A stretch of 64,000 bases of DNA from Alloyangia pacifica (GTDB taxonomy: Bacteria > Pseudomonadota > Alphaproteobacteria > Rhodobacterales > Rhodobacteraceae), in assembly GCF_020524285.1 (NCBI RefSeq), contig NZ_JAIVKX010000013.1, positions 1 to 64,000 of the forward strand, read 5' to 3'. The notes under the pieces were generated by a model. The model ran no database searches, was not told where the DNA came from, and worked only from the letters and a program-made list of their open reading frames with translations. Positions 1 to 64,000 of the stretch are shown here, in pieces. How positions within the stretch are numbered: the first letter of the stretch is position 1; each line of letters opens with the position of its first letter. Made by a program: the position numbers and the translations under genes.

Positions 1-2
1 AA

Positions 3-113
3 CGCCTCATGGCCCGGGATTTCGACCGTCAGCTTGCGGAAGTCCAAGTCCGTATCGCCGTCATGAACGGTCACACCGCGCTCGGCATACCCGTTACTGT
101 GGCCGTGGGATAA
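3..113 (+). CDS. IS5-type transposase, C-terminal fragment (runs off the left edge)
   Basis: An open frame enters from the left edge and ends at TAA 111-113, giving 36 residues. It starts RLMARDFDRQ, continues AEVQVRIAVMNG, and ends in a short Gly/Val-rich tail. An Arg-x-Met-Ala-Arg-Asp-x-Asp-Arg-Gln ending followed by a hydrophobic 'VRIAV.N...ALGIP' segment is, from memory, typical of the C-terminus of IS5/IS1182-like DDE transposases in Rhodobacteraceae. The catalytic residues are outside the window. Whether the complete gene is intact is unknown. Confidence 0.6.
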   Translation, partial: RLMARDFDRQLAEVQVRIAVMNGHTALGIPVTVAVG

Positions 114-147
114 GTCCGTTTGGGGAAAGGGAGAGCCTGATCATCAG

Positions 148-167
148 CCGATTTGTGCAACAGAGTC
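148..167. repeat. Terminal inverted repeat of the IS5-type element
   Basis: The sequence ccgatttgtgcaacagagtc ends the IS5-type element. Its partner at the other end is outside the window. The exact last base (166 or 167) cannot be fixed without the other end. Confidence 0.6.
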
Positions 168-355
168 ATGCGACCGTCGAACCGCCGGAACTCGTAATTG
201 AATCCTCCCTGCCCATAACTGCAACGCGCCCTGAGGCAGAGGTGACTGATTTGCGGGCGTATAACCTCACGGAATATTTGCCGAAGGTTTTCGATTTTGA
301 CGACATAGGGGTGCGTTCCCATAGTCGGCCGCATCAAAACAACAGGGAAACGATC

Positions 356-1771
356 ATGACTGGAAACGCAGTGACAAATCTGAGGCGCATGCTGGGGCTG
401 GCCGTGGCTGCCGGGCTGTCGATGACCAGTGCCGTCGCGATCGCCGCGACGCTGAATGTCGGCATCAACATGGATGCGACGAACCTCGATCCGCACCGGG
501 CTACGGCGACCACCGACGTTGCGCTGGCGGGCTGGATGTTCAACGGTCTGGTACGGTTCGCTCCGGGCAGTGCCGACCCGGCCTCAATCGAGCCGGACCT
601 AGCGACCAGCTGGGAAACTTCCGAAGACGGGCTGACTTGGACGTTCCACCTGCGTGATGGTGTCGAATTCCAGCGGGGCTACGGCCCATTGACCGCCGAT
701 GACGTCGTCTATTCCCTAGAGCGAGCGGCCGATCCGGAGCGGTCGTCCTTCGCGAATGATTACGCCGCCTTCGAAAGCGTCGAGGCAGTTGATGCGAAAA
801 CCGTTCAGATCAAGCTCAGCGCGCCGGTTCCGGGCTTCCTTGGCCTGGTTGCCAACTACCACGGCGGCATGATCGTCAGCCGCAAGGCCGCCGAGGAAAA
901 GGGCGATGCCTTCAACGGTGATCCCGTCGGCACCGGCCCGTTCGAGTTCGAAGAGGCCGTGACCCAGCAGCACGTCGATCTGGTGGCGAACCCCGATTAC
1001 TATCGTGGCGCCCCCAAGCTGGACGGTATCCGCCTCCAGATCATCCCGTCCGACTCCAGCCGCGAACTGGCGCTGATGTCGGGCGAGCTGGACCTGATCT
1101 ACGGCAAGCGGGAGCAGCGTTGGGTCGATCAGGTGAGCCGCAACCAGGACATGATCGTCGACACCTTCGCGCCCGGCGAATACCGCACCCTTTACCTGAA
1201 CGAGGCCCATGCGCCGCTGGACAACATCAAGGTCCGCGAAGCCGTGGCCCATGCCGTCAATGTGGACGAGATTTCGGCCTTCGTAGGCGAGGGTGTCGGT
1301 CCGCGCGGCTGTTCTGCCGTGCCGTCGGGCTACCTGGGCGAGAACTGCGATGCGGGCACCTACAGCTATGACCCGGAGCTGTCGAAATCCCTGCTGGCAG
1401 AGGCAGGCTTCCCCGACGGGATCACGCTGACGGCGGTCGTTTCCTCCAGCTCGTCCCAGCAGCCGATCATGGAAGTGATCCAGGCGCAGCTGGGCCAGGC
1501 CGGCATCAAGATGGAAATGAACGTCGTCGACCACCCGACCTATCATCAGCAGATCCGCCAGGACCTGAGCGACATGGTCTTCTACGGCGCCGCGCGCTTC
1601 CCTGTGGCCGACAGCTACCTCAGCCAGTTCTACCATTCCAAGGCGATCGTCGGGACGCCGACGGCGGTGACGAATTTCTCGCACTGCGCTGTGGCGGACC
1701 AGCAGATCGACGCCGCCCGCGCCGAGGCGGACCCGGAAATGCAGATGCAGCTCTGGGCCGAGGTGAGCTGA
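356..1771 (+). pseudogene. Family 5 (DppA/OppA-type) ABC transporter substrate-binding protein, 3' end removed by IS
   Basis: This is the periplasmic binding component of a peptide/nickel-type ABC importer. The start ATG at 356 is preceded by cagggaaac and gives a signal peptide that ends near AVAIAA. The family 5 pattern follows: 'NMDATNLDPHRA', 'PDLATSWETSEDGLTWTFHLRDGV', and 'DPVGTGPFEFEE'. An in-frame extension to 155 lacks a signal peptide and overlaps the IS end, so it was not used. The frame stops after 471 residues; family members usually have about 500-540. Native sequence ends at 1763, and the last two residues and the stop come from the IS3 element. No permease or ATPase genes follow. 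The protein probably lacks its last 40-60 residues. Confidence 0.8.
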
Positions 1772-1789
1772 CCCCATCGAGTGGTCCGG
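1764..1789. repeat. IS3-family inverted repeat, orfB-side end
   Basis: TGAGCTGACCCC followed by a GAGTGGTCCGG block matches the opposite IS end (TGAGCCAGCCCC then GAAGTGGTTC) with a few mismatches and one gap. The TGA trinucleotide at 1769-1771 inside this repeat supplies the premature stop of the upstream binding-protein gene. Confidence 0.65.
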
Positions 1790-1797
1790 GTTAAATG

Positions 1798-2622
1798 CTA
1801 ATGCATGGTCGGCCTTCGATCTATAGGGATGAAGGCCTCTGGCGTCGGCGCCCGATATCCGAGAGCGCTATGCGGCCGGTCCATGTTGTAGTGTTTTCGC
1901 CATCTTTCGATGAGGATTTGCGCCTCCCTCAACGAGTAGAAGACCTCGCCATTTAGTAGCTCATCCCGGAAGCGCGCATTGAAGCTCTCGCAATAGCCGT
2001 TCTCCCAGGGTGACCCCGGCTCGATGTAGGCAGTCTTCGCGCCCACCAGCTCGATCCAGTCGCGGACCTTCTGCGCGATGAACTCCGGGCCGTTGTCGGA
2101 CCTGATGAACCGCGGCGGGCCGCGCTGGATGAAGAGATCGGTCAGAGCGTCCAGGACATCGGTGGAGTTCAGTCGCCTGTCGACACGGATCATTAACGCC
2201 TCCCGCGTATATTCATCGAGGATGTTGAGTGTCCGGTAGGCCCGGCCGTCGCTGGTCCGGTCCTGCACGAAGTCGTAGGACCAGACGTGGTTGGGATGTT
2301 CAGGCTTCAGCCGCACGCAGGAGCCATCGTTCAGCCAGAGGCGGCCGCGTTTCTTCTGCTTGTGCGGGACCTTGAGCCCTTCGCGCCGCCAAATGCGCGC
2401 CACCCGCTTGTGGTTCACCTGCCAGCCCTCCCGGCGCAGCAGCACGGCGACCCGGCGGTAGCCGTAGCGGCCATACTCCCGGGCCAGCTCGATGACGTCG
2501 GCGGTCAGCCGCGCCTCGTCTTCCCGGCCCTGTGGTGGCTTGCGTTGCGTGGAGCGGTGCTGGCCAAGCACCCGGCAGGCCCGGCGTTCGGAGATGCCGA
2601 GTGTCTGGCACACATGCTCCAC
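1798..2622 (-). CDS. IS3-family transposase orfB (DDE integrase domain)
   Basis: OrfB (274 aa from a GTG at 2622) carries the catalytic rve integrase core. The DDE triad is visible as 'YDFVQD' (first Asp), 'RSDNGPEF' (second Asp) and 'ENGYCESFNARFRDEL' (Glu). An N-terminal HTH_21-like region ('REYGRYGYRRVAVLLRREG') precedes it. The C-terminal 'HSALGYRAPTPEAF' is typical of the family. It lies in the -1 frame relative to orfA, and an open stretch (LLSPSRRREC) upstream of the GTG links it to the end of orfA, so it is probably made as an OrfAB frameshift fusion. No disabling mutation is visible. Confidence 0.9.
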   Translation of the reverse strand: MEHVCQTLGISERRACRVLGQHRSTQRKPPQGREDEARLTADVIELAREYGRYGYRRVAVLLRREGWQVNHKRVARIWRREGLKVPHKQKKRGRLWLNDGSCVRLKPEHPNHVWSYDFVQDRTSDGRAYRTLNILDEYTREALMIRVDRRLNSTDVLDALTDLFIQRGPPRFIRSDNGPEFIAQKVRDWIELVGAKTAYIEPGSPWENGYCESFNARFRDELLNGEVFYSLREAQILIERWRKHYNMDRPHSALGYRAPTPEAFIPIDRRPTMH

Positions 2623-2645
2623 GCACTCGCGGCGGCGCGAAGGGC

Positions 2646-2924
2646 TTAGAAGTTTCCCTGAGCAGCCTCGGTCAAGATCAGCTTCTCGAGCGTCAGGTCA
2701 GATACCGCCCGCCGCAGCCTCAGGTTCTCCTTCTCGAGGTCCTTGAGCCGCGACACCTGTGCCCGGTTCATCCCGCCATACTGCTTCCGCCAGCGGTAGA
2801 ACGTGTGCTGCGATATCCCGATCTGGCGCACCGCATCGGCCATCGACAGGCCTTGGCCGTGCAAAACCTCGACCTGACGCAGCTTGGTGACAATGTCTTC
2901 CGGCTTCTCTCGCTTTCCAGCCAT
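2646..2924 (-). CDS. IS3-family transposase orfA (HTH_Tnp_1)
   Basis: OrfA is a 92-residue DNA-binding protein. It has an N-terminal helix-turn-helix ('PEDIVTKLRQVEVLHGQG', 'VRQIGISQHTFYRWRKQYGG') followed by a leucine-zipper-like coiled coil ('LKDLEKENLRLRRAVSDLTL'). It starts at ATG 2924 behind a strong ribosome binding site (aggaggac on the minus strand). It ends in 'AAQGNF' at TAA, where orfB overlaps in the -1 frame. It binds the IS ends and is the N-terminal half of the OrfAB transposase. Confidence 0.9.
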   Translation of the reverse strand: MAGKREKPEDIVTKLRQVEVLHGQGLSMADAVRQIGISQHTFYRWRKQYGGMNRAQVSRLKDLEKENLRLRRAVSDLTLEKLILTEAAQGNF

Positions 2925-2972
2925 TCCGTAGTCCTCCTGTCCGCCGAAATCCTATCGGATTTCACGCTTCGT

Positions 2973-3001
2973 GGGTGAACCACTTCAAAGGGGCTGGCTC
3001 A
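2973..3001. repeat. IS3-family inverted repeat, orfA-side end
   Basis: On the minus strand this end reads TGAGCCAGCCCC followed by a GAAGTGGTTCACCC block. It pairs imperfectly with the end at 1764. The base after it (3002) re-enters coding sequence of a different gene in frame. Confidence 0.65.
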
Positions 3002-3893
3002 GATCGTCGGCCCGATGGTCAAGGACGCGGGCTTTGATCTGACCGTCGCGCCGTCGCTGGCGCAGGACCAGATCGCCCGCCTGATGGCCAGCCCCGGCCA
3101 GCCGCCTTATGACGCGCTGCTCGTCTCGCCGGGCCAGAGCGACATCCTGATCCAGGAAGGGCTGATCGAGAAGATCGACCCCACGCGCCTGAAGAACTGG
3201 GACAAGCTGAGCCCTGCCGCGCAGAACGCGTGGGGGCCCTATGTAACGATCGAGGTCAACGGCATCGCCTACAACCCCGAGGTGGTCGACAAGCCCGCGG
3301 GCTACAAGGCGCTCTTCGAGGACCCGCAGTGCGAAGGCAACCTTGCGCTCATCGGCTTCGGCTCGAACACCGCGACCATGGCCTATACAGAGATCAACAA
3401 GGCCTACGGCGGCACCTATGACAACATGCAGCCGGTCTTCGATCTGCTCGAGGCCTACCTGCCGAAGATCGGCGCCATCGCGACCTCGGGCTCGAACCAG
3501 ATGACCATGTACCAGCAGGGCGAGATCGCCGTGTTCATGGCCTCGACCGGCAACGTCGCCAAGCTGCGCGAACTGGGCATGCCCTGCGAGTTCGCCCATC
3601 CCGAAACCGGCTCGCCCTCGGTGCCCGTCGCGATCCATCTGGTGAAAGGCGCGTCCAACCCCGATGGCGTCTACGCCTATATGGATGCCGCCATCGACGC
3701 CGCCGCGCAGACCCAGCTGGCCGAGCCGCCGACCGCGATGATCCCGACCAACGTGGATGTGCCGTATTCCGAGGTCGTCTCGCAGTTCGTCACCCCCGAG
3801 CAGGTGGCAAACGCCGTCTACCCGGACTGGCAGGCGATCAACAAGCACCGCGCGGAGTGGACGGAAACCTTCGACCGCCTCGTCGTCCGCTGA
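3002..3893 (+). pseudogene. Polyamine-type (PotD-like) ABC substrate-binding protein, 5' end lost to the IS junction
   Basis: The reading frame is open straight through the IS boundary (codons from 3000: Q-I-V-G-P, then Met at 3015) and ends at TGA 3891-3893. About 297 residues remain, resembling class 6 extracellular solute-binding proteins of the spermidine/putrescine type. Examples are 'PYDALLVSPGQSDILIQEGL', 'GIAYNPEVV', 'MTMYQQGEIAVFM', and a C-terminal 'YPDWQAINKHRAEWTETFDR'. The signal peptide and roughly the first 40-60 residues are missing. Without export signal or promoter it is almost certainly non-functional. It sits 14 bp before two matching permease genes. Confidence 0.8.
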
Positions 3894-3907
3894 TCGGGAG
3901 AGCCGCG

Positions 3908-4738
3908 ATGATCCGCAAAGAAACCTTACTGTCGTGGCCCATGATCGCTTTCATGGTGCTGTTCTTCATCTCGCCACTGCTGCTGCTCGCCGGCATCAGC
4001 CTGCGCGGGGAGGATGGAAGTTGGGGCCTTGGGAACTTCGCGGCCTTCCTTTCCGACCCCTTCGCGCGCGGCGTGCTCACCGGCACGCTGGCGCTGGGGG
4101 CGAAGGTGACCTGCTTCGTCTCGCTGGCGGCGCTGCCGCTGGTGATGCTCTACTGGCACGCGGGGAAACGTCTCCGCGGGCTGATCCTGATCTGCACGCT
4201 GCTGCCGATGCTGACCGCCAACGTGGTGCGCACCTTCGCCTGGGTCGTGCTGCTGGGGCGCAACGGACCGATCAGCCAGACGCTGCTCGGGCTCGGCCTC
4301 ACCGAGCGCCCGTTCTCGTTGCTCTTCTCCGAGACCGGGCTGATCATCGCGCTGGTGCAGATCGAACTGCCGCTGCTGCTGCTGCCGGTCTTTGCCGTGC
4401 TCAACCGCGCCGACCGCAAGACTCTGGAGGCTGCCGAGGTACTGGGCGCAGGACGCTGGCGTGCCTGGTTCTCGGCGATCTTCCCGCAGATCATCCCCGC
4501 CGTGCTGGCGGGCTGGGTGCTGGTCTTCGCCTCCGCCACCACCTCTTACGTGACGCAGAGCGTCATCGGCGGCGCGCGGCTGATCTATCTTCCGCAATTT
4601 GTCTACCGCGAGGTCGGTGTACTCTTCCAATGGCCAATGGCCGCCGCGATCTCGATCCTTCTTCTGGCGTCCACCGGCGTCATCATGCTGGGCCTCACCA
4701 TGCTCGCCCGTCACGAAAGGCTCCAAGGTCATGCTTGA
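3908..4738 (+). CDS. ABC transporter permease, PotB/ModB-like
   Basis: This is an inner-membrane permease of 276 aa with about six hydrophobic segments. The first is residues 10-30 ('MIAFMVLFFISPLLLLAGI'). The EAA-type loop 'EAAEVLGAGRWRAWFSAIFP' sits around residue 178. ATG 3908 was chosen because it follows cgggagagcc and starts 'MIRKETLL'; an upstream in-frame start overlaps the previous gene. It is partnered with the next permease (ATG overlaps this stop) and with the truncated binding protein before it. No ATP-binding subunit is present in this fragment, so transport would need an ATPase from elsewhere. Confidence 0.85.
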   Translation: MIRKETLLSWPMIAFMVLFFISPLLLLAGISLRGEDGSWGLGNFAAFLSDPFARGVLTGTLALGAKVTCFVSLAALPLVMLYWHAGKRLRGLILICTLLPMLTANVVRTFAWVVLLGRNGPISQTLLGLGLTERPFSLLFSETGLIIALVQIELPLLLLPVFAVLNRADRKTLEAAEVLGAGRWRAWFSAIFPQIIPAVLAGWVLVFASATTSYVTQSVIGGARLIYLPQFVYREVGVLFQWPMAAAISILLLASTGVIMLGLTMLARHERLQGHA

Positions 4739-5546
4739 GACACGCTCGAAGATCTCCACCGCCCTCTACTGGGGCTTCGTCTGGGGCTGCGGCCTCGCGG
4801 TGCTGGCCTTCATGATCGGCCCGATCCTGCTGGCACTTCTGATGTCCTTCAACTCCGGCACCACGCTGCGCTTCCCGCCCGAGGGCTTCTCGCTGCGCTG
4901 GTACGAGATGCTGTTCGACCCGATCGCCTCGGAGCCGATCCACACCGCCGCCAAGAACTCGATCGAGGTGGCGCTCTCCACGGTCGCCGTGGTCACTCTG
5001 ATCACCGCCCCCGCCGCTTGGGCGCTGGCGCGCGCGCCGAAGCGCTTCGCCGGGTCGGTCGAGCCGGTGCTGCTGGCGCCGCTGGTGCTGCCCAGCCTCG
5101 TCTACGCGCTCGCCGCGCTGCTGGCGCTGAGCCTGCTCGGCCTCGGCCCGTCCTTCCTCGCGGTGCTGATCGGCCACGCGGCGGTCTTCGCGCCGCTGAT
5201 GTTCCGCACCGTGCTGGGCCTTGCGCAGCGCATGAACCCGGCGCTCGAGGAAGCCTCGGCCACGCTCGGCGCCAGCCGCGCCCGCACCTTCCTGCGCATC
5301 AGCCTGCCGGGCATTCTTCCCGGTATCTTCGCAGGCGCCTTCCTCGTCTTCATGCAGTCGATCGACAACGTGTCGGTGACGCTCTTCCTCGGCGATCCGG
5401 GTCGGACCATGCTGCCGCTGCGCCTCTTCGCCATGCTCGAGGAAAGTCTCGACGGACGGGTTGCCGCGGTCTCCGGCGTGCTGATCCTCGCCGCGGCCCT
5501 GCTGCTGGTCACCCTGCAACGCTTCGGCGGGCGCGATGCCCGCTGA
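4731..5546 (+). CDS. ABC transporter permease, PotC-like
   Basis: This second permease subunit (271 aa) starts at ATG 4731, overlapping the preceding stop by 8 bp. That implies translational coupling. Hydrophobic segments begin at about residues 12-34. The cytoplasmic EAA loop reads 'EASATLGASRARTFLRISLPG' near residue 180, the docking site for the ATPase subunit. Proteins of this class pair with a PotB-type permease to import polyamines or related small cations; the substrate here is not deducible. The operon continues into an M24-fold protein 31 bp downstream. Confidence 0.85.
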   Translation: MLETRSKISTALYWGFVWGCGLAVLAFMIGPILLALLMSFNSGTTLRFPPEGFSLRWYEMLFDPIASEPIHTAAKNSIEVALSTVAVVTLITAPAAWALARAPKRFAGSVEPVLLAPLVLPSLVYALAALLALSLLGLGPSFLAVLIGHAAVFAPLMFRTVLGLAQRMNPALEEASATLGASRARTFLRISLPGILPGIFAGAFLVFMQSIDNVSVTLFLGDPGRTMLPLRLFAMLEESLDGRVAAVSGVLILAAALLLVTLQRFGGRDAR

Positions 5547-5577
5547 CCCCGAACCCCCTCACGGAAAGGACCTTCCC

Positions 5578-6987
5578 ATGAACGCGCACAGCTCCGGCGC
5601 CCGGCCGTCCGTCGAAAGCCTGCTCGGCGATTTCGCGCCTGACTTCGACTTCACCCCCGCGATGCCGATCCCGGCGGAGGAATACGCCGAGCGGATGCGC
5701 AAGCTGAAGCGCGAGGCGGTCTCTGCCGGGCTCGACGCGGTGGTCGTGCATTGTGACAGCGTCGGCTGGTTCCACGCGGCGCATGCCTACCTGCGCTACC
5801 TCTGCGACTGGATGCGCGAGGGGGTGCTCATTGTGCCGATGGATGAGGACAAGGAGCCGGTGCTGCTGTCGTTCTTCACCCAGTCGGTGATCCTGCCGCC
5901 GGGCGGCGAGCCGGTGGGCGTGGACCGCATCTTGCAGATCGGCGCCGTGGGCCGCGAATACGCCGACATCCCCGGCGACTCGGGTGCCAAGACGATGCAG
6001 GCGCTGGTTGGTATCCTGGGTGAGCTGAAGGCCGACAATATCGGCTTCATTGGCGACAAGCGCTCGGCCGGGTTCCGCGCCGCGCTGGTGCCCGAGATGC
6101 CCAAGGCGAAATTCTCCGACCAGCACGGCATTCTCGACCGCATGCAGCGCAACCGCACGCCTGCCGAGATTGCTCAGTTCCGCACCGCCGCGCAGCTGAT
6201 CAGCATCGCGACGCAGGCGGCCTATCATGTCGCCCGCCCCGGCGTGACCGACTATGAGATCTACGCGGCCTTCACCCTTGCTCAGATGGCCCGTGGCGGC
6301 GAGACCGGCGACGGCTACCAAATCGGCGCCAACGAATGGGGCACGCATTGCGGCAAGCCCTACGGCCACGTCATGCGCAAGGGCGACCTCGCCAACCTCT
6401 ACGTGTCGAACGTCACCTACCAGGGCTACACCGCCCAGGCCGCGCGCATGTTCGCCTTGGGCGAGTTGACCGACCGGCAGGAGCTGGTGCTGGACGCCTG
6501 CACCCGCGGTGTGCAGGCCGCCGAGAAGTTGATTCGCCCCGGCACGTTGATCCGCGACCTGAACAACGCCGCTTTTGGCAGCTACATCGAGGCCGGTCTG
6601 CTGAAAGACGCAGAGGCGCGCACCATGCCCTACAACTGGCGCACCGCCGACGATGGCGGCCCGCGCGAAATTCCGCGCCAGTACGTCCCCGACGCCGACT
6701 ACGAGGCGCAGGGCCGCAAGTTGATGCATGTCTACCCGGCAACCTTCGGCCCGCATAACCCCAACCTCGGCCATTCGGTCGGCATGGCGGGCGGGCAGAA
6801 CGCCTTCAACATCTCCTCGCACAATTATGACAGGCTCGAGGAGGGCATGGTCTTCGTCCTGCACACGCAATGGCTCGAGCCCATGTCGGCGGGCTGCAAC
6901 ATCGGCGACATGTACGTTGTGACCGCCGACGGCTTCGAGAACCTCTCGCGCCACACGCCCCTCGAGACGCACCGGATCCCCGCATGA
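5578..6987 (+). CDS. M24-fold (creatinase/aminopeptidase P-like) protein lacking the usual metal ligands
   Basis: This 469-residue protein starts at ATG 5578 behind ggaaagga. Residues 1-190 resemble a creatinase-type N-domain, and 195-460 a pita-bread M24 domain ('TPAEIAQFRTAAQLISIATQA', 'GHSVGMAGG', 'LEEGMVFVLHTQW', 'MYVVTADGFENLS'). In M24 metallopeptidases the ligands are D, D, H, E, E. Here only the His (H399) is retained. The Asp positions read V276/S277 and Q287, and the Glu positions read H429 and G443. It is therefore probably a metal-independent hydrolase (creatinase is one precedent) or a non-catalytic relative. It sits between permease genes and a flavin reductase, with which its stop overlaps (ATGA). 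Substrate unknown. Confidence 0.75.
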   Translation: MNAHSSGARPSVESLLGDFAPDFDFTPAMPIPAEEYAERMRKLKREAVSAGLDAVVVHCDSVGWFHAAHAYLRYLCDWMREGVLIVPMDEDKEPVLLSFFTQSVILPPGGEPVGVDRILQIGAVGREYADIPGDSGAKTMQALVGILGELKADNIGFIGDKRSAGFRAALVPEMPKAKFSDQHGILDRMQRNRTPAEIAQFRTAAQLISIATQAAYHVARPGVTDYEIYAAFTLAQMARGGETGDGYQIGANEWGTHCGKPYGHVMRKGDLANLYVSNVTYQGYTAQAARMFALGELTDRQELVLDACTRGVQAAEKLIRPGTLIRDLNNAAFGSYIEAGLLKDAEARTMPYNWRTADDGGPREIPRQYVPDADYEAQGRKLMHVYPATFGPHNPNLGHSVGMAGGQNAFNISSHNYDRLEEGMVFVLHTQWLEPMSAGCNIGDMYVVTADGFENLSRHTPLETHRIPA

Positions 6988-7646
6988 AAGATCAGATCAT
7001 GACCAGCCACGCCTTCGACTTCGCCGAGCTGACGCCGAAGCAGCGCTACAAGCTGCTGATCGGTACGGTGATCCCGCGCCCCATCGCGCTGATCACCACC
7101 CTGTCGGAGGAGGGCACGCCCAACGCGGGCTCCTTCAGCTTCTTCAACATCCTCACCCATGATCCGGCGATCATGGCGGTGGGGATCGAGCACAAGCCCG
7201 ACGGCACCCCCAAGGACACGGCGGCAAACATCCTCGCCACAGGCGAGTTCACCGTCCACATCTCGGACCATGCGCTGGTCGATCAGATGGAGATCTGCTC
7301 GATCAAGTTCCCGGCGGATGTCGACGAGCTCGCCCTTGCGGGGCTCGAAACCGCACCCGGCGAGACGGTGCGCAGCCCGCGCATCCTCGCAGCCCCCGCC
7401 GCCTTCGAGTGCCATCTGGTGCAGACTGTCCCGGTCAGCCCCGCGCGCACCATCGTGCTCGGTGAGGTGAAGCGGATGTTCGTGCGCGAGACGCTGGTGG
7501 ACCCCGAAACCCACTACGTCGATCAGATCGGCATCGACGCCGTCGGGCGTCTTGGCGGGCACCTCTACGCGCGTCAGCTCGACCAGTTCGAGCGTGTGAC
7601 GCCGACCGTGGAGGAGTTCATGGAAGTCTCGGAGAAGGCGGGCTGA
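6984..7646 (+). CDS. Flavin reductase family protein (FMN-binding split barrel)
   Basis: The protein has 220 residues and an FMN-binding split-barrel fold. 'YKLLIGTVIPRPIALITTLSEEG' near residue 20 and 'NAGSFSFFNILTHDPAIMAVG' form the typical FMN-site strand-loop. 'DTAANILATGEFTVHI' and 'GEVKRMFVRE' follow. Such proteins reduce FMN with NAD(P)H for a partner monooxygenase or act as FMN-binding oxidoreductases. No monooxygenase gene is adjacent. ATG 6984 overlaps the stop of the M24 gene (ATGA); ATG 6999 is an alternative. It is the last gene of the truncated operon, followed by a hairpin at 7652. Confidence 0.85.
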   Translation: MKDQIMTSHAFDFAELTPKQRYKLLIGTVIPRPIALITTLSEEGTPNAGSFSFFNILTHDPAIMAVGIEHKPDGTPKDTAANILATGEFTVHISDHALVDQMEICSIKFPADVDELALAGLETAPGETVRSPRILAAPAAFECHLVQTVPVSPARTIVLGEVKRMFVRETLVDPETHYVDQIGIDAVGRLGGHLYARQLDQFERVTPTVEEFMEVSEKAG

Positions 7647-7651
7647 GGCTC

Positions 7652-7670
7652 GTTTCGGGAACACCGAAAC
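7652..7670 (+). terminator. Stem-loop just after the flavin reductase gene
   Basis: A 7-bp perfect stem (GTTTCGG / CCGAAAC) with a 5-base loop lies 5 bp after the stop codon. There is no T-run after it, so it may be a weak terminator or an mRNA 3'-end stabiliser. Confidence 0.35.
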
Positions 7671-8163
7671 CGATCACTTGGAGAACTGGGAAATGCCCGC
7701 AGCTTCGGCCCTTCCCGATCCGCCGGGCGCAGATGACCCCCGCTGAAGTGCTGGCCATCGGAAGGGCTCTGGCTCGGAAGCGCTAGAGCGCTTGAATTCG
7801 GGACGGCCAGCGGATGTCCTGCTGACAGCTGTGGGACCGCCGAAGGGGCTGAACGGCCGCCGGTTTGCACTGGCTGCCGCGGAGGGGCGGCCGAGACCAA
7901 GGCCGTCCCTGTCCTAGGATGCGATGAAGCCCGCGGCGCTTGGCGCCGACCTTTCGGCGGTGGGCATGGAAGCGGGCATGGAAATCGTGCATGAAGGCTC
8001 TGATCCCGACGTGTCGACCGAAGAGAGGGAGCGGTCTTGCCGGCGTCGGTGCATGACGTATTCTTCTGCCTGACGCAGCGATAGGCTACGTTCCCATTGC
8101 CGTTGACTTTATTTCCGCTAACTGGCTTATCTGCCGAATAATAATGAACTGGGGTTCCTGCAA
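7671..8163. other. Intergenic stretch without a recognisable gene
   Basis: About 490 bp separate the flavin reductase and the stressosome operon. No frame here looks like a real protein: the open frames are short, basic and Arg/Pro/Ser-rich in the way of GC-rich non-coding DNA. The last 70 bp turn AT-richer. They contain TTGACT at 8103-8108 and aataataatg near 8136-8145, which may belong to the stressosome promoter. No -10 box is well spaced from TTGACT, so the promoter is not defined. Confidence 0.4.
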
Positions 8164-9039
8164 ATGCCGCAAACAGCGACGGCAAATATTCTGACCATCC
8201 TCGAAACCGATTTCTCCGGTGTCGTGGAAGAGTGGCTTGGCACCCAGGTCAAGGAGGGCGTGAAGCGCTCCGACCTGTTCTCCGACTCCGAAAGTCGTGC
8301 GCAGAACCAGGAACTCCTGAAAGCATTCGGCAAGGGCGTTCGGGCGGGTGTCGTGAACGAGGAATTCAGCCTCGAAGATGATGCCTGGGAAGACCTGCGC
8401 GCCGTCTTGGCCGATGTCAGCAAGGAGCGCGTCAGCCGCGGCGTCACGCCGACCGAAATGGCGACCTTCGTGCTGGCGCTCAAGGCGCCGCTGTTCAAGC
8501 GGCTCGAGGCCATGCCCGGCGTCGAAGGCGGGAAGCTCATTCGCGACGTGCTGATGGTGACCCGGCTTGTCGACGCCTTCGCGATCTACACCAACGAGAT
8601 CTTCATCGGCGAGCGCGACCAGATCATCGAACGCCAGCGCCAGGAGATGCTCGAACTGTCGACCCCCGTGGTCGAACTCTGGGACCGGGTGCTCACGCTG
8701 CCGCTCATCGGTACGCTGGATTCCGCCCGGGCGCAGGAGGTCATGGAGAACCTTCTGCAGACCATCCTCGAGCGCCAGGCCGAGGTGGTGATCATGGACA
8801 TCACCGGTGTCGGCACCGTCGACACGCAGGTTGCGCAGCACCTTCTGCGGGCCGCGGCCGCGGTGCGTCTGATGGGGGCCGAATGCATCATCAGCGGCAT
8901 CAGCCCGATGATCGCGCAGACCATGGTGCAACTCGGCATCGACGTGGGCACCGTCTCGACCCGGTCCAGCATCCGCACGGCGCTGTCCGATGCGCTGCAG
9001 AAGGTCGGCTATGTGATCAAGACCACCGAGGCCTCCTGA
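8164..9039 (+). CDS. rsbR: RsbR-type stressosome sensor/co-antagonist (RsbRD_N + STAS)
   Basis: This 291-residue protein has an N-terminal helical sensor-like domain (about 1-155, RsbRD_N-like: 'ILETDFSGVVEEWL' onwards) and a C-terminal STAS domain (about 160-285). The two threonines used as RsbT phosphorylation sites in Bacillus RsbRA have counterparts: T167 in 'LELSTPVVELWD' and T221 in 'GVGTVDTQVAQHL'. 'GISPMIAQTMVQLGI' is typical of RsbR STAS domains. In the family, RsbR and RsbS form the large stressosome that holds RsbT until stress. It is the first gene of a five-gene operon, with rsbS starting 1 bp after its stop. The signal sensed is unknown; no haem or flavin motif is evident. Confidence 0.9.
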   Translation: MPQTATANILTILETDFSGVVEEWLGTQVKEGVKRSDLFSDSESRAQNQELLKAFGKGVRAGVVNEEFSLEDDAWEDLRAVLADVSKERVSRGVTPTEMATFVLALKAPLFKRLEAMPGVEGGKLIRDVLMVTRLVDAFAIYTNEIFIGERDQIIERQRQEMLELSTPVVELWDRVLTLPLIGTLDSARAQEVMENLLQTILERQAEVVIMDITGVGTVDTQVAQHLLRAAAAVRLMGAECIISGISPMIAQTMVQLGIDVGTVSTRSSIRTALSDALQKVGYVIKTTEAS

Positions 9040-9040
9040 C

Positions 9041-9394
9041 GTGTCGGGTGTGACGTCCATAAATCTGGTCGAGAACGCGCTTCTCGTCTCCATTCAGGAC
9101 GACGTCACCGATACCGAAATCGTCGAGTTGCAGGAGACCCTCTCCAACCGGATCGCCAAGGAGAACGTCAAGGGCGTGATCCTCGACATCAGCTCGCTGG
9201 AGATCGTCGATACCTTCGTCGGGCGCGTCATCGCCCAGCTGGCCGGAATCTCCCGGCTGCTGGCCGCCGAGACCTACGTTGTCGGGATGCGCCCGGCGGT
9301 GGCCGTGACCCTGGTCGAGCTGGGGATGTACCTGCCCGAGACCCGCACGGCGCTCAGCCTGACCCACGCGCTGTCCCAGTTGCGGCGTGCCTGA
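9041..9394 (+). CDS. rsbS: RsbS-type STAS antagonist, stressosome scaffold
   Basis: This is a single STAS domain of 117 residues from a GTG start at 9041. 'NALLVSIQDDVTD' at the N-terminus and 'GMRPAVAVTLVELGM' near residue 85 match RsbS closely. The phosphorylation site, a Ser in Bacillus RsbS ('IDSF'), is a Thr here: T58 in 'LEIVDTFVGRVI'. RsbS sequesters the RsbT kinase and releases it when phosphorylated. It is tightly coupled to rsbR (1-bp gap) and to rsbT (8-bp overlap). The GTG start is supported by the conserved N-terminal strand. Confidence 0.92.
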   Translation: MSGVTSINLVENALLVSIQDDVTDTEIVELQETLSNRIAKENVKGVILDISSLEIVDTFVGRVIAQLAGISRLLAAETYVVGMRPAVAVTLVELGMYLPETRTALSLTHALSQLRRA

Positions 9395-9806
9395 TCCCGA
9401 AGGGACATCAGGCAGGCCCGCGATCGCGGAGATAACGCTCGCAACCAGCCGGGACGTGGTCGCCGCGCGCCAGGCGGTCGCCCGGATCCTCAAGGAACGC
9501 GGGCTCTCGGTGATGCGCATCACGCGCTTCGCGACGGCGGTGAGCGAAATTGCTCGCAACGCCATCGTGCACGGTGGTGGTGGCCGGATTTCGATTTATC
9601 TCGATACGCGTAACGAGTATCTGCGCGTCGAATGCCGGGACGAAGGTCCGGGGATCGAAGATGTGACGCTGGCCATGACCGAGGGCTACACGACCGCGGG
9701 CGGGCTGGGCAGGGGGCTTGGCGGGGCCAAGCGGCTCTCACATGGGTTCGAGGTCCGGTCCGAGCCCGGAAAGGGTACAACCGTTTCCATGAGCGTGAAG
9801 CTATGA
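9387..9806 (+). CDS. rsbT: RsbT-type serine/threonine switch kinase
   Basis: This GHKL-fold kinase has 139 residues and starts at GTG 9387 inside the end of rsbS. The N-box is 'AVSEIARNAIVHG' (E54, N58), the G1 box 'CRDEGPGI' (D85), and the G2 region 'GGLGRGLGGAKRLSHGFEV' (106 onwards). These match RsbT rather than RsbW. In Bacillus, RsbT phosphorylates RsbS and RsbR, leaves the stressosome and activates the phosphatase RsbU. No RsbU is encoded here. The next gene begins with a second GHKL domain, so RsbT's downstream partner in this operon is an open question. Confidence 0.92.
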   Translation: MPDPEGTSGRPAIAEITLATSRDVVAARQAVARILKERGLSVMRITRFATAVSEIARNAIVHGGGGRISIYLDTRNEYLRVECRDEGPGIEDVTLAMTEGYTTAGGLGRGLGGAKRLSHGFEVRSEPGKGTTVSMSVKL

Positions 9807-10813
9807 ACCAGTGGGTCGAGATTGATGATCGGAGCGCCGTCGCCGTGGTGCGGCGGCTTGCGCGGCGCCATGGCGCCGAGATCGGTCTTCCCGAGACGCG
9901 CGTCGACGAGCTGGCGATCGTCGCGACAGAGGCGACGACGAACATCCTGCGCTACGCCGAGCGCGGCCGGGCCCTGATCGAGCTCGTGCGGTCCCCCGGT
10001 GCCGAGCTGATCACCATGATATTCACCGACCGCGGACCGGGGATCTCAGACATCGACCGGATGTTCCAGGACGGCGAAAGCTCCACGGACTCCGCCGGGC
10101 TGGGGCTCGGGGCCATCGTTCGGTTGTCCGATACCTTTGACATCTTCAGCTCGCCCGAGAACGGAACCACTATCGTGTGCACCTTCGGGGGGCGGGGCGA
10201 GCGCCTGGACGTCGGCGTCGAGGCCGTTGGCCTGCGCGTGTGTCATCCGCACGAGGACTCCTGCGGCGACGACTACCAGATCCGGCAGACCCCGCGGGCG
10301 ACCGACGTGCTGCTCTGCGATGGCCTTGGCCATGGTCCCGCCGCCGCCGAGGCCGCCGCCGAGGTCACGGACGCCGCTTTCGCCGCGGGCGGGCTGTCGT
10401 CCGAGCCGGGCAAGCTGATGCGCCAGATCACCGAGACGCTGGTCGGGCGGCGCGGCGCCGTGGCCGCGCTGGTGCATGTCGCGCAGCCGCAGATGGAGAT
10501 GCGCTACTGCGGACTCGGCAATATCTCGACCTTGCTGATCGGCGCGCAGGGCGTGCGCCGCATGGCGGTTCGGGACGGTCGCATCGGCGGCGCCGCGACC
10601 CGCGGCTACGAGGAAGCCGTGCAGCTCGAGGCGGGGGACATGGTGATCCTGCACAGCGACGGGCTGAAAACGCTTCGGGAAACCCACTTCCCGCCGGGGC
10701 TGCTGAAGAAAAGCCCCCTGCTGATTGCCGGCTTCTTTCTCGACCGGGCCTTCCGCGGTCGGGATGACGCCAGCATTGTCGTGATGCGCATCAACCGGGA
10801 GCGCGAGCAATGA
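9803..10813 (+). CDS. GHKL ATPase domain fused to SpoIIE/RsbX-type PP2C phosphatase
   Basis: This 336-residue protein starts at ATG 9803, overlapping the rsbT stop (ATGA). Residues 1-130 form an RsbW/RsbT-like ATPase with N-box 'ATEATTNILRYA' (E43, N47), 'FTDRGPGI' (D76) and 'GLGLGAI'. Residues 138-330 are a PP2C phosphatase of SpoIIE/RsbX size, with metal-binding Asp residues in 'LLCDGLGHG' (D173), 'LHSDGLKT' (D286) and 'RDDASIVV' (D321/D322). RsbX resets the stressosome by dephosphorylating RsbS and RsbR. Here that activity is joined to its own kinase-like domain. All key motifs of both domains are intact. Confidence 0.88.
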   Translation: MNQWVEIDDRSAVAVVRRLARRHGAEIGLPETRVDELAIVATEATTNILRYAERGRALIELVRSPGAELITMIFTDRGPGISDIDRMFQDGESSTDSAGLGLGAIVRLSDTFDIFSSPENGTTIVCTFGGRGERLDVGVEAVGLRVCHPHEDSCGDDYQIRQTPRATDVLLCDGLGHGPAAAEAAAEVTDAAFAAGGLSSEPGKLMRQITETLVGRRGAVAALVHVAQPQMEMRYCGLGNISTLLIGAQGVRRMAVRDGRIGGAATRGYEEAVQLEAGDMVILHSDGLKTLRETHFPPGLLKKSPLLIAGFFLDRAFRGRDDASIVVMRINREREQ

Positions 10814-11946
10814 AGACGGCGAAGCTCACCACCGTGACCCTCGAGAAAAGCGCCGACGTGGCCCGGCTGCGCGAGGTGGCCATGACGCTGACCAACGTGC
10901 TGCAGTTCGGCTCCTTCGAGCGGACGCGGACGGTGACCGCCGTGGTCGAGCTTGGCCGCAACGCCATCGAGCATGGCCAGAAGGGGCGTGCGACCTTCTC
11001 GCTCACCGAGGTGAACGGCAAGCCGGCGCTCGGTCTTCTGGTGACCGATCAGGGGCGGGGGATCCCGAAAGAGAACCTCGAGCCCGACGGCCCGCCGACC
11101 TCCTCGGCGGGCATGGGGCTGGGGCTGCGCGGCGTGCAGAGGATTGCCAAGCGCTTCGACGTCGAGACCGGTCACGAGGGCACGCAGATCGATGCGGCGT
11201 TCCAGCCGTCGGCGAGTTTGCCGGCCAGCCCCCAGCTCATCGACCAGGCGACCGAAGCGTTGAACGAACTCAGCGCCAAGGATCCCACTGCGGCTCTCAG
11301 CGAGCAGAACCGGGAGCTGAGCGAGGGGATCGCCGACCGTGACCTGCTCATGCAGGAACTGCATCACCGCACTGGCAACAACCTCGCGCTCATCGTCGCG
11401 CTGATCCGCATGAGCAAGTCGCAGGCCGAACAGGATGAAACCCAGCAGGTCCTGACCGAGCTGGAGGTCCGCGTCGGCTCCCTGGCCAAGGCGCACGAAT
11501 TGATGCAGCGCGGCACGGATGCCGGAAAGGTCGACCTGTCGGAGATGCTCGACGAGGTCGCCAGGACATCGGAGCGCGCCTTCAGCGGAGGCGCCCTCGC
11601 CGCCAGCATCGAGGTGTCCTGCGGAGCGCTGCAGCTCGACAGCAAGCTTGCCATCGACATCGGGCTCATCATCGGCGAACTCATCACCAACGCCTTCAAG
11701 TATGCCTTCGTCGGGAGGGAGAAGGGACTCATCCGTGTCGAGGTCACCGGCGAGCTGGAGCATGGCATCACGCTGGTGGTATCGGACAACGGCGTCGGCC
11801 TGCCGGCGGATGCCGAACGTCCGGAACGGTCGAACTCTCTCGGCTGGCGGATGATCCGGACGCTGACTTTCCAGCATGACGCCACCCTGACCGTGGACGG
11901 GGCGGATGGTCTGCGCGTGCACATCAAGTTTCCCGCGCAAGCCTGA
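10810..11946 (+). CDS. GHKL-HisKA_2-GHKL protein: RsbT/W-like ATPase fused to a histidine kinase core
   Basis: The protein (378 aa) starts at ATG 10810, overlapping the previous stop by 4 bp. Residues 1-135 are an RsbW/RsbT-like ATPase (N-box 'VELGRNAIEHG' E47/N51; 'VTDQGRGIP' D80; 'GMGLGLRG'). A linker helix (155-180) leads to a HisKA_2-type dimerisation box 'LMQELHHRTGNNL' with H185 as likely phosphoacceptor. A second ATPase domain fills 245-375 ('IIGELITNAFKYA' E290/N294; 'VSDNGVGLP' D326; 'LGWRMIRTL'). There is no PAS, GAF, membrane or receiver domain, so input presumably comes from the stressosome proteins. HisKA_2 kinases often feed PhyR/NepR/EcfG in alphaproteobacteria; that output is inference. 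Confidence 0.88.
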   Translation: MKTAKLTTVTLEKSADVARLREVAMTLTNVLQFGSFERTRTVTAVVELGRNAIEHGQKGRATFSLTEVNGKPALGLLVTDQGRGIPKENLEPDGPPTSSAGMGLGLRGVQRIAKRFDVETGHEGTQIDAAFQPSASLPASPQLIDQATEALNELSAKDPTAALSEQNRELSEGIADRDLLMQELHHRTGNNLALIVALIRMSKSQAEQDETQQVLTELEVRVGSLAKAHELMQRGTDAGKVDLSEMLDEVARTSERAFSGGALAASIEVSCGALQLDSKLAIDIGLIIGELITNAFKYAFVGREKGLIRVEVTGELEHGITLVVSDNGVGLPADAERPERSNSLGWRMIRTLTFQHDATLTVDGADGLRVHIKFPAQA

Positions 11947-12594
11947 CCTCCGGCGCGGCCTGGCGCTCTGCTGCGGCGGCTTTGCTCATCCGGGGCGGCC
12001 GTGCCGGTCCTCATCGAGGTATTGGCCCCGGTAGACGGCGCCATTTGAGACCTGCTCGGCGCAGTCGCGCAGGTTCAGTGACGGCACAATCCGCGCAGCT
12101 TCGCGCGCGATCGGCCACTGGCGAACATGCGGAGCGCGGGACCGCAGGGGCCTCGCAATGTGCCACAGACCGGTTCTGGCTACGGCAGCCCCCTAGTCTA
12201 CCTCGCATCGCAAGTCTGGCACTTCCGCGTCTTGGCAACGCAGGTCGATGCTGGGGCAAGTCGCCTTCGCAACCGCAGCGAACGGCCGCAAAGCGCGCGC
12301 TGTCGAGGCTCCACGGGGCAAATCTGCGCTCTCTGGGGATGAACAACAGACCGGCAGGGGGGCAGGTCAAAACGCGCATCGCGTGAATACTTGCCTACTT
12401 TGCAGGCGTGACACGAGATCGACCTCGACTTCCGGGATACGGAGACTCGCGAGAGGTATGGGGCAAGTGTCGGAAAATAATCAATTTCTATGGGGTTGCG
12501 GGCGGTTATATAACGGCTCATTATATTAAACGAAGGATTAGCGGATTTTCTTTTACGTCGCCGCTCTGCAGCGTCCCGGGACCTCGCCTCCCAC
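11947..12594. other. Long intergenic region, no gene recognised; AT-rich probable promoter at its end
   Basis: About 650 bp lie between the stressosome operon and TRAP system A. The first 450 bp are GC-rich with only short Arg-rich frames and no recognisable protein, and may be remnant sequence. From about 12470 the composition turns AT-rich (aataatcaatttctat, ggttatataacgg, attatattaaacg), which is exceptional in this window and probably holds the TRAP promoter. TATAAC at 12509 and TATATT at 12522 are possible -10 boxes, but neither has a convincing -35 at normal spacing. No tRNA or other structured RNA was recognised. Confidence 0.35.
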
Positions 12595-13890
12595 ATGGAC
12601 GTCCTCTTGCCCGTTTCCTTCATCCTCCTCTTCACAGCTGTCGCGCTCGCGGCCGGTTCCGCCATCGCCTATCTGATCGGCGCCTCGGCGATCCTGACCT
12701 TCTGGGCCGTCGACAAGGCCCAGTTCATGGCCGTGCTGCCGCAGCGCCTGTTCAGCCAGCTCGACAGCTTCGCCTTCCTTGCCATGCCGCTGTTTATCCT
12801 CGCCGGAGACCTGATGAACCGGGGCGGCGTCGCCTCTGCGCTGATCGATCTCAGCATGTCGGTCTTCGGTCGGCTGAAGGGCGGTCTGGGCCATGTGAAC
12901 GTCGTGACATCGGTGTTCTTCGCTGGCGTGTCCGGCTCCGCCACCGCAGACGCCGCGGCGCTTGGCAACTCGCTGGTGCCGGAAATGGAACGCCGCGGCT
13001 ACACGCGCGACTACGCTTCGGCGATCACCGGCGCCTCGTCGATCATCGGGCCGATCATTCCGCCGTCGTCGATCATGATCTTCTACGGCGCGCTGATGGA
13101 AACCAACGTCACCGCGCTGTTTGCCGCCGGTATTCTGCCGGGCCTGCTGCTGGCCGCCATGCTGATGGCCATGAACGCCTATTTTGCCCATCGCGACGAC
13201 CACCCCGGCGGCGCCGACATGGACCTGCCGCCGTTCCTGCCGTCGCTGATCCGCGCGGTCCCCGCGCTGCTCCTGCCGGTCATCATTCTCGGCGGTACGC
13301 TCTTCGGCTTCATGACCCCGGCCGAGGCGGCGGCGGTGGCCGTGCTTGCGGCGCTGCTGATCGGCATCGGCTACGGCAAGCTCAACCTCAAAGGCATCCT
13401 CGACAGCCTGATGCGCACGGGTGTGATGCTCGGCGGCCTGTTCATCCTGCTCTGCGCGATTTCCACCTTCTCCTACATCGCGGCGCTGCTGCAGTGGCCG
13501 CAGGCGATCCAGAGCGTGGTCGAAGGCTGGGGTCTCGGGCCGCTCGGCTATCTGATGCTGATCAACGTGATTTTCCTTGGCGCTGGCATGGCGATGGACG
13601 TGAAAGCCGCCGTGGCGCTCTTCGCCCCGATCTTCGTGCCGGCGGCGCTGGCCATGGGGATCGACCCGATCCATCTGGCGATCGTCATCTGCTTCAACAT
13701 CACCGCCGGCCTGCTGTCGCCGCCGCTCGGCGCGGTGCTGCTGATCCTGTCGACCGTGGTCAAGCTCGACTACTGGCGGCTGATCCGGGTCACCATGCCC
13801 TTCCTGATCGCCGAGCTGCTGCTGCTGCTCGTCCTCACCTACGTTCCCGCCATCACCCTCGCCCTTCCCACGGCGCTCGGGCTGCGCTGA
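12595..13890 (+). CDS. TRAP transporter large permease (DctM), system A
   Basis: This is the large membrane subunit (431 aa, about 11-12 hydrophobic segments) of a tripartite Na+-coupled TRAP importer. Family signatures are clear: 'FLAMPLFILAGDLMNRGG', 'GLGHVNVVTSVFFAGVSGSA', 'GPIIPPSSIMIFYGAL', 'FGFMTPAEAAAVAVLAALL', and 'PPLGAVLLI' near the end. It is the first gene of its operon, which is an unusual order because the binding protein usually comes first. The dctP gene follows 42 bp downstream with its own strong ribosome binding site. Confidence 0.93.
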   Translation: MDVLLPVSFILLFTAVALAAGSAIAYLIGASAILTFWAVDKAQFMAVLPQRLFSQLDSFAFLAMPLFILAGDLMNRGGVASALIDLSMSVFGRLKGGLGHVNVVTSVFFAGVSGSATADAAALGNSLVPEMERRGYTRDYASAITGASSIIGPIIPPSSIMIFYGALMETNVTALFAAGILPGLLLAAMLMAMNAYFAHRDDHPGGADMDLPPFLPSLIRAVPALLLPVIILGGTLFGFMTPAEAAAVAVLAALLIGIGYGKLNLKGILDSLMRTGVMLGGLFILLCAISTFSYIAALLQWPQAIQSVVEGWGLGPLGYLMLINVIFLGAGMAMDVKAAVALFAPIFVPAALAMGIDPIHLAIVICFNITAGLLSPPLGAVLLILSTVVKLDYWRLIRVTMPFLIAELLLLLVLTYVPAITLALPTALGLR

Positions 13891-13932
13891 TCCCTCCCAA
13901 TCAAGAGCCCTACCAACAAGGAGACCTCCCAC

Positions 13933-14913
13933 ATGAAAACCCTTGCAACCCTGCTCACCGCAAGCGCGCTCACCCTCGGCGTCACCTGCGCCCAGGCCGC
14001 TGAAATCAAGATCGCGATGAATTCGGTGGACGACCCCGCGAACAGCGGCGAGGCCACGTTCGCGCATGGCTTCGCCGACGCGCTGGAAGGGACCGATTTC
14101 ACCGTCGAGATCTACCCCTCGGAAACCCTCGGCAAGGAGAAGGAGCGCCTCGATCAGGTGTCCTCGGGCCTGCTCGAGATCAACCTCGCCGCCGCCTCGA
14201 CCGCCTATTCGGTCTCGCCCGTGCTCAAGGGCCTGACCCTGCCGTTCTTCTTCGACAGCAACGAACAACTCGACAAGATCATGTCCGAAGACGCGATGAT
14301 GGAGAAGGCCAGCGCCCCGCTGCTCGACCTCGGCGTGCGCTTCGCCGGCATCAACTTCATCGGCACCCCGATGGGCATCCACAACGCCAAGAAGCCGATC
14401 TCGACCGTCGCCGACATGGCGGACCTGCGCTTCCGCGCCCTGAATCCCGAGCAGCTGAACCTGATGGAAGCGCTCGGCTCGAACGGCACCGTGATCGCCT
14501 GGGCCGAGGTGGCCAACGCCATCCAGACCGGCGTTGCGGACGGCTACTTCAACCCGCCGAGCTCGGCCATCCGTGGCGGCCACACTGGCTTTCTGACCAA
14601 CTACACCCCGGCGGACCTCTTCCCGTCGACCCGCGCCATCATGGTCTCGGATGACTGGTACAACAGCCTGAGCGAGGAAGAGCAGGGCCAGATCGACGCG
14701 GCGCTGGAAGCGGGCCTCGAGGCCAACCGCGCGTGGCTCGCCGAATGGACCACCGAGATCGCCGAGCGTCAGGCAGAGCTGGGCGTGACCATCACCCTGC
14801 TGGCCGAGGGCGAGCGCGACAAGATGATCGAGATGGCGGCACCGCTGTGGGAGACTCAGGTCTCCGCCGAGGACTTCCAGCTCTGGATCGACGCCAAGGC
14901 CGCGGCCGAGTAA
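13933..14913 (+). CDS. TRAP transporter periplasmic binding protein (DctP), system A
   Basis: The protein has 326 residues. A Sec signal peptide runs from 'MKTLATLLTASALTLG' to cleavage near 'CAQAAE'. The DctP fold is shown by 'FAHGFADALEGTDFTVEIYP', 'FAGINFIGTPMGIHNAKKPI', 'LRFRALNPEQ' (the Arg that salt-bridges carboxylate ligands) and 'GVADGYFNPPSSAI'. The start at 13933 follows aaggagacc. It delivers an organic acid-type ligand to the permease pair. The adjacent amidohydrolase suggests the ligand may contain an amide, lactam or similar ring, but this is inference. Confidence 0.93.
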   Translation: MKTLATLLTASALTLGVTCAQAAEIKIAMNSVDDPANSGEATFAHGFADALEGTDFTVEIYPSETLGKEKERLDQVSSGLLEINLAAASTAYSVSPVLKGLTLPFFFDSNEQLDKIMSEDAMMEKASAPLLDLGVRFAGINFIGTPMGIHNAKKPISTVADMADLRFRALNPEQLNLMEALGSNGTVIAWAEVANAIQTGVADGYFNPPSSAIRGGHTGFLTNYTPADLFPSTRAIMVSDDWYNSLSEEEQGQIDAALEAGLEANRAWLAEWTTEIAERQAELGVTITLLAEGERDKMIEMAAPLWETQVSAEDFQLWIDAKAAAE

Positions 14914-14925
14914 GCAGGAGCGTTC

Positions 14926-15456
14926 ATGACCTCCCTGAAAAACGCAATCCTCCGGACCAGCCGGATCCTGGATTGGGCAGCCAGCGCGGTGACACTCACC
15001 GCGCTGGTCGTGCTCGTCGGCGTGGTGCTGCTGCAGGTGGCGGCGCGCTACATCTTCCAGCAGCCCCCCTCCTGGACCGAGGAGCTGGCGCGCTATGCGA
15101 TGATCTGGGCCGGGCTCATCGGCGCCACCATGGCCTTCAAGCGCCGCTTCGACCCGGCGCTGATGAACAGCGTCAAGAACGGGCCGCCTTGGCTGCAGAC
15201 CGCTGCCGAACTGGTGCGGTCGCTGGTGGTGTTCGTCTACCTTGCCCCGGTGCTGCTCTACTGTTTCGTCGGCCCCGGCATGAACCCGGCGCGCGGTTTC
15301 CTGCTGCGCCATACCAAGACCATGGCCGAGGCGCTGCCGTTCCACACCATCTGGATCGCCATCGCCGTGCCATTGATGATCGTGGTGATCTTCGTCCATA
15401 TCCTCGCACGCCACAGCGGCGATGACGGGGCGCCGCGCCGCGCCACGCCCGACTGA
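14926..15456 (+). CDS. TRAP transporter small permease (DctQ), system A
   Basis: This small permease subunit (176 aa) has four hydrophobic segments. The first is 'AVTLTALVVLVGVVLLQVAARYIF'. The conserved DctQ motif 'PPSWTEELARYAMIWAGLIGATMAFKRR' starts near residue 46. It starts 12 bp after dctP behind caggagc. The C-terminus is short and Arg-rich. It bridges DctP and DctM. Confidence 0.9.
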   Translation: MTSLKNAILRTSRILDWAASAVTLTALVVLVGVVLLQVAARYIFQQPPSWTEELARYAMIWAGLIGATMAFKRRFDPALMNSVKNGPPWLQTAAELVRSLVVFVYLAPVLLYCFVGPGMNPARGFLLRHTKTMAEALPFHTIWIAIAVPLMIVVIFVHILARHSGDDGAPRRATPD

Positions 15457-15460
15457 ATTG

Positions 15461-15487
15461 CCGTCCTGTCCCCGCGGGGACGGGCAC
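15461..15487 (+). promoter_or_regulatory. GC-rich hairpin between dctQ and amidohydrolase (system A)
   Basis: A perfect palindrome, GTCCCCGCGGGGAC (15468-15481), sits in the 46-bp gap between dctQ and the amidohydrolase gene, just before the aaaggaaag ribosome binding site of the latter. It could form a small intercistronic hairpin. No T-run follows, so it is unlikely to be a full terminator. Confidence 0.3.
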
Positions 15488-15502
15488 GAAAGGAAAGACA
15501 CG

Positions 15503-16921
15503 ATGACCTATGATCTGATCCTGCGCGGCGGCCACGTCTGCGACCCGCGCTCGGGCGTGAACGGCATTGCCGATGTCGCTTTCGAGGGGGGCAAGGTCGC
15601 CGAGGTCGCGCCGCAGATCAGCGCCGCTGCGGCGCGCGAAGAGGATGTCAGCGGGCTGCACGTGCTGCCCGGGCTGATCGACTCGCACGTCCACGTTTCG
15701 GGCTGGATGGGGGGCGCCGCCGGACACCGGATGCTGGCGCTGGCGGGGGTGACCACCGCGCTCGACATGGCCGGACCGATCGACAGCGTCATGCAGATCG
15801 CCGCGCGCACCGGCACCGGCCTCACACTGGCCTGCATCGACTACGTGCGCCCCGGCCACACCGTCGACACCACGAACCCCGAGATGCCCGAGCTCGAAGC
15901 GGCGCTGGCCCGCGCCCGCGCCGCCGGGGCGGTCGGGCTCAAGGTGCTGGGCGGGCATTTCCCGCTGACCCCCGAGGCCTCGGGCCGGGTCATCGAGCTT
16001 TGCGGGCGCGAGGGCGCACATGTCGCCTTTCACGCGGGCACGCTGGACACGCCGCAGAACCTCGACGGGCTGCGGCAGGCCTGCGAGCTTGCGGGCGGCC
16101 AGCCGCTGCACATGCCGCACGTCAACGCCTACGCACGCGGCTTCCAGGGGCCGGCGCTGCTCGAGGCCTACGAGGCAGCGCAGATCCTGGCGCGCTATCC
16201 CAACATCTGGTCCGAGAGCTACCTCGCGCCGATCAACGGCAACTCGGCGAAATGCGCCAACGGCATTCCCGAGAGCGTCGCGACCCAGCGCAACCTGATC
16301 GCCGGCGGCTACAGCGCCGACATCAAGGGCATGGAACAGGCGATCCTCGAGGGCTGGGCGCATATCCACGTCTACGAAGGCGGCGTCACCCGCCTCGAGA
16401 CCGGCGAGACGGCGGTGGCGGCATGGCGCGAGGCCGAGACCGACATCGGCATGAGCTATTTCGTCAACCCGGCCGACACCTCGATCACCCTGGCGCTGCT
16501 GCGCCGCGAGAGCGGCCGCTTCGCAATCGATGCGCTGGCCACCGACGGCGGCGGGCTGCCGCGCAACGACCTGTGCGAGCGCGGCCTCGCGCTGGTGCAT
16601 CTCAACGCGCTGAGCCTTTCGGAATTCGTGCAAAAGACCTCGGCCGAGCCGGCCCGCATGATGGGGCTTTCGGCCCGCAAGGGCCATCTCGCCCCCGGCG
16701 CGGATGCGGATGTGACGGTCATCGACCTCGAGCGCCGGCGGCCCGTGCTGAGCTTTGGCGCTGGCAGGCCGATCCTGCGCGAGGGCGAGGTTGTCGGCTC
16801 GGGCACCACCATGGTGGTGCCGCCGGAAGGCGTCGCTGCGGCCCGTGCGCTTGGCCTCGAAACGATCGTCGCCGAGTACGGGAGCTTCCGCCCTGTCCAT
16901 CATGATCAGGCGCCGAGCTGA
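15503..16921 (+). CDS. Amidohydrolase-superfamily enzyme (dihydroorotase/hydantoinase-like)
   Basis: This cytosolic metal-dependent hydrolase has 472 residues. The HxH motif is 'LPGLIDSHVHVSG' (near residue 60). A possible carbamylated Lys is 'VGLKVLGGHFPL'. Later His residues occur in 'HVAFHAGTLDT' and 'LHMPHVNAY', and the catalytic Asp in 'ALATDGGGLP'. The C-terminal barrel-return strand reads 'KGHLAPGADADVTVIDLE', as in the superfamily. ATG 15503 follows aaaggaaag. An operon with TRAP system A suggests it acts on the imported compound. Substrate not identifiable from sequence. Confidence 0.85.
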   Translation: MTYDLILRGGHVCDPRSGVNGIADVAFEGGKVAEVAPQISAAAAREEDVSGLHVLPGLIDSHVHVSGWMGGAAGHRMLALAGVTTALDMAGPIDSVMQIAARTGTGLTLACIDYVRPGHTVDTTNPEMPELEAALARARAAGAVGLKVLGGHFPLTPEASGRVIELCGREGAHVAFHAGTLDTPQNLDGLRQACELAGGQPLHMPHVNAYARGFQGPALLEAYEAAQILARYPNIWSESYLAPINGNSAKCANGIPESVATQRNLIAGGYSADIKGMEQAILEGWAHIHVYEGGVTRLETGETAVAAWREAETDIGMSYFVNPADTSITLALLRRESGRFAIDALATDGGGLPRNDLCERGLALVHLNALSLSEFVQKTSAEPARMMGLSARKGHLAPGADADVTVIDLERRRPVLSFGAGRPILREGEVVGSGTTMVVPPEGVAAARALGLETIVAEYGSFRPVHHDQAPS

Positions 16922-16951
16922 ACATCGCTGGCCGGGGCCCATGAAAGACAT

Positions 16952-16993
16952 CCCTTCCGCCGCCAGCGCGGACCCTTTCAGTGGGCGGAAGGG
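16952..16993 (+). terminator. Stem-loop downstream of amidohydrolase gene
   Basis: A 10-bp perfect stem (CCCTTCCGCC at 16952-16961 with GGCGGAAGGG at 16984-16993) encloses a 22-base loop, 30 bp after the stop codon. There is no T-run, so it would be an atypical terminator or 3'-end stabiliser. The rest of 16922-17182 shows no gene. Confidence 0.4.
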
Positions 16994-17182
16994 AAGTGCT
17001 ACAGGTGGCGGCTTGCCGGGGGAACGATCGGCCAGCTCGATAGCTGGCTTGATCGAAATGACGATCCGCACCGTCACCGCTCAGTTGAACCCGGGGCGCT
17101 TCGCGTGTCCCCTGGCTCTGCAAGCTCCCTGCTCTCGCAGAGATGTGTGGCGGGCGAGCGGACTGCCGGTCGCCCCAACCAC

Positions 17183-17890
17183 TCAGAATATCCCGTCGGT
17201 CCGGCAGTTGATGTGGATCTCCGGCACCGAGGCGGTGTTCGACAGGCCGATCGCTTCCATCACCAGATGCGCGACCTCCTCCGGCTGGGTCATCTGCTCT
17301 GCGGCTCTGCTGCCCGCGGCGGCGGTTTCGCCCATGTCGGTCGCCACGAGGCCGGGGCAGACCGCGGTGGCGCGGATGCCATGGTCCCAGCCCTCGTAGC
17401 GCAGCGCGTGGGCAAGGCCGACCGCGGCGAACTTGCTGACCGAGTAGAGCCCGGATCCGGCCGAGGCCACCCGCTTGCCTGACAGTGACCCGAGGAGGAT
17501 GACGCGGCCGCGGCCCGCGGCCTTCAGGGCGTCCCAGCTCGCCATGGCCAGCCGCCGCGGCGCGCGCAGGTTCACTTCCAGCAGGGTGTCGACCTCGGCC
17601 TCCGGGGCCTCGACGATGCTGCTCGAGGTGAATAGCCCGGCGCTTGCCACGATGGCGTCGATCCGGCCGTGCCGTGCCATGACCGCCTCGGCCCAGGCCG
17701 CCTCGGCCTCGCGGTCGGTCGCGTCGTAGGCGAAGGTGTCGAGCAGGGCGGGATCAAGCCCCTCCGGCACGCGCGCGGGGTCGCGCAGCCCGAGGCTCAC
17801 GTGCCAGCCGAGGGCCTGCGCCGCGCGGGCGATCTCGGCGCCGATCCCTCGGCTGCCGCCGGTGAGCATCATTACGGGGCGGTCGGTCAT
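17183..17890 (-). CDS. SDR-family NAD(P)-dependent oxidoreductase
   Basis: This classical short-chain dehydrogenase has 235 residues. The cofactor glycine motif is 'TGGSRGIG' (residues 10-17), the structural motif is 'VASAGLF' (an NNAG variant), and the catalytic Ser/Tyr-x3-Lys appear in 'LLGSLSGKRV' and 'GLYSVSKFAAV'. 'AVCPGLVATDM' is the typical C-terminal substrate loop. It starts at ATG 17890 behind aaaggatcc. It is the last gene of the long minus-strand run and lies 23 bp after the large permease of TRAP system B, so it may act on the transported compound. Substrate unknown. Confidence 0.88.
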   Translation of the reverse strand: MTDRPVMMLTGGSRGIGAEIARAAQALGWHVSLGLRDPARVPEGLDPALLDTFAYDATDREAEAAWAEAVMARHGRIDAIVASAGLFTSSSIVEAPEAEVDTLLEVNLRAPRRLAMASWDALKAAGRGRVILLGSLSGKRVASAGSGLYSVSKFAAVGLAHALRYEGWDHGIRATAVCPGLVATDMGETAAAGSRAAEQMTQPEEVAHLVMEAIGLSNTASVPEIHINCRTDGIF

Positions 17891-17913
17891 GGTGGATCCT
17901 TTCGGTCAGTGGG

Positions 17914-19221
17914 TCAGTAGGCCAGAGACGGCAGCCAGAGCGTCAGCGCCGGAAACAGGATCAGGATCAGCAATGTCGCGAGATCCATCAACAGGAACCA
18001 CCAGATGCCGCGGAAGATCTCGGGCAGGGTCACCGCGTTGTTCAGCGCGCCGTTGATCATGTAGACGTTGAGCCCGATCGGCGGCGTCACGAGGCCGATC
18101 TCCAGCAGCTTGACGATGATGATGCCGAACCAGATCGCGTCGATCCCGGTGGTCTGCACCAGCGGCACGAGGATCGGAAGGGTCAGCAGCAGCAGGCCGA
18201 TGGAGTCGATCAGCATGCCCAGCACGAGATAGATCACCGCCACCGCGAAGAGGATCCACCAGGTCTCGCTGCTGACCGAGAGGATCGCGTTGGAGAAGGC
18301 CGTGGGCAGGCCCGAGAGCGCGAGGAAGCGGGTGAAGAACAGCGAGCCGATCAGGATGATGAAGATCGACCCGGTGGAGATCACCGCCTGGGTCACCGCC
18401 TCGATCACCGCGGCGCGGGTGAGCTTGCCGCGCACCGCGCTGATCACCGCCGCGAAGAAGGCGCCGAGCGCCCCGGCCTCGGTGGGCGAGAAGGCGCCCG
18501 AGAAGATGCCGCCCAGCACCAGCAGGATCAGCGTCGGCAGCGGCCAGACATCCCGCAGCGCCGCGCGGCGCTCTTGCTCGGTCGGCGGCGGCGGGGTCTC
18601 GCCCGCGAGCGACGGGTTCAGCTTCACGCGGGTGACGATCATCGCCATGTAGATCAGCGCCGAGAGGATGCCGGGGACAAAGCCCGCCATGAACAGCTGT
18701 CCGACCGAGACCTGCGCGTAGACGCCGTAGAGGATCAGCAGCACCGAGGGCGGGATCAGCGAACCCAGCGTGCCCGAGGCGGCGATGGTGCCGGTGGCGA
18801 GCCCGCGGTCGTAGCCCTGCTTGAGCATCTCCGGCACCGCCATGCGCGACATCGCCGAGGCGGTGGCGACCGATGAGCCCGAGGCCGCCGCGAAGAAGGC
18901 GCAGGCGCCGACGGAGGTGATCGCCAGCCCGCCCGGCAGCCGCGCGAGGTAGAGCCGCAGCGACAGGAACAGCCCGCGCGTCATGTCCGTCGCGGAGCAC
19001 AGAAAGCCCATCAGCAGGAACATCGGCGCCGCCGACAGCTCCCATTGCCCGACGTAGTCGAAGGGGGTGGCCGAAATCATCCCCCAGGCGACGTTCATGT
19101 TGAACATCTGCGAGATGCCGACGATGGAGACGAGCCCGAGCGAGAGGCCGATTGGCACGCGCAGGGCGATCAGCACGAGGGCGACGACGGTGCCGAGAAT
19201 GCCGATATCGAGATTGCTCAT
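17914..19221 (-). CDS. TRAP transporter large permease (DctM), system B
   Basis: This is a 435-residue large permease with about twelve hydrophobic segments. Signatures include 'LSAAPMFLLMGFLCSATDMTRGL', 'AFFAAASGSSVATASAMSRM', 'GTLGSLIPPSVLLILYGVYA', 'FSPTEAGALGAFFAAVISA' and 'VTPPIGLNVYMINGAL'. It starts at ATG 19221, 21 bp after the small permease. It takes Na+ symport of the DctP-bound ligand across the inner membrane. Confidence 0.93.
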   Translation of the reverse strand: MSNLDIGILGTVVALVLIALRVPIGLSLGLVSIVGISQMFNMNVAWGMISATPFDYVGQWELSAAPMFLLMGFLCSATDMTRGLFLSLRLYLARLPGGLAITSVGACAFFAAASGSSVATASAMSRMAVPEMLKQGYDRGLATGTIAASGTLGSLIPPSVLLILYGVYAQVSVGQLFMAGFVPGILSALIYMAMIVTRVKLNPSLAGETPPPPTEQERRAALRDVWPLPTLILLVLGGIFSGAFSPTEAGALGAFFAAVISAVRGKLTRAAVIEAVTQAVISTGSIFIILIGSLFFTRFLALSGLPTAFSNAILSVSSETWWILFAVAVIYLVLGMLIDSIGLLLLTLPILVPLVQTTGIDAIWFGIIIVKLLEIGLVTPPIGLNVYMINGALNNAVTLPEIFRGIWWFLLMDLATLLILILFPALTLWLPSLAY

Positions 19222-19242
19222 GGTTTCAGTCCCTCTCGGCGG

Positions 19243-19728
19243 TTACAGCGCGCGCCGCAGCGTCGCGGATTTCAGCAGGTTCGACAGCACCGCCAGCCAG
19301 ATGCCCGCGAAGCCGACCGGCAGCGCCCAGCGGGCGGGCCAGATGTAGAAGGTGAAGTTGCTCATCGCCTCTTCGGCGCGGGTCGTGGCGCTGAGGGCGT
19401 CCTGCGCCGACTGCCAGAACAGCAGGCCGAAGAAGACGAGCCCGAGCACGCAGGCCAGCAGGTAGAGCGCAAGCTGCACGCCCTGCGGCATCATCTTGGC
19501 GAAGAGATCGACGCGGATGTGTTCGCCGCGCAGCTCGACGTAGCCGAGCGACAGGAAGACGATCACCACCATGTAGTAGTAGGAGACGATCTCGAGCGTG
19601 CCGATGAGCCGGCCATCGAAGAAGTACCGCAGCGCCACGTCGGTGGTGATATGGGCCATCATCAGCAGCATGAAGGCGCAGGCGAGCGCCATGACGGCGC
19701 GGTTGGTCCAGCGGATCAGGGCGTGCAT
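19243..19728 (-). CDS. TRAP transporter small permease (DctQ), system B
   Basis: The protein (161 aa) has four predicted membrane segments. DctQ-like features include 'TDVALRYFFDGRLIGTLEIV', 'SLGYVELRGEHIRVDLFAKM' and a C-terminal 'WPARWALPVGFAGIWLAVLSN'. ATG 19728 follows the strong ribosome binding site aggaggtg. The gene lies 72 bp after dctP, and a GC-rich hairpin occupies that gap. Confidence 0.9.
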   Translation of the reverse strand: MHALIRWTNRAVMALACAFMLLMMAHITTDVALRYFFDGRLIGTLEIVSYYYMVVIVFLSLGYVELRGEHIRVDLFAKMMPQGVQLALYLLACVLGLVFFGLLFWQSAQDALSATTRAEEAMSNFTFYIWPARWALPVGFAGIWLAVLSNLLKSATLRRAL

Positions 19729-19755
19729 CGCGGCACCTCCTTTGGCGTGCGGGCA

Positions 19756-19779
19756 CAGGGGCCCGTCGCGGGGCCCCTG
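19756..19779 (-). promoter_or_regulatory. Intercistronic stem-loop after dctP of system B
   Basis: A 9-bp perfect stem (CAGGGGCCC / GGGCCCCTG) with a 6-base loop sits 21 bp after the dctP stop and before the dctQ ribosome binding site. Without a T-run it is more likely an mRNA stability or processing element that raises binding-protein yield than a terminator. Confidence 0.5.
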
Positions 19780-19800
19780 ACGTTTCCGATGCGGGTGGGG

Positions 19801-20919
19801 TTACTTGAGGCCGTAGCTGGCCGGATCGAGATCGCCGTAGATCTCGGACATCGCCAGCGCGGTCAGCGCGTCCTCGTCCGCGGTATCGACCTCGGCCAGC
19901 AGCGCGGTCCACTTGTCCATCGTGGCGCGGAAGTCGTCGATCACCGCCTGGGCGTCGGTCAGCCCGTAGGTCTCGGCCGCCTTGTCGTAGACGCCTTCGA
20001 GCGTCTTGGCGCGGAATTCCTCGACCGAGGCGGCGAGATCGGCCTCCGGCTCGTAGACGTTGCCGCCCTTGTCCTTGGCGGTCTCCAGCGCGGCCTCGGC
20101 CTGTGCGGTGTAGTTGATGATCATCCGTGCCATCGACCGGGCCGAGGCCTGCATGAACACGCCGCGCTGCTCGGCGCTCAGCCCGGACCAGAAACCGGGA
20201 TTGACGCCCCAGTTCGGCCCCGACCAGTACATGCCGGTCGGCAGCAGCGTGGTGTGCTCGGCCACTTCCAGCAGCGAGCGGTCCACAAGGTCGTTGGCGG
20301 CGTTGGTGGCGCAGTCGAGCGTGCCGCGCTCGAGACCGGTGTACATCTCCGACGAGGGCACGTTGACGGGCACGCCGCCCGCGTCCTCGACCCAGGCCGA
20401 GACGGCGGAGCCGGCGGTGCGGATGCGCTTGCCCTTCAGCTCGGCAAGATTGCGCACCGGCTCGGCGCACATGAGGATGTAGGGCGGGGTGGCGTAGGCG
20501 CCGAGATAGACGATGCCCTGATCGTCCCATTCCGCCAGTTGCGCGTCATTGTGCATCGAGAAATCGGCGACGGCAAAGATCGCGGTGATCGGGTCGGCAT
20601 AGTTGAAGCCCAGTTCCTGCACCGCGTTCGCCACGGGCAGGTCCGAGGGGGTGTAGATCGCGGCGTGGTGGCCGACCTGCACGACGTTGTCGCGGATGCC
20701 CTGCATCGAGGCGCGCGGCGCCAGAAGCACGGTGCCGGTGAAGACCTGCGGCGCCAGTTCACCGCCGGACAGGTCCTTCACGATCTCGGCCCATTCGGTG
20801 TAGCCGTATTTCGCCAGCGGGTGCTGCGCGTCGTAGAAGGTGTTGGCGATGAAATCGGTCGCCAGCGCAGGACTTGCAAGCACGCTGGCGAGCAGCGTGG
20901 TGGTCAGGAAGGTCTTCAT
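19801..20919 (-). CDS. TRAP transporter periplasmic binding protein (DctP), system B
   Basis: This precursor has 372 residues with signal peptide 'MKTFLTTTLLASVLASPALA'. DctP features are 'HPLAKYGYTEWAEIVKDLSGG', 'AKGKRIRTAG'-type ligand Arg ('ELKGKRIRTAGSAVSAW'), and 'YTGLERGTLDCATNAANDL'. The mature protein is slightly longer than the usual 300-330 residues and belongs to the type (C4-dicarboxylate and aromatic acid-like) with an extended C-terminal helix. Start ATG 20919 follows cggagagag. It is preceded by an amidohydrolase gene 66 bp upstream. Ligand unknown. Confidence 0.92.
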   Translation of the reverse strand: MKTFLTTTLLASVLASPALATDFIANTFYDAQHPLAKYGYTEWAEIVKDLSGGELAPQVFTGTVLLAPRASMQGIRDNVVQVGHHAAIYTPSDLPVANAVQELGFNYADPITAIFAVADFSMHNDAQLAEWDDQGIVYLGAYATPPYILMCAEPVRNLAELKGKRIRTAGSAVSAWVEDAGGVPVNVPSSEMYTGLERGTLDCATNAANDLVDRSLLEVAEHTTLLPTGMYWSGPNWGVNPGFWSGLSAEQRGVFMQASARSMARMIINYTAQAEAALETAKDKGGNVYEPEADLAASVEEFRAKTLEGVYDKAAETYGLTDAQAVIDDFRATMDKWTALLAEVDTADEDALTALAMSEIYGDLDPASYGLK

Positions 20920-20985
20920 GTCTCTCTCCGGGTTGGTCTGCGGGCGGCCGATGGCGCCCGCGCTGGGGATTTTTCTATTGGCTAT

Positions 20986-22221
20986 TTAGAGGCTTGCCGC
21001 CTTCTTGATTGCGCGGCCGCCCTGCATGATCAGCGGCATGTGCGCGCCTTGACCGGTCAGCAGGTCGAGGTTTTCCAGCGGGTTGCCCTCGACCGCGATG
21101 ATGTCGGCATGGGCGCCCGGGGCGATCACGCCGACTTCGCCTTCCATGCGCAGAACCTTGGCCGCGTCCACGGTGGCGGAGCGGATTACCGCGTCGGCGG
21201 GGATGTAGCGCCCGCGCAGCGGGAATTCGCCCGACTGCTCGGTCTGCATGCCGCCCAGCAGGTCCGAGCCGTAGCCCATGGTCACGCCCGCCTCGTGCAG
21301 CTTGACCACGCGCTCGAGCCCGGCCTCGCGCACGTCGGAAACCTTGGCCACCGACTCCGGCGGCAGGCCGAACTCGGCGCCCTTGCGGGCCAGCAGGTCG
21401 TAGGTGATGTTGGTCGGGACCACCACGGCCCCTTCGCGGGCAACGCGCTTGATGGTCTCGTCGCCGATCAGGTTGCCGTGCTCGATGCAGGTGATGCCGC
21501 AGTCCAGCGCCCGCACGATGGCTTCGTCGGCATAGAGATGCGCGGCGACATAGGTGCCAAAGCCATTCGCGACCTCGACGAGGGCGGTGAGTTCGTCGAC
21601 CGAGTAGACGAGGTAGCCGACCGGGTCGGAGGGCGAGGACACGCCGCCGTCCGCCATCACCTTGAGGAACTGCGCGCCGCCCTTCAGCTCTTCGCGCGCG
21701 GCGCGCAGCAGCTCGGGCTTGCCGTCACAGATGCGCCCCAGCGTGCCGAGCGCCTGCGCGTACCAGCCGACGTCGCGGTTGTCGTAGGGCCCGCGGTAGT
21801 CGGTGTGCCCGCCGGTCTGGCTCAGCGCCTTGCCGCAGATCACCAGGCGCGGCGCGGTGAAGTGACCTTCCTCCATGGCCAGCTGCAGGCCGCGGTCGGC
21901 ACCGCCGAGGTCCCGCACCGTGGTAAAGCCGCGCATGATCATGTTCTTCATCAGCGTCGCGGCACGCGCGGCCACCAGCGAGGAGGGCAGCGAGGCATTG
22001 AGCCCGAGGTTCGCCGTGGAGGCGATGGTGTGGACGTGGCAGTCGATCAGCCCGGGCATCACCGTCAGCCCGTCGAGGTCCAGGTCGTCCTCTGCGGTGA
22101 AGGCGACCGAGGCGCCGACCTCGCGGATGCGGCCATCCTCGATGGCGATCTGCATCGGGTCGGTCGGCTCGGGCGAGGTGCCGTCGACGATGCGGGCGTT
22201 CTTGATCAGCAGGGTGGTCAT
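20986..22221 (-). CDS. Amidohydrolase-superfamily enzyme (imidazolonepropionase/prolidase-like)
   Basis: This is a 411-residue binuclear-type amidohydrolase. 'MPGLIDCHVHTIAST' gives HxH (near residue 60), 'QFLKVMADGGVSSP' a likely carbamylated Lys, 'YVAAHLYADEAI' and 'CIEHGNLI' the later His residues, and 'MGYGSDLLGGM' the catalytic Asp. 'GVIAPGAHADIIAVEGNPLENL' is the standard C-terminal strand. This subtype covers Xaa-Pro/Xaa-Arg dipeptidases and related amide hydrolases. It sits between TRAP systems C and B, so it probably processes a TRAP cargo. It is not closely similar to the system A amidohydrolase. Confidence 0.87.
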   Translation of the reverse strand: MTTLLIKNARIVDGTSPEPTDPMQIAIEDGRIREVGASVAFTAEDDLDLDGLTVMPGLIDCHVHTIASTANLGLNASLPSSLVAARAATLMKNMIMRGFTTVRDLGGADRGLQLAMEEGHFTAPRLVICGKALSQTGGHTDYRGPYDNRDVGWYAQALGTLGRICDGKPELLRAAREELKGGAQFLKVMADGGVSSPSDPVGYLVYSVDELTALVEVANGFGTYVAAHLYADEAIVRALDCGITCIEHGNLIGDETIKRVAREGAVVVPTNITYDLLARKGAEFGLPPESVAKVSDVREAGLERVVKLHEAGVTMGYGSDLLGGMQTEQSGEFPLRGRYIPADAVIRSATVDAAKVLRMEGEVGVIAPGAHADIIAVEGNPLENLDLLTGQGAHMPLIMQGGRAIKKAASL

Positions 22222-22241
22222 CTTGGTCGTCCTTTCGGGGG

Positions 22242-22724
22242 TCAGATCAGCGCCGGTGCGAGGGTTTGGGCGATGAGGGTCATGTCCGCCATGTCATCGG
22301 GGCTGTAGGCATCGCGCGCATCGTTCAGCGACAGCACGCCGACGCAGCGCCCGGCCCAGAGCACCGGCGCGCAGGCGCAGGCCTCGCAGCCTTTCGACAG
22401 GATCAGCTCGGCGTCCGGAAAGGCCCAGAGCACGTCCTCGCGCGAGTTGCCGAGCCAGCTCTGCCCGCCATCCAGCACCACCTTGCCCCATTCGGTCAGC
22501 CCCATGGGCTTGAGCGCGCCGGTCGGGTAGTCGGGCTCGGAGCTGTGCATCCGCATGACATTCCCGGTGCCCGGCAGGTTCTTCAGCACGGTCAGGAAGC
22601 GAAAGCCGAAACGCTCGGCGCAGGCATCCTGAACCGCGCGGAACAGGGTGTGGGGCTGGTTCAGCTGGGCCTGCGCGCGCAGCAGCGCGGCAAGATCGGT
22701 GGCAGGAAGGGCAGGGGAGGTCAT
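22242..22724 (-). CDS. GAF domain protein
   Basis: This small protein of 160 residues is almost entirely one GAF domain ('LFRAVQDACAERFGFRFLTVLK', 'SEPDYPTGALKPMGLTEWGKVV', 'CACAPVLWAGRCVGVLSLNDA', 'MTLIAQTLAPALI'). It has no kinase, cyclase or DNA-binding domain. The cysteine cluster 'KGCEACACAP' is notable. Stand-alone GAF proteins can bind small ligands or act as sensors. It starts 4 bp after the dctM gene of system C and lies 20 bp before the amidohydrolase gene, so it is an integral member of the operon. A sensing or ligand-processing role is inference. Confidence 0.8.
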   Translation of the reverse strand: MTSPALPATDLAALLRAQAQLNQPHTLFRAVQDACAERFGFRFLTVLKNLPGTGNVMRMHSSEPDYPTGALKPMGLTEWGKVVLDGGQSWLGNSREDVLWAFPDAELILSKGCEACACAPVLWAGRCVGVLSLNDARDAYSPDDMADMTLIAQTLAPALI

Positions 22725-22728
22725 TGTC

Positions 22729-24039
22729 TTATCCGTAGAAGAAGTTCGGAAGCCACAGGGCGATCCCCGGGAAGGCGGCGAGCAGCGCGACCCCGATGAG
22801 CATAAGCACGAAGAAGGGCAGCGCGGCGCGGGCGACGTAGCTGATCGAGCGGCCAGAGATGCCCTGCAGCACGAAGAGGTTGAAACCGACGGGCGGCGTG
22901 ACCTGCGCCATCTCGACCATCAGCACGAGGTAGACGCCGAACCAGATCGGATCGAAGCCTGCCTGCAGCGCCAGCGGCAGGGAGATCGGCAGGCTCATCA
23001 CGACGATCGACGTGCCGTCGAGGAAGAAGCCCAGCCCGAGGTAGAACAGCGACAGCACCACCAGAAGCCCCCAGGGCGGCAGGTCCAGCGCCGCGATCCC
23101 GTCTGCGACATCCGCCGGGATGTGCAGGTAGCCGATCGCGGTGGACATGAAGGCGGCGGTGATCAGGATCGAGCACACCATGGTCGAGGTCCGCAGCGCG
23201 CCCATCAGCGTGTCGCGCAGCAGGGTCAAGGATAGCTGGCCCGTCACCGCGGCGATGGCGATGGCGGCGATGACGCCAACGGCGGCGGCCTCGGATGGGG
23301 TCGCGATCCCGGTGTAGATCGAGCCCAGAACGATTGTCATCAGCACCACCAGCGGTGCCAGGTCCCAGAGCGCACGCAGGAAATCCATCGCGTTGCGGGT
23401 CTCGCGCTTGGCCGGCACCAGGCCCGGGTTCATCTTCGCCCGCAGCATGATGTAGCCCGAGTAGAGCGCGGTGATCATCAGCCCCGGCAGCACGCCGGCG
23501 GCGAAGAGGCGCGAAATCGATTGCTCGGCGAGGATGCCGTAGACGATCATCACGATCGACGGCGGGATGAGCAGGCCCAGGCTGCCCGCGCCGGCCAGCG
23601 AGCCCAGCGACAGACGGTCGTCGTAGCCGCGCTGGCCCAGCTCGCGCGTGGTGATCCGGCCCACGGTCGCCGTGGTGGCCGGCGACGAGCCGGAGACCGC
23701 GGCAAACAGCGTGCAGCCCAGCACGTTGGTGTGCAGCAGGCGGCCGGGGATGTAGTCGACAAAGGGCGACAGGCCGCGGAACAGCCGGGTCGAGATGTCG
23801 GTGCGGAAGATGATCTCGCCCATCCAGATGAACATCGGGATGGCCGACAGCTCCCAACTGGTGGAGTAGCGGTAGATGATCCCCGCCGCGATCGAACCGA
23901 TGCGCGACAGGTCCATCCCGTGCAGGAAGAACAGGGCCGAGGTGGCGACCAGCGCCAGCGAGATGAAGACCCAGACGCCGAGGCCAAGGAACAGCAGAAG
24001 GAAGGCCAGCGTGGCGGCCGCGGTCAGGAGCGTGTCCAT
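22729..24039 (-). CDS. TRAP transporter large permease (DctM), system C
   Basis: This 436-residue large permease starts at ATG 24039 with 'MDTLLTAAATLAFLLLFLGL'; a longer upstream frame overlaps the small permease and is not coding. Signatures are 'LSAIPMFIWMGEIIFRTDIS', 'LFAAVSGSSPATTATVGRI', 'GSLGLLIPPSIVMIVYGILA', 'ATPSEAAAVGVIAAIAIA' and 'VTPPVGFNLFVLQGI'. It ends 4 bp before the GAF gene. About twelve hydrophobic segments are visible. Confidence 0.93.
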   Translation of the reverse strand: MDTLLTAAATLAFLLLFLGLGVWVFISLALVATSALFFLHGMDLSRIGSIAAGIIYRYSTSWELSAIPMFIWMGEIIFRTDISTRLFRGLSPFVDYIPGRLLHTNVLGCTLFAAVSGSSPATTATVGRITTRELGQRGYDDRLSLGSLAGAGSLGLLIPPSIVMIVYGILAEQSISRLFAAGVLPGLMITALYSGYIMLRAKMNPGLVPAKRETRNAMDFLRALWDLAPLVVLMTIVLGSIYTGIATPSEAAAVGVIAAIAIAAVTGQLSLTLLRDTLMGALRTSTMVCSILITAAFMSTAIGYLHIPADVADGIAALDLPPWGLLVVLSLFYLGLGFFLDGTSIVVMSLPISLPLALQAGFDPIWFGVYLVLMVEMAQVTPPVGFNLFVLQGISGRSISYVARAALPFFVLMLIGVALLAAFPGIALWLPNFFYG

Positions 24040-24062
24040 GTGATCTCTCCGTGTGTGGCGGC

Positions 24063-24587
24063 TTATTCGACCGGCGTGGCCAGCGGCGTGCGCGGCGCGG
24101 GCGAGGGGTGACCGGTGATATGGCGCAGACCGTGCGCCAGCGCGGCGAGCGCGAAGACCCCGAGCCCGACCATGACGGCGCTTTCGGGGATCCAGGTCGG
24201 CACGGCGGCGACCGAGGAGGAGACGGTGCCCCGCGACCATGCCCGCGCAACGCGGATCCAGAACATCCAGGCCAGACCGGCAGAGAGCGCGCAGGCCACC
24301 AGGGCCGCGGCGGCGGTCATCAGATGCTGCGCGCGCTGCGGCAGGCGGTCGAGCACGAGGCCGACGCGGATCAGGTCGCCATGTTCGAGCACGTAGCCCA
24401 GCGACCAGATCACGCAGATGCTGATCGCGTAGCCGACGAACTCGTCGAGCACGAAGGTCGAGGTGGCGAAAAAGCTCCGCAGGATGATCTCGTAGGCGAT
24501 ATGGCCCACCATGTAGACCAGGCCACATGCGGCGATCACGGCAGCCAGTCGCGACAGGGCGAAAACGCCGGAATAGAAGCGGGTCAT
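24063..24587 (-). CDS. TRAP transporter small permease (DctQ), system C
   Basis: The protein has 174 residues and four membrane segments, with 'FVLDEFVGYAISICVIWSLGY' as the DctQ signature region and 'HGDLIRVGLVLDRLP' after it. ATG 24587 was chosen because it is preceded by cccggagctc on the minus strand and begins 'MTRFYSGVFALSR'; an upstream in-frame start at 24629 runs into the terminator hairpin. It follows dctP with a 70-bp gap that contains that hairpin. Confidence 0.88.
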   Translation of the reverse strand: MTRFYSGVFALSRLAAVIAACGLVYMVGHIAYEIILRSFFATSTFVLDEFVGYAISICVIWSLGYVLEHGDLIRVGLVLDRLPQRAQHLMTAAAALVACALSAGLAWMFWIRVARAWSRGTVSSSVAAVPTWIPESAVMVGLGVFALAALAHGLRHITGHPSPAPRTPLATPVE

Positions 24588-24606
24588 GCGGAGCTCCGGG
24601 GGAAGG

Positions 24607-24643
24607 AAAAAAATGCGCGGACAGCGCAACGGGCTGTCCGCGC
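24607..24643 (-). terminator. Intrinsic terminator/attenuator between dctP and dctQ of system C
   Basis: On the minus strand an 11-bp perfect stem (GCGCGGACAGC with GCTGTCCGCGC) and 7-base loop at 24615-24643 is followed by A then a run of seven T (24607-24613). This is a textbook rho-independent terminator placed 14 bp after the dctP stop and before dctQ. It would make most transcripts end after dctP, giving excess binding protein over permease, with partial read-through into the permease genes. Confidence 0.85.
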
Positions 24644-24657
24644 CAGGCGGGGAAGGG

Positions 24658-25635
24658 TCAGCGGTTCTCGTAGGTTTCCATGATCGACTGCGCGCGGTCG
24701 CCGGTGTCCGCGATCCACTGGTCGATGAAGGGCTGCGCCGCGGCGGTCAGCGCCTGCGAGAAGTCGGCCGGGATGTCCTCGGTCACGGTCATGCCGTTCT
24801 CGCGCATCGTGTCGAAGTCCTTGGCGGTGGCATCCGCCAGCAGGCCCCAGCCAAAGTCCTCGGCCTCCGCGGCCGCATCCATGACGGCGGTCTGCTGCTC
24901 TTCGGTCAGGTCGTCCCAGGCGTCGAGGTTGAGGTGGATCGCCTGCAGAGAGGAGGCGTAGTTCACGTTGGTGAAGTTCGACTGCAGCTCCCACATCTGC
25001 ACGCCGACGCCGCCGTTGGGCGAGGTCAGCACGGCGTCGATGGCGTTTGTCGAGAGCTGCGCGGGCACGTCGGCCCAGGAGATCTGGATCGGGAAGGCGC
25101 CGGCATTCTTCATCGTCTCGGTCGAGGCGACGTCATAGGTGCGCACCTTCACGCCTTCGAGGTCGGCGGTCGAGGTGAAGGCCGTGTTGCCCCAGAGCCC
25201 CGAGGACGGCCAGGGCGTGGCGAGCAGCAGCATCTGGTTGTTGTCCTCGAGGACCTTTTCGTACTCGGGCTTCGCCAGCTCGTAAAGGTCATGCACGTCC
25301 TCGGAGGTCGGGGCGAGGAAGGGCAGAGACGAGAGCTGGAAGATCGGGTCGATGCCGGTCCAGAACACGAAGGCCGAGGACGCTGCCTGCAGCGCGCCGT
25401 CGCCCACCGCGTCGAAATGGTCGACGCTCTTGTATCCAAGGGCGGCGCCATGATGGACGGTCACCTCGACGTCGCCACCGGTCTTCTCGGCCACGGCCTT
25501 GGCAAAGAAATCGGCGGTCTGCCCCTGCAGCGAGCCGGCGGGATATTCGCTCGACAGGTCCCAGGTGGTGGCGAACGCAGGTGCGGCTGCGAGGCCGAGG
25601 CCGGCGACGGTGCCAAGAAGCGTCTTGATGGTCAT
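24658..25635 (-). CDS. TRAP transporter periplasmic binding protein (DctP), system C
   Basis: This precursor of 325 residues has signal peptide 'MTIKTLLGTVAGLGLAAAPAFA'. DctP features are 'WDLSSEYPAGSLQGQTADFFAKAV', 'LEGVKVRTYDVASTETMKN' (ligand Arg) and 'PAQLSTNAIDAVLTSPNGGV'. It starts at ATG 25635 behind gggaagatc. It is the first gene after a 262-bp regulatory gap with TetR half-sites and begins the nine-gene leftward run. Confidence 0.93.
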   Translation of the reverse strand: MTIKTLLGTVAGLGLAAAPAFATTWDLSSEYPAGSLQGQTADFFAKAVAEKTGGDVEVTVHHGAALGYKSVDHFDAVGDGALQAASSAFVFWTGIDPIFQLSSLPFLAPTSEDVHDLYELAKPEYEKVLEDNNQMLLLATPWPSSGLWGNTAFTSTADLEGVKVRTYDVASTETMKNAGAFPIQISWADVPAQLSTNAIDAVLTSPNGGVGVQMWELQSNFTNVNYASSLQAIHLNLDAWDDLTEEQQTAVMDAAAEAEDFGWGLLADATAKDFDTMRENGMTVTEDIPADFSQALTAAAQPFIDQWIADTGDRAQSIMETYENR

Positions 25636-25704
25636 GTGATCTTCCCTGTTGCGGCCCGTGGGACCGGGCGGTCTCTCCAATCTGCTCGTTGCGCATGCGA
25701 ATAC

Positions 25705-25749
25705 TTACGAACAGGTTTGTCCGCATCATGCGATCAGCGCTGTTCGTAA
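25705..25749. promoter_or_regulatory. Probable TetR operator region upstream of dctP (system C)
   Basis: TTACGAAC at 25705-25712 and its exact complement GTTCGTAA at 25742-25749 flank a 29-bp spacer, 70 bp upstream of the dctP start. The same half-sites occur as a compact palindrome in front of the adjacent tetR gene (26528-26545). The shared motif suggests both promoters are controlled by that TetR protein. The surrounding 25750-25860 is strongly AT-rich (aaaatgaaaatgtagattaataatc) and may hold promoter elements. Confidence 0.55.
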
Positions 25750-25897
25750 ATCAAGCTTTGACCCGCTGAAATTTTAGCGTTGGGGCAAAAATTTCGGCGA
25801 AAAAATGAAAATGTAGATTAATAATCTGTAATTAAACAGAAAATTATCGGATCAATTTGCGGGCATTTCTGTTTGGAAGTGTGGGGGATGCCCGGGT

Positions 25898-26515
25898 TCA
25901 GGCCTTCCGGGCGATCCGCTTCCACAGATCGATCAGCTTGTTGGCCGTCTGCGGATCAGAATCGAAGCTCTGGTGCATGGCGATTCCGCGCAGCACCGAG
26001 AGGTGCAACTGCACCTTCAGATCAGCCTCGGCGTCGTCGACGTCGCCGCCGACCAGCCGCACGGTGATGCGGTCGCGTTTGCGGATCCATGACACCAGAA
26101 TATCGCGCAGCGCGTGGCCCAGCTCGTTGTCCTGGCGCGCGGCGAGCATGAGCTCCATCGCCGCGATGTAGCGGCCGTCGGCGAAGATGTTGTTCCAGAG
26201 CGCGTCGATCAACTCGTCGACCGAAAGCTGCTCCTTGTCGGGGTCGAGTCCGAAGGGGTAGCCCTCCCGCCATTCGCCAACCAGCTTTTCGAATGCCGCG
26301 ACCAGCATGTCGTTGCGGGTCGGGAACTGGTGGGTGAGCGCGCCGCGCGACACCTGCGCCTTCTGTGCGATCAGCGTCGTCGAGATCTGCTCGTAGCCGA
26401 CTTCCACGAGGGCCTGAAGCGTCGCCTCGCAAACCTTGTTGCGGGTCTCCTGTGATCGCTCCGCCTGCGTGCGCCGCGGGCGTGCGGCAGGGGGCGATTT
26501 GGCCTCATCGCTCAT
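25898..26515 (-). CDS. TetR/AcrR-family transcriptional regulator
   Basis: This regulator has 205 residues with an N-terminal TetR DNA-binding domain: 'TRNKVCEATLQALVEVGYEQISTTLIAQKAQVSRGALTHQF' begins near residue 24. The C-terminal ligand-binding domain follows ('AAFEKLVGEWREG', 'ALWNNIFADGRYIAAMELMLAARQD'). ATG 26515 was chosen because a palindromic operator lies just upstream at 26528-26545 and upstream in-frame codons read through it. It is co-oriented with and upstream of TRAP system C and probably represses it until a ligand binds. Confidence 0.88.
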   Translation of the reverse strand: MSDEAKSPPAARPRRTQAERSQETRNKVCEATLQALVEVGYEQISTTLIAQKAQVSRGALTHQFPTRNDMLVAAFEKLVGEWREGYPFGLDPDKEQLSVDELIDALWNNIFADGRYIAAMELMLAARQDNELGHALRDILVSWIRKRDRITVRLVGGDVDDAEADLKVQLHLSVLRGIAMHQSFDSDPQTANKLIDLWKRIARKA

Positions 26516-26527
26516 GTTCTGTCCAGT

Positions 26528-26545
26528 GTTCGTGAAGTTACGAAC
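26528..26545. promoter_or_regulatory. Palindromic operator in front of tetR
   Basis: GTTCGT-GAAGTT-ACGAAC is a perfect 6+6 inverted repeat 12 bp upstream of the tetR start, positioned for autoregulation. The same half-sites recur upstream of dctP of system C. Confidence 0.6.
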
Positions 26546-26698
26546 TGGTCTACCTGTTTTCGAAGGGGTTGCAAATGGCGACCGCGGGTTTGCTGCGGCG
26601 GGAGACGAAACCTGCTCCACCTTGCGGTTCCGCCACGCTTGCTTTGCTCATTCGCTGACCGACCTTTTCCGCAGCGTCGGTCGCCCGGATTTTTCCGC

Positions 26699-26725
26699 AG
26701 GCCCCGCCGCTCGCCCGGGGCCTGC
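26699..26725 (-). terminator. Stem-loop after the Gfo/Idh/MocA gene
   Basis: An 8-bp perfect stem (CAGGCCCC / GGGGCCTG) with an 11-base GC-rich loop lies 8 bp past the oxidoreductase stop. No T-run follows on the minus strand. Probably a 3'-end stabiliser or weak terminator. Confidence 0.4.
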
Positions 26726-26733
26726 GCGCGTGG

Positions 26734-27696
26734 TCAGCCCTTGCCGTGCAGCATCGTCTCGACCAGCCGCTGCACGTCCAGCGCCTCCTGCGGCGTGGCG
26801 AGCCGGTGCGGCTTGCCGGCGATGCACAGCAGCATATCGTCGAGCTGGGCGCGCAACGCCACGGCGCGCGGCTCGCCGGAGGTCGCCGGGACGGGCACGA
26901 AGTCGCCTCCCGTCGAGACCGCCTCGTCCGAGAAGTTGGACACCCGGTGGCTGGCCTTGCTGCCCTTCACGGTGAACTCCTGCCGGTCCTGCTGCGCGCC
27001 GCCGACGCTGGCGAGGATCGAGACCGGCACGCCCTCCGCGGTCTCGAGCCGGGCCAGCAGCGCGGTCTCGCAGAGCGCCGGGTCGGCGGGATAGGAGGGC
27101 CGCGCCCAGACCACCGAGAGCGGGCCGAGAATGCGCTGGCTGAAGAACAGGAAGTGCGAGAGCACCTCGCGGGTCATGCCGCCCTCGGCGCGGAAGCGCA
27201 GCCAGTCCGCCGCGACCTGCCAGGCACGCGGCCAGGCGGCATAGGTGACCACCATGTCGACTCCCGCCAGATCGCCCATCTCCCCGGACTGCGCCGCCGC
27301 CGTGATGTGGCTCAGCGCCTCGCCGGCGGCCTGGGTGAAGTTGACCGCCGCGGGCACGCCGCTGGCGCGCAGTCCGGCCACCAGCTCTTCACTCGCGGCG
27401 AGGTCGACGCCGAGCGGCTTTTCGAGGAAGACCGCCTTGCCCGCCTCGGCCGCCGCCAGCGCATAGGCCATGCGCGGTTCGGGCGGGCAGGCGAGGTAGA
27501 CCAGCTCGGCCTCCGCCATGGCCTCTTCGGCACTGGCCGCGACGGGCGTGCCGGGCGCCATGGACTGCGCCGCCGCGCAGCCCTCTGCCGAGGGATCCCA
27601 CATGGCGACGACGGAATAGCCTTCGTGGCGCTGCATGTGCTCCAGCATGCGCCGCCCCATGATGCCCAGTCCGATGATTGCGGTCTTCACTGCCAT
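26734..27696 (-). CDS. Gfo/Idh/MocA-family NAD(P)-dependent oxidoreductase
   Basis: This protein has 320 residues with a Rossmann N-domain: 'KTAIIGLGIMGRRMLEHM' carries GxGxxG near residue 9, and 'GKAVFLEKPLGVDLAASEELV' is the family 'EKP' catalytic-lysine motif. The C-terminal alpha/beta domain runs from about 125. ATG 27696 follows gaaggagcagg on the minus strand; upstream in-frame codons have no binding site. The family oxidises sugars, inositols and related polyols. It lies 181 bp downstream of the AceE-like gene and may be co-transcribed with it. Substrate unknown. Confidence 0.88.
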   Translation of the reverse strand: MAVKTAIIGLGIMGRRMLEHMQRHEGYSVVAMWDPSAEGCAAAQSMAPGTPVAASAEEAMAEAELVYLACPPEPRMAYALAAAEAGKAVFLEKPLGVDLAASEELVAGLRASGVPAAVNFTQAAGEALSHITAAAQSGEMGDLAGVDMVVTYAAWPRAWQVAADWLRFRAEGGMTREVLSHFLFFSQRILGPLSVVWARPSYPADPALCETALLARLETAEGVPVSILASVGGAQQDRQEFTVKGSKASHRVSNFSDEAVSTGGDFVPVPATSGEPRAVALRAQLDDMLLCIAGKPHRLATPQEALDVQRLVETMLHGKG

Positions 27697-27877
27697 GGCC
27701 CTGCCTGCTCCTTCGAAGTACTTGAATTCCCACCGGAGCCTGCGCCCCGGCATCGTCCCTCGCATGGCGCTGGAGAAGGGGCCAGAGTGGCGCAGCGTCA
27801 ACCGGCCGGGCGGCGGCCCGGCTGGGCAGAAACCGGGCGCCCCGTCGCCGGACGAGGCAGGGCGCCCTTGTAAGGGG

Positions 27878-30256
27878 TCAGGCCACGACCGAGCCCACGG
27901 TCAGGTTCGTCACCGCCCGCGCGAGGCTTTCGCGGTCGAGCCCGAAGTGCCGGTAGAGATCGCCGATGGTGCCGGTCTGGCCGAAATGCTCGACGCCATG
28001 CGGGATGACCCGGTGCCCCGCGACCGCGCCCAGCCACGACAACGTCGCCGGGTGGCCGTCGATCGCGGTGACCAGCGTACAGTGGCGGGGCAGATCGCCC
28101 AGCAGCGCCTCCACATGCGAGCGCGCCGCCGGGTTGCCGCGCGCGCGATCGCGCTGCGCCGCGGTCCAGCCGGCGTTGAGCCGATCCGCCGAGGTCACCG
28201 CCAGCACGCCGACGTCGCGCCGGTGCTCGCCGATCATCCCCGCCGCGGCGATGGCCTCGTCGGCCACCGCGCCCTGGTAGGCGATGACGACCGAGCAGTT
28301 CGGTCCCGGCTTGCGCAGCCAGTAGCCGCCGTCGATGGCCCCCTGCACGAAGGCGTCGTCCTGCCGCTTGCCGGGCTGCTCGAGCGGCTTTGTGGTCAGC
28401 CGCAGGTAGACCGAGCCGCCGGTCTCGTCGCGCAGCCATGTCCGCTCGTCGGGAGCCCCGCCGCCGTCCTTTTGCGCCTCGCGCTGCAGGTAGTCGAAGG
28501 CCCATTCCATGATCACTGCCAGCTCGTCGGCGAAGGCGGGCTCGAAGGCCGCCAGCCCGTCCTGGCTCATGCCGATCAGGGGCGTGCCGATCGACTGGTG
28601 CGCGCCGCCCTCGGGGGCCAGCGTCACGCCAGAAGGCGTGCCGACGATCATGAAGCGCGCATCCTGGTAGCAGGCGTAGTTCAGCGCATCGAGGCCGCGG
28701 GCGACGAAGGGATCATAGACCGTGCCGATGGGGATCACCCGCTTGCCGAAGAGGCTGTGCGACAGTCCCGCCGCGCCGAGCAGCAGGAAGAGGTTCATCT
28801 CGGCGATGCCCAGTTCGAGGTGCTGCCCCTCGGGGGCGAAGTTCCACTTGGCGGTCGAGGGGATGCGATGCTCGATGAAGGCGTCGCTCTGCGCCGCGCG
28901 GGCAAAGAGCTTGCGGCGGTTCACCCAGGGCCCGAGCCCGGTGGTGCCGGTCACGTCGGGCGAGGTCGTCATGATCCGCGCAGCCAGGTCGCTGTCGCCG
29001 CGCGCCAGCTCGTCGAGGATCTTGCCAAAGGCCATCTGCGTCGAGATCTCGCGGCTGGTGTCGATGGCCACCGCCGGAACCGAGAGGCGGGCATCGGAAT
29101 AGCGCCGCGCGCCCTTGGCGAAGAACGGCACGCGGGCGAGGAACTGCTGGAGCGCCTCGGCGTCCTTCACCGTGGCGAAGGGCTCCCATTCCGCGCCCTC
29201 GGCGACGCCCATATGCGCCTGCCACTCGGCCATCTGCGCCTTGGTCATCAGCCCGCCGTGGTTGTCCTTGTGCCCGGCGATCGGCGTGCCCCAGCCCTTG
29301 ATCGTATAGGCGAGGAAGCAGACGGGGCGGTCATGGTCGATGGCGGCAAAGGCCTCGGCCATTGTGGCAACGCAGTTGCCGCCGAGGTTCTCCATCAGTG
29401 CGGCCAGCTCGGCATCGCTGCGCCGCTCGATCAGCGCGGTGACCTCGCCCTGATCGCCCAGATCCTCCATCAGCCGCTCGCGCCAGACCGCGCCGCCGCG
29501 GTAGGTCAGCGCGGAATATTCGGCGTTGGGGCAGGCGTCGATCCAGTCCCGCAGCCGCGCGCCGCCGGGCTCGTTGAACGCCTCGCGTTGCAGCGCGCCG
29601 TATTTCACCCGCACCACGTCCCAGCCAAAGGCCTCGAAGATCTTCTCGACCCGTTCGAACAGCCCCTCGCGCACGATGCCGTCGAGCGACTGGCGGTTGT
29701 AGTCGATCACCCACCAGCAGTTGCGCAGGTCGTTCTTCCAGCCCTCCTGAAGCACCTCGTAGATGTTGCCCTCGTCGAGCTCGGCATCGCCGACCAGCGC
29801 GACCATGCGGCCCGCCTCGACCTCGGTGCCCCAGTCCTTGGCCCGGATGAAATCCTGCACCATCGAGGCCAGCGCGGTGATGCCCACGCCAAGCCCGACG
29901 GAGCCGGTCGAAAAGTCGACGTCGTCGATGTCTTTCGTCCGGCTGGGGTAGCTCTGCACGCCGCCATAGCCGCGGAAGCGCTCCATCTTCTCGCGGGTCT
30001 GGTTGCCCATCAGGTACTGCATCGCGTGGAAGATCGGCGAGGCGTGGGGCTTCACCGCAACCCGGTCCTCGGGGCGCAGCGCCGAGAAGTAGAGCGCGGT
30101 CATGATCGAGACCATCGAGGCCGAGGAGGCCTGATGCCCGCCGATCTTGATGCCGTCCTCCTTGGGGCGCAGGTGATTGGCGTTGTGGATCATCCAGTGC
30201 GACAGCCAAAGCAGTCGCTGCTCGATCACCTTCAGGTGCTGCGCGTCGTCGGTCAT
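27878..30256 (-). CDS. ThDP-dependent transketolase / AceE-like pyruvate dehydrogenase E1 homologue
   Basis: This large thiamine-diphosphate enzyme has 792 residues. ATG 30256 follows gggaggga. The N-terminal ThDP domain has 'GGHQASSASMVSIMTALYFSAL', 'HASPIFHAMQYLMGN', and the ThDP-Mg motif 'LVGDAELDEGNIYEVLQEG' with 'VIDYNRQSLDG'. The second half has the pyrimidine-binding domain ('LELGIAEMNLFLLLGAAGL') and a C-terminal transketolase domain. The layout is that of homodimeric AceE, but shorter (AceE about 885 residues). No E2 or E3 genes are adjacent. Roseobacter genomes often carry such a protein annotated simply as transketolase. Its natural substrate is uncertain. Confidence 0.85.
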   Translation of the reverse strand: MTDDAQHLKVIEQRLLWLSHWMIHNANHLRPKEDGIKIGGHQASSASMVSIMTALYFSALRPEDRVAVKPHASPIFHAMQYLMGNQTREKMERFRGYGGVQSYPSRTKDIDDVDFSTGSVGLGVGITALASMVQDFIRAKDWGTEVEAGRMVALVGDAELDEGNIYEVLQEGWKNDLRNCWWVIDYNRQSLDGIVREGLFERVEKIFEAFGWDVVRVKYGALQREAFNEPGGARLRDWIDACPNAEYSALTYRGGAVWRERLMEDLGDQGEVTALIERRSDAELAALMENLGGNCVATMAEAFAAIDHDRPVCFLAYTIKGWGTPIAGHKDNHGGLMTKAQMAEWQAHMGVAEGAEWEPFATVKDAEALQQFLARVPFFAKGARRYSDARLSVPAVAIDTSREISTQMAFGKILDELARGDSDLAARIMTTSPDVTGTTGLGPWVNRRKLFARAAQSDAFIEHRIPSTAKWNFAPEGQHLELGIAEMNLFLLLGAAGLSHSLFGKRVIPIGTVYDPFVARGLDALNYACYQDARFMIVGTPSGVTLAPEGGAHQSIGTPLIGMSQDGLAAFEPAFADELAVIMEWAFDYLQREAQKDGGGAPDERTWLRDETGGSVYLRLTTKPLEQPGKRQDDAFVQGAIDGGYWLRKPGPNCSVVIAYQGAVADEAIAAAGMIGEHRRDVGVLAVTSADRLNAGWTAAQRDRARGNPAARSHVEALLGDLPRHCTLVTAIDGHPATLSWLGAVAGHRVIPHGVEHFGQTGTIGDLYRHFGLDRESLARAVTNLTVGSVVA

Positions 30257-30506
30257 GAAGTCCCTCCCTTTGCAGGCGAGAGTACACGAGACGCGGCAGA
30301 GGAACCCGCTTTTCGCATTGCGAGCCCCACCGTTCTGTAGTGGAAATGAGCGTCGAACCCGAAATCTTTGGCGGAAAGCTGCGCAGACCCCCACGCAGCA
30401 GAACGGGATCGCGCGAAAGCGCTGCCACGAGCTGCCGAAAACCCGCGCGGGCGAGTCACCCGAAGCCGCGCGCGCCGGGCGGCAGACCCGCAGGAGGCCC
30501 CAGACC
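30257..30506. other. Divergent intergenic region between AceE-like gene and esterase
   Basis: About 250 bp separate two divergent genes, so promoters for both probably lie here. TTCCACTACAGAAC (minus strand, near 30330-30345) is an imperfect inverted repeat of the type bound by IclR-like regulators, but it is weak evidence. No small gene was recognised. Confidence 0.25.
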
Positions 30507-31385
30507 TTGGACTACCGCAATTACCTATCGCCCGAGATCGTCGCCTTCATCGACGAGACCATGGCCTTCTACCCGCCGGATCTCGACCCGCGCGACTGGC
30601 CGGCGCAGCGCGCAGCCTACGACCGGATGGCCGCGCATTTCCACCGTGGGCGGCCCGAGGGGCTAGCCGTTGCGGACCGCGACATCGAGGGCGTGCCGGT
30701 GCGGCTCTATGGCTCCGCTTCCGATGTCACCGTGGTCTACGCGCACGGCGGCGGTTTCGTGCTCGGCGGGCTCGACAGCCATGACGACGTCTGCGCCGAG
30801 CTGGCGCAGCGCACGGGCAGCCGGGTGGTCTCGGTCGACTACCGGCTGGCGCCCGAGCACCCCGGCGTGGCGGGCCATGAGGATCTGATGCGCGTCACCG
30901 AAGGCTGCTGCGCCGAGGGGCCGGTGATCCTCTGCGGCGACAGCGCGGGGGCCTCGCTCTGCGCCACAGTCAGCGGCACCCGCGCGGACCTCGGGCTGCA
31001 CGGGCAGGTTCTGATCTACCCCAGTCTCGGCTTTCCGCAGCAGGGCGGCAGCTTCGGGACGCACGCCGAGGCGCCGCTGCTGCGCACCGAGGACCTCGGG
31101 CTCTACCGGGAGGTGCTTGGCGGTGATCCCGAAGATCCGCGCGTCGCGCCCGCCAGAGGCGATCTGGCTGCGCTTCCGCCGACATGGCTCTTTCCGTCGG
31201 AATGCGATCCGCTGCATGACGACGCGCTGCGCTACGCCGCAGCGGCCCGTGCCGCCGGCGCCGAGGTGCACCTGCAGAGCCACGCCGGTCTGGTGCACGG
31301 CTGGCTGCGCGCGCGGGACGTGAACGCTCTTGCCCGCGCGAGCTTCGCGCAGATCGTGGAGGCCGTGGTTCAGCTCTCGCGCTGA
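30507..31385 (+). CDS. Alpha/beta hydrolase, hormone-sensitive-lipase-type esterase
   Basis: This cytosolic esterase has 292 residues. The oxyanion motif 'YAHGGGFVLGGLDSHDD' (HGGG near residue 93), nucleophile elbow 'LCGDSAGASLC', acid 'FPSECDPLHDDALRY' and catalytic His 'AGLVHGWLRAR' form a complete HSL-family triad. The start is TTG 30507 behind caggagg (30491-30497); no in-frame ATG is better placed. Its 3' end overlaps the convergent GlxA-type regulator gene by 16 bp. Substrate unknown; proximity to the carnitine locus could mean acyl-ester (for example acylcarnitine) cleavage, as inference. Confidence 0.85.
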   Translation: MDYRNYLSPEIVAFIDETMAFYPPDLDPRDWPAQRAAYDRMAAHFHRGRPEGLAVADRDIEGVPVRLYGSASDVTVVYAHGGGFVLGGLDSHDDVCAELAQRTGSRVVSVDYRLAPEHPGVAGHEDLMRVTEGCCAEGPVILCGDSAGASLCATVSGTRADLGLHGQVLIYPSLGFPQQGGSFGTHAEAPLLRTEDLGLYREVLGGDPEDPRVAPARGDLAALPPTWLFPSECDPLHDDALRYAAAARAAGAEVHLQSHAGLVHGWLRARDVNALARASFAQIVEAVVQLSR

Positions 31386-32317
31386 CGCGGACGGCTGCCG
31401 CGCGCCTTGCGGATCGGGTGGCCAAAGGCGATCCGGAACGCCTTGCTCAGGGCGGTGGCATTGGCATAGCCGCAGCGCAGGGCGATCTCGCGCAGGTCGT
31501 AGTCGGTGCTGGCGGCGAGCTCGCGCGCGTGGGTCAGCCGCATGAGCTGGTAGTAGCGCCCCGGCGACATCGCCAGCTCGGCCTGGAACAGCCGGTTCAG
31601 CGTGCGGCGCGTCAGCCCCGCGCGCCGCGCCAACTCCTCGAGCGGCAGGGGAGTCTCGATGGTCTCGACCATCAGGTTGACGATCTCGCGCAGCCGGGCG
31701 GTGCCCTTGCCGACCAGCCAGTTCGCGCCGCGCCCGCTGCGTTGCTGGCGCTCGGCATCATGCACGAACATCGTCGAGACGAGGAAGGCATCCGCCGGGC
31801 CGAACTGCTCGGAGATAATCGCCAGCATCAGCTCCAGCGCGGTCGAGGCACCGCCACAGGTCGAGACCCGGCCGCCACGCACGAACCGCGCGTCCCCCGC
31901 CTGCACCTTGGGGAAGGCCTCGGCGAATTCGGCGAGCACCGCCCAGTGGATCGTCGCGCCCTTGTCGTCGAGCAGGCCCGCGGCCGCCAGCAGCCAGCTT
32001 CCGGTGTCCGCCCCGACGATGGCCCGCGCGCCGCGCGTCAGCCGCCGCAGCGGCGCCAGCCGTTCCGGGCGGGCGTGGTCGCGGTAGCCGTAGCCGCTGA
32101 CCACGATCAGCAGGTCGCAGCGGTCACAGTCGGCGACGCGCGCATCGGGCGAGATGTTCAGCCCGCTCGAGCTGCGCGCCGGCCCGTCGTCCGGCGTGAC
32201 GATCCGCCACGAGAGCCCGCCCGCGCCCTGGTCACGGACCGCCCGGAGCGGCTCCAGCAGGCACGACAGCACCATGTTGGAGAAGCCATCGTAGAGCAGG
32301 AGGGTGACGCTTTTCAT
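31370..32317 (-). CDS. GlxA-family AraC-type regulator (CdhR-like)
   Basis: This regulator has 315 residues, with a DJ-1/PfpI-like N-domain ('TLLLYDGFSNMVLSCLLEPLR', 'LLIVVSGYGYRDH', 'VGADTGSWLLAAAGLLDDKGA') and a C-terminal AraC DNA-binding domain with two HTH units ('LPLEELARRAGLTRRTLNRLF', 'LREIALRCGYANATALSKAFR'). ATG 32317 fits the family start; a GTG at 32350 would place direct repeats of a likely operator inside the gene. GlxA-type regulators such as CdhR activate carnitine catabolism, matching the divergent genes here. Confidence 0.88.
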   Translation of the reverse strand: MKSVTLLLYDGFSNMVLSCLLEPLRAVRDQGAGGLSWRIVTPDDGPARSSSGLNISPDARVADCDRCDLLIVVSGYGYRDHARPERLAPLRRLTRGARAIVGADTGSWLLAAAGLLDDKGATIHWAVLAEFAEAFPKVQAGDARFVRGGRVSTCGGASTALELMLAIISEQFGPADAFLVSTMFVHDAERQQRSGRGANWLVGKGTARLREIVNLMVETIETPLPLEELARRAGLTRRTLNRLFQAELAMSPGRYYQLMRLTHARELAASTDYDLREIALRCGYANATALSKAFRIAFGHPIRKARGSRPRQRES

Positions 32318-32333
32318 CGTGGTATGCAGCTTT

Positions 32334-32371
32334 GGAACATATTTTGTCACGATAGGGACATTTTGTGGCGA
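32334..32371. promoter_or_regulatory. Direct repeats, probable AraC-type activator site
   Basis: GGAACATATTTTGTCACGA (32334-32352) and GGGACATTTTGTGGCGA (32355-32371) are near-identical direct repeats spaced about two helical turns apart, between the regulator and the carnitine genes. AraC-family activators typically bind such repeats. A nearby 9-bp inverted pair GCTATTCTT (32380-32388) / AAGAATAGC (32469-32477) may form part of the leader. Confidence 0.45.
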
Positions 32372-32488
32372 AGTCCCGGGCTATTCTTCGCGCGATTGGC
32401 AGCCGGATGCACGCCCGATCACGGGGCGCGCCGCCCGCTCAGCAAGGCGCGCGCACGGCTGCCGCAGCAAGAATAGCAGGAGTTCCCC

Positions 32489-33409
32489 ATGCCTCTGGCG
32501 ATGAACAAAGAGGTCTTCATCACCTGTGCGGTGACCGGCTCTGGCGGCACGCAGGACCGCTCGCCGCATGTCCCGCGCAGCCCCGAACAGATCGCCAACA
32601 GTGCGATCGACGCGGCGACGGCCGGCGCGGCGGTGGTGCATTGCCACGTGCGCGACCCCGAGACCGGTGCCCCGTCGCGCGATCCGGCGCTCTTCCGCGA
32701 AGTGACCGAGCGCATCCGCGACGCCGAGGTCGACGTGGTGCTGAACCTCACCGCCGGCATGGGCGGCGACATCGTCTTCGGCCCGACCGAGGCGCCGCTT
32801 CCGGTCGATGCCGCCGGCACCGACATGGTCGGCGCGACCGAGCGCATGGCCCACGTCGCGGAATGCCTGCCCGAGATCTGCACCCTCGACTGCGGCACCA
32901 TGAACTTCGCCGAGGCGGACTACGTGATGACCAACACGCCGGGCATGCTGCGCGCCATGGGCGGCATGATGACCGCACTCGGGGTGAAGCCCGAGATCGA
33001 GGCCTTCGACACCGGCCACCTGTGGTTCGCCAAGCAGCTCGTCGCCGAAGGCGTGCTGACCAGCCCCGCGCTGGTGCAGCTCTGCATGGGTGTCCCGTGG
33101 GGTGCGCCGAACGATCTCAACACCTTTATGGCCATGGTGAACGCGGTACCCGAGGACTGGGCCTGGTCGGCCTTCAGCCTTGGCCGCGACCAGATGCCCT
33201 TCGTCGCGGCCTCGGTGCTGGCGGGTGGCAACGTCCGCGTCGGACTCGAGGACAACCTCTGGCTCGGCAAGGGTCAGCTCGCGACCAATGCGCAGCTCGT
33301 GGAGCGCGCGGTCACGATCATCGAGAACATGGGTGCGCGGGTGGTCGGCCCGGAGGCGGTCCGCGCGCGGCTCGGCTTGGTGAAACGCGCGCCGAAGGTG
33401 CTGGCATGA
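32489..33409 (+). CDS. BKACE (DUF849) beta-keto acid cleavage enzyme, probably 3-dehydrocarnitine cleaving
   Basis: The protein has 306 residues of the beta-keto acid cleavage (BKACE) TIM-barrel family. Zn-binding His in 'AVVHCHVRDPETGAPSRD' (HxH), 'LTAGMGGDIVFGP' and 'RVGLEDNLWLGKG' (catalytic Glu/Asp loop) are conserved. Members combine a beta-keto acid with acetyl-CoA. The neighbour encodes carnitine dehydrogenase, so the expected reaction is 3-dehydrocarnitine plus acetyl-CoA giving betainyl-CoA plus acetoacetate. It starts at ATG 32489 behind gcaggag; the next gene overlaps its stop (ATGA). Confidence 0.88.
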   Translation: MPLAMNKEVFITCAVTGSGGTQDRSPHVPRSPEQIANSAIDAATAGAAVVHCHVRDPETGAPSRDPALFREVTERIRDAEVDVVLNLTAGMGGDIVFGPTEAPLPVDAAGTDMVGATERMAHVAECLPEICTLDCGTMNFAEADYVMTNTPGMLRAMGGMMTALGVKPEIEAFDTGHLWFAKQLVAEGVLTSPALVQLCMGVPWGAPNDLNTFMAMVNAVPEDWAWSAFSLGRDQMPFVAASVLAGGNVRVGLEDNLWLGKGQLATNAQLVERAVTIIENMGARVVGPEAVRARLGLVKRAPKVLA

Positions 33410-34848
33410 GCGCTGGCCGCGAGACTGCCGCCATCGTCGGCGGCGGGGTCATCGGCGGCGGCTGGGCCGCGCGCTTCCTGCTCAACGGCTGGGACGTAAA
33501 CGTCTTCGACCCCGACCCCGATGCCGAACGCAAAATCGGCGAGGTCATCGCCAATGCCCGCCACGCGCTGCCCGGCCTCTATGACCGCGCGCTGCCGGAC
33601 GAAGGCACGCTGACCTTTTTCGACGACATGGCCGAGGCCGTCGCGGGCGTGGACTGGGTGCAGGAGAGCGTCCCGGAACAGCTCGCGCTGAAGCACAAGG
33701 TGCTGGGCGCGCTGTCGGAGCTGGCACCGCAGAGCGCGGTGATTGGCTCCTCGACCTCGGGCTTCAAACCCTCGGAGCTGAACGCGGAGGGTGCGCGTGC
33801 CATCGTTGCCCACCCGTTCAACCCGGTCTACCTGCTGCCGCTGGTCGAGCTGGTCGGCACGCCCGAGCGCACCGGCCGCGCCGCCGAGCTGCTGCGCGCG
33901 CTGGGCATGTTCCCCCTGACCCTGCGCAAGGAGATCGACGCCCATATCGCCGACCGTCTGCTCGAGGCGGTCTGGCGCGAGAGCCTCTGGCTGGTCAAGG
34001 ACGGGGTGGCCACCACCGAGGAGATCGACGAGGCGATCCGCATGGCCTTCGGCATCCGCTGGGCGCAGATGGGCCTCTTCGAGACGTACCGGATCGCCGG
34101 CGGCGAAGCGGGGATGAAGCACTTCATGGCGCAGTTCGGCCCGGCGCTCTCCTGGCCCTGGACAAAGCTGATGGATGTACCGGAGTTCACCCCCGAGCTG
34201 GTGGACCTGATCGCGGGCCAGTCCGACGCCCAGTCCGGGCACATGTCGATCCGCCAGCTCGAGCGGCTGCGCGACGACAATCTCGTCGGCATGCTGCGGG
34301 CGCTGAAGCGCAGCGGCTCCGGGGCAGGGGGCGTGCTCACCAGCCACGAGGCGGCGCTCGACCAGACCGGCAGCAGGGACGGGTTGCCGGTCACCGCGCG
34401 GCGGCAGGTGCCCTCGAGCTGGACCGACTACAACGGCCACATGAACGAGACACACTACCTCGAGGCCGCCTCGCTGGCGACCGACCGGCTGATGGAGATG
34501 GTAGGCGCGGGGGCCGAGTATATCGCCTCGGGCCGCAGCTTTTTCACCGTCGAGACCCACATCCGCTACCTGGACGAGGTGCTTGCGGGCGAGACGATCA
34601 CCATCACCACGCAGGTGCTGCGGGGCGAGGGCAAGAAGATGCACCTCTTCCACCGGCTCTGGCGGGCGGACGGCGCGCTCGCGGCCACGATCGAGGTGCT
34701 GCTGCTCCACACGGATCTCACAACGCGGCGCTCCAGCCTGCCGGACCGGCCCGTCGCCGAGGCGCTGGCTGCGCTGGCGGAAAAACATGCTGAAATGGAC
34801 AGCACCGGGGCCGGGCGCTTCGTCGGAGAGCGGCGATCCGGCGAATAA
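33406..34848 (+). CDS. lcdH: L-carnitine dehydrogenase fused to a 4HBT-type (betainyl-CoA) thioesterase
   Basis: This bifunctional protein has 480 residues. Residues 1-310 are a 3-hydroxyacyl-CoA-dehydrogenase-like enzyme with NAD motif 'AAIVGGGVIGGGWAARF' and 'IVAHPFNPVYLLPLVELVG', typical of carnitine 3-dehydrogenase. Residues 340-470 form a hot-dog thioesterase ('SSWTDYNGHMNETHYLEAAS', 'VETHIRYLDEVLAGETITI'). The same fusion is known in Sinorhizobium-type carnitine dehydrogenases. With BKACE it gives L-carnitine to 3-dehydrocarnitine to betainyl-CoA to glycine betaine. ATG 33406 overlaps the BKACE stop. Confidence 0.9.
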   Translation: MSAGRETAAIVGGGVIGGGWAARFLLNGWDVNVFDPDPDAERKIGEVIANARHALPGLYDRALPDEGTLTFFDDMAEAVAGVDWVQESVPEQLALKHKVLGALSELAPQSAVIGSSTSGFKPSELNAEGARAIVAHPFNPVYLLPLVELVGTPERTGRAAELLRALGMFPLTLRKEIDAHIADRLLEAVWRESLWLVKDGVATTEEIDEAIRMAFGIRWAQMGLFETYRIAGGEAGMKHFMAQFGPALSWPWTKLMDVPEFTPELVDLIAGQSDAQSGHMSIRQLERLRDDNLVGMLRALKRSGSGAGGVLTSHEAALDQTGSRDGLPVTARRQVPSSWTDYNGHMNETHYLEAASLATDRLMEMVGAGAEYIASGRSFFTVETHIRYLDEVLAGETITITTQVLRGEGKKMHLFHRLWRADGALAATIEVLLLHTDLTTRRSSLPDRPVAEALAALAEKHAEMDSTGAGRFVGERRSGE

Positions 34849-34956
34849 GTTGAGAAATTTGAGAATTACCAATAGGAAGTAGCGCAACGGAAACGACGGG
34901 CTCCCTTCCCGGAGAGGGGCCTGCAAGAAACTCAAAGAAAGAAACAGGGGTATCAC

Positions 34957-36546
34957 ATGACCAATCAGACCAAGACTTCGACCTATCAGCGGTTCAGCCG
35001 CAAGGGCCTGTCGCGCCGCAGCCTGCTTGGCCGAGCCTCCGTGCTCGGCCTTGGCGCTTTGATCGGGGGCGGCGTGCCGTTCAGCGCGGCGCTGGCGCAG
35101 GAGCCGGTCAAAGGCGGCATCCTGAAAATGGGCCTCGGCGGCGGCGAGAGCACCGAGTCCCTCGATCCGGCAATGGCGCTGGTTCAGGTGGCCTTCCACA
35201 CCACCCGCACCTTCGGCGAGACGCTGCTCGACGTGAACCCGGACGGCTCGCTCGACATGCGGCTTGCCACCGATGTCAGCTCGAGCCCCGACGCCATGAC
35301 CTGGACCTTCGCGATCCGTGAGGGCGTCAAGTTCCACGACGGCTCGGAGCTGACCGCCGAAGACGTGCTCGAAACCATGCGCCGCCATTCGGACGAGGAC
35401 TCCCAGTCCGGCGCCCTCGGCATCATGAAGGGCATCAAGGACATGAGGGTCGAGGGCGGCAATTTCATCGTCGAACTCGCCGAGGCCAACGCCGACTTGC
35501 CCTACCTGATGTCGGACTACCACCTGGTGATCCAGCCGAACGGCGGCCGTGACAACCCCGGCGCGGGCATCGGCACCGGCCCCTACCGTGTGGTCGAGGC
35601 CGAGCCGGGCGTGCGCTACACCTTCGAGAAGTTCGCCGACTACTGGGACGACAGCCGCGGCCATTTCGACGGTGTCGAGTTCGCGGTGATCAACGACGCC
35701 ACCGCGCGCAACGCCGCGCTGCAGTCGGGCCAGGTGCACATCATCAACCAGGTCGCGCCCAAGGTCGCCGGCCTGCTCGGCCGCGCGCCGGGCCTCGAGG
35801 TCAAGAGCGTGGCGGGGCGTGGGCACTACGTCTTCATAATGCATTGCGACACCGCGCCCTTCGATAATGCCGACCTGCGCATGGCGCTGAAATACGCGAT
35901 CAACCGCGAGGAGATGGTCGACAAGATCCTGCAGGGCTACGGCTCGGTGGGCAACGACATCCCGATCAACGCGTCCTACCCGCTGTTCGACGACACCCGC
36001 CCGCAGCGCGCGTATGATCCCGAGCTGGCCAAGGAGTTCTACGAGAAGTCCGGCCACGACGGCAGCCCGATCGTCCTGCGCGTTGCCGAGGGCGCCTTCC
36101 CCGGCGCGGTGGACGCGGCGCAGCTCTTCCAGGAGAGCGCGCGTGCCTGCGGCATCCCGCTCGAGATCAGCCGCGAGCCCGATGACGGCTACTGGTCGGA
36201 CGTGTGGAACGTGGAGCCCTTCTGCGCCTCCTACTGGTCGGGCCGCCCGGTGCAGGACCAGATGTACGCCACCGCCTACCTGTCGACCGCCGACTGGAAC
36301 GACACCCGCTTCGACAATGCCGAGTTCGACGCCAAGCTGGTCGAAGCCCGCGCCGAGCTCGATCAGGAGAAGCGCAAGCAGCTCTACCGCGAGATGGCCG
36401 ACATCCTCGCCGACGAGGGCGGGCTGATCTGCCCGATGTTCAACGACTTCATCGAAGGCGTGAGCGACCAGATCCAGGGCTGGGAAGAAAGCGGCGTTCT
36501 CGAAGTGATGAACGGTCTCGCACCGCACAAGTGCTGGCTGGCCTGA
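34957..36546 (+). CDS. Family 5 ABC substrate-binding protein with Tat-type signal
   Basis: This precursor of 529 residues has twin-arginine signal 'GLSRRSLLGRASVLGLGAL' and cleavage near 'AALAQE'. The mature part is DppA-like: 'TESLDPAMALVQVAFHTTRTF', 'MTWTFAIREGVKFHDGSELTAEDVLETM', 'GIGTGPYRVVEAEPGVRYTFEKF'. It is separated from lcdH by 108 bp and leads a Dpp-type transporter operon. In this setting carnitine or a betaine-like cation is a reasonable ligand, although family 5 proteins mostly bind peptides. Tat export suggests the protein folds in the cytoplasm first. Confidence 0.9.
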   Translation: MTNQTKTSTYQRFSRKGLSRRSLLGRASVLGLGALIGGGVPFSAALAQEPVKGGILKMGLGGGESTESLDPAMALVQVAFHTTRTFGETLLDVNPDGSLDMRLATDVSSSPDAMTWTFAIREGVKFHDGSELTAEDVLETMRRHSDEDSQSGALGIMKGIKDMRVEGGNFIVELAEANADLPYLMSDYHLVIQPNGGRDNPGAGIGTGPYRVVEAEPGVRYTFEKFADYWDDSRGHFDGVEFAVINDATARNAALQSGQVHIINQVAPKVAGLLGRAPGLEVKSVAGRGHYVFIMHCDTAPFDNADLRMALKYAINREEMVDKILQGYGSVGNDIPINASYPLFDDTRPQRAYDPELAKEFYEKSGHDGSPIVLRVAEGAFPGAVDAAQLFQESARACGIPLEISREPDDGYWSDVWNVEPFCASYWSGRPVQDQMYATAYLSTADWNDTRFDNAEFDAKLVEARAELDQEKRKQLYREMADILADEGGLICPMFNDFIEGVSDQIQGWEESGVLEVMNGLAPHKCWLA

Positions 36547-36556
36547 GGCCGCCCGC

Positions 36557-37516
36557 ATGAACGCTTACATCGCGAAACTTGTGGCCCAGCGTATCGCGCT
36601 GGGCCTGCTGCTCATATTCCTCGTGTCGATCATGATCTTCCTCGGCACGCAGATCCTCCCCGGGGATGTCGCGCAGGCGATCCTCGGCCAGACCGCCACG
36701 CCGGAATCCCTTGCCAACCTGCGCGAGGAGCTGGGCCTCAACGCCTCCGCGACCGAGCGCTATTTCTCCTGGCTCACGGGGATCCTGCACGGCGATCTCG
36801 GCACCTCGCTCAGCAATGGCCGCGACATCGCCAGCGCGATCTCGGAACGGCTGGGCAACACGCTCTTCCTGGCCTCCTGGGCGGCGCTGATCTCGGTGCC
36901 GCTGGCGATCATCCTGGGTCTGGTCTCGGTACTCTACCGCGGCCGCTGGCCCGACAAGGTGATCTCTGCCGCGACGCTCTCGGCGATCTCGGTGCCCGAG
37001 TTCATGATGAGCTACATCCTGATGTACTACGTCGCGGTGCAACTCGGCTGGGCGCCCTCGGTGGCCATGCTCAATGACCGCATGAGCCTGCTCGAAAAGC
37101 TCCACGCGATCTCGCTGCCGATCGCCGTGCTGGTGATGGTGGTGCTGGCGCACATGATGCGCATGACCCGCGCCGCGCTGCTCAACGTCATGCAATCGGC
37201 CTATATCGAGACCGCCGAACTCAAGGGCATCCGCCGCTCCGCGGTGATCTGGCGCCACGCCTTCCCCAACTCCATCGCGCCGATCGTCAACGTGGTCATG
37301 CTCAACATGGCCTATCTCGTCGTCGGCGTCGTCGTGGTCGAGGTGGTCTTCGTCTACCCCGGCATGGGCCAATACCTCGTCGACCACGTCTCCAAGCGCG
37401 ACGTGCCGGTGGTGCAGGCCTGCGGGCTGATCTTCGCGGCGGTCTACATCTTCCTGAACATGGTCGCGGACATCGTCTCGATCCTCGCGAACCCCAGACT
37501 GAGGCACCCGAAATGA
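36557..37516 (+). CDS. DppB-type ABC permease
   Basis: This first permease of the Dpp-type importer has 319 residues. The N-terminal helix is 'RIALGLLLIFLVSIMIFLGTQILPGD', a classical DppB start, followed by 'RLGNTLFLASWAALISVPLAIILGL'. The EAA loop is 'ETAELKGIRRSAVIWRHAFPN' near residue 217. It begins 10 bp after the binding-protein stop and overlaps the next gene by 4 bp. Confidence 0.92.
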   Translation: MNAYIAKLVAQRIALGLLLIFLVSIMIFLGTQILPGDVAQAILGQTATPESLANLREELGLNASATERYFSWLTGILHGDLGTSLSNGRDIASAISERLGNTLFLASWAALISVPLAIILGLVSVLYRGRWPDKVISAATLSAISVPEFMMSYILMYYVAVQLGWAPSVAMLNDRMSLLEKLHAISLPIAVLVMVVLAHMMRMTRAALLNVMQSAYIETAELKGIRRSAVIWRHAFPNSIAPIVNVVMLNMAYLVVGVVVVEVVFVYPGMGQYLVDHVSKRDVPVVQACGLIFAAVYIFLNMVADIVSILANPRLRHPK

Positions 37517-38331
37517 GGCGTATTCCCATTCCCGCCCTGATCGGGCTTGTCATCACCGGCCTCTTCCTCTTCAGCGCCATCGCCGCCCCGCTCATCGCCC
37601 CCTACGGCGTCAGCGAGGTCGTCGGCGACGTCTGGGAGCCGGCCTCCAGCACCTTCCTGCTCGGCACCGACAACATCGGGCGCGACCTGCTGTCGCGGCT
37701 GATCTGGGGCGGGCAGACCACCATTCTCGTCGCCAGCGCGGCCACGGTGGTCAGCTTCGTCACCGGCTCCATCGCCGGGCTCTTCGCCGCGGTCATCGGC
37801 GGCTGGGTCGACCAGCTGCTGTCGCGCTTCGTCGATCTGGTCATGGCGATCCCGACGCTGATCTTCGCGCTCGTGGTGCTCTCGGTCATGCCGGTCACCA
37901 TTCCCGTGCTGATCATCGTCATGGGGCTGCTCGACTCGACCCGCGTCTTCCGCCTGTCCCGCGCCGTCGCCAGCGACATCGCGGTGATGGACTACGTCGA
38001 GGCGGCGGAGCTGCGCGGCGAGGGCCGCGCCTGGACCATCTTCCGCGAGATCCTCCCCAACGCGCTCTCGCCGCTGGTCGCCGAGGCCGGCATGCGCTTC
38101 ATCTTCATGGTGCTCTTCGTCTCGACCCTGTCGTTCCTCGGGCTCGGCGTGCAGCCGCCCGGCGCAGACTGGGGCGGCATCGTGAAGGAGAACAAGGACG
38201 GCATCGTCTACGGCATCCCCGCGGCGCTGCTGCCGGCGGTGGCCATCGCGGCGCTGGCGATCAGCGTCAACCTCGTGGCCGACTGGGTGCTCGACCGCAC
38301 CTCCTCGCTGAAAGGAGGCCGCAATGGCTGA
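37513..38331 (+). CDS. DppC-type ABC permease
   Basis: This second permease has 272 residues. Typical DppC features are 'AAPLIAPYGVSEVVGDVWEPAS', 'FLLGTDNIGRDLLSRLIWGGQTT' and the EAA loop 'EAAELRGEGRAWTIFREILPN'. ATG 37513 overlaps the dppB stop, and this gene overlaps the ATPase gene start by 8 bp, so the operon is tightly coupled. Confidence 0.92.
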   Translation: MRRIPIPALIGLVITGLFLFSAIAAPLIAPYGVSEVVGDVWEPASSTFLLGTDNIGRDLLSRLIWGGQTTILVASAATVVSFVTGSIAGLFAAVIGGWVDQLLSRFVDLVMAIPTLIFALVVLSVMPVTIPVLIIVMGLLDSTRVFRLSRAVASDIAVMDYVEAAELRGEGRAWTIFREILPNALSPLVAEAGMRFIFMVLFVSTLSFLGLGVQPPGADWGGIVKENKDGIVYGIPAALLPAVAIAALAISVNLVADWVLDRTSSLKGGRNG

Positions 38332-39937
38332 CCCGCTTCTGCGCATCGACAACCTGAAGATCGAGGCGACGGCGCAGCCCCCCGGCGAAGCGCCCCGCCG
38401 CATCACCATCGTCGACGGCGTCTCGCTCGAGCTGGAAAAGGGCAAGGTGCTGGGCCTCATCGGTGAGTCCGGTGCCGGCAAGTCGACCATCGGCCTCTCG
38501 GCCATGGGGTACGGCCGCGGCGGCATCGAGCTGACCGGCGGGGAGATCGTGCTCAACGGGCGCGAGATCCGCGAGGCATCGGGGCGCACCCTGCGCAGCC
38601 TGCGCGGGGCCGAGGTGACCTATGTCGCGCAATCCGCCGCCGCCGCCTTCAACCCCGCCAAGTGCCTGATGGACCAGGTGGTCGAGGCCAGCGTCAGCCA
38701 TGGTCGCGCCACCCGCGCCGTCGCCGAGGCGCGCGCCGTGGAGCTCTTCCGCAAGCTCGGCCTGCCCGAGCCGGAAACCTTCGGCAGCCGCTACCCGCAC
38801 CAGGTTTCGGGCGGGCAGCTGCAGCGCGCGATGACCGCCATGGCGCTCTGTCCCGAGCCCGACCTGGTGATCTTCGACGAGCCCACCACCGCGCTCGACG
38901 TGACCACCCAGCTCGGGGTTCTGTCGGCGATCAAGACGGCGATCCGCGAACAGGGCGTTGCGGCGCTCTACATCACCCACGACCTCGCGGTGGTGGCGCA
39001 GATCGCCGACGACATCATGGTGCTGCGCCAGGGCAAGACGGTGGAATACGGCACCACCGAGCAGATCATCACCGCGCCGCAGGAGGAGTACACCAGGGCG
39101 CTGGTCTCGGTCACCGCCAAGGCACACGAGGAAAAGATCACCGAACTGCCGCCGGTACTCGAGATCGAGGGGCTCAACGCGCGCTATCGCGGCATGGACC
39201 GCAATGTGCTCTCCGATATCAACCTGGCGATCCAGCCGGGCACCACGCTGGCCGTCGTCGGCGAGTCCGGCTCCGGCAAGTCGACGCTGGCGCGGGTCAT
39301 CACCGGTCTGCTGCCGCCGGTTTCGGGCAAGATCACCTTCGACGGGCGCGTCCTGCCCGCCGAGCGCAAGCGCCGCACGCGCGAGGATCTGCGCGAGCTG
39401 CAGATGGTCTACCAGATGGCCGATGTCGCGATGAACCCGCGCCAGACGGTGGGCACGATCATCGGGCGGCCCTTGCGCTTCTACTTCGGCATGAAGGGCC
39501 GGGAACAGCGGCGCAGGGTGATCGAACTGCTCGACCAGATCGAACTGGGCGAGGAGTTCATCGACCGCTACCCCGCGGAACTCTCGGGCGGGCAGAAGCA
39601 GCGTGTGTGCATCGCCCGCGCGCTGGCCGCCAAGCCCAAGCTGATCATCTGCGACGAGGTGACCAGCGCGCTCGATCCGCTGGTCGCCGAGGGCATCCTC
39701 AAGCTGCTCGCCGATCTGCAGGCGCGCGAACAGGTCTCCTATCTCTTCATCACCCATGACATCGCCACGGTCCGCGCCATCGCCGACACGATCGCCGTCA
39801 TGCACCTCGGCAAGCTGGTCCGCTACGGCCGCAAGTCCGAAGTGCTGGCGCCGCCCTTCGACGACTACACGGACATGCTGTTGAAGTCGGTGCCCGAGAT
39901 GCGCCTCGGCTGGATGGAAGAGGTGGCCGCCGGCTGA
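38324..39937 (+). CDS. Fused DppD-DppF ABC transporter ATPase
   Basis: One 537-residue polypeptide carries two ATP-binding cassettes. Cassette 1 (about 1-265): Walker A 'GESGAGKST', signature 'VSGGQLQRA', Walker B '[12 protein letters not shown]'. Cassette 2 (about 275-530): Walker A 'GESGSGKST', signature 'LSGGQKQRV', Walker B '[12 protein letters not shown]'. All catalytic motifs are intact. Fusion of DppD and DppF in one chain is known in several importers. It energises the two preceding permeases. A strong hairpin follows 23 bp downstream. Confidence 0.92.
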
Positions 39938-39960
39938 AGGTCTCCCCACGCACAGGTGCA

Positions 39961-39983
39961 GGCGCCCGCAAATGGCGGGCGCC
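39961..39983 (+). terminator. Strong GC stem-loop after the Dpp-type operon
   Basis: A perfect 9-bp stem (GGCGCCCGC / GCGGGCGCC) with loop AAATG lies 23 bp after the ATPase stop. No T-run follows directly, so termination may be weak or factor-assisted, but its placement at an operon end fits a 3'-end structure. Confidence 0.55.
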
Positions 39984-40086
39984 GCGCAACAATGCCCTTG
40001 ACCCTGCGTAGGTACTGAATAATAAAAAACCAAATACCGCCGGACCGAGAGGAGTTGGCCCGGCAGAGCAGGGAGGAGGAGACACC

Positions 40087-41211
40087 ATGCTCAGCACGCC
40101 GATCCTGCAGTTCGGCACGAGCCGCTTCCTGCAGGCCCATGTCGACCTCTTCCTGTCGGAAGCCATGGCCCGCGGCGAGGCGCTCGGCCCGGTCACCGTG
40201 GTGCAATCCTCGGGCGATCCCACCCGCGCCGCGCGGCTGCGGGGGCTCACCGCGCCCGAGGGCTACCCGGTCCGCCTGCGCGGCCTTCGCGCCGGGCAGC
40301 AGGTCGACGAGGCGCGCCGCGTCACCAGCGTGAGGCGCACGCTCAGCACCGCCACCGACATGGACCAGCTGCTGGACCTCGTGCGCGGCGAAGTGCAGAT
40401 CATCCTCTCCAACACCGCCGACGCCGGCTTCCGCCCGCAGCCCGCGGATGCCACGGCCGACACCCGCCCGCAGCAAGATATGTCCTACCCCGGCAAGCTC
40501 GCCCGCCTGCTGTTCGCGCGCTTCGAGGCAGGCGGCGCACCGATCCAGGTGATGCCGACCGAGCTGGTCCAGAACAACGGCGACGTGCTGCGCGAGCTTG
40601 TGCTCGCCGCATCCGCGGACCTCCCCGACGCCTTCCGCGACTGGCTCAGCACTGATGTGCTCTGGGTGAACTCGCTGGTCGACCGTATCGTCTCGGAGCC
40701 GCTGGAGCCCGCCGGAGCCGTCGCCGAACCCTATGCGCTCTGGGCCATCGAGGACCGCCCCGGCCTTATCCTGCCCTGCGCCCATCCCGACGTGCAGGTG
40801 GTCGGTGACCTGGGCCGGGTGGCGCGGCTCAAGCTCTTCATCCTCAACCTCGGCCACACCTGGATGGTCTCGCGCTGGCTGGATGAGGGGCGCGACGGGC
40901 CGTCGCGGGTCCGCGAGGTGCTGGCCGATCCCGAGCGCCGCGCCGCGCTCGAGGCGCTCTACCGCGAGGAGGTGCTGCCCGGCTTTGCCGCGGCGGGCGA
41001 GGGGGCGGCAGCCTCGGCCTATGTGGCGGAGACGCTGGACCGTTTCGCCAACCCCTTCCTCGACCACGCGCTGTCGGACATCGCGCAGAACCACTCGGAA
41101 AAACTCGACCGCCGCCTCGCCGCCTTCGTCGCATGGGCCCGCGGGCAGGGCGATCGCACCGACAAACCGCGGATCGAGGCCGCGCTGACACGCAGGGAGG
41201 AAACCGCATGA
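40087..41211 (+). CDS. Mannitol dehydrogenase family protein, tagaturonate/fructuronate reductase (UxaB)-like
   Basis: This NAD-dependent polyol/uronate dehydrogenase has 374 residues. The N-terminal Rossmann motif 'ILQFGTSRFLQAHVDLFLSEA' and the signature block 'VQNNGDVLRELVL' / 'VNSLVDRIVSEPLEP' match the UxaB/UxuB branch. 'KLFILNLGHTWMV' carries the K-x5-N-x2-H catalytic residues. It is shorter than typical UxaB (about 480 residues). ATG 40087 follows gggaggaggag. It overlaps the next gene by 4 bp. With the LgoD-like enzyme downstream it could reduce tagaturonate to altronate. Confidence 0.85.
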   Translation: MLSTPILQFGTSRFLQAHVDLFLSEAMARGEALGPVTVVQSSGDPTRAARLRGLTAPEGYPVRLRGLRAGQQVDEARRVTSVRRTLSTATDMDQLLDLVRGEVQIILSNTADAGFRPQPADATADTRPQQDMSYPGKLARLLFARFEAGGAPIQVMPTELVQNNGDVLRELVLAASADLPDAFRDWLSTDVLWVNSLVDRIVSEPLEPAGAVAEPYALWAIEDRPGLILPCAHPDVQVVGDLGRVARLKLFILNLGHTWMVSRWLDEGRDGPSRVREVLADPERRAALEALYREEVLPGFAAAGEGAAASAYVAETLDRFANPFLDHALSDIAQNHSEKLDRRLAAFVAWARGQGDRTDKPRIEAALTRREETA

Positions 41212-42191
41212 AGACCCCGATGAAAACCAGGACCATCGGCAACACGGGCGCCGAGGTGACCGAAGTCTCCTTCGGCTGCGCCAGCATCGGCAATCTTTAC
41301 CGGAAGGTGACCGATGCGGACGCCGAGGCCGTGCTGCAGACCGCCTGGGACGCGGGCATCCGCTATTTCGACACCGCGCCGCACTACGGGCGCGGCCTGT
41401 CGGAGACCCGGCTGGGACGTTTTCTGCAGGGCCGGGACCGGGACAGCTATGCGCTCTCATCGAAGCTCGGGCGGGTGCTGTCGCCATCGCCCGAGCCGAT
41501 CGCCGAGGCTGACAGCTACATCGAGCCCTTGGCCAACCTGATGACCTACGACTACTCCGGTGACGGCATCCGAGAGAGTTTCGAGCAGGCCTGCGGACGG
41601 CTCGGCGTCACCCGGCTCGACATCGCCTACGTGCACGACATCGGCGCCTACACCCACGGGGAGGCGGCCAACGCCGGGCATATGGAAGCGTTTTTCGGCA
41701 GCGGCTACGAGGCGCTGGTGAAGCTCAAGGAGGCGGGCAGGATCGGCGCCTTCGGCCTCGGGGTGAACGAGTGCCAGGTCTGCCTCGATGTGATGGACCA
41801 CGGGCCCATCGACGTGATCCTGCTGGCCGGGCGCTTGACGCTGCTCGACCGCTCCGCCGAGGCGGAACTGGTGCCGCGCTGCCGGGAGGCCGGGACGAGC
41901 CTAGTGCTGGGCGGGGTGTTCAACTCCGGCATCCTCGCCACGGGGCCGGTCGAGGGCGCGACCTACGACTACGGCCCGGCGCCGAAGCAGGTGCTGGACC
42001 GCGTCGCCAAGCTGCAGAAGGACGCGGAAGCGCTAGGCATGCCGCTGGCCACCGCCGCGCTGCAGTTCGCCTTGGGCCATCCCGCAACGGCCTCGGTGCT
42101 GCTCGGCACCTCCAAGGCTTCGAGCCTGACCCGCAATCTCGAGGCGTTGAAGACCCCTGTCCCCGCGGGGACGGAGGCGCTTTTCGCCTGA
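41208..42191 (+). CDS. Aldo/keto reductase, L-fucose / D-threo-aldose 1-dehydrogenase-like
   Basis: This TIM-barrel AKR has 327 residues. 'GIRYFDTAPHYGRGLSETRLG' carries the catalytic Asp and Tyr, 'LSSKLGRVL' the Lys, and 'IAYVHDIG' the His position. The early block 'VSFGCASIGNLYRKV' and the long insertion 'YDYSGDGIRESFEQ' are typical of the branch that oxidises L-fucose, L-galactose or D-arabinose to lactones. The start at ATG 41208 follows gggagg; ATG 41220 is possible. It converges with the GntR gene 34 bp away. Confidence 0.85.
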   Translation: MKTPMKTRTIGNTGAEVTEVSFGCASIGNLYRKVTDADAEAVLQTAWDAGIRYFDTAPHYGRGLSETRLGRFLQGRDRDSYALSSKLGRVLSPSPEPIAEADSYIEPLANLMTYDYSGDGIRESFEQACGRLGVTRLDIAYVHDIGAYTHGEAANAGHMEAFFGSGYEALVKLKEAGRIGAFGLGVNECQVCLDVMDHGPIDVILLAGRLTLLDRSAEAELVPRCREAGTSLVLGGVFNSGILATGPVEGATYDYGPAPKQVLDRVAKLQKDAEALGMPLATAALQFALGHPATASVLLGTSKASSLTRNLEALKTPVPAGTEALFA

Positions 42192-42225
42192 GACTTGTCC
42201 CTGTGCCTTGGCCTTTCGTGGGGCC

Positions 42226-43128
42226 TCAGCCCAGTCGGTGGTCGCGGAGCGAGGAGAGCAGCGTCGTCTTCGAAGTCAGGAGATGCCGCCGCGCTGCCTG
42301 CTCCGAGGCCGCCGCGTCGCGCAGGAGCAGCGCGTCCAGTAGCTCCAGGTGCTCACCGATGGCAGCCTGGTTTCTGTGCCGTTCCAGGGTCTTGTCCCAC
42401 ATGTAGTGGTAGTGGAAGATCAGCGCGATCACCTTCTGGAACTCCGCTACGAAGCGGTTCTGCACCACCGAGTTGATCGTCGCGTGGAAGCGCTCGTCGA
42501 GCGGCGAGAAGTCGTGGAAGTCGCTCTCGATCCGGTCGAGCAGGTCGAGGTGTTCGGCGTGCAGTGCTTCGAGCTTGGGCCAGATCGGGTGACTGCCCGG
42601 CAGGGTCACGAGGTGCTGCACCGCGTTCAGCTCCAGCAGGCTGCGGAACTCCGACAGCTCCACCGCGAAACCCGCGGTGAAGCCGAGCAGCAGCCAGCCC
42701 CCCTTCTTGCGGCGCTCGACGAGGCCGAAGCGGCTGAGCCCGGCGAGGAACTCCTGCAGGAGCTGCGGCGTCACCCCGAACTCGCGCGATAGCGCGGCGA
42801 CGTTGAGCGGTGTCCCCGCAGGGACGTCGAAGCGCAGGATCCATTCGAGGAAGCGCTGCTCGAGCGTTTCGGGATCCTCGGTCTGCATGTCGAGCGGCAC
42901 CCGGTCCTCGGCATGCGGGGCGCGGAGCAGGGTCTTCTCGCGGCCATCCCAGCGGATCAAGCCGTCGTCCGAGGCGCGCTGCAGGCAGGCGCGCACGACG
43001 GTGCGGCTGACGCCGAGCCGATCGCCGAGGGCGTTCTCGGAGGGGAGCGAGTCGTCGGGAGAGAGCCCGGCGCAGAGATCGAGCAGGGCATTGTAGGTCT
43101 CGCGGAAGCGGGTGTCGCTGCGGGCCAT
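42226..43128 (-). CDS. GntR-family regulator with duplicated winged helix and FCD-like domain
   Basis: This regulator has 300 residues. A first winged helix ('LPSENALGDRLGVSRTVVRACL', 1-70) is followed by a second ('LNVAALSREFGVTPQLLQEFLAGLSRFGLVERR', about 105-140). An all-helical FCD-type domain follows (150-300) with metal-site-like His residues ('DERFHATINSVV', 'IFHYHYMW'). It is divergent from the sugar ABC operon and separated from it by a 166-bp region with nested palindromes. It probably represses the sugar locus until a pathway intermediate binds. Confidence 0.87.
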   Translation of the reverse strand: MARSDTRFRETYNALLDLCAGLSPDDSLPSENALGDRLGVSRTVVRACLQRASDDGLIRWDGREKTLLRAPHAEDRVPLDMQTEDPETLEQRFLEWILRFDVPAGTPLNVAALSREFGVTPQLLQEFLAGLSRFGLVERRKKGGWLLLGFTAGFAVELSEFRSLLELNAVQHLVTLPGSHPIWPKLEALHAEHLDLLDRIESDFHDFSPLDERFHATINSVVQNRFVAEFQKVIALIFHYHYMWDKTLERHRNQAAIGEHLELLDALLLRDAAASEQAARRHLLTSKTTLLSSLRDHRLG

Positions 43129-43213
43129 GGGTCAGAACCCTGCGGGTCGGCTTGGCTGAGCGTGCGTCATGTGGTCCTTCCCGGTGCGCCACTTGGTATT
43201 TTACCGATGAATT

Positions 43214-43272
43214 AAATTATTAAAAACACTTGACCCGGGTCAAGCATCACGACACCCTGTTTTTAATAATTT
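43214..43272. promoter_or_regulatory. Nested palindromes: probable GntR operator/promoter of the sugar locus
   Basis: AAATTATTAAAAACA (43214-43228) is perfectly complementary to TGTTTTTAATAATTT (43258-43272), a 15+15 bp inverted repeat with a 29-bp spacer. Directly inside it lies a second perfect palindrome, CTTGACCCGGGTCAAG (43229-43244). The inner palindrome presents TTGACC on both strands, a possible -35. On the minus strand, AATAAT lies 16 bp from it, giving a plausible promoter for the GntR gene. The arrangement would allow looping or competitive binding between two divergent promoters. Confidence 0.65.
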
Positions 43273-43294
43273 TGTGCCGCGTGGAGGAGGGACC

Positions 43295-44356
43295 ATGACT
43301 CGGCACAGTCGGAGGACCCCGGGAGGACCCATGGCCAATATTTCGCAGCCGTCGCAAGGCGCCTGGACCCGCATGCTGCCCAACTCGGCTGCAGCCTTTC
43401 ACCGCATCTCGGCGCTACTGACGCTGGCGATCCTGGTGATCGCCTTCTCCTTTGCCAGCCCGGCCTTCCTGTCGGTGAACAACACGCTGACCATCCTGCT
43501 GCAGACCTCTGTGATCGGGCTGCTGGGCATCGGCATGACCATGGTGATCATCACCGGCGGCATCGACCTGTCGGTGGGCTCGGTGCTAGCGCTTTCGGGC
43601 ACTGTGACCGGCATGATGGTCAAGGCCGGTGTGCCGGTGGTGCCGGCGATGATGCTGGGCGTCTGCATGGGCGCGGCCTGCGGCCTCTTCAACGGCTTCG
43701 TCGTCACAAAGATGAAGATCACGCCTTTCGTCGCCACGCTCGGGATGATGCTGATCGCCCGCGGCGCGGCGCTGCAGCTGACCGGCGCGGCGCCGATCTC
43801 GCAGCTCGGCGAGGCCTTCGGGGTGCTCGGCAATGGCGCGCTGTTCCGGGTCGTCGAGATGGGCGACAACGGCTTTCCGCGGGTGATCTTCCCCGGCATT
43901 CCCTATCCGGCGATCCTGCTGGTGGTGGTGGCGATCGTCGCCTCCTACATGCTGCGTCGCCGTGCCATCGGGCGGCACATCTACGCCACCGGCTCCAACG
44001 AGGAAGCGGCGCGGCTCTCGGGCGTGCTCGTGGATCGCACCAAGCTCATCGCCTACACGCTGTCGGGCGCTCTGGCGGGCGTGGCGGGCAACGTGCTGAT
44101 GTCGCGGCTGATCACCGCGCAGCCGAGCGAGGGCGTGATGTACGAGCTCGACGCCATCGCTGCGGCAGTGATCGGGGGCGCCTCGCTGATGGGCGGCGTC
44201 GGCGGCATCTCGGGCACGATGATCGGTGCCTTCATCATCGGCGTGCTGCGCAACGGGCTGAACATGGGCGGCGTGTCGTCCTTCATCCAGCAGATCGTCA
44301 TCGGCTTCGTCGTCATCGGCGCCGTCTACATCGACCAGCTGCGCAACCGCCGCTGA
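43295..44356 (+). CDS. Ribose-type (RbsC/FrcC-like) sugar ABC permease
   Basis: This membrane permease of the CUT2 class has 353 residues and about 9-10 hydrophobic segments. Family motifs are 'LLGIGMTMVIITGGIDLSVGSVLALSGTV', 'TPFVATLGMMLIARG', 'IYATGSNEEAARLSGV' and 'GGASLMGGVGGISGTMIGAFIIGVLRNGLN'. ATG 43295 follows gtggaggagg; ATG 43331 behind gggagga is an alternative. It leads the operon before the binding protein and ATPase, an uncommon order for CUT2 systems. Confidence 0.92.
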   Translation: MTRHSRRTPGGPMANISQPSQGAWTRMLPNSAAAFHRISALLTLAILVIAFSFASPAFLSVNNTLTILLQTSVIGLLGIGMTMVIITGGIDLSVGSVLALSGTVTGMMVKAGVPVVPAMMLGVCMGAACGLFNGFVVTKMKITPFVATLGMMLIARGAALQLTGAAPISQLGEAFGVLGNGALFRVVEMGDNGFPRVIFPGIPYPAILLVVVAIVASYMLRRRAIGRHIYATGSNEEAARLSGVLVDRTKLIAYTLSGALAGVAGNVLMSRLITAQPSEGVMYELDAIAAAVIGGASLMGGVGGISGTMIGAFIIGVLRNGLNMGGVSSFIQQIVIGFVVIGAVYIDQLRNRR

Positions 44357-44425
44357 GGCGGGCGCGGCCCCGAACGACCCCGGGAAATTTCCAACGAAGA
44401 CTGTCATCTAGGGAGGAAAGACAGG

Positions 44426-45370
44426 ATGAACGGAAGACTGACCAGCCTCATGGCCGCGAGCGCGCTGGCGCTGACCGCGGCGGGCGCCGCCCAGGCGGGC
44501 GAGATCGCGGTGATCGTGAAGACCACCAGCTCGAACTTCTGGCAGAACGTGAACCTCGGCGCCACGGCGGCGATCGAGGGCCAGTCCGAGCACAGCATGA
44601 GCTTCGACGGTCCGGCCACCGAGAGCGCCATCGCCGACCAGGTGAACCTTGTCGAGAATGCCATCAACCGCGGCGTTGCGGGCATCGTGCTGGCACCCTC
44701 GGACCCCGAGGCGCTGGCCCCGGCGGTCAAGCGCGCCTACGAGTCGGCGATCCCCGTGGTGATCATCGACTCTGCCCTGACCGACAGCGCCGAGGGCACC
44801 TACCAGGCGTTCCTGTCGACCGACAACTGCGCCGCGGGCGAGCTGGTCGCCAGCGCGATGATCGACAAGGTCGGCACCGAGGGCAAGGTCGCGGTGATGT
44901 CCTACGTCGCGGGCGTCGGGTCGGAAATCGGCCGCGTCGGCTGCTTCAGCGACTACCTTGCGGCCAACTCCTCGCTGGAGATCGTCGGGCCCTATTACTC
45001 GCAGTCGCAGATGGCCAACGCGCTGAACCAGACCACCGACGTGCTGGCGGCGAACCCGGACCTCGTGGGCATCTTCGGCGCCAACGAGCCCACCGCCGTG
45101 GGCATGGGCCGCGCCATCGAGCAGGCCGGCAAGGCGGGGCAGATCGCCGCCTTCGGCTTCGACGGCAATGCCGACCTGCAGGAATTCGTGCGCTCGGGCA
45201 CGCTCGAGGCGATCGCCGTGCAGGGCTCGTTCCAGATGGGCGAGCTGGGCGTCAACGCGGTGATGGACGTGCTGGCGGGCAACAAGATCGAGCCCTTCAT
45301 CGACACCGGCGTGGTGCTGGTGACCAAGGACAATATCGACGCCCCCGAGGCGCAGAACGTCCTCTACTGA
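44426..45370 (+). CDS. Sugar ABC substrate-binding protein (RbsB/type 1 periplasmic fold)
   Basis: This precursor has 314 residues with signal 'MNGRLTSLMAASALALTAAG' cleaved near 'AAQAGE'. The ligand fold shows 'IAVIVKTTSSNFWQNVNLGAT', 'NRGVAGIVLAPSDPEALAPAV', 'VVIIDSALT' and 'AAFGFDGNADLQEFVRSG', typical CUT2 binding proteins. The ribosome binding site is gggaggaaag. Neighbouring dehydrogenases suggest an L-sugar or sugar-acid ligand. A GC-rich hairpin follows directly. Confidence 0.92.
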   Translation: MNGRLTSLMAASALALTAAGAAQAGEIAVIVKTTSSNFWQNVNLGATAAIEGQSEHSMSFDGPATESAIADQVNLVENAINRGVAGIVLAPSDPEALAPAVKRAYESAIPVVIIDSALTDSAEGTYQAFLSTDNCAAGELVASAMIDKVGTEGKVAVMSYVAGVGSEIGRVGCFSDYLAANSSLEIVGPYYSQSQMANALNQTTDVLAANPDLVGIFGANEPTAVGMGRAIEQAGKAGQIAAFGFDGNADLQEFVRSGTLEAIAVQGSFQMGELGVNAVMDVLAGNKIEPFIDTGVVLVTKDNIDAPEAQNVLY

Positions 45371-45377
45371 GCGATGC

Positions 45378-45402
45378 GGCCGGGGCCCTCGCGGTCCCGG
45401 CC
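45378..45402 (+). promoter_or_regulatory. Intercistronic stem-loop after the sugar-binding protein gene
   Basis: A 10-bp stem (GGCCGGGGCC / GGTCCCGGCC, with one G-U pair) and 5-base loop lie 8 bp after the binding-protein stop and before the ATPase ribosome binding site. No T-run. It is comparable in position to the hairpins after dctP of TRAP systems B and C. Confidence 0.5.
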
Positions 45403-45425
45403 AGACCCATGGAAGGAAGCGCAGC

Positions 45426-46247
45426 ATGAGCCAGACCCTGCAAGCCGCCGCCCGGTTTGACGCCGAGACCACCCCCCTCGTCGAGATGCGCGGCATCGAG
45501 AAGCACTTCGGCGGCGTGGTGGCCGTGGACGGGGTCTCGCTCGACCTGCGCCCCGGCGAGGTGGTCGGCGTGCTCGGCCACAACGGTGCGGGCAAGTCCT
45601 GCCTGATGCGCATCCTTTCGGGCGCCATGGCGCCGAGCCGCGGCGAGATCCGCATCGCCGGCGACGTGGTCGAGATGGGCTCGCCGCAGGACGCGCGGGC
45701 GCATGGTGTCGAGACCATCTACCAGACGCTGGCGCTGGCCGATCACCTCGACGCGCCGTCCAACCTGTTTCTGGGGCGCGAGCTGAAGACCCGCTTCGGC
45801 AATCTCGACGACAAGCGCATGCTGGCCGAGGCGCGCAAGGTGCTGGCGACGCTGAACCCGAATTTCACCAACCTCAAGGACCCGGTTTCCAGCCTCTCGG
45901 GCGGCCAGCGGCAGGTCATCGCGATTGCCCGCGCCATCTACTTCGACGTGAAGATCCTGATCATGGACGAGCCGACGGCGGCGCTCGGCCCCTCGGAGAC
46001 GGCGATGGTCGCCGACCTCATCCGCAAGCTGCGGGCGCAGGGCATCGGCATCTTCCTTGTCAGCCACGACATGCACGATGTCTTCGACCTCTGCGACCGG
46101 GTGGTGGTGATGAACAAGGGCAAGCTTGTCGGCGCCCATGACATCGACGAAGTGCACAAGGACGACATCCTGTCGCTGATCATCAAGGGCGAGCTGCCCA
46201 CGGACTGGCGGCCGCGCAACCTCGGCGAGCTGGAGGCGGCGCGATGA
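45426..46247 (+). CDS. Sugar ABC transporter ATPase, single-cassette (FrcA-like)
   Basis: This is a single ATP-binding cassette of 273 residues. Walker A is 'GHNGAGKSCLMRIL', Q-loop 'YQTLALADHL', signature 'LSGGQRQVIAIARA', Walker B 'LIMDEPTAAL' and switch His 'LVSHDMHDVF'. CUT2 importers often use a double cassette of about 500 residues (RbsA); a single cassette as here is seen in FrcA-type systems. In Walker A the usual Ser/Thr-Thr/Leu becomes Ser-Cys. Its 3' end overlaps the next gene (ATGA). Confidence 0.9.
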   Translation: MSQTLQAAARFDAETTPLVEMRGIEKHFGGVVAVDGVSLDLRPGEVVGVLGHNGAGKSCLMRILSGAMAPSRGEIRIAGDVVEMGSPQDARAHGVETIYQTLALADHLDAPSNLFLGRELKTRFGNLDDKRMLAEARKVLATLNPNFTNLKDPVSSLSGGQRQVIAIARAIYFDVKILIMDEPTAALGPSETAMVADLIRKLRAQGIGIFLVSHDMHDVFDLCDRVVVMNKGKLVGAHDIDEVHKDDILSLIIKGELPTDWRPRNLGELEAAR

Positions 46248-47266
46248 ACAGCCACACCGAGACCATGCTCTGCGGCACCTGCCTCGAGCCCGGCAAATTC
46301 GCGCTCGAGGCGCGGCCGAAGCCCGCCAGCGCGCCCGACGGCTGGGTGCTGGTGGATATTGCCGCCGTCGGCATCTGCGGCACCGATTACCACATTCTCG
46401 AGGGCAAGCACCCATTCTTGCAGTACCCGCGGGTGATCGGCCACGAGCTCTCCGGCCATGTCGCCGAGGATGCGGCGGGCTGGAACAAGGGCGAGCTCGT
46501 CGTGATCAACCCCTATCTTTCCTGCGGCGAGTGCCGGGCCTGCAAGCGTGGCAAGCCCAATTGCTGCATCTCCATCGAGGTTCTGGGCGTGCACCGCGAC
46601 GGCGGGCTCTGCGCGCGCATCGCGGTGCCTGCGGGCAATCTCTACGCCGCCGAGGGGCTGCGCCCCGAGCAGGCGGCGATGGTCGAGTTCCTCGCCATCG
46701 GTGCGCATGCGGTGCGCCGCTCGGACATCATGGCCGGCGATCGGGTGCTCGTGACCGGGGCGGGGCCGATCGGGCTCGGCACGGCGCTCTTTGCCCGGCT
46801 CGAAGGGGCCGAGGTGCACCTGATGGATCTCAGCCCCGCGCGGCTCGAGCAGGCGCAGCGGCTTTTCGGGTTCGAGCACCTGCACGTGGCGGGAGAGCCG
46901 ATCCTCGAGGGCGACCTGTCGGACGGTTTCGACCTGATCTTCGACGCCACCGGCAACGCGAAGGCCATCGAGGCGGGCTTCCCGCTGCTGGCGCATGGCT
47001 CGACCTACGTGCTGGTCAGCGTGGTGAAGGATCAGATCACCTTCGAGGACGCCGAGTTCCACAAGCGCGAGACCCGGATCATCGGCTCGCGCAACGCGCT
47101 GAAGGCGGATTTCGAGCGGGTGATGGCAGCCATCGCGTCGGGGGACATCGACACGGCTGCTCTGCTGTCGGAGCGCATCGCGCTGGCCGATCTGCCCGAG
47201 CGCTTCCCGCTGCTGGCCAAGGATCGCGACGCGCTGATCAAGGCGGTGGTCACGCCGCTGGGGTAG
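46244..47266 (+). CDS. Zinc-dependent alcohol dehydrogenase, L-galactonate 5-dehydrogenase (LgoD)-like
   Basis: This medium-chain dehydrogenase has 340 residues. Catalytic zinc ligands occur in 'VGICGTDYHIL' (Cys) and 'RVIGHELSGHV' (His-Glu). The structural zinc cluster is 'CGECRACKRGKPNCC', and the NAD motif is 'VLVTGAGPIGLGTALFA'. The blocks 'VLGVHRDGGL', 'IGAHAVRRSDI' and 'EFHKRETRIIGSRNA' closely resemble E. coli LgoD as I remember it. It would oxidise L-galactonate to tagaturonate, the substrate of the UxaB-like enzyme of the same locus. The specific substrate is inference. Confidence 0.85.
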   Translation: MNSHTETMLCGTCLEPGKFALEARPKPASAPDGWVLVDIAAVGICGTDYHILEGKHPFLQYPRVIGHELSGHVAEDAAGWNKGELVVINPYLSCGECRACKRGKPNCCISIEVLGVHRDGGLCARIAVPAGNLYAAEGLRPEQAAMVEFLAIGAHAVRRSDIMAGDRVLVTGAGPIGLGTALFARLEGAEVHLMDLSPARLEQAQRLFGFEHLHVAGEPILEGDLSDGFDLIFDATGNAKAIEAGFPLLAHGSTYVLVSVVKDQITFEDAEFHKRETRIIGSRNALKADFERVMAAIASGDIDTAALLSERIALADLPERFPLLAKDRDALIKAVVTPLG

Positions 47267-47409
47267 TTGGATGCGACGGGAGCCGGGCGTGCCTCAGCCC
47301 GCCCGGACGGCCGGGGCGCGTATCGCCTTTCGCCTTGAAACCCCTCCTGGCGCCTGTCTAGCTGTCCTCTAGGAGAGGCGCCCGCCGCGCCATTGAGGAG
47401 ATATCACTC

Positions 47410-47448
47410 ATGACCCGACCCGTTATGACCCGCACGGGCCGCCGCTGA
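47410..47448 (+). CDS. Possible 12-codon leader peptide before the idonate dehydrogenase gene
   Basis: A tiny frame (MTRPVMTRTGRR) starts at ATG 47410 behind gaggag (47395-47400) and ends in TGA that overlaps the downstream ATG (TGATG at 47446-47450). The idonate dehydrogenase gene has no ribosome binding site of its own in front of 47448, so ribosomes may be delivered by translation of this leader (coupled restart). The peptide itself may have no function. Confidence 0.35.
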   Translation: MTRPVMTRTGRR

Positions 47449-48491
47449 TGGAAGCCGTCGTCATCCACGCCCCGAAGGATCTGCGTCTGGACACCATGCA
47501 GGGCGCCCCGGCGCCCGGTCCGGGTGAGCTGCGCATCGCCGTCAGCCACGGTGGCATCTGCGGCTCGGACCTGCATTACTACCTGCACGGCGGCTTCGGG
47601 GCGATCCGCATCCGCGAGCCGATGGCGCTGGGGCACGAGGTCTCGGGCATCGTCACCGACGTCGGCGCCGGGGTCAGCGGGCTTTCGGAGGGCGACCGGG
47701 TGGCGATCAACCCCTCGCGCCCCTGCAATGAATGCGAATACTGCCTGCGCGGCATGGCCAACCATTGCCTCGACATGCGGTTTGCCGGGTCCGCCATGCG
47801 TTTCCCGCACGAGCAGGGCTTCTTCCGGGCGCAACTGACGCTGCCCGCCCGGCAGGCGGTGCGGCTGTCGCACAAGGCCGATCTCGCGCTCACCGCCATG
47901 TCCGAGCCGCTGGCGGTCTGCCTGCACGCGGTGAGCCAGGCGGGCAGCTTGATCGGCAAGCGCGTGGCGGTCTCGGGCTGCGGCCCGATCGGCTGCCTGA
48001 CCATCGCGGCGGCGAAGCTCGCCGGGGCAGAGGAGATCGTGGCGACAGATATCTCCGCCTCGGCGCTGGAGGTGGCGAAGACCATGGGCGCGGACCGGAC
48101 CCTCAACCTCGCCGAACAGGAGGCCGCGCTCGAGCCGCTGCAGGCGGGCAAGGGGCAGGTCGATGTGCTCTTCGAATGCTCGGGCGCCCCGGCGGCGGTC
48201 GCCGCGGGATGCGCGATCCTGCGGCCGCGCGGCAAGATGGTGACCGTCGGCCTCGGCCCGGAAACGCCGCTGCCGATGACCGTCATCGTCGCCAAGGAGT
48301 TGCGGCTCATGGGCAGCTTCCGCTTCGATCCCGAGTTCGCCACGGCGGCGCGGCTGATCGACAGCGGGCGGCTCGACGTGAAGCCCTTGCTCACCGGCGT
48401 GCTGCCGGTGGCCCAGGCGCAGGACGCTTTCGAGTTGGCCGCCGACAAGACCCGCGCCATGAAGGTGCAGATCGCCTTTCCCGAACCCTGA
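47448..48491 (+). CDS. L-idonate 5-dehydrogenase-like zinc alcohol dehydrogenase
   Basis: This medium-chain dehydrogenase has 347 residues. It opens with 'MEAVVIHAPKDLRLD', the usual IdnD start, then 'GGICGSDLHYYLHGGFG' and 'ALGHEVSG' (catalytic zinc) and 'RPCNECEYCLRGMANHCLDM' (structural zinc). The NAD motif is 'VAVSGCGPIGCLTIAAA'. IdnD oxidises L-idonate to 5-keto-D-gluconate. The start overlaps a 12-codon leader frame by TGATG. It closes the sugar locus and converges with sitD 15 bp away. Confidence 0.87.
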   Translation: MEAVVIHAPKDLRLDTMQGAPAPGPGELRIAVSHGGICGSDLHYYLHGGFGAIRIREPMALGHEVSGIVTDVGAGVSGLSEGDRVAINPSRPCNECEYCLRGMANHCLDMRFAGSAMRFPHEQGFFRAQLTLPARQAVRLSHKADLALTAMSEPLAVCLHAVSQAGSLIGKRVAVSGCGPIGCLTIAAAKLAGAEEIVATDISASALEVAKTMGADRTLNLAEQEAALEPLQAGKGQVDVLFECSGAPAAVAAGCAILRPRGKMVTVGLGPETPLPMTVIVAKELRLMGSFRFDPEFATAARLIDSGRLDVKPLLTGVLPVAQAQDAFELAADKTRAMKVQIAFPEP

Positions 48492-48506
48492 ACAGACGAG
48501 CCCTGA

Positions 48507-49340
48507 TCAGACCTGTGCAGAGGCCCGGCGGGTGAGGATTCCGCGCCGGACCAGCGCCGCGAGGAAGATCGCGGTCAGGATCAGGATGATCGTCGGCGCG
48601 GGCGCGCTGTCGAGGAAGAAGCTCAGGTAGGTGCCCGCCAGCATGGCGAAGAGGCAGGCGGCGCAGGCCGCGACCATCATCTTCCCGAAGCTGCGCGCGA
48701 TCAGGAAGCCGATGGCGCCCGGCGCGATCAGCAGGCCGACGGCGAGGATCAGCCCGGTGGCGCTCAGCGTTGCCACGATGGTCAGCGAGATCAGCGTCAG
48801 CAGCCCGTAGTGCAGCAGCCCCACTGGCAGCCCGCTGGCCCTTGCCTGCGCCGGATCGAAGGCGTGCAGGAGCAGGTCCTTCCATTTGAGCAGCAGCGCC
48901 CCGGCCACCGCCAGCGAGATCAGCCCGGCGGTCCAGAGGTCGTCCGCGCCGACGCCGAGCATGTTGCCGAAGAGGATGTGATCGAGGTGCACGTTGGTGT
49001 GGATCTGCGTGTAGAGCACGATGCCGAGCGCGAACATGCCCGAGAAGACCACGCCCATCACCGTGTCCTGCTTCACCCGGCTGTTGCCCGCAAGAAAGCC
49101 GGTGGCGAGCGCGGTGACCATGCCGGCGCCAAAGGCGCCGAGGATCAGCGGCAGGTTCAGGATGTAGGCCAGCACGACCCCCGGCAGGATCGCGTGGCTG
49201 ATCGCGTCACCCATCAGCGCCCAGCCCTTCAGCACCAGGAAACACGACAGGAGCGCGGTGGGGATGGCGACGATGGCGCAGATCAGAAAGGCGTTCTGCA
49301 TGAAGGGGAACTGGAAGGGCAGGGTGAGGGTCTCGATCAT
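48507..49340 (-). CDS. sitD: SitD: manganese/iron ABC transporter permease
   Basis: This ABC-3 permease has 277 residues and about eight hydrophobic segments. 'LVLKGWALMGDAISHAILPGVVLAYIL' is the family block with the conserved His; also 'LFGNMLGVGADDLW' and 'TGLILAVGLLIAPGAIGFLI'. ATG 49340 overlaps the sitC stop by 4 bp; longer upstream frames are not coding. It pairs with SitC. Confidence 0.9.
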   Translation of the reverse strand: MIETLTLPFQFPFMQNAFLICAIVAIPTALLSCFLVLKGWALMGDAISHAILPGVVLAYILNLPLILGAFGAGMVTALATGFLAGNSRVKQDTVMGVVFSGMFALGIVLYTQIHTNVHLDHILFGNMLGVGADDLWTAGLISLAVAGALLLKWKDLLLHAFDPAQARASGLPVGLLHYGLLTLISLTIVATLSATGLILAVGLLIAPGAIGFLIARSFGKMMVAACAACLFAMLAGTYLSFFLDSAPAPTIILILTAIFLAALVRRGILTRRASAQV

Positions 49341-50191
49341 GCTGCCTCCTCCAGTGCGGCCTTCGCCTTGCGGCGGGCGGCGAGACGGCCGTGTTTCGGC
49401 GCGAAGGTGAAGGCCAGCAGGAAGATCGCCGTCTGCAGCAGCACGATGATCCCGCCGGTGGCGCCGTCGAGGAAGTAGCTCAGGTAGGCGCCGGCGAAAC
49501 TGGTCACCGTGCCGATCGCCACCGAGGTCGCGATGAGCCGCGGGAAGCGGTCGCAGAGCAGGTAGGCGGTGGCGCCGGGGGTGACGACCATGGCGATCAC
49601 CAAGAAGGCCCCCACGGTCTGCATCGCCGCCACCACGCAGGCCGAGAGCAGCGTGAAGAAGAGCGCCTTCAGCAACCCCGGCCGCAGCCCGATGGAGCGG
49701 GCGTGGCCCTCGTCGAAGAAGACGACCATGAGGTCCTTCCACTTCGCCAGAAGCACCGCCAGCGAGACCAGCCCGATGATCGCCAACTGCAGCGTATCGG
49801 CGGGGGTGATGGCGAGGATATTGCCCATGGTGATGGTCTGGATCGACACCGCCATCGGGTTCACCGAGGCCATGAACAGCCCGAGCCCGAAGAAGGAGGT
49901 GAAGATGAGGCCGATGATCACGTCGCTCTTCAGCCCCGATCGGTCCGAGAGCAGCAGCATCGCCGCTGCCGCCAGCCCGCCCGACAGGAAGGCGCCGAGC
50001 GCGAAGGGCAGGCCGAGCATGTAGGCCCCGGCGACGCCCGGTACCACCGAATGCGAGAGCGCGTCGCCGATCAGCGACCAGCCCTTGAGCATCAGGTAGC
50101 TCGACAGGAAGGCGCAGACCGCGCCCACCAGCGCCGAGACCCACATGGCGTTGGTCATGTAGCCGTAGGTGAAAGGCTCGAGCAGGCTCAT
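49337..50191 (-). CDS. sitC: SitC: manganese/iron ABC transporter permease
   Basis: This ABC-3 permease has 284 residues. '[27 protein letters not shown]' is the signature; '[19 protein letters not shown]' and '[21 protein letters not shown]' follow. It starts with '[12 protein letters not shown]' at ATG 50191, overlapping the sitB stop. The C-terminus is short and basic. It is the first of two paralogous permeases; in SitABCD systems both form the channel. Confidence 0.9.
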
Positions 50192-51081
50192 TCCTCGCGC
50201 TCCTTCGCCGCGCGGCGCATTTCGCCGCCGTAGCGCACCAGCGGGCGCTCGTCGTCGGTGAGGATCGAGACGCGGCGGGGGTCTGCATCGTCGTGCAGGT
50301 CGGCGCCCTCGATGGTGAAATGACGCAGCACCCCGCCGAAGGCCTCCTCCAGCGCGGCGCGGGTGAAGGTGGTTTCGGTCGGGCCGTAGGCGAGCACCGT
50401 GCCCTTGACCAGCACCGTGCGGTCGCAGAACTCCGGCACCGTGCCGAGGTTGTGGGTCGAGACCAGCATGACCCGGCCCTCGGCCTTCAACTCGCGCAAC
50501 AGCGCGATGATCTGCTCCTCGGTCTTTACGTCGACACCGGTGAAGGGCTCGTCGAGCAGGATCACCTGGCCCTCCTGCGCCAGCGCGCGGGCGAGGAAGA
50601 CGCGCTTCTTCTGCCCGCCGGACAGCTCGCCGATCTGGCGGTGGCGGAATTCGCTCATGTTGACTCGTGCCAACGCCGCCTCGACCGCCACATGGTCGGC
50701 CTTGCCGGGGCGCCGCAGGAAGCCCATGTGTCCGTAGCGGCCCATCATCACCACGTCCTCGACCAGCACCGGGAAGGACCAGTCGACCTCTTCCGACTGC
50801 GGCACGTAGGCCGCGAGGTTGCGCTTCAGCGCCGCCTTCACCGATTGGCCGAGCAGGGTGATATTGCCCTGCGCCACGGGCACGAAGCCCATGATCGCCT
50901 TGAACAGCGTCGACTTGCCCGCGCCGTTGACCCCCACGAGCGCGGTGATCGTGCCGCGCGGGATCTCGAAGCTGGCGCGGCGCAGGGCGGTGTGGCCGTT
51001 GCGGTAGGTGACGGTGACGTCCTCTACGCGGATGCCGTCCATGGTGCCGGTGTCTTTCATGGTGGCCTCCGTCCCGGTCAT
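50188..51081 (-). CDS. sitB: SitB: manganese/iron ABC transporter ATPase
   Basis: This ATPase has 297 residues with Walker A '[19 protein letters not shown]', signature '[17 protein letters not shown]', Walker B '[12 protein letters not shown]' and switch His '[11 protein letters not shown]'. '[26 protein letters not shown]' is typical for Mn/Zn importers. The first ATG (51081) overlaps the sitA stop (ATGA); ATG 51060 is possible. The C-terminal 60 residues extend past the cassette. Confidence 0.92.
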
Positions 51082-51986
51082 TGCGCGGCGAAGCCCGCCT
51101 CGAGCCCCTCGGCGATGGTGCGCGCGGTGACGCCTAGCAGGTCGAGGTAGCTCGGCACCGGCCCGCCCGGCTCCGACAGGCTGTCGACATAGAGCACGCC
51201 GCCGTAGGCGGCGCCGGTCTCGCGCGCCACCTGCTCGGCGGGGCGGGTGCTGACGGTGCTTTCGCAGAACACCACGGGGATGTCGTTGCCGGTGACCCCG
51301 TCGATCACCGCGCGCACCTGCTGCGGCGTGCCCATCTGGTCGGCGTTCATCGGCCAGAGGTAGAGCTCCTTCATGCCGAAATCGCGGGCGAGATAGCTGA
51401 AGGCGCCCTCGCAGGTGACCAGCCAGCGCTGCGCCTCGGGGATGGCGGCGATGCGGGCGCGCAGCGGCTCGAGCGTGGCGCGCAGCTCGTCCTTGTAGGC
51501 AGCGGCGTTGGCTTCGTAAGTGGCGGCGTTCCCGGGGTCGTGCTCGGCGAAGGCGCTGGCGATATTGTCAATGTAGATCAGCGCGTTCTCCAGCCCCATC
51601 CAGGCGTGCGGGTTGGGCTTGCCCTGATAGGCGCCGGCGGCGATCGGGATCTGGTCGATGCCCTCGGACAGCGTCACCGAGGGCACGTCCCGCAGGTTCG
51701 ACAGGAACTGCTCGAACCAGAGCTCCAGGTTCAGCCCGTTCCACAGGATCAGGTCCGCCCCCCGCGCCCGCACGATGTCGCGCGGGGTCGGCTGGTAGCC
51801 GTGGATCTCCGCGCCGGGCTTGGTGACCGAGACCACCTCGGCAGCCTCCCCGGCCACCTGCGCTGCCATGTCCGCAAGCACGGTGAAGGTGGTCACCACC
51901 TTCATCTTGTCGGCCGCACCGGCGGGCTGGGCGATCAGCAGGCCAAGGCTGGCGAGGGCGGTGACGAGCCGGGGGCTGGCGGGCAT
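51078..51986 (-). CDS. sitA: SitA: manganese/iron-binding periplasmic protein
   Basis: This precursor has 302 residues with signal peptide through 'AQPAGAAD'. The four metal ligands of cluster 9 binding proteins are visible: H62 ('[11 protein letters not shown]'), H127 ('PNPHAWMG'), E193 ('[11 protein letters not shown]') and D268 ('[11 protein letters not shown]'). His-His-Glu-Asp is the Mn/Fe pattern, unlike the three-His Zn pattern of ZnuA, and no His-rich loop is present. ATG 51986 follows aaggaggac. The promoter lies toward 52010-52070 beside the Mur boxes. Confidence 0.93.
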
Positions 51987-52022
51987 GGGGAGTCCTCCTT
52001 GGGGTGTTCCGATAAATGTAAA

Positions 52023-52037
52023 TGCGAGGCATTCGCA
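52023..52037. promoter_or_regulatory. Putative Fur/Mur box 1 between sitA and mur
   Basis: TGCGA-GGCAT-TCGCA is a perfect 5+5 inverted repeat in the 179-bp divergent region, 37 bp upstream of sitA. It resembles manganese-responsive Mur sites of alphaproteobacteria (AT-flanked TGCGA/TCGCA arms). A second, near-identical site lies 29 bp away. Confidence 0.6.
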
Positions 52038-52051
52038 GAAGTCAAGCTAGA

Positions 52052-52066
52052 TGCGAGTCGTTCTCA
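52052..52066. promoter_or_regulatory. Putative Fur/Mur box 2 between sitA and mur
   Basis: TGCGA-GTCGT-TCTCA matches box 1 with one arm mismatch and the same 5-bp spacing. Together the two sites, 29 bp apart on centre, could be bound by two Mur dimers to repress sitA when manganese is abundant. Confidence 0.5.
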
Positions 52067-52165
52067 TTTGTCGGCGGGGCACTGCCGGACCCGGTCTTCC
52101 CGCCGCGGCGTGGTTGCCACGTTGCCGGACCGGGGCTATCAAACTGGCCTGAACAGGAGTTGCCC

Positions 52166-52588
52166 ATGACCGCGGTCTCGACCGATTTTGCCCAGGCCTT
52201 GCGCGATGCGGGGCTGCGCGTGACGCAGCAGCGCATGATCGTGATGTCCGTGCTCATGGAGTCCGAGGACCACCCCAATGCCGACGAACTCTTCGCGCGC
52301 ACCAAGGCGATCGACGGGTCGGTCTCCTTTGCCACGGTCTACCGCACGCTGGCGGCGCTGGAGGAGGCGGGGCTGATCCGCAAGCTCAGCTTCGAGCACG
52401 AGCCGGCGCGCTTCGAGGTGACTCCGGCGGCGGAGCACGACCACCTTGTCGATGTGGACACCGGCGAGGTGATCGAGATCGAGAGCGAGGAGATCGAACG
52501 GCTCCGGCGCGAGCTGGTCGAGCGGCTCGGCTACGAGATCATCAGCCACAACACGTTGATCCGCGCGCGCAAGAAGCCGCGCTCCTGA
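52166..52588 (+). CDS. mur: Fur-family regulator, probable Mur (manganese uptake regulator)
   Basis: This regulator has 140 residues. The winged helix comes first ('LRDAGLRVTQQRMIVMSVLM', 'SFATVYRTLAALEEAGLIRKL'), then the metal-binding dimer domain with 'AAEHDHLVDVDTGEVIEIESE' (H91, H93). It contains no cysteine, so the structural Zn site of Fur is absent, as is usual for Mur-type proteins of this group. ATG 52166 follows caggag. It is divergent from sitABCD, the main expected target. Confidence 0.88.
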   Translation: MTAVSTDFAQALRDAGLRVTQQRMIVMSVLMESEDHPNADELFARTKAIDGSVSFATVYRTLAALEEAGLIRKLSFEHEPARFEVTPAAEHDHLVDVDTGEVIEIESEEIERLRRELVERLGYEIISHNTLIRARKKPRS

Positions 52589-52685
52589 GCGCGGGCTTTT
52601 GCCCGGCGTGCCTTTCGCGCGCATTTTCGGAAAGATGCCTCCGGGGGAGATTTGCTCCGCCGCCGCGCTCGGGTAGTGTCTCGAT

Positions 52686-53480
52686 ATGGATTCGGGGATC
52701 GACTGGCATTGGGCGCGCGCGGCGCTGGACTGGCAGCTTGAGCTGGGCGCCGACGAGGCGATCGGCGAAGCGCCTGTGGACCGTTTTGCGCTGGAAGCAG
52801 CGGAGCAGGCGGCGCGGGCGCAGCCTGCCGCCGCGCCGCAGGTCGAGCGCGGCGCGGCGCCCGTGCCCATGGCCGAGCCGGCCGGGCCGGACCCGGTGCA
52901 GCTTGCGCAGGAGGCCGCGCGGGGCGCTGGCAGCCTCGAGGCGCTGCGTGCGGCGATGGAGGGGTTCGAGCATTGCGAGCTGAAGCGCGGCGCACGCAAC
53001 CTCGTCTTCTGCGACGGGGTCGAGGGCGCGCGGGTGATGATCGTCGGCGAGGCGCCGGGCCGCGAGGAAGACCTGCAGGGCAAGCCCTTCGTCGGACGCG
53101 CCGGGCAGTTGCTCGACCGGATGCTGGCGGCGATCGGCCTCGATCGCGCCTCCTCGGTCTACATCACCAACGTGCTGCCCTGGCGGCCGCCGCAGAACCG
53201 CGATCCTCGCCCGGACGAGATCGCGATGATGAAGCCCTTCCTTGCCCGGCACATCGCGCTGGCCGACCCGGATCTGCTGGTGATCATGGGCAATATCTCC
53301 TGCGATGCCCTTTTGGGCAAACGCGGCATCACCCGTCTGCGCGGCACCTGGGCCGAGGCCGAGGGCCGTCCCGCAATGCCGATGTTCCACCCCGCCTACC
53401 TGCTGCGCCAACCCGCCATGAAGCGGCAGGCCTGGGCCGACCTGCTGGAGCTGCAGGCCAAGCTGAAGGCGCTGGGGTGA
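52686..53480 (+). CDS. Family 4-type uracil-DNA glycosylase
   Basis: This glycosylase has 264 residues. A variable Ala/Pro-rich N-terminus (1-85) precedes the catalytic domain. Motifs are 'IVGEAPGREEDLQGKPFVGRAGQLLD' (motif A, GEAPGxxED) and 'PMFHPAYLLRQPAMK' (motif B, HPAYLLR), with 'ITNVLPWRPPQNRDP' in between. Classical family 4 enzymes hold a 4Fe-4S cluster with four Cys; here only three cysteines occur in the whole protein ('EHCELK', 'VFCDG', 'ISCDAL'). It removes uracil from DNA. The next gene overlaps its stop by GTGA. Confidence 0.85.
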   Translation: MDSGIDWHWARAALDWQLELGADEAIGEAPVDRFALEAAEQAARAQPAAAPQVERGAAPVPMAEPAGPDPVQLAQEAARGAGSLEALRAAMEGFEHCELKRGARNLVFCDGVEGARVMIVGEAPGREEDLQGKPFVGRAGQLLDRMLAAIGLDRASSVYITNVLPWRPPQNRDPRPDEIAMMKPFLARHIALADPDLLVIMGNISCDALLGKRGITRLRGTWAEAEGRPAMPMFHPAYLLRQPAMKRQAWADLLELQAKLKALG

Positions 53481-54067
53481 GGCCGGGGCGGGCCGGGCGC
53501 ATCTGTGCCGGGGTCGCCGCTTGGGTGTTGTTGCTCGCGCCTGTCCCAATGGCCCGCGCCGATGGCTTCAGCCCGGATTTCATCGCGCTGTTCCGCGACC
53601 ATGCGGCAGAGGTCGAGGACCCCGCGCCGGGACTCGAAATCCTGGAATTGCCGGGGCCGGTGATCGTCACCCGGCGCGACGGGGCAGGGGTGCAGGCAGA
53701 AGATCAGAGCGGCCATGGGCCCGCTGGCTGCGCGCTGGCGCGGTTGGTCGAGATCACTGCCGCCGTGCAGCTCTGCCCGGACCTGCTGAACATTGCCGAG
53801 CGCGACCGGCTGGCGAGCCTGCTGCTGCGCGCCGCCCGCTTCGCCGCCGAGAACACCTATCCGCCGCTGTCCGATGAAGAGCGCGAGGACGCGCTGGCGG
53901 CAGCGCTGGCCAAGGCGCGGCTGGCGCAGGGCGGCACCTGCCCGCAGCCCGAGACCGAGGCCGACTGGGTGCGCTTCGCCCGCAGCCTCGCCACCGATGC
54001 CGCCGCCCGGCGCTTTGCCCATATCTTCGCCGTGCCGCGACTGCCGGTGGCGGAGCCCTGCCCGTGA
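53477..54067 (+). CDS. Hypothetical secreted protein, coupled to udg
   Basis: The start is GTG 53477, inside the udg stop (GTGA). The 196 residues begin with a signal peptide ('ICAGVAAWVLLLAPVPMARADG'). The mature part is about 168 residues with four scattered Cys, an Ala-rich helical body ('LASLLLRAARFAAENTY', 'REDALAAALAKARLAQ') and no motif I recognise. It may be a periplasmic protein conserved only in Rhodobacteraceae. Co-translation with udg suggests shared expression but no known functional link. Confidence 0.65.
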   Translation: MRPGRAGRICAGVAAWVLLLAPVPMARADGFSPDFIALFRDHAAEVEDPAPGLEILELPGPVIVTRRDGAGVQAEDQSGHGPAGCALARLVEITAAVQLCPDLLNIAERDRLASLLLRAARFAAENTYPPLSDEEREDALAAALAKARLAQGGTCPQPETEADWVRFARSLATDAAARRFAHIFAVPRLPVAEPCP

Positions 54068-54118
54068 CGCTATGGCTGTCTGCGACACCCCTGTGATCCG
54101 AGTGCTGATGGAGTCCGC

Positions 54119-54661
54119 ATGAGCCGCATCGACGAAACCCGAGAGTTCATTCCCGTCCGCATCGCGGTGCTGACCGTGAGCGACACCCGCGGCCTCGACG
54201 AGGACCGATCGGGCGCCACGCTGGTGCAGAGATTGACCGATGCAGGGCATCTGCTCGCGGATCGCGCAATCGTGAAGGATGACCGCGCCGCCATTTCGGA
54301 GCAGCTGCGGAGGTGGATCGCCGACCCGGAGGTGGATGTGATCATCTCCACCGGCGGCACCGGTCTCACCGGGCGCGACGTGACCGTCGAGGCGCACCGC
54401 GATGTCTACGAGAAGGAGATCGACGCCTTCGGCACGGTCTTCACCATGATTTCCATGCAGAAAATCGGCACTTCGGCGGTGCAGTCACGGGCCACGGGTG
54501 GCGTTGCGGGGGGCACCTACCTCTTTGCGCTGCCCGGCAGCACCGGCGCCTGCAAGGACGCATGGGACGAGATCCTGCGCTGGCAGCTCGACTACCGGCA
54601 CATGCCCTGCAACTTCGTCGAGATTTTTCCGCGTCTTGAGGAACACAAGCGGCGGAAATGA
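54119..54661 (+). CDS. moaB: MoaB: molybdopterin adenylyltransferase-type protein
   Basis: The protein has 180 residues of the MoCF_biosynth/MogA fold: 'RIAVLTVSDTRGLDEDRSGATL', 'DVIISTGGTGLTGRDVTVEA', 'GTVFTMISMQKIGTSAVQSRATGGV' and 'FALPGSTGACKDAWDEIL'. It adenylates or binds molybdopterin during molybdenum cofactor synthesis. The start ATG 54119 lies 51 bp after the previous gene. The size is typical of the family. Confidence 0.93.
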   Translation: MSRIDETREFIPVRIAVLTVSDTRGLDEDRSGATLVQRLTDAGHLLADRAIVKDDRAAISEQLRRWIADPEVDVIISTGGTGLTGRDVTVEAHRDVYEKEIDAFGTVFTMISMQKIGTSAVQSRATGGVAGGTYLFALPGSTGACKDAWDEILRWQLDYRHMPCNFVEIFPRLEEHKRRK

Positions 54662-54795
54662 TACGATCCCGCGTATAACCGTCACGGCTTGGATTGCGCC
54701 GGGCGACGGGCGTAAGCTGAATGCGGCCAGTTAGTGCAGCCAGACGGTGCAGCCAGACAGGGGGGCGCGGCCTCTCCATTTCGCGGGACGATCAC

Positions 54796-56271
54796 ATGCG
54801 GTTTCTTCGGCGGGGCCTCGTTGGGCTCTTTCTCCTTTCGCTGACGCTCGGCCTGCTGGCCTGGGCCGGTATCCTCGTGCGGGACGCGGTGCAGACCTAC
54901 ATCACCGACGCGCCGCGGGTGCCGCAGGCGCGCGAGCGGGTGTTCGCCGTCAACGTGGTGCCGGTGCGGCTGGAGACAGTGTCGCCGGAGATGACCGCCT
55001 TCGGCGAGATCCAGAGCCGCCGCAGCCTCGAGCTGCGCAGCGCCGTGGGCGGCACGCTGATCGACCTCGCGCCCGAATTCGTCGAGGGCGGGCGGGTCGC
55101 GGCGGGCACGCTGCTGGCGCGCATCGATCCGGCGGACATGCAGGCCGAGCTGGAGCGGATGCAAAGCGCCCTGCTGGATGCCGAGGCCGAGCGCCGCGAG
55201 GCGATCCGCGCGGTCGAGCTGGAAAAGGACGCGCTCGCCGCCGCAGAGGAACAGGCGGCACTGCGCCAGCGCGCCTACCAGCGGCAGGCCGACCTGCAGA
55301 CCCGCGGCGTCGGCACGTCGGCGCTGGTGGAAGAGGCCGAGCTCTCGGCCTCCTCGGCGCGGCAGGCGGTGGTCACCCGGCGGCAGGCGCTGGCGCAGGC
55401 CGAGGCGCGGGTCGACCAGAGCACCACGGCGCTCACCCGCGCGCATATCGCGCTGGACGAGGCGCAGCGGCGGCTCGACGAGACGGAGATCCGCGCCGGG
55501 TTCGATGCCCAGCTCGAGGACGTCTCGGTGGTCGCCGGCCGGCGGGTCTCGGCGAACGAGATGCTGGCGACGCTGGTGGACCCGCAGGCGCTGGAAGTGG
55601 CATTTCGCGTGTCTACCCAGCAGTACCTGCAACTGCTCAATGCCTCGGACCGGCCGCGCGAGCTGCCGGTGACGGTGACGCTGGATTTCTACGGTGCCTC
55701 GGTGAGCAGCAAGGGCACGCTGACCCGCGAGGGCGCGGCAGTGGGCGAGGGGCAGACCGGCCGTCTGCTCTTTGCTGCACTCGAGACGCCGCGCGGCTTC
55801 AAGCCCGGCGATTTCGTCACCGTGACAGTCGCCGAGCCGCCGCTGGAGCAGGTGGCGCTGCTGCCCGCCACGGCGCTCGGTCCGGCGGGCGACGTCTTGG
55901 TGCTTGGCGCCGACGCGCGGCTCGAGGCGGTGCCGGTGGAGCTGCTGCGCCGCCAGGGCGACGCGGTGATCATCCGTGCCGCCGGGCTCGACGGGCGGCA
56001 AGTCGTGTCCGAACGCACGCCCTTGCTCGGTGCGGGGATCAAGGTGCGGCCTCTGAACACCGAGGCCGCCAGCGGCCCGAGCGGCCCCGATGTGCAGGCC
56101 GAGGCCGCCATGCTCGAGCTGACCGAGGCGCGCCGCGCGCGGCTTGTCGCCTTCATCGAGGGCAGCGCCGGAATGCCCGACGAGGCCAAGCAGCGCCTGC
56201 TGGCGCAGCTCTCGGAGCCGATGGTGCCCGCGCAGGTGATCGAGCGGCTCGAAGCGCGGATGGGGGGCTGA
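54796..56271 (+). CDS. RND efflux periplasmic adaptor (membrane fusion protein)
   Basis: This membrane-anchored adaptor has 491 residues. An N-terminal helix ('RRGLVGLFLLSLTLGLLAWAGILV') is followed by a lipoyl-like segment ('GEIQSRRSLELRSAVGGTLIDLAPEFVEGGRV'), a long coiled coil (about 125-235), and the second half-lipoyl plus barrel domains ('RAGFDAQLEDVSVVAGRRVSANEMLATLVD'). ATG 54796 gives this membrane start; an in-frame ATG at 54721 would add a poorly supported tail. It couples the RND pump in the next gene (4-bp gap) to an outer-membrane channel not found here. Confidence 0.88.
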   Translation: MRFLRRGLVGLFLLSLTLGLLAWAGILVRDAVQTYITDAPRVPQARERVFAVNVVPVRLETVSPEMTAFGEIQSRRSLELRSAVGGTLIDLAPEFVEGGRVAAGTLLARIDPADMQAELERMQSALLDAEAERREAIRAVELEKDALAAAEEQAALRQRAYQRQADLQTRGVGTSALVEEAELSASSARQAVVTRRQALAQAEARVDQSTTALTRAHIALDEAQRRLDETEIRAGFDAQLEDVSVVAGRRVSANEMLATLVDPQALEVAFRVSTQQYLQLLNASDRPRELPVTVTLDFYGASVSSKGTLTREGAAVGEGQTGRLLFAALETPRGFKPGDFVTVTVAEPPLEQVALLPATALGPAGDVLVLGADARLEAVPVELLRRQGDAVIIRAAGLDGRQVVSERTPLLGAGIKVRPLNTEAASGPSGPDVQAEAAMLELTEARRARLVAFIEGSAGMPDEAKQRLLAQLSEPMVPAQVIERLEARMGG

Positions 56272-56275
56272 GCCG

Positions 56276-59200
56276 ATGCGGCACATCCCCGGCTCCGCGA
56301 GCGGCATCCTGAGCTATTTCACCCGCCACCGCACGGTGGCCAACCTGCTGCTGGTGCTGCTTCTCGGCGCCGGGCTGCTGGCCGTGCCCAACATGCGTGC
56401 GCAGTATTTTCCTGATGTGATCGAGGACGAGATCGACGTGACCCTGCGCTGGGAGGGCGCCGGGGCATATGACATGGACAATGCCATGGTCCAGCTGCTC
56501 GAGCCGACCCTCCTGGCCGTCGAGGGCGTGGTGGCAACCGAAAGCATCTCGCGCGAGGCTTGGGCCCGGATCGAGCTGGAGTTCGAACCCAACTACAATA
56601 TGGCCAAGGCGCTGGACGATGTGCAGACCGCGGTGGATTCGATCGACAACCTGCCCGAGGAGGCCGACGATCCGCGGGTGACCTCGGGCGGCTGGCGTGA
56701 CCGGGTGACCGACGTGGTGATCACCGGGCCGGTCGGCGTCGACCAGCTCGGGCGTTTCGCCGACGAGTTCGTCATGCGGCTCTTTGCCGAAGGGGTGACC
56801 CGCACCACCGTCCGCGGCGTCGCCGCGCCGCAGATCATCGTCGAGGTGCCGACCGCCAACCTGCTCGGCTACGACGTCACCATGCAGCAGATCGCCGAGG
56901 CGATCTCGGCCGAGGTGGATGCCGCCCCGGCGGGGGACGTCAGCGGTGCCAATGCCCGTGTCCGGGCCGGCGTCGAGAAACGCGCCGTGCGCGACATCGC
57001 CTCGATCGTGCTGCGCTCCGAGCCCGACGGCACGAAGTTGACGGTGGGCGACGTGGCGCTGCTGCGCGAGGCGGGCATCGACCGCGAGCGCGCCTATTAC
57101 GTGGGCGAGCACCCGGCGATCTCGGTGCGGGTCGACCGTTCGGCCGATGGCGACGCGATCAAGATCCAGTCCGCCGTTGCCGAGGTGGCGCGGGAGTTCC
57201 AGTCGGTGCTGCCGGAGGGCACGACGGTCGACCTGATCCGCACCCGCGCGGAGGCGATCACCAACCGGCTCGACCTGCTGTTGCGTAACGGGCTGTCGGG
57301 GCTGGGTCTGGTGCTCTGCCTGCTGTTCCTCTTCCTCAACGCCCGCACCGCGCTCTGGGTCGCGGCGGGCATCCCGACGGCGATGCTGGCGGCGCTGGCG
57401 CTGATGTTCGTCTCGGGGCTGACGCTGAACATGATCTCGCTGTTCGCGCTGATCATCACGCTGGGCATCGTGGTCGACGACGCCATCGTGGTGGGCGAGC
57501 ATGCCGATCACCTGCACCGGCGGCGCGGCCTGTCTCCGGTCGAGGCCGCCGAGACCGCCGCGCGGCGCATGGCGCTGCCGGTGTTCAGCTCGACCCTGAC
57601 CACGATCATCGCCTTCTTCGGCCTGACGGCGATCAGCGGGCGCTTCGGGCAGATGATCGCCGACATTCCCTTCACGGTGATTGTCGTGCTGATCGCCAGC
57701 CTCGTCGAGTGCTTCCTGATCCTGCCCAACCACATGGCCCATGCCATTGCCAAGTCGACCGAGCATCACTGGTACGACTGGCCCTCGCGCATGGTGAACC
57801 GCGGCTTCCGCTGGGTCCGCGAGACGCTGTTCCGCCCGTTCATGGCCGGGGTGATCGCGGCCCGTTACGTGGTGCTGGCGGCGGCGGTGCTGCTGCTCGC
57901 CTCGCAGGCGGCGAGCTTCATCCGCGGCGACGTGGTCTGGCGCTTCTTCAATTCGCCCGAGCAGCCCTCGGTCAGCGGCAATTTCGCCATGGCGCCGGGT
58001 GCCTCGCGCGCCGACACGCTGGCGCAGCTGCGCGAGATGCAGCGCGCGACCGAGGAGCTGGGCGCCGAGTACGAGGCGCGCTACGGCCGCAACCCGCTCG
58101 AATATGTGATCGCCGAGATCGGCGGCAACTCGGGCCGTCCGCTGGCCGAGGCCGAGAATAAGGAGCCCGACCAGCTCGGCGCCATCTCCATCGAGCTGAT
58201 CGAGCCCGACTTCCGGCCCTATTCCAGCTTCCAGTTCGTCGCCGACCTGCAGGAGCGGGTCGAGCAGATGCCGATGGTCGAGGTGATCAGCTTCCGCGGC
58301 TGGCGTTCGGGGCCCGGGGGCGATGCGCTCGACGTGCAGTTCTACGGTGCCGATGCCGCGACGCTGAAGCGCGCCGCTGAGGATCTGAAGACCGCGGTCC
58401 TGCGCTATCCCGAGGTCTCGGCGGTCGAGGACAACCTGTCCTACGACAAGGATGAGCTGGCGCTCGAGCTGACGCCGCAGGGACAGGCGCTGGGGCTGAC
58501 CGTGGACGATCTGGGGCGGGTCCTGCGTGGCCGCATCGGCGGGATCGAGGCGGCGACCTTCCCGGTCGGCCCGCGCAGCGCCGAGGTGCGGGTGGAATTG
58601 CCGGAACGCGAGCAGACCGCCGACTTCCTCGAGCGCACGCAGATCCGCACTCCCGAGGGCGCCTACGTGCAGCTTGCCGATATCGTGCGGGTCGAGCGCA
58701 GCAGCGGCTTTTCCTCGGTGCGGCGCCAGAACGGGCTGAACACGGTCTCGGTCACCGGCGACATCTCCGAGGATGACGCCGAGCGGGCCGCCGAGATCGT
58801 GCAGACGCTGAAGGACGAGATTCTGCCGGCCATCGCGGCCGAACGGCAGATCGAGTACCGAATCTCGGGCATGGCCGAGGACGAGCGGAACTTCCTGTCG
58901 GATGCCGGGTCCGGCCTCGTGCTGGTGCTGCTGGGCATCTACCTCGTGCTGGCCTGGGTCTTTGCAAGCTGGACGCGGCCGCTGGTGGTCATGGCCGTGA
59001 TCCCCTTCGGCCTCGTGGGGGCGATCTACGGCCATGCGCTCTGGGACGTGCCCCTGTCGATGTTCACCGTGGTGGGACTGCTGGGCATGACCGGGATCAT
59101 CATCAACGACTCCATCGTGCTGGTCAGCCAGATCGACGAATATGCCCCGGACCGGGGCATATTCCAGGCGATCATCGACGGCGCGGCGGACCGGCTGCGG

Positions 59201-59665
59201 CCGGTGTTCCTGACCACGGCGACCACGGTGCTGGGTCTCGCGCCGCTGCTCTACGAGCGCAGCTCGGACGCGCAGTTCCTCAAGCCGACGGTGATCACCC
59301 TGGTCTACGGTCTGGGCTTCGGAATGCTGCTGGTGCTGCTGGTGGTGCCGGCGCTGCTGGCGGCGCAGCATGACATCGCCCGGCGCATCGCGGCGGTGCG
59401 CCGCGGGGCGCGGCACCGCCACGGCGGCGTGCGGGCGCTGGTGCTGGGGCTCGGGGCGCTGGTGCTGGGCTGGCTCGCCGCGACGATGGGCAGCCTGCTG
59501 GTCCGCGGCGCGCTGCCCGAGGCGCTGCAACTGCCCGCGCTGGCGGGACTGCCGGGGCCGGTGGCCGGGTTCGTGCTCTTCGTCGGAGGCGTGGCGCTGC
59601 TGCTGGGGCTGGTCTGGTTGGCGGTGCTGGGACTGGCGCTGCGCCGGGGGCGGGCAGGGGCCTGA
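56276..59665 (+). CDS. RND-family efflux permease (AcrB/hydrophobe-amphiphile type)
   Basis: This large inner-membrane pump has 1129 residues, longer than typical AcrB (about 1050). Twelve TM helices are arranged as usual, with the first at 'YFTRHRTVANLLLVLLLGAGLLAV'. TM4 carries the proton-relay Asp pair in 'LFALIITLGIVVDDAIVVGEHA'. The second half shows the mirrored 'FTVVGLLGMTGIIINDSIVLVSQID'. The periplasmic porter domains span about 40-330 and 550-850. A C-terminal extension after residue 1020 is rich in hydrophobic and Gly residues. It extrudes drugs or metabolites with proton import; substrate unknown. Confidence 0.92.
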   Translation: MRHIPGSASGILSYFTRHRTVANLLLVLLLGAGLLAVPNMRAQYFPDVIEDEIDVTLRWEGAGAYDMDNAMVQLLEPTLLAVEGVVATESISREAWARIELEFEPNYNMAKALDDVQTAVDSIDNLPEEADDPRVTSGGWRDRVTDVVITGPVGVDQLGRFADEFVMRLFAEGVTRTTVRGVAAPQIIVEVPTANLLGYDVTMQQIAEAISAEVDAAPAGDVSGANARVRAGVEKRAVRDIASIVLRSEPDGTKLTVGDVALLREAGIDRERAYYVGEHPAISVRVDRSADGDAIKIQSAVAEVAREFQSVLPEGTTVDLIRTRAEAITNRLDLLLRNGLSGLGLVLCLLFLFLNARTALWVAAGIPTAMLAALALMFVSGLTLNMISLFALIITLGIVVDDAIVVGEHADHLHRRRGLSPVEAAETAARRMALPVFSSTLTTIIAFFGLTAISGRFGQMIADIPFTVIVVLIASLVECFLILPNHMAHAIAKSTEHHWYDWPSRMVNRGFRWVRETLFRPFMAGVIAARYVVLAAAVLLLASQAASFIRGDVVWRFFNSPEQPSVSGNFAMAPGASRADTLAQLREMQRATEELGAEYEARYGRNPLEYVIAEIGGNSGRPLAEAENKEPDQLGAISIELIEPDFRPYSSFQFVADLQERVEQMPMVEVISFRGWRSGPGGDALDVQFYGADAATLKRAAEDLKTAVLRYPEVSAVEDNLSYDKDELALELTPQGQALGLTVDDLGRVLRGRIGGIEAATFPVGPRSAEVRVELPEREQTADFLERTQIRTPEGAYVQLADIVRVERSSGFSSVRRQNGLNTVSVTGDISEDDAERAAEIVQTLKDEILPAIAAERQIEYRISGMAEDERNFLSDAGSGLVLVLLGIYLVLAWVFASWTRPLVVMAVIPFGLVGAIYGHALWDVPLSMFTVVGLLGMTGIIINDSIVLVSQIDEYAPDRGIFQAIIDGAADRLRPVFLTTATTVLGLAPLLYERSSDAQFLKPTVITLVYGLGFGMLLVLLVVPALLAAQHDIARRIAAVRRGARHRHGGVRALVLGLGALVLGWLAATMGSLLVRGALPEALQLPALAGLPGPVAGFVLFVGGVALLLGLVWLAVLGLALRRGRAGA

Positions 59666-59905
59666 TCGCGGCCCCGATCGGGGTCGGAACCCCTCTGCCG
59701 GAGGCGCTGTCGCCCGTGCTGGCGGGGGCCTCGTCAAGAACGCATCAAACAAGCATCGCGCCGAAGGGTCATGCGGTCAGGCGCCGTCCGGTGGACATAT
59801 CCCGAGGCTCATGGCGATCTGTGAGAAGACTTCGCGGGCCAAGATCGTAAGATCGTCGGAATGCGATCCGGCGGCTAGGCGCGAGTCCGACTTCCGGCGG
59901 AGGCT

Positions 59906-60706
59906 TCAGCCGCAGCCCTGGATGTCGACCGCCTGGCTGTCGCCCAGCACGGTGAAGCGCAGCTTCGAGCGGTCGAGGGCGAAGGGCTTGCCCTCCATGT
60001 GCATCAGCTTGGTCTCGCTGACCAGCGTGCCGCCGGTGCGCCGGGTCTTGGGTTCGGAGGCCCAGAGCTCGGGCTGGCCGGCCTCGACCACGGTTTCCTC
60101 GGAGCCGGTGATCGCCGGCATGTCGATCTCGGCGCGCAGCTTGATGCCGCCCTTGGTGGGGCTGACCGAGCAGCGCACCGCGCTCACCCGGGCCTCCTTG
60201 GCGGTGAAGGGCGCCTCGGCCAGCGCCGCGGCGATCATCGGATCGACGCTGGTGCTGTCGGGCAGGACGGCGGTCACATGCAGGGTCTGCGGCACGCAGA
60301 TGTCGCTGCACACGCCGATCATCATGTTCGCCTTGAGGGTCACCGGTCCGCCGCTGCCCGCGATGCGCAGCGGCAGCACCAGCTCGTCCTTGTAACCGAC
60401 CGAGCGCGCGCCGGATTGGCGGAAGATATGCGGCGTCGGCCAGAGCGCCGTGACCCGCGCCACGTTCGAGGAGCCACTCCAGTCGAAGACCGGCGGAATG
60501 CCGGCCTCGCCGGGCGCGCGCCAGTAGGTCTTCCATCCCGGTGCGAGGCGCAGGTGCAGCGCCGCCATGTGATCGCCGCCCGGCAGGCGCCACCCGGGGC
60601 GCAGCTCGGCGGTGACAGGCTCTTCGGCACGGGCCGTCCCGGAGGTCAGAACGGGCACTCCGAGGGCGCACAGGCAGGTCAGGACACGGATGGCTTTGCG
60701 GATCAT
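59906..60706 (-). CDS. Periplasmic DsbD-alpha-like (protein-disulfide reductase N-domain) protein
   Basis: The protein has 266 residues from ATG 60706, with signal peptide to about 'SGTARAEE'. Upstream in-frame TTG 60715 lies 6 bp from ggggagg and is a possible start. 'VTAELRPGWRLPGGDHMAALHLRLAPGWKTYWRAPGEAG' and 'NMMIGVCSDICVPQTLHVTAVL' are typical of the DsbD N-terminal domain family, with C-x3-C in the second. No transmembrane or C-terminal thioredoxin domain follows, so it is a stand-alone domain. It probably takes part in periplasmic thiol or cytochrome maturation. Confidence 0.82.
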   Translation of the reverse strand: MIRKAIRVLTCLCALGVPVLTSGTARAEEPVTAELRPGWRLPGGDHMAALHLRLAPGWKTYWRAPGEAGIPPVFDWSGSSNVARVTALWPTPHIFRQSGARSVGYKDELVLPLRIAGSGGPVTLKANMMIGVCSDICVPQTLHVTAVLPDSTSVDPMIAAALAEAPFTAKEARVSAVRCSVSPTKGGIKLRAEIDMPAITGSEETVVEAGQPELWASEPKTRRTGGTLVSETKLMHMEGKPFALDRSKLRFTVLGDSQAVDIQGCG

Positions 60707-60841
60707 GACTTTCAAATGGCGCCTCCCCACGCTCCTGCCAAGTCACATTGCAGCGAGAGCGCGGTGTTTCAACCCGCTTGTGTGCTTGCACCCTCAGTTC
60801 CGGAAGGTCACACTCGGGAGGCAGATTGCAGAAAGGTCCTC

Positions 60842-61426
60842 ATGACGCACGCCCAGATCGCCTCCGGCGCCACCGACCTCACCGGCTCCGTGCTGATCGC
60901 CATGCCCGGCATGGGCGACGAACGTTTCGAACACGCGGTGATCTACCTCTGCGCCCATTCCGACGAGGGAGCGATGGGGTTGATCCTCAACAAGCCGTCC
61001 TCGGACGTGACGCTGGAAGGGCTGTTCGAACAGCTTGGAATCGACGCGGAACCCGGATCGGGGCACGAGCCGGTGCACTTCGGCGGCCCGGTCGAGATGG
61101 GCCGGGGATTCGTGCTACACAGCGCGGATTACCGCTCGGAGCTGACCACGCTGCAGGTCGACGACGGGTTTTCCATGACCGGCACGCTCGACGTGCTCGA
61201 ACATATCGCGCGCGGCGACGGGCCGGACGACTGGATCGCCATGCTCGGCTATGCCGGCTGGGGGCCGGGGCAGCTCGAGGGCGAGCTGGCCGAGAACGCC
61301 TGGCTCGTCTGTCCCGCGAGCCGCGAACTGGTTTTCGGCACGCCGGACGATTCCAAGTGGGGGGCCGCGCTCGACAGCCTCGGCATCGCGGCGCTGGCGC
61401 TCTCGGGCGAGGGCGGACGCGCCTGA
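60842..61426 (+). CDS. yqgE: YqgE/AlgH family protein
   Basis: The protein has 194 residues. The family is clear from 'LTGSVLIAMPGMGDERFEHAVIYLCAHSDEGAMGLILNKPS' and 'PVHFGGPVEMGRGFVLHSADY', then 'WIAMLGYAGWGPGQLEGELAENAWLVCP'. ATG 60842 is the accepted start; upstream frame is not coding. The role is uncertain in bacteria; it was linked to alginate regulation in Pseudomonas (AlgH). It is divergent from the DsbD-like gene (135-bp gap) and convergent with tsaC. Confidence 0.92.
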   Translation: MTHAQIASGATDLTGSVLIAMPGMGDERFEHAVIYLCAHSDEGAMGLILNKPSSDVTLEGLFEQLGIDAEPGSGHEPVHFGGPVEMGRGFVLHSADYRSELTTLQVDDGFSMTGTLDVLEHIARGDGPDDWIAMLGYAGWGPGQLEGELAENAWLVCPASRELVFGTPDDSKWGAALDSLGIAALALSGEGGRA

Positions 61427-61462
61427 ACGGCGCGGTCGATGCCGCACCTCCAATGTAAAATG

Positions 61463-61478
61463 CCGCGCTTCAGCGCGG
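61463..61478. terminator. Small hairpin at the convergent ends of yqgE and tsaC
   Basis: CCGCGC-TTCA-GCGCGG is a perfect 6-bp stem with a stable tetraloop. It overlaps the tsaC stop codon (61470-61472) and lies 37 bp past the yqgE stop. No T-run on either strand. Confidence 0.3.
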
Positions 61479-62417
61479 GGCGGCGGCGCGGCTGAGCCGG
61501 TCGTTGATGGCCACGCCCGCGCCGACATGCGGGATCGGCGCGACGGCGATCACCTCGGCGCCCTGCGCATCGAGCGCGTGCAGATGTGCAAAGAGGTTGG
61601 AGGCCGCCTCGTCGAGATCGCCCTCGGTCGAGAGGTTCAGGTCGCACTCGATATCCCCGAAGCCGAGCCGGGCCTCGCCCTCGCGCCATTCGGCGGCGTT
61701 GAGGCGCATCCGCGCCCGCGGCGCGTAATGCGAGGCGGTCTGGCCGGGGGCGGAGATCTGCTCGCGCTCCTGACGGCGCATCACCGGGTGGCCGAGCGCG
61801 TCCGAGAGTTGCTCGGCGCTGATCCCGCCGGGGCGCAGCAGGGTGGGGCGGCCGGCGAGGCCGAGAATGGTGCTTTCGAGGCCGACCGGGCAGGGGCCGC
61901 CGTCGAGCACCGCGGCGATGCGCCCGTCGAGGCTGCTGAGCACGTGGTCGGCGGTGGTCGGGCTGATCCGCCCGGAGCGGTTGGCCGAGGGGCCGGCGAG
62001 CGGGCCGCCGAACGCGGTGAGCAGGTCGCGCGCCAGCGGCGCGGCGGGCAGCCGCACGGCCAGCGTGCTGAGCCCGGCGGTGACGCGATCCGAGATGCCG
62101 GCATCGTCGCGCAGCGGCAGCACCAGCGTCAGCGGGCCGGGCCAGAAGGCCTGCGCGATATTGTCGGCGGTGCCGGACCACTGCACGAGTTCCTTGGCGT
62201 GCTCGATGCTGGGCACATGCACGATCAGCGGGTTGAAGCTGGGACGGCCCTTGGCCTCGTAGATCGCGGCCACCGCCGCATCGTCGCGGGCATCCGCGCC
62301 GAGGCCGTAGACCGTCTCGGTCGGGAAGGCGACGAGCTTGCCGTCGCGCAGCAGCTCGGCGGCGCGGGCGATCCCCGCCGCATCGGCGGTCAGGCGCTGG
62401 GTCGAGGTGTCGGGCAT
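61470..62417 (-). CDS. tsaC: TsaC/Sua5: L-threonylcarbamoyladenylate synthase
   Basis: This enzyme has 315 residues. The YrdC domain (1-200) has 'LVAFPTETVYGLGADARDDAAVAAIYEAKGRP' (KGRP), 'PLIVHVPSIEHA', 'FWPGPLTLVLPL' and 'GLESTILGLAGRPTLLRPGGIS'. A C-terminal Sua5 domain (about 220-315) makes this the long Sua5 form. It makes threonylcarbamoyl-AMP from threonine, bicarbonate and ATP for the t6A37 modification of ANN-decoding tRNAs. Start ATG 62417 gives 'MPDTSTQRLTADAAGI'. Confidence 0.93.
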   Translation of the reverse strand: MPDTSTQRLTADAAGIARAAELLRDGKLVAFPTETVYGLGADARDDAAVAAIYEAKGRPSFNPLIVHVPSIEHAKELVQWSGTADNIAQAFWPGPLTLVLPLRDDAGISDRVTAGLSTLAVRLPAAPLARDLLTAFGGPLAGPSANRSGRISPTTADHVLSSLDGRIAAVLDGGPCPVGLESTILGLAGRPTLLRPGGISAEQLSDALGHPVMRRQEREQISAPGQTASHYAPRARMRLNAAEWREGEARLGFGDIECDLNLSTEGDLDEAASNLFAHLHALDAQGAEVIAVAPIPHVGAGVAINDRLSRAAAPR

Positions 62418-62544
62418 CGGGCTATCCGTGACGCTGCGTTCCGTTTGGTCGGGGGCGAGCCATGGTCTTAGGGTCGCTCACAAATCGTGGGATCCTCCCT
62501 ACCCGAGGGGACCCGCCTTGCCAACCGGGATCGGAGGACCTGCC

Positions 62545-64000
62545 ATGCCCTATCGCGCGCCTGTCGCTGAAATGACCTTCCTGCTCGAGGAGGTGGTCGG
62601 CTTCGATGCGGTCAGCGCGACGGAGCGGTTTGCCGAGGCGAGCCCCGACATGGTGCAGGCGGTCCTGGGCGAGGCGGGGCGGATCTGCGACGAGGTCATG
62701 GCGCCGCTCAACCGCGCCGGTGACCTGCAGGGGGCGAAGCTGGAGAACGGTGTGCTGCGCAGCTCGCCGGGCTTCGCCGAGGGTTATGCCGCGCTGGCCG
62801 AAGGGGGCTGGGTGTCGGTCTCGGCGCCGCCGGAATTCGGCGGCATGGGCCTGCCGGTGGCGGTGGGCACGGCGGTCAACGAGATGATGGCCGGGGCCTG
62901 CCTCGCGCTGCAATTGAACCCGCTGCTGACGCAGGGCCAGATCGAGGCGCTGGAGCATCATGCCAGCGAGGAGATCAAGGCGCTCTACCTGCCCAAGCTG
63001 ATCTCCGGCGAATGGTCGGGCACGATGAACCTGACCGAGCCGCAGGCGGGCTCGGACGTAGGGGCGCTGACCAGCAAGGCGGCGCCGAACGGCGACGGCA
63101 CCTATGCGGTGACCGGGCAGAAGATCTTCATCTCGTGGGGCGATTGCGATTTCGTCGGCAACGTCTGCCACCTCGTGCTGGCCCGGCTGCCCGATGCGCC
63201 CGCCGGGACGAAGGGGATCAGCCTCTTCCTCGTGCCCAAGTACATTCCCGACGCCGAGGGCGCGCCGGGGGTGGCGAACGGCCTCAAGGTGGTCAGCCTC
63301 GAGCACAAGATGGGGCTGCACGGCTCGCCGACCTGCGTGATGAGCTTCGAAGGGGCCACGGGCTGGCTGATCGGCGAGGAAGGCGGCGGCATGCGCGCCA
63401 TGTTCACCATGATGAACAATGCCCGGCTCGGCGTCGGCGGGCAGGGCATCGGCGCGGCCGAGGGCGCCTACCAGCACGCGCTTGAATACGCGATGGAGCG
63501 CAAGCAGGGGCGCTCGCCGGATGGCACCATCGTCGGCCATGCCGACGTGCGGCGGATGCTGGCGGGGATGAAGGCGGACATCCTCGCGGCCCGGTCGATC
63601 GCGCTGGCCTGCGCCGTGGCCATCGACATGGGCCGCGCCGCCGGCGAGGCCGACTGGATTGCCCGCGCCGCCTTCCTGACGCCGATCGCCAAGGCCTTCG
63701 GCACCGATGTCGGCTGCGCGGCGGCCGAGGCGGGCGTGCAGGTCTACGGCGGCATGGGCTACATCGAGGAGAGCGGCGCCGCGCAATTCTACCGCGACGT
63801 GCGGGTGACGGCGATCTACGAAGGCACCAACGGCATCCAGGCGATGGACCTAGTCGGGCGCAAGCTGATGGACGGTGGCGAGGCGGCGGCGCGGCTGCTC
63901 GACGAGATCGAGGCGCAGGCCGAGGCCGCCAAGGCGACCGTTCCCGAGCTTGCCGGTGCGGTCTGGGAGGCCGCCGAGAGCCTGCGCGAGGCGACCGAGG
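62545..64000 (+). CDS. Acyl-CoA dehydrogenase with C-terminal extension (runs off the right edge)
   Basis: The start ATG 62545 follows cggaggacc. 485 residues are seen and the frame is still open at base 64000. The order is N-terminal acyl-CoA dehydrogenase helical domain ('AVLGEAGRICDEVMAPLNRAGD'), the middle beta domain with FAD signature 'SGTMNLTEPQAGSDVGALTSKA', and the C-terminal helical domain with 'EAGVQVYGGMGYIEESGAAQFYRDVRVTAIYEGTNGIQAMDLVGRKL' (catalytic Glu of 'YEGTNGIQ'). A long-chain/Fad-type C-terminal segment has begun. Probably a fatty-acid or amino-acid catabolic enzyme; upstream gene tsaC is divergent. Confidence 0.92.
   Translation, partial: MPYRAPVAEMTFLLEEVVGFDAVSATERFAEASPDMVQAVLGEAGRICDEVMAPLNRAGDLQGAKLENGVLRSSPGFAEGYAALAEGGWVSVSAPPEFGGMGLPVAVGTAVNEMMAGACLALQLNPLLTQGQIEALEHHASEEIKALYLPKLISGEWSGTMNLTEPQAGSDVGALTSKAAPNGDGTYAVTGQKIFISWGDCDFVGNVCHLVLARLPDAPAGTKGISLFLVPKYIPDAEGAPGVANGLKVVSLEHKMGLHGSPTCVMSFEGATGWLIGEEGGGMRAMFTMMNNARLGVGGQGIGAAEGAYQHALEYAMERKQGRSPDGTIVGHADVRRMLAGMKADILAARSIALACAVAIDMGRAAGEADWIARAAFLTPIAKAFGTDVGCAAAEAGVQVYGGMGYIEESGAAQFYRDVRVTAIYEGTNGIQAMDLVGRKLMDGGEAAARLLDEIEAQAEAAKATVPELAGAVWEAAESLREATE

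Follow-up and report, generated by a model that had tools for sequence, protein, structure and literature searches.

What Gram-negative stressosomes control is, as far as we know, largely open. The five genes at 8164–11946 on the forward strand of the window, the stretch of 64,000 nucleotides analysed here, raise the question of what a stressosome acts on when its operon ends in a histidine kinase. The original prediction had read these genes as homologues of RsbR, RsbS and RsbT, a GHKL-PP2C fusion and a GHKL-HisKA_2-GHKL protein, and open reading frames and Pfam matches bear this out. RsbR (8164..9039), with an RsbRD_N sensor and a STAS domain, is followed after a gap of 1 bp by the STAS protein RsbS (9041..9394). 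The HATPase_c_2 switch kinase RsbT (9387..9806) overlaps RsbS by 8 bp. The fusion protein, TX (9803..10813), overlaps RsbT by 4 bp and joins an RsbT-like HATPase_c_2 ATPase to a SpoIIE domain, a predicted PP2C phosphatase of the RsbX type. A further overlap of 4 bp leads into the last gene (10810..11946), which encodes a kinase with HATPase_c_2, HisKA_2/HWE_HK and HATPase_c domains. The packing is thus as tight as had been described. The expected lack of a local RsbU, RsbV or RsbW output also holds: none of these genes, nor one for SigB, was found next to the cassette, and the kinase is the conserved last gene in 21/21 loci. Of the 53 genes called in the window (cassette included), the ten non-cassette genes scanned with Pfam encode transporters and enzymes. 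A genome-wide Pfam search gave no STAS gene in the window beyond the cassette and a single SpoIIE phosphatase outside it, on contig C7.

Comparison across loci, proposed earlier as a check, gave the same five-gene order in all 21, while the flanking genes change from locus to locus. Duplicate records were excluded from the counts (L140 repeats L018/G088, and L200 and G075:C2 are one plasmid); at L024, where gene calling missed RsbR, it was located by tblastn. The same genome holds a second copy of the cassette on contig C16, 90% identical, and dN/dS between the two copies is 0.02–0.15. Because the order is kept throughout and the two copies differ with such low ratios, the cassette is a real feature and not a product of chance. 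It forms a conserved unit of five genes that offers a single candidate for the output.

The sequences directly establish a set of predicted parts, namely phosphorylatable sites in RsbR and RsbS, an RsbT, an RsbX-type fusion, the boxes of a kinase and an RsbT-paralogous input domain. The first three proteins have the makeup of a stressosome, with an RsbR sensor and STAS domain bearing acceptors, an RsbS bearing one, and an RsbT with ATP boxes. The candidate phospho-acceptors S187 (codon 8722-8724, + strand) and T221 (8824-8826, +) of RsbR align with Thr residues in the solved RsbR chains 6qcm and 7b0u, and T58 of RsbS (9212-9214, +) aligns with a Ser in solved RsbS; all three are invariant in alignments of 18 rows. 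The ATP boxes are intact in each of the three GHKL domains, those of RsbT, the TX N-terminus (TX-N) and the kinase N-terminus. Residues 1-165 of the window RsbR contain no His, and His-ligated heme sensing was rejected on this count; its predicted structure model (pLDDT 58) was too poor for use.

TX has two solved relatives at E 0.001: 3w40, an RsbX, and 3zt9, titled SpoIIE, which we take to be Moorella RsbX. By sequence, the RsbX type is the closest match for this phosphatase. A role for TX as an RsbU-type output was rejected, its solved relatives being RsbX and the chain titled SpoIIE.

The kinase consists of an RsbT-paralogous GHKL ATPase at its head (10810..11205, +, about residues 1-132) and DHp and CA domains of the HisKA_2 type (11305..11943, +, about residues 166-378). 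HisKA_2 scores 58.2 bits (cut-off 22.3) and HWE_HK 37.8 bits (cut-off 22.8), and the protein has the HisKA_2 domain, HR-x-x-N box and HATPase_c domain of a HisKA_2 histidine kinase. The original prediction had placed the phosphohistidine at H185 (codon 11362-11364, +). The following residue, H186 (codon 11365-11367, +), is the more likely acceptor because, in alignment with EL346, it falls on the HR-x-x-N box His. H185, H186, R187 and N190 are all invariant in 18 rows, and conservation within the kinase peaks in the H-box region (0.83, compared with 0.64-0.67 for its other domains and 0.47 for the linker).

In a tree of 42 domains, which took in 13/21 loci and left out the RsbT of G250, the kinase head is sister to the cassette RsbT (support 92/81). 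Together with two globin-type RsbT proteins, these split from TX-N and RbaW (100/99). RsbU_N (PF08673) is absent from the kinase in Pfam searches up to E 0.1. A quick tree of the kinase core, covering 13/21 cassette kinases and 23/68 distant ones, places the cassette kinases in a clade of their own (support 91) and kinases from general stress response (GSR) loci in another. Descent of the kinase from PhyK is therefore unsupported.

We propose a self-contained stressosome cassette with a soluble HisKA_2 kinase as its output, release of clients towards a PhyR-type receiver and reset by TX; as a whole, the balance tips slightly in favour of this account. At rest, a core of RsbR and RsbS would hold RsbT, and the kinase would be held too, its RsbT-like head docking through a surface of the same type. 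Under stress, RsbT would phosphorylate RsbR (S187/T221) and RsbS (T58), and both clients would be released. The freed kinase, perhaps with RsbT, would autophosphorylate H186 and then phosphorylate a receiver of the PhyR type. Where a single-domain receiver is encoded upstream, this would be the partner; in the remaining cases PhyR, or a shared receiver encoded at another locus, would take its place. Finally, TX would strip the STAS phosphates and reset the complex. The step from the kinase to PhyR, NepR and EcfG is the least certain. The more specific reading, in which a plasmid-borne cassette uses an RsbT paralogue fused to a HisKA_2 kinase as a partner-switched client and so places stressosome logic upstream of PhyR-NepR-EcfG, is a tentative one that we consider possible but rather doubtful. 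If the kinase does feed PhyR, two separately studied general stress responses would be joined in one circuit.

The original prediction is borne out in part; its connection to PhyR and EcfG gains support of an indirect kind only. A search of the genome found PhyR, NepR and EcfG, in one locus with a PhyK-like kinase. NepR occurs in 10/10 carriers against 188/394 genomes of the family overall (p = 5e-4; by genus, p = 1.1e-3; among complete genomes, p = 7.4e-4; kinship is ignored in all three). By named carrier records the count is 11/11, one of which, L018, seems to duplicate G088. PhyR, EcfG and a PhyK-like kinase occur together in 9/9 carriers (this genome and eight others, with G311 left out). 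A PhyR-type single receiver lies upstream of the cassette on the same strand in 3/24 loci, and the kinases beside relatives of this receiver are HWE kinases in 7/7 scanned. Published work shows that PhyR as well as single receivers can accept phosphoryl groups from kinases of the HWE/HisKA2 class (PMC5964349, PMC12148442). On the other side stand the separate clade of the kinase core, the restriction of the upstream receiver to those 3/24 loci, the lack of any relative of it within the window, and the promoters: none of 21 upstream regions of 350 bp contains an EcfG-type promoter (L024, for want of a called RsbR, lies outside this set and L140 repeats L018), and EcfG control of the operon was rejected on this count. 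GGAAC half-sites alone occur in 4/21.

The upstream receiver also bears on where else the signal might go. It is 50-55% identical to a receiver on contig C14 of this genome, which comes after a CheB-CheR-PAS-HWE kinase system. The cassette kinase might thus share the C14 receiver and control a process outside the GSR, such as motility or attachment. The co-occurrence with NepR, and the resemblance of the upstream and C14 receivers to that of PhyR, both point, weakly, to the general stress response instead, and we regard a shared C14 pathway as unlikely. In the stretches read, the upstream receiver has no relatives other than the C14 protein and, matching less well, one in L014; eight further receiver-bearing regions of this genome yielded no second relative. 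A receiver on C13 and one on C16, which lies some 7 kb upstream of the second cassette, fall outside the family.

Alternatively, the kinase might act on the RbaV/RbaW partner switch by way of RbaY, a receiver-PP2C protein; such a route would rebuild the RsbK-RsbY logic of Bacillus cereus below a stressosome. The genome does encode a receiver-PP2C protein on C7 and a STAS and HATPase_c_2 pair on C3, and the sensor kinase of RbaY is given as unknown in PMC3999984. However, RbaY-like proteins occur in 8/10 carriers (no match in G107 and G311) and in 300/394 genomes, which is no enrichment; as only four candidates per genome were scored, a missing match may not mean a missing protein. With no match in two carriers on this scoring, RbaY was rejected as an obligatory partner. 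The upstream single receivers likewise have no match to the RbaY receiver at E 1e-3, and this route appears distinctly improbable. That the histidine-kinase half matters little, the RsbT-like head and TX-N being extra STAS kinases that tune a stressosome with its true output elsewhere, would fit three GHKL domains whose intact boxes could all act on STAS proteins, but is very unlikely given the invariant H-box residues, the peak of conservation around them, the fixed last position of the kinase gene and the RsbX-like character of TX.

Set against known systems, the proposed cassette shares RsbR, RsbS and RsbT homologues, aligned phospho-acceptors and an RsbX-type phosphatase with the RsbRST-RsbUVW-SigB pathway of Bacillus and Listeria, but has a kinase as its candidate output in place of adjoining RsbU, RsbV, RsbW and SigB. 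Kinase outputs of stressosomes are not new as such: they have been published, some of the kinases being headed by RsbU_N (PMC9237108). The same paper reports that RsbT of Vibrio showed no interaction with the kinase downstream of it, which counts against the account proposed here. The cassette differs in having an RsbT paralogue as the kinase head, in place of an RsbU_N target. In a literature search with most subscription papers outside its scope, we found no paper describing a stressosome operon that encodes a kinase with an RsbT head, nor one on this cassette.

PMC9237108 also describes RSTX modules with a globin RsbR and kinase/receiver outputs, and we found relatives of these in G250 (L176), G226 (L175) and G017 (L177). 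As in the cassette, their RsbR, RsbS and RsbT genes are clustered, and G250 adds a kinase downstream as well as a single receiver. Their RsbR is a protoglobin (3/3), in contrast to the RsbRD_N protein here, and a further difference is the fusion of RsbX to an RsbT-like domain in the cassette. The G250 kinase is of the HisKA type with an RsbU_N head (37.1 bits, cut-off 25.5; one G226 protein falls below the cut-off), whereas the cassette kinase is of the HisKA_2 type. The HWE/HisKA_2 kinases of the GSR (PhyK, LOV-HK, EL346) share with it the HR-x-x-N box and kinase core, and EL346 is its closest solved relative both by sequence and by fold. However, EL346 and the Brucella relatives carry titles that name them as LOV kinases, while the cassette kinase carries the RsbT-like ATPase in front. 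The RbaV-RbaW-RbaY system of Rhodobacter capsulatus (PMC3999984) is likewise an Rsb-like system of this family, and no kinase is known for its receiver-phosphatase, but it has no RsbR, RsbS or RsbT and is encoded elsewhere.

Upstream of RsbR by 61 bp lies a sigma70-like promoter candidate (TTGACT-N18-TTATCT; 8103..8132, +). A similar element occurs by pattern at -58 or -61 in 9/21 upstream regions, of which eight are distinct because L140 repeats L018; since matches of this kind do not by themselves demonstrate function, the element is a candidate only. The cassette is present in Phaeobacter inhibens, a species cultured in the laboratory (strain 2.10, PGA2_RS18170-18190), and is plasmid-borne in Phaeobacter and relatives. 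Recent duplication as the source of the second copy was rejected on synonymous-site distances: for RsbS, RsbT, TX and the kinase, less distance separates the C16 copy from that of Alloyangia pacifica than from that of the window, and in RsbR it is equally near to both.

The original prediction of a five-gene stressosome operon ending in a histidine-kinase-type protein is correct: gene calls and Pfam place five plus-strand genes, overlapping or 1 bp apart, at 8164-11946. This cassette encodes RsbR (RsbRD_N and STAS), RsbS (STAS), RsbT (HATPase_c_2), an RsbT-like/RsbX-like fusion that we call TX (HATPase_c_2 and SpoIIE), and a kinase (10810-11946) with HATPase_c_2, HisKA_2/HWE_HK and HATPase_c domains, annotated as 'ATP-binding protein' in plasmid records. 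The gene order, compared across relatives as the prediction had proposed, is the same at 21/21 loci (the window, a second copy in the same genome, 11 named and eight other loci). Both the anatomy and its conservation are near certain. Flanking genes vary between genera, although some are common to closely related loci, for instance those of Sulfitobacter.

At E 1e-20, with four candidates scored per genome, 37 of 394 Rhodobacteraceae genomes match the kinase, 10 at full length (carriers) and 27 over the kinase core only. Among the best 80 matches listed for named genomes, the match is full length in 11 of the 79 loci kept and core only in 68. A class sample of 385 genomes gave four kinase matches at E 1e-45; both full-length ones (the window's own genome and G075) lie in Rhodobacteraceae. 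The kinase is matched by 76 records of a plasmid collection, 58 of them Phaeobacter, with at least 80% of its length covered in 60; the two best of the best 25 are from Alloyangia pacifica (182 kb) and Salipiger sp. CCB-MM3 (316 kb). All four plasmid loci inspected, one on a plasmid of G075, carry the same five genes. Phaeobacter inhibens 2.10 has the cassette on a 238 kb plasmid (L195 8124-11942, NC_018421.1 79571-83389).

RsbR S187 and T221 align with threonines in the solved RsbR chains 6qcm and 7b0u, and RsbS T58 with a serine of solved RsbS; each is invariant in 18 aligned rows. ATP boxes are kept in RsbT and in the RsbT-like domains of TX (TX-N) and the kinase (kinase-N), and a search of solved structures with the TX phosphatase finds RsbX (3w40) and 3zt9. 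H185 had been proposed as the phospho-accepting histidine of the kinase. It is also invariant, but the alignment makes H186 the more likely acceptor, because the histidine in the HR-x-x-N box of EL346, a solved LOV histidine kinase, aligns with it. Across the 18 rows, conservation within the kinase is highest in the 30 residues around the H-box. The AlphaFold kinase model is moderate (mean pLDDT 75, pTM 0.47); its best fold matches, EL346 and the EL346 kinase domain, concern the kinase core and are no proof of what the N-terminal domain is. A phylogeny of 42 GHKL domains places the kinase-N sequences in a single clade (100/99), sister to cassette RsbT (92/81, not a starred branch). These two and two globin-type RsbT domains separate from TX-N and RbaW (100/99), the root being unsure because RbaW is a very long branch.

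Window RsbR contains no histidine in residues 1-165, and so is not a sensor of the Vibrio kind, in which a histidine ligates heme (PMC9237108, PMC4976288). At E 1e-8, 13 of 394 family genomes encode an RsbS-type protein, which in ten of them belongs to the cassette. The RsbR of the other three (G250, G226 and G017) is a protoglobin. G250 encodes a single receiver along with a kinase of RsbU_N-HisKA type, and G226 a downstream protein with sub-threshold RsbU_N in which no kinase domain was found; the G017 locus is cut off by the contig end. Of these three genomes, G226 and G250 gave a NepR match and G017 did not. The G250 stressosome (L176 6702-10550) adjoins transposase-like ORFs. HisKA/REC stressosome outputs have already been published, for example in Ruegeria, and RsbU_N is present in some but not all proteins downstream of stressosome genes (PMC9237108, section 10); RsbU_N kinases are restated in PMC12143880. 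In contrast to the protoglobin stressosomes, the cassette has a non-heme RsbR sensor, RsbX is fused to an RsbT-like domain, and, unlike RsbU_N-headed outputs, its HisKA_2 kinase is headed by an RsbT paralogue. The cassette is therefore a second stressosome type in the family.

The kinase is likely the output of the cassette, and we lean towards a PhyR-type receiver as its partner. Three cassette loci out of 24 distinct ones (those of Salipiger sp. CCB-MM3, S. mangrovisoli and A. pacifica DSM 26894) have a single-domain receiver upstream on the same strand, which in A. pacifica is separated from the cassette by a hybrid kinase. Outside its own family, this receiver matches that of PhyR best in a comparison of eight receivers. 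The window holds no relative of it. Such relatives follow a CheB-CheR-PAS-HWE kinase in 7/7 cases scanned (contig C14 of the own genome and six of 25 other plasmid records), and one further plasmid record has a broken-up version of this kinase, annotated HWE. On C14 (L201 12077-15896), the CheB-CheR-PAS-HWE kinase has a PhyR-like single receiver behind it, a pairing that recurs on plasmids of other alphaproteobacteria. Alternatively, the kinase could act on RbaY, described as a receiver-phosphatase without a known kinase (PMC3999984). However, RbaY occurs in 300/394 family genomes and 8/10 carriers, and is thus neither enriched in carriers nor always found in them, although its absences are not certain because four candidates were scored per genome. 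The upstream receiver has no match to the RbaY receiver at E 1e-3.

The prediction had further suggested that the stressosome might act upstream of the general stress response. HWE/HisKA2 kinases have been shown to phosphorylate PhyR and single receivers (PMC5964349, PMC12148442). The genome has a PhyR-NepR-EcfG locus, with a PhyK-like kinase that scores below the PhyK cut-off. NepR is present in 10/10 carriers versus 188/394 family genomes (Fisher p = 5.4e-4; by genus 1.1e-3; complete genomes only 7.4e-4; all without correction for descent) and in 11/11 named carrier records, L018 among them being apparently the same genome as G088. In all nine carriers examined, PhyR and EcfG lie together with a PhyK-like kinase (our genome and eight others, G311 left out). 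Carrier G358 (L181, L182) has two NepR-EcfG pairs, with PhyR and a PhyK-like kinase found beside one only. Against these observations, none of 21 upstream regions contains an EcfG promoter, the kinase falls outside the general stress response kinase clade, and few loci, the window not among them, have the upstream receiver. Control of the general stress response by the cassette is a tentative proposal that we consider less likely than not; the cassette is a new stressosome variant whose proposed link to the alphaproteobacterial stress response can be tested.

A second full cassette lies on contig C16 (L009 8149-11931), with 90% identity over 3.9 kb. Recent duplication was rejected as the source of the two copies: at synonymous sites, C16 RsbS, RsbT, TX and kinase are nearer the Alloyangia pacifica copy than the window's, RsbR being equal. 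Their dN/dS of 0.02-0.15 indicates purifying selection, and both copies probably work. A 248 bp stretch 3' of the operon (window 12037-12284, L009 7888-8135) shows 78% identity between the two copies and matches nothing else among the loci collected, save overlapping copies of both places.
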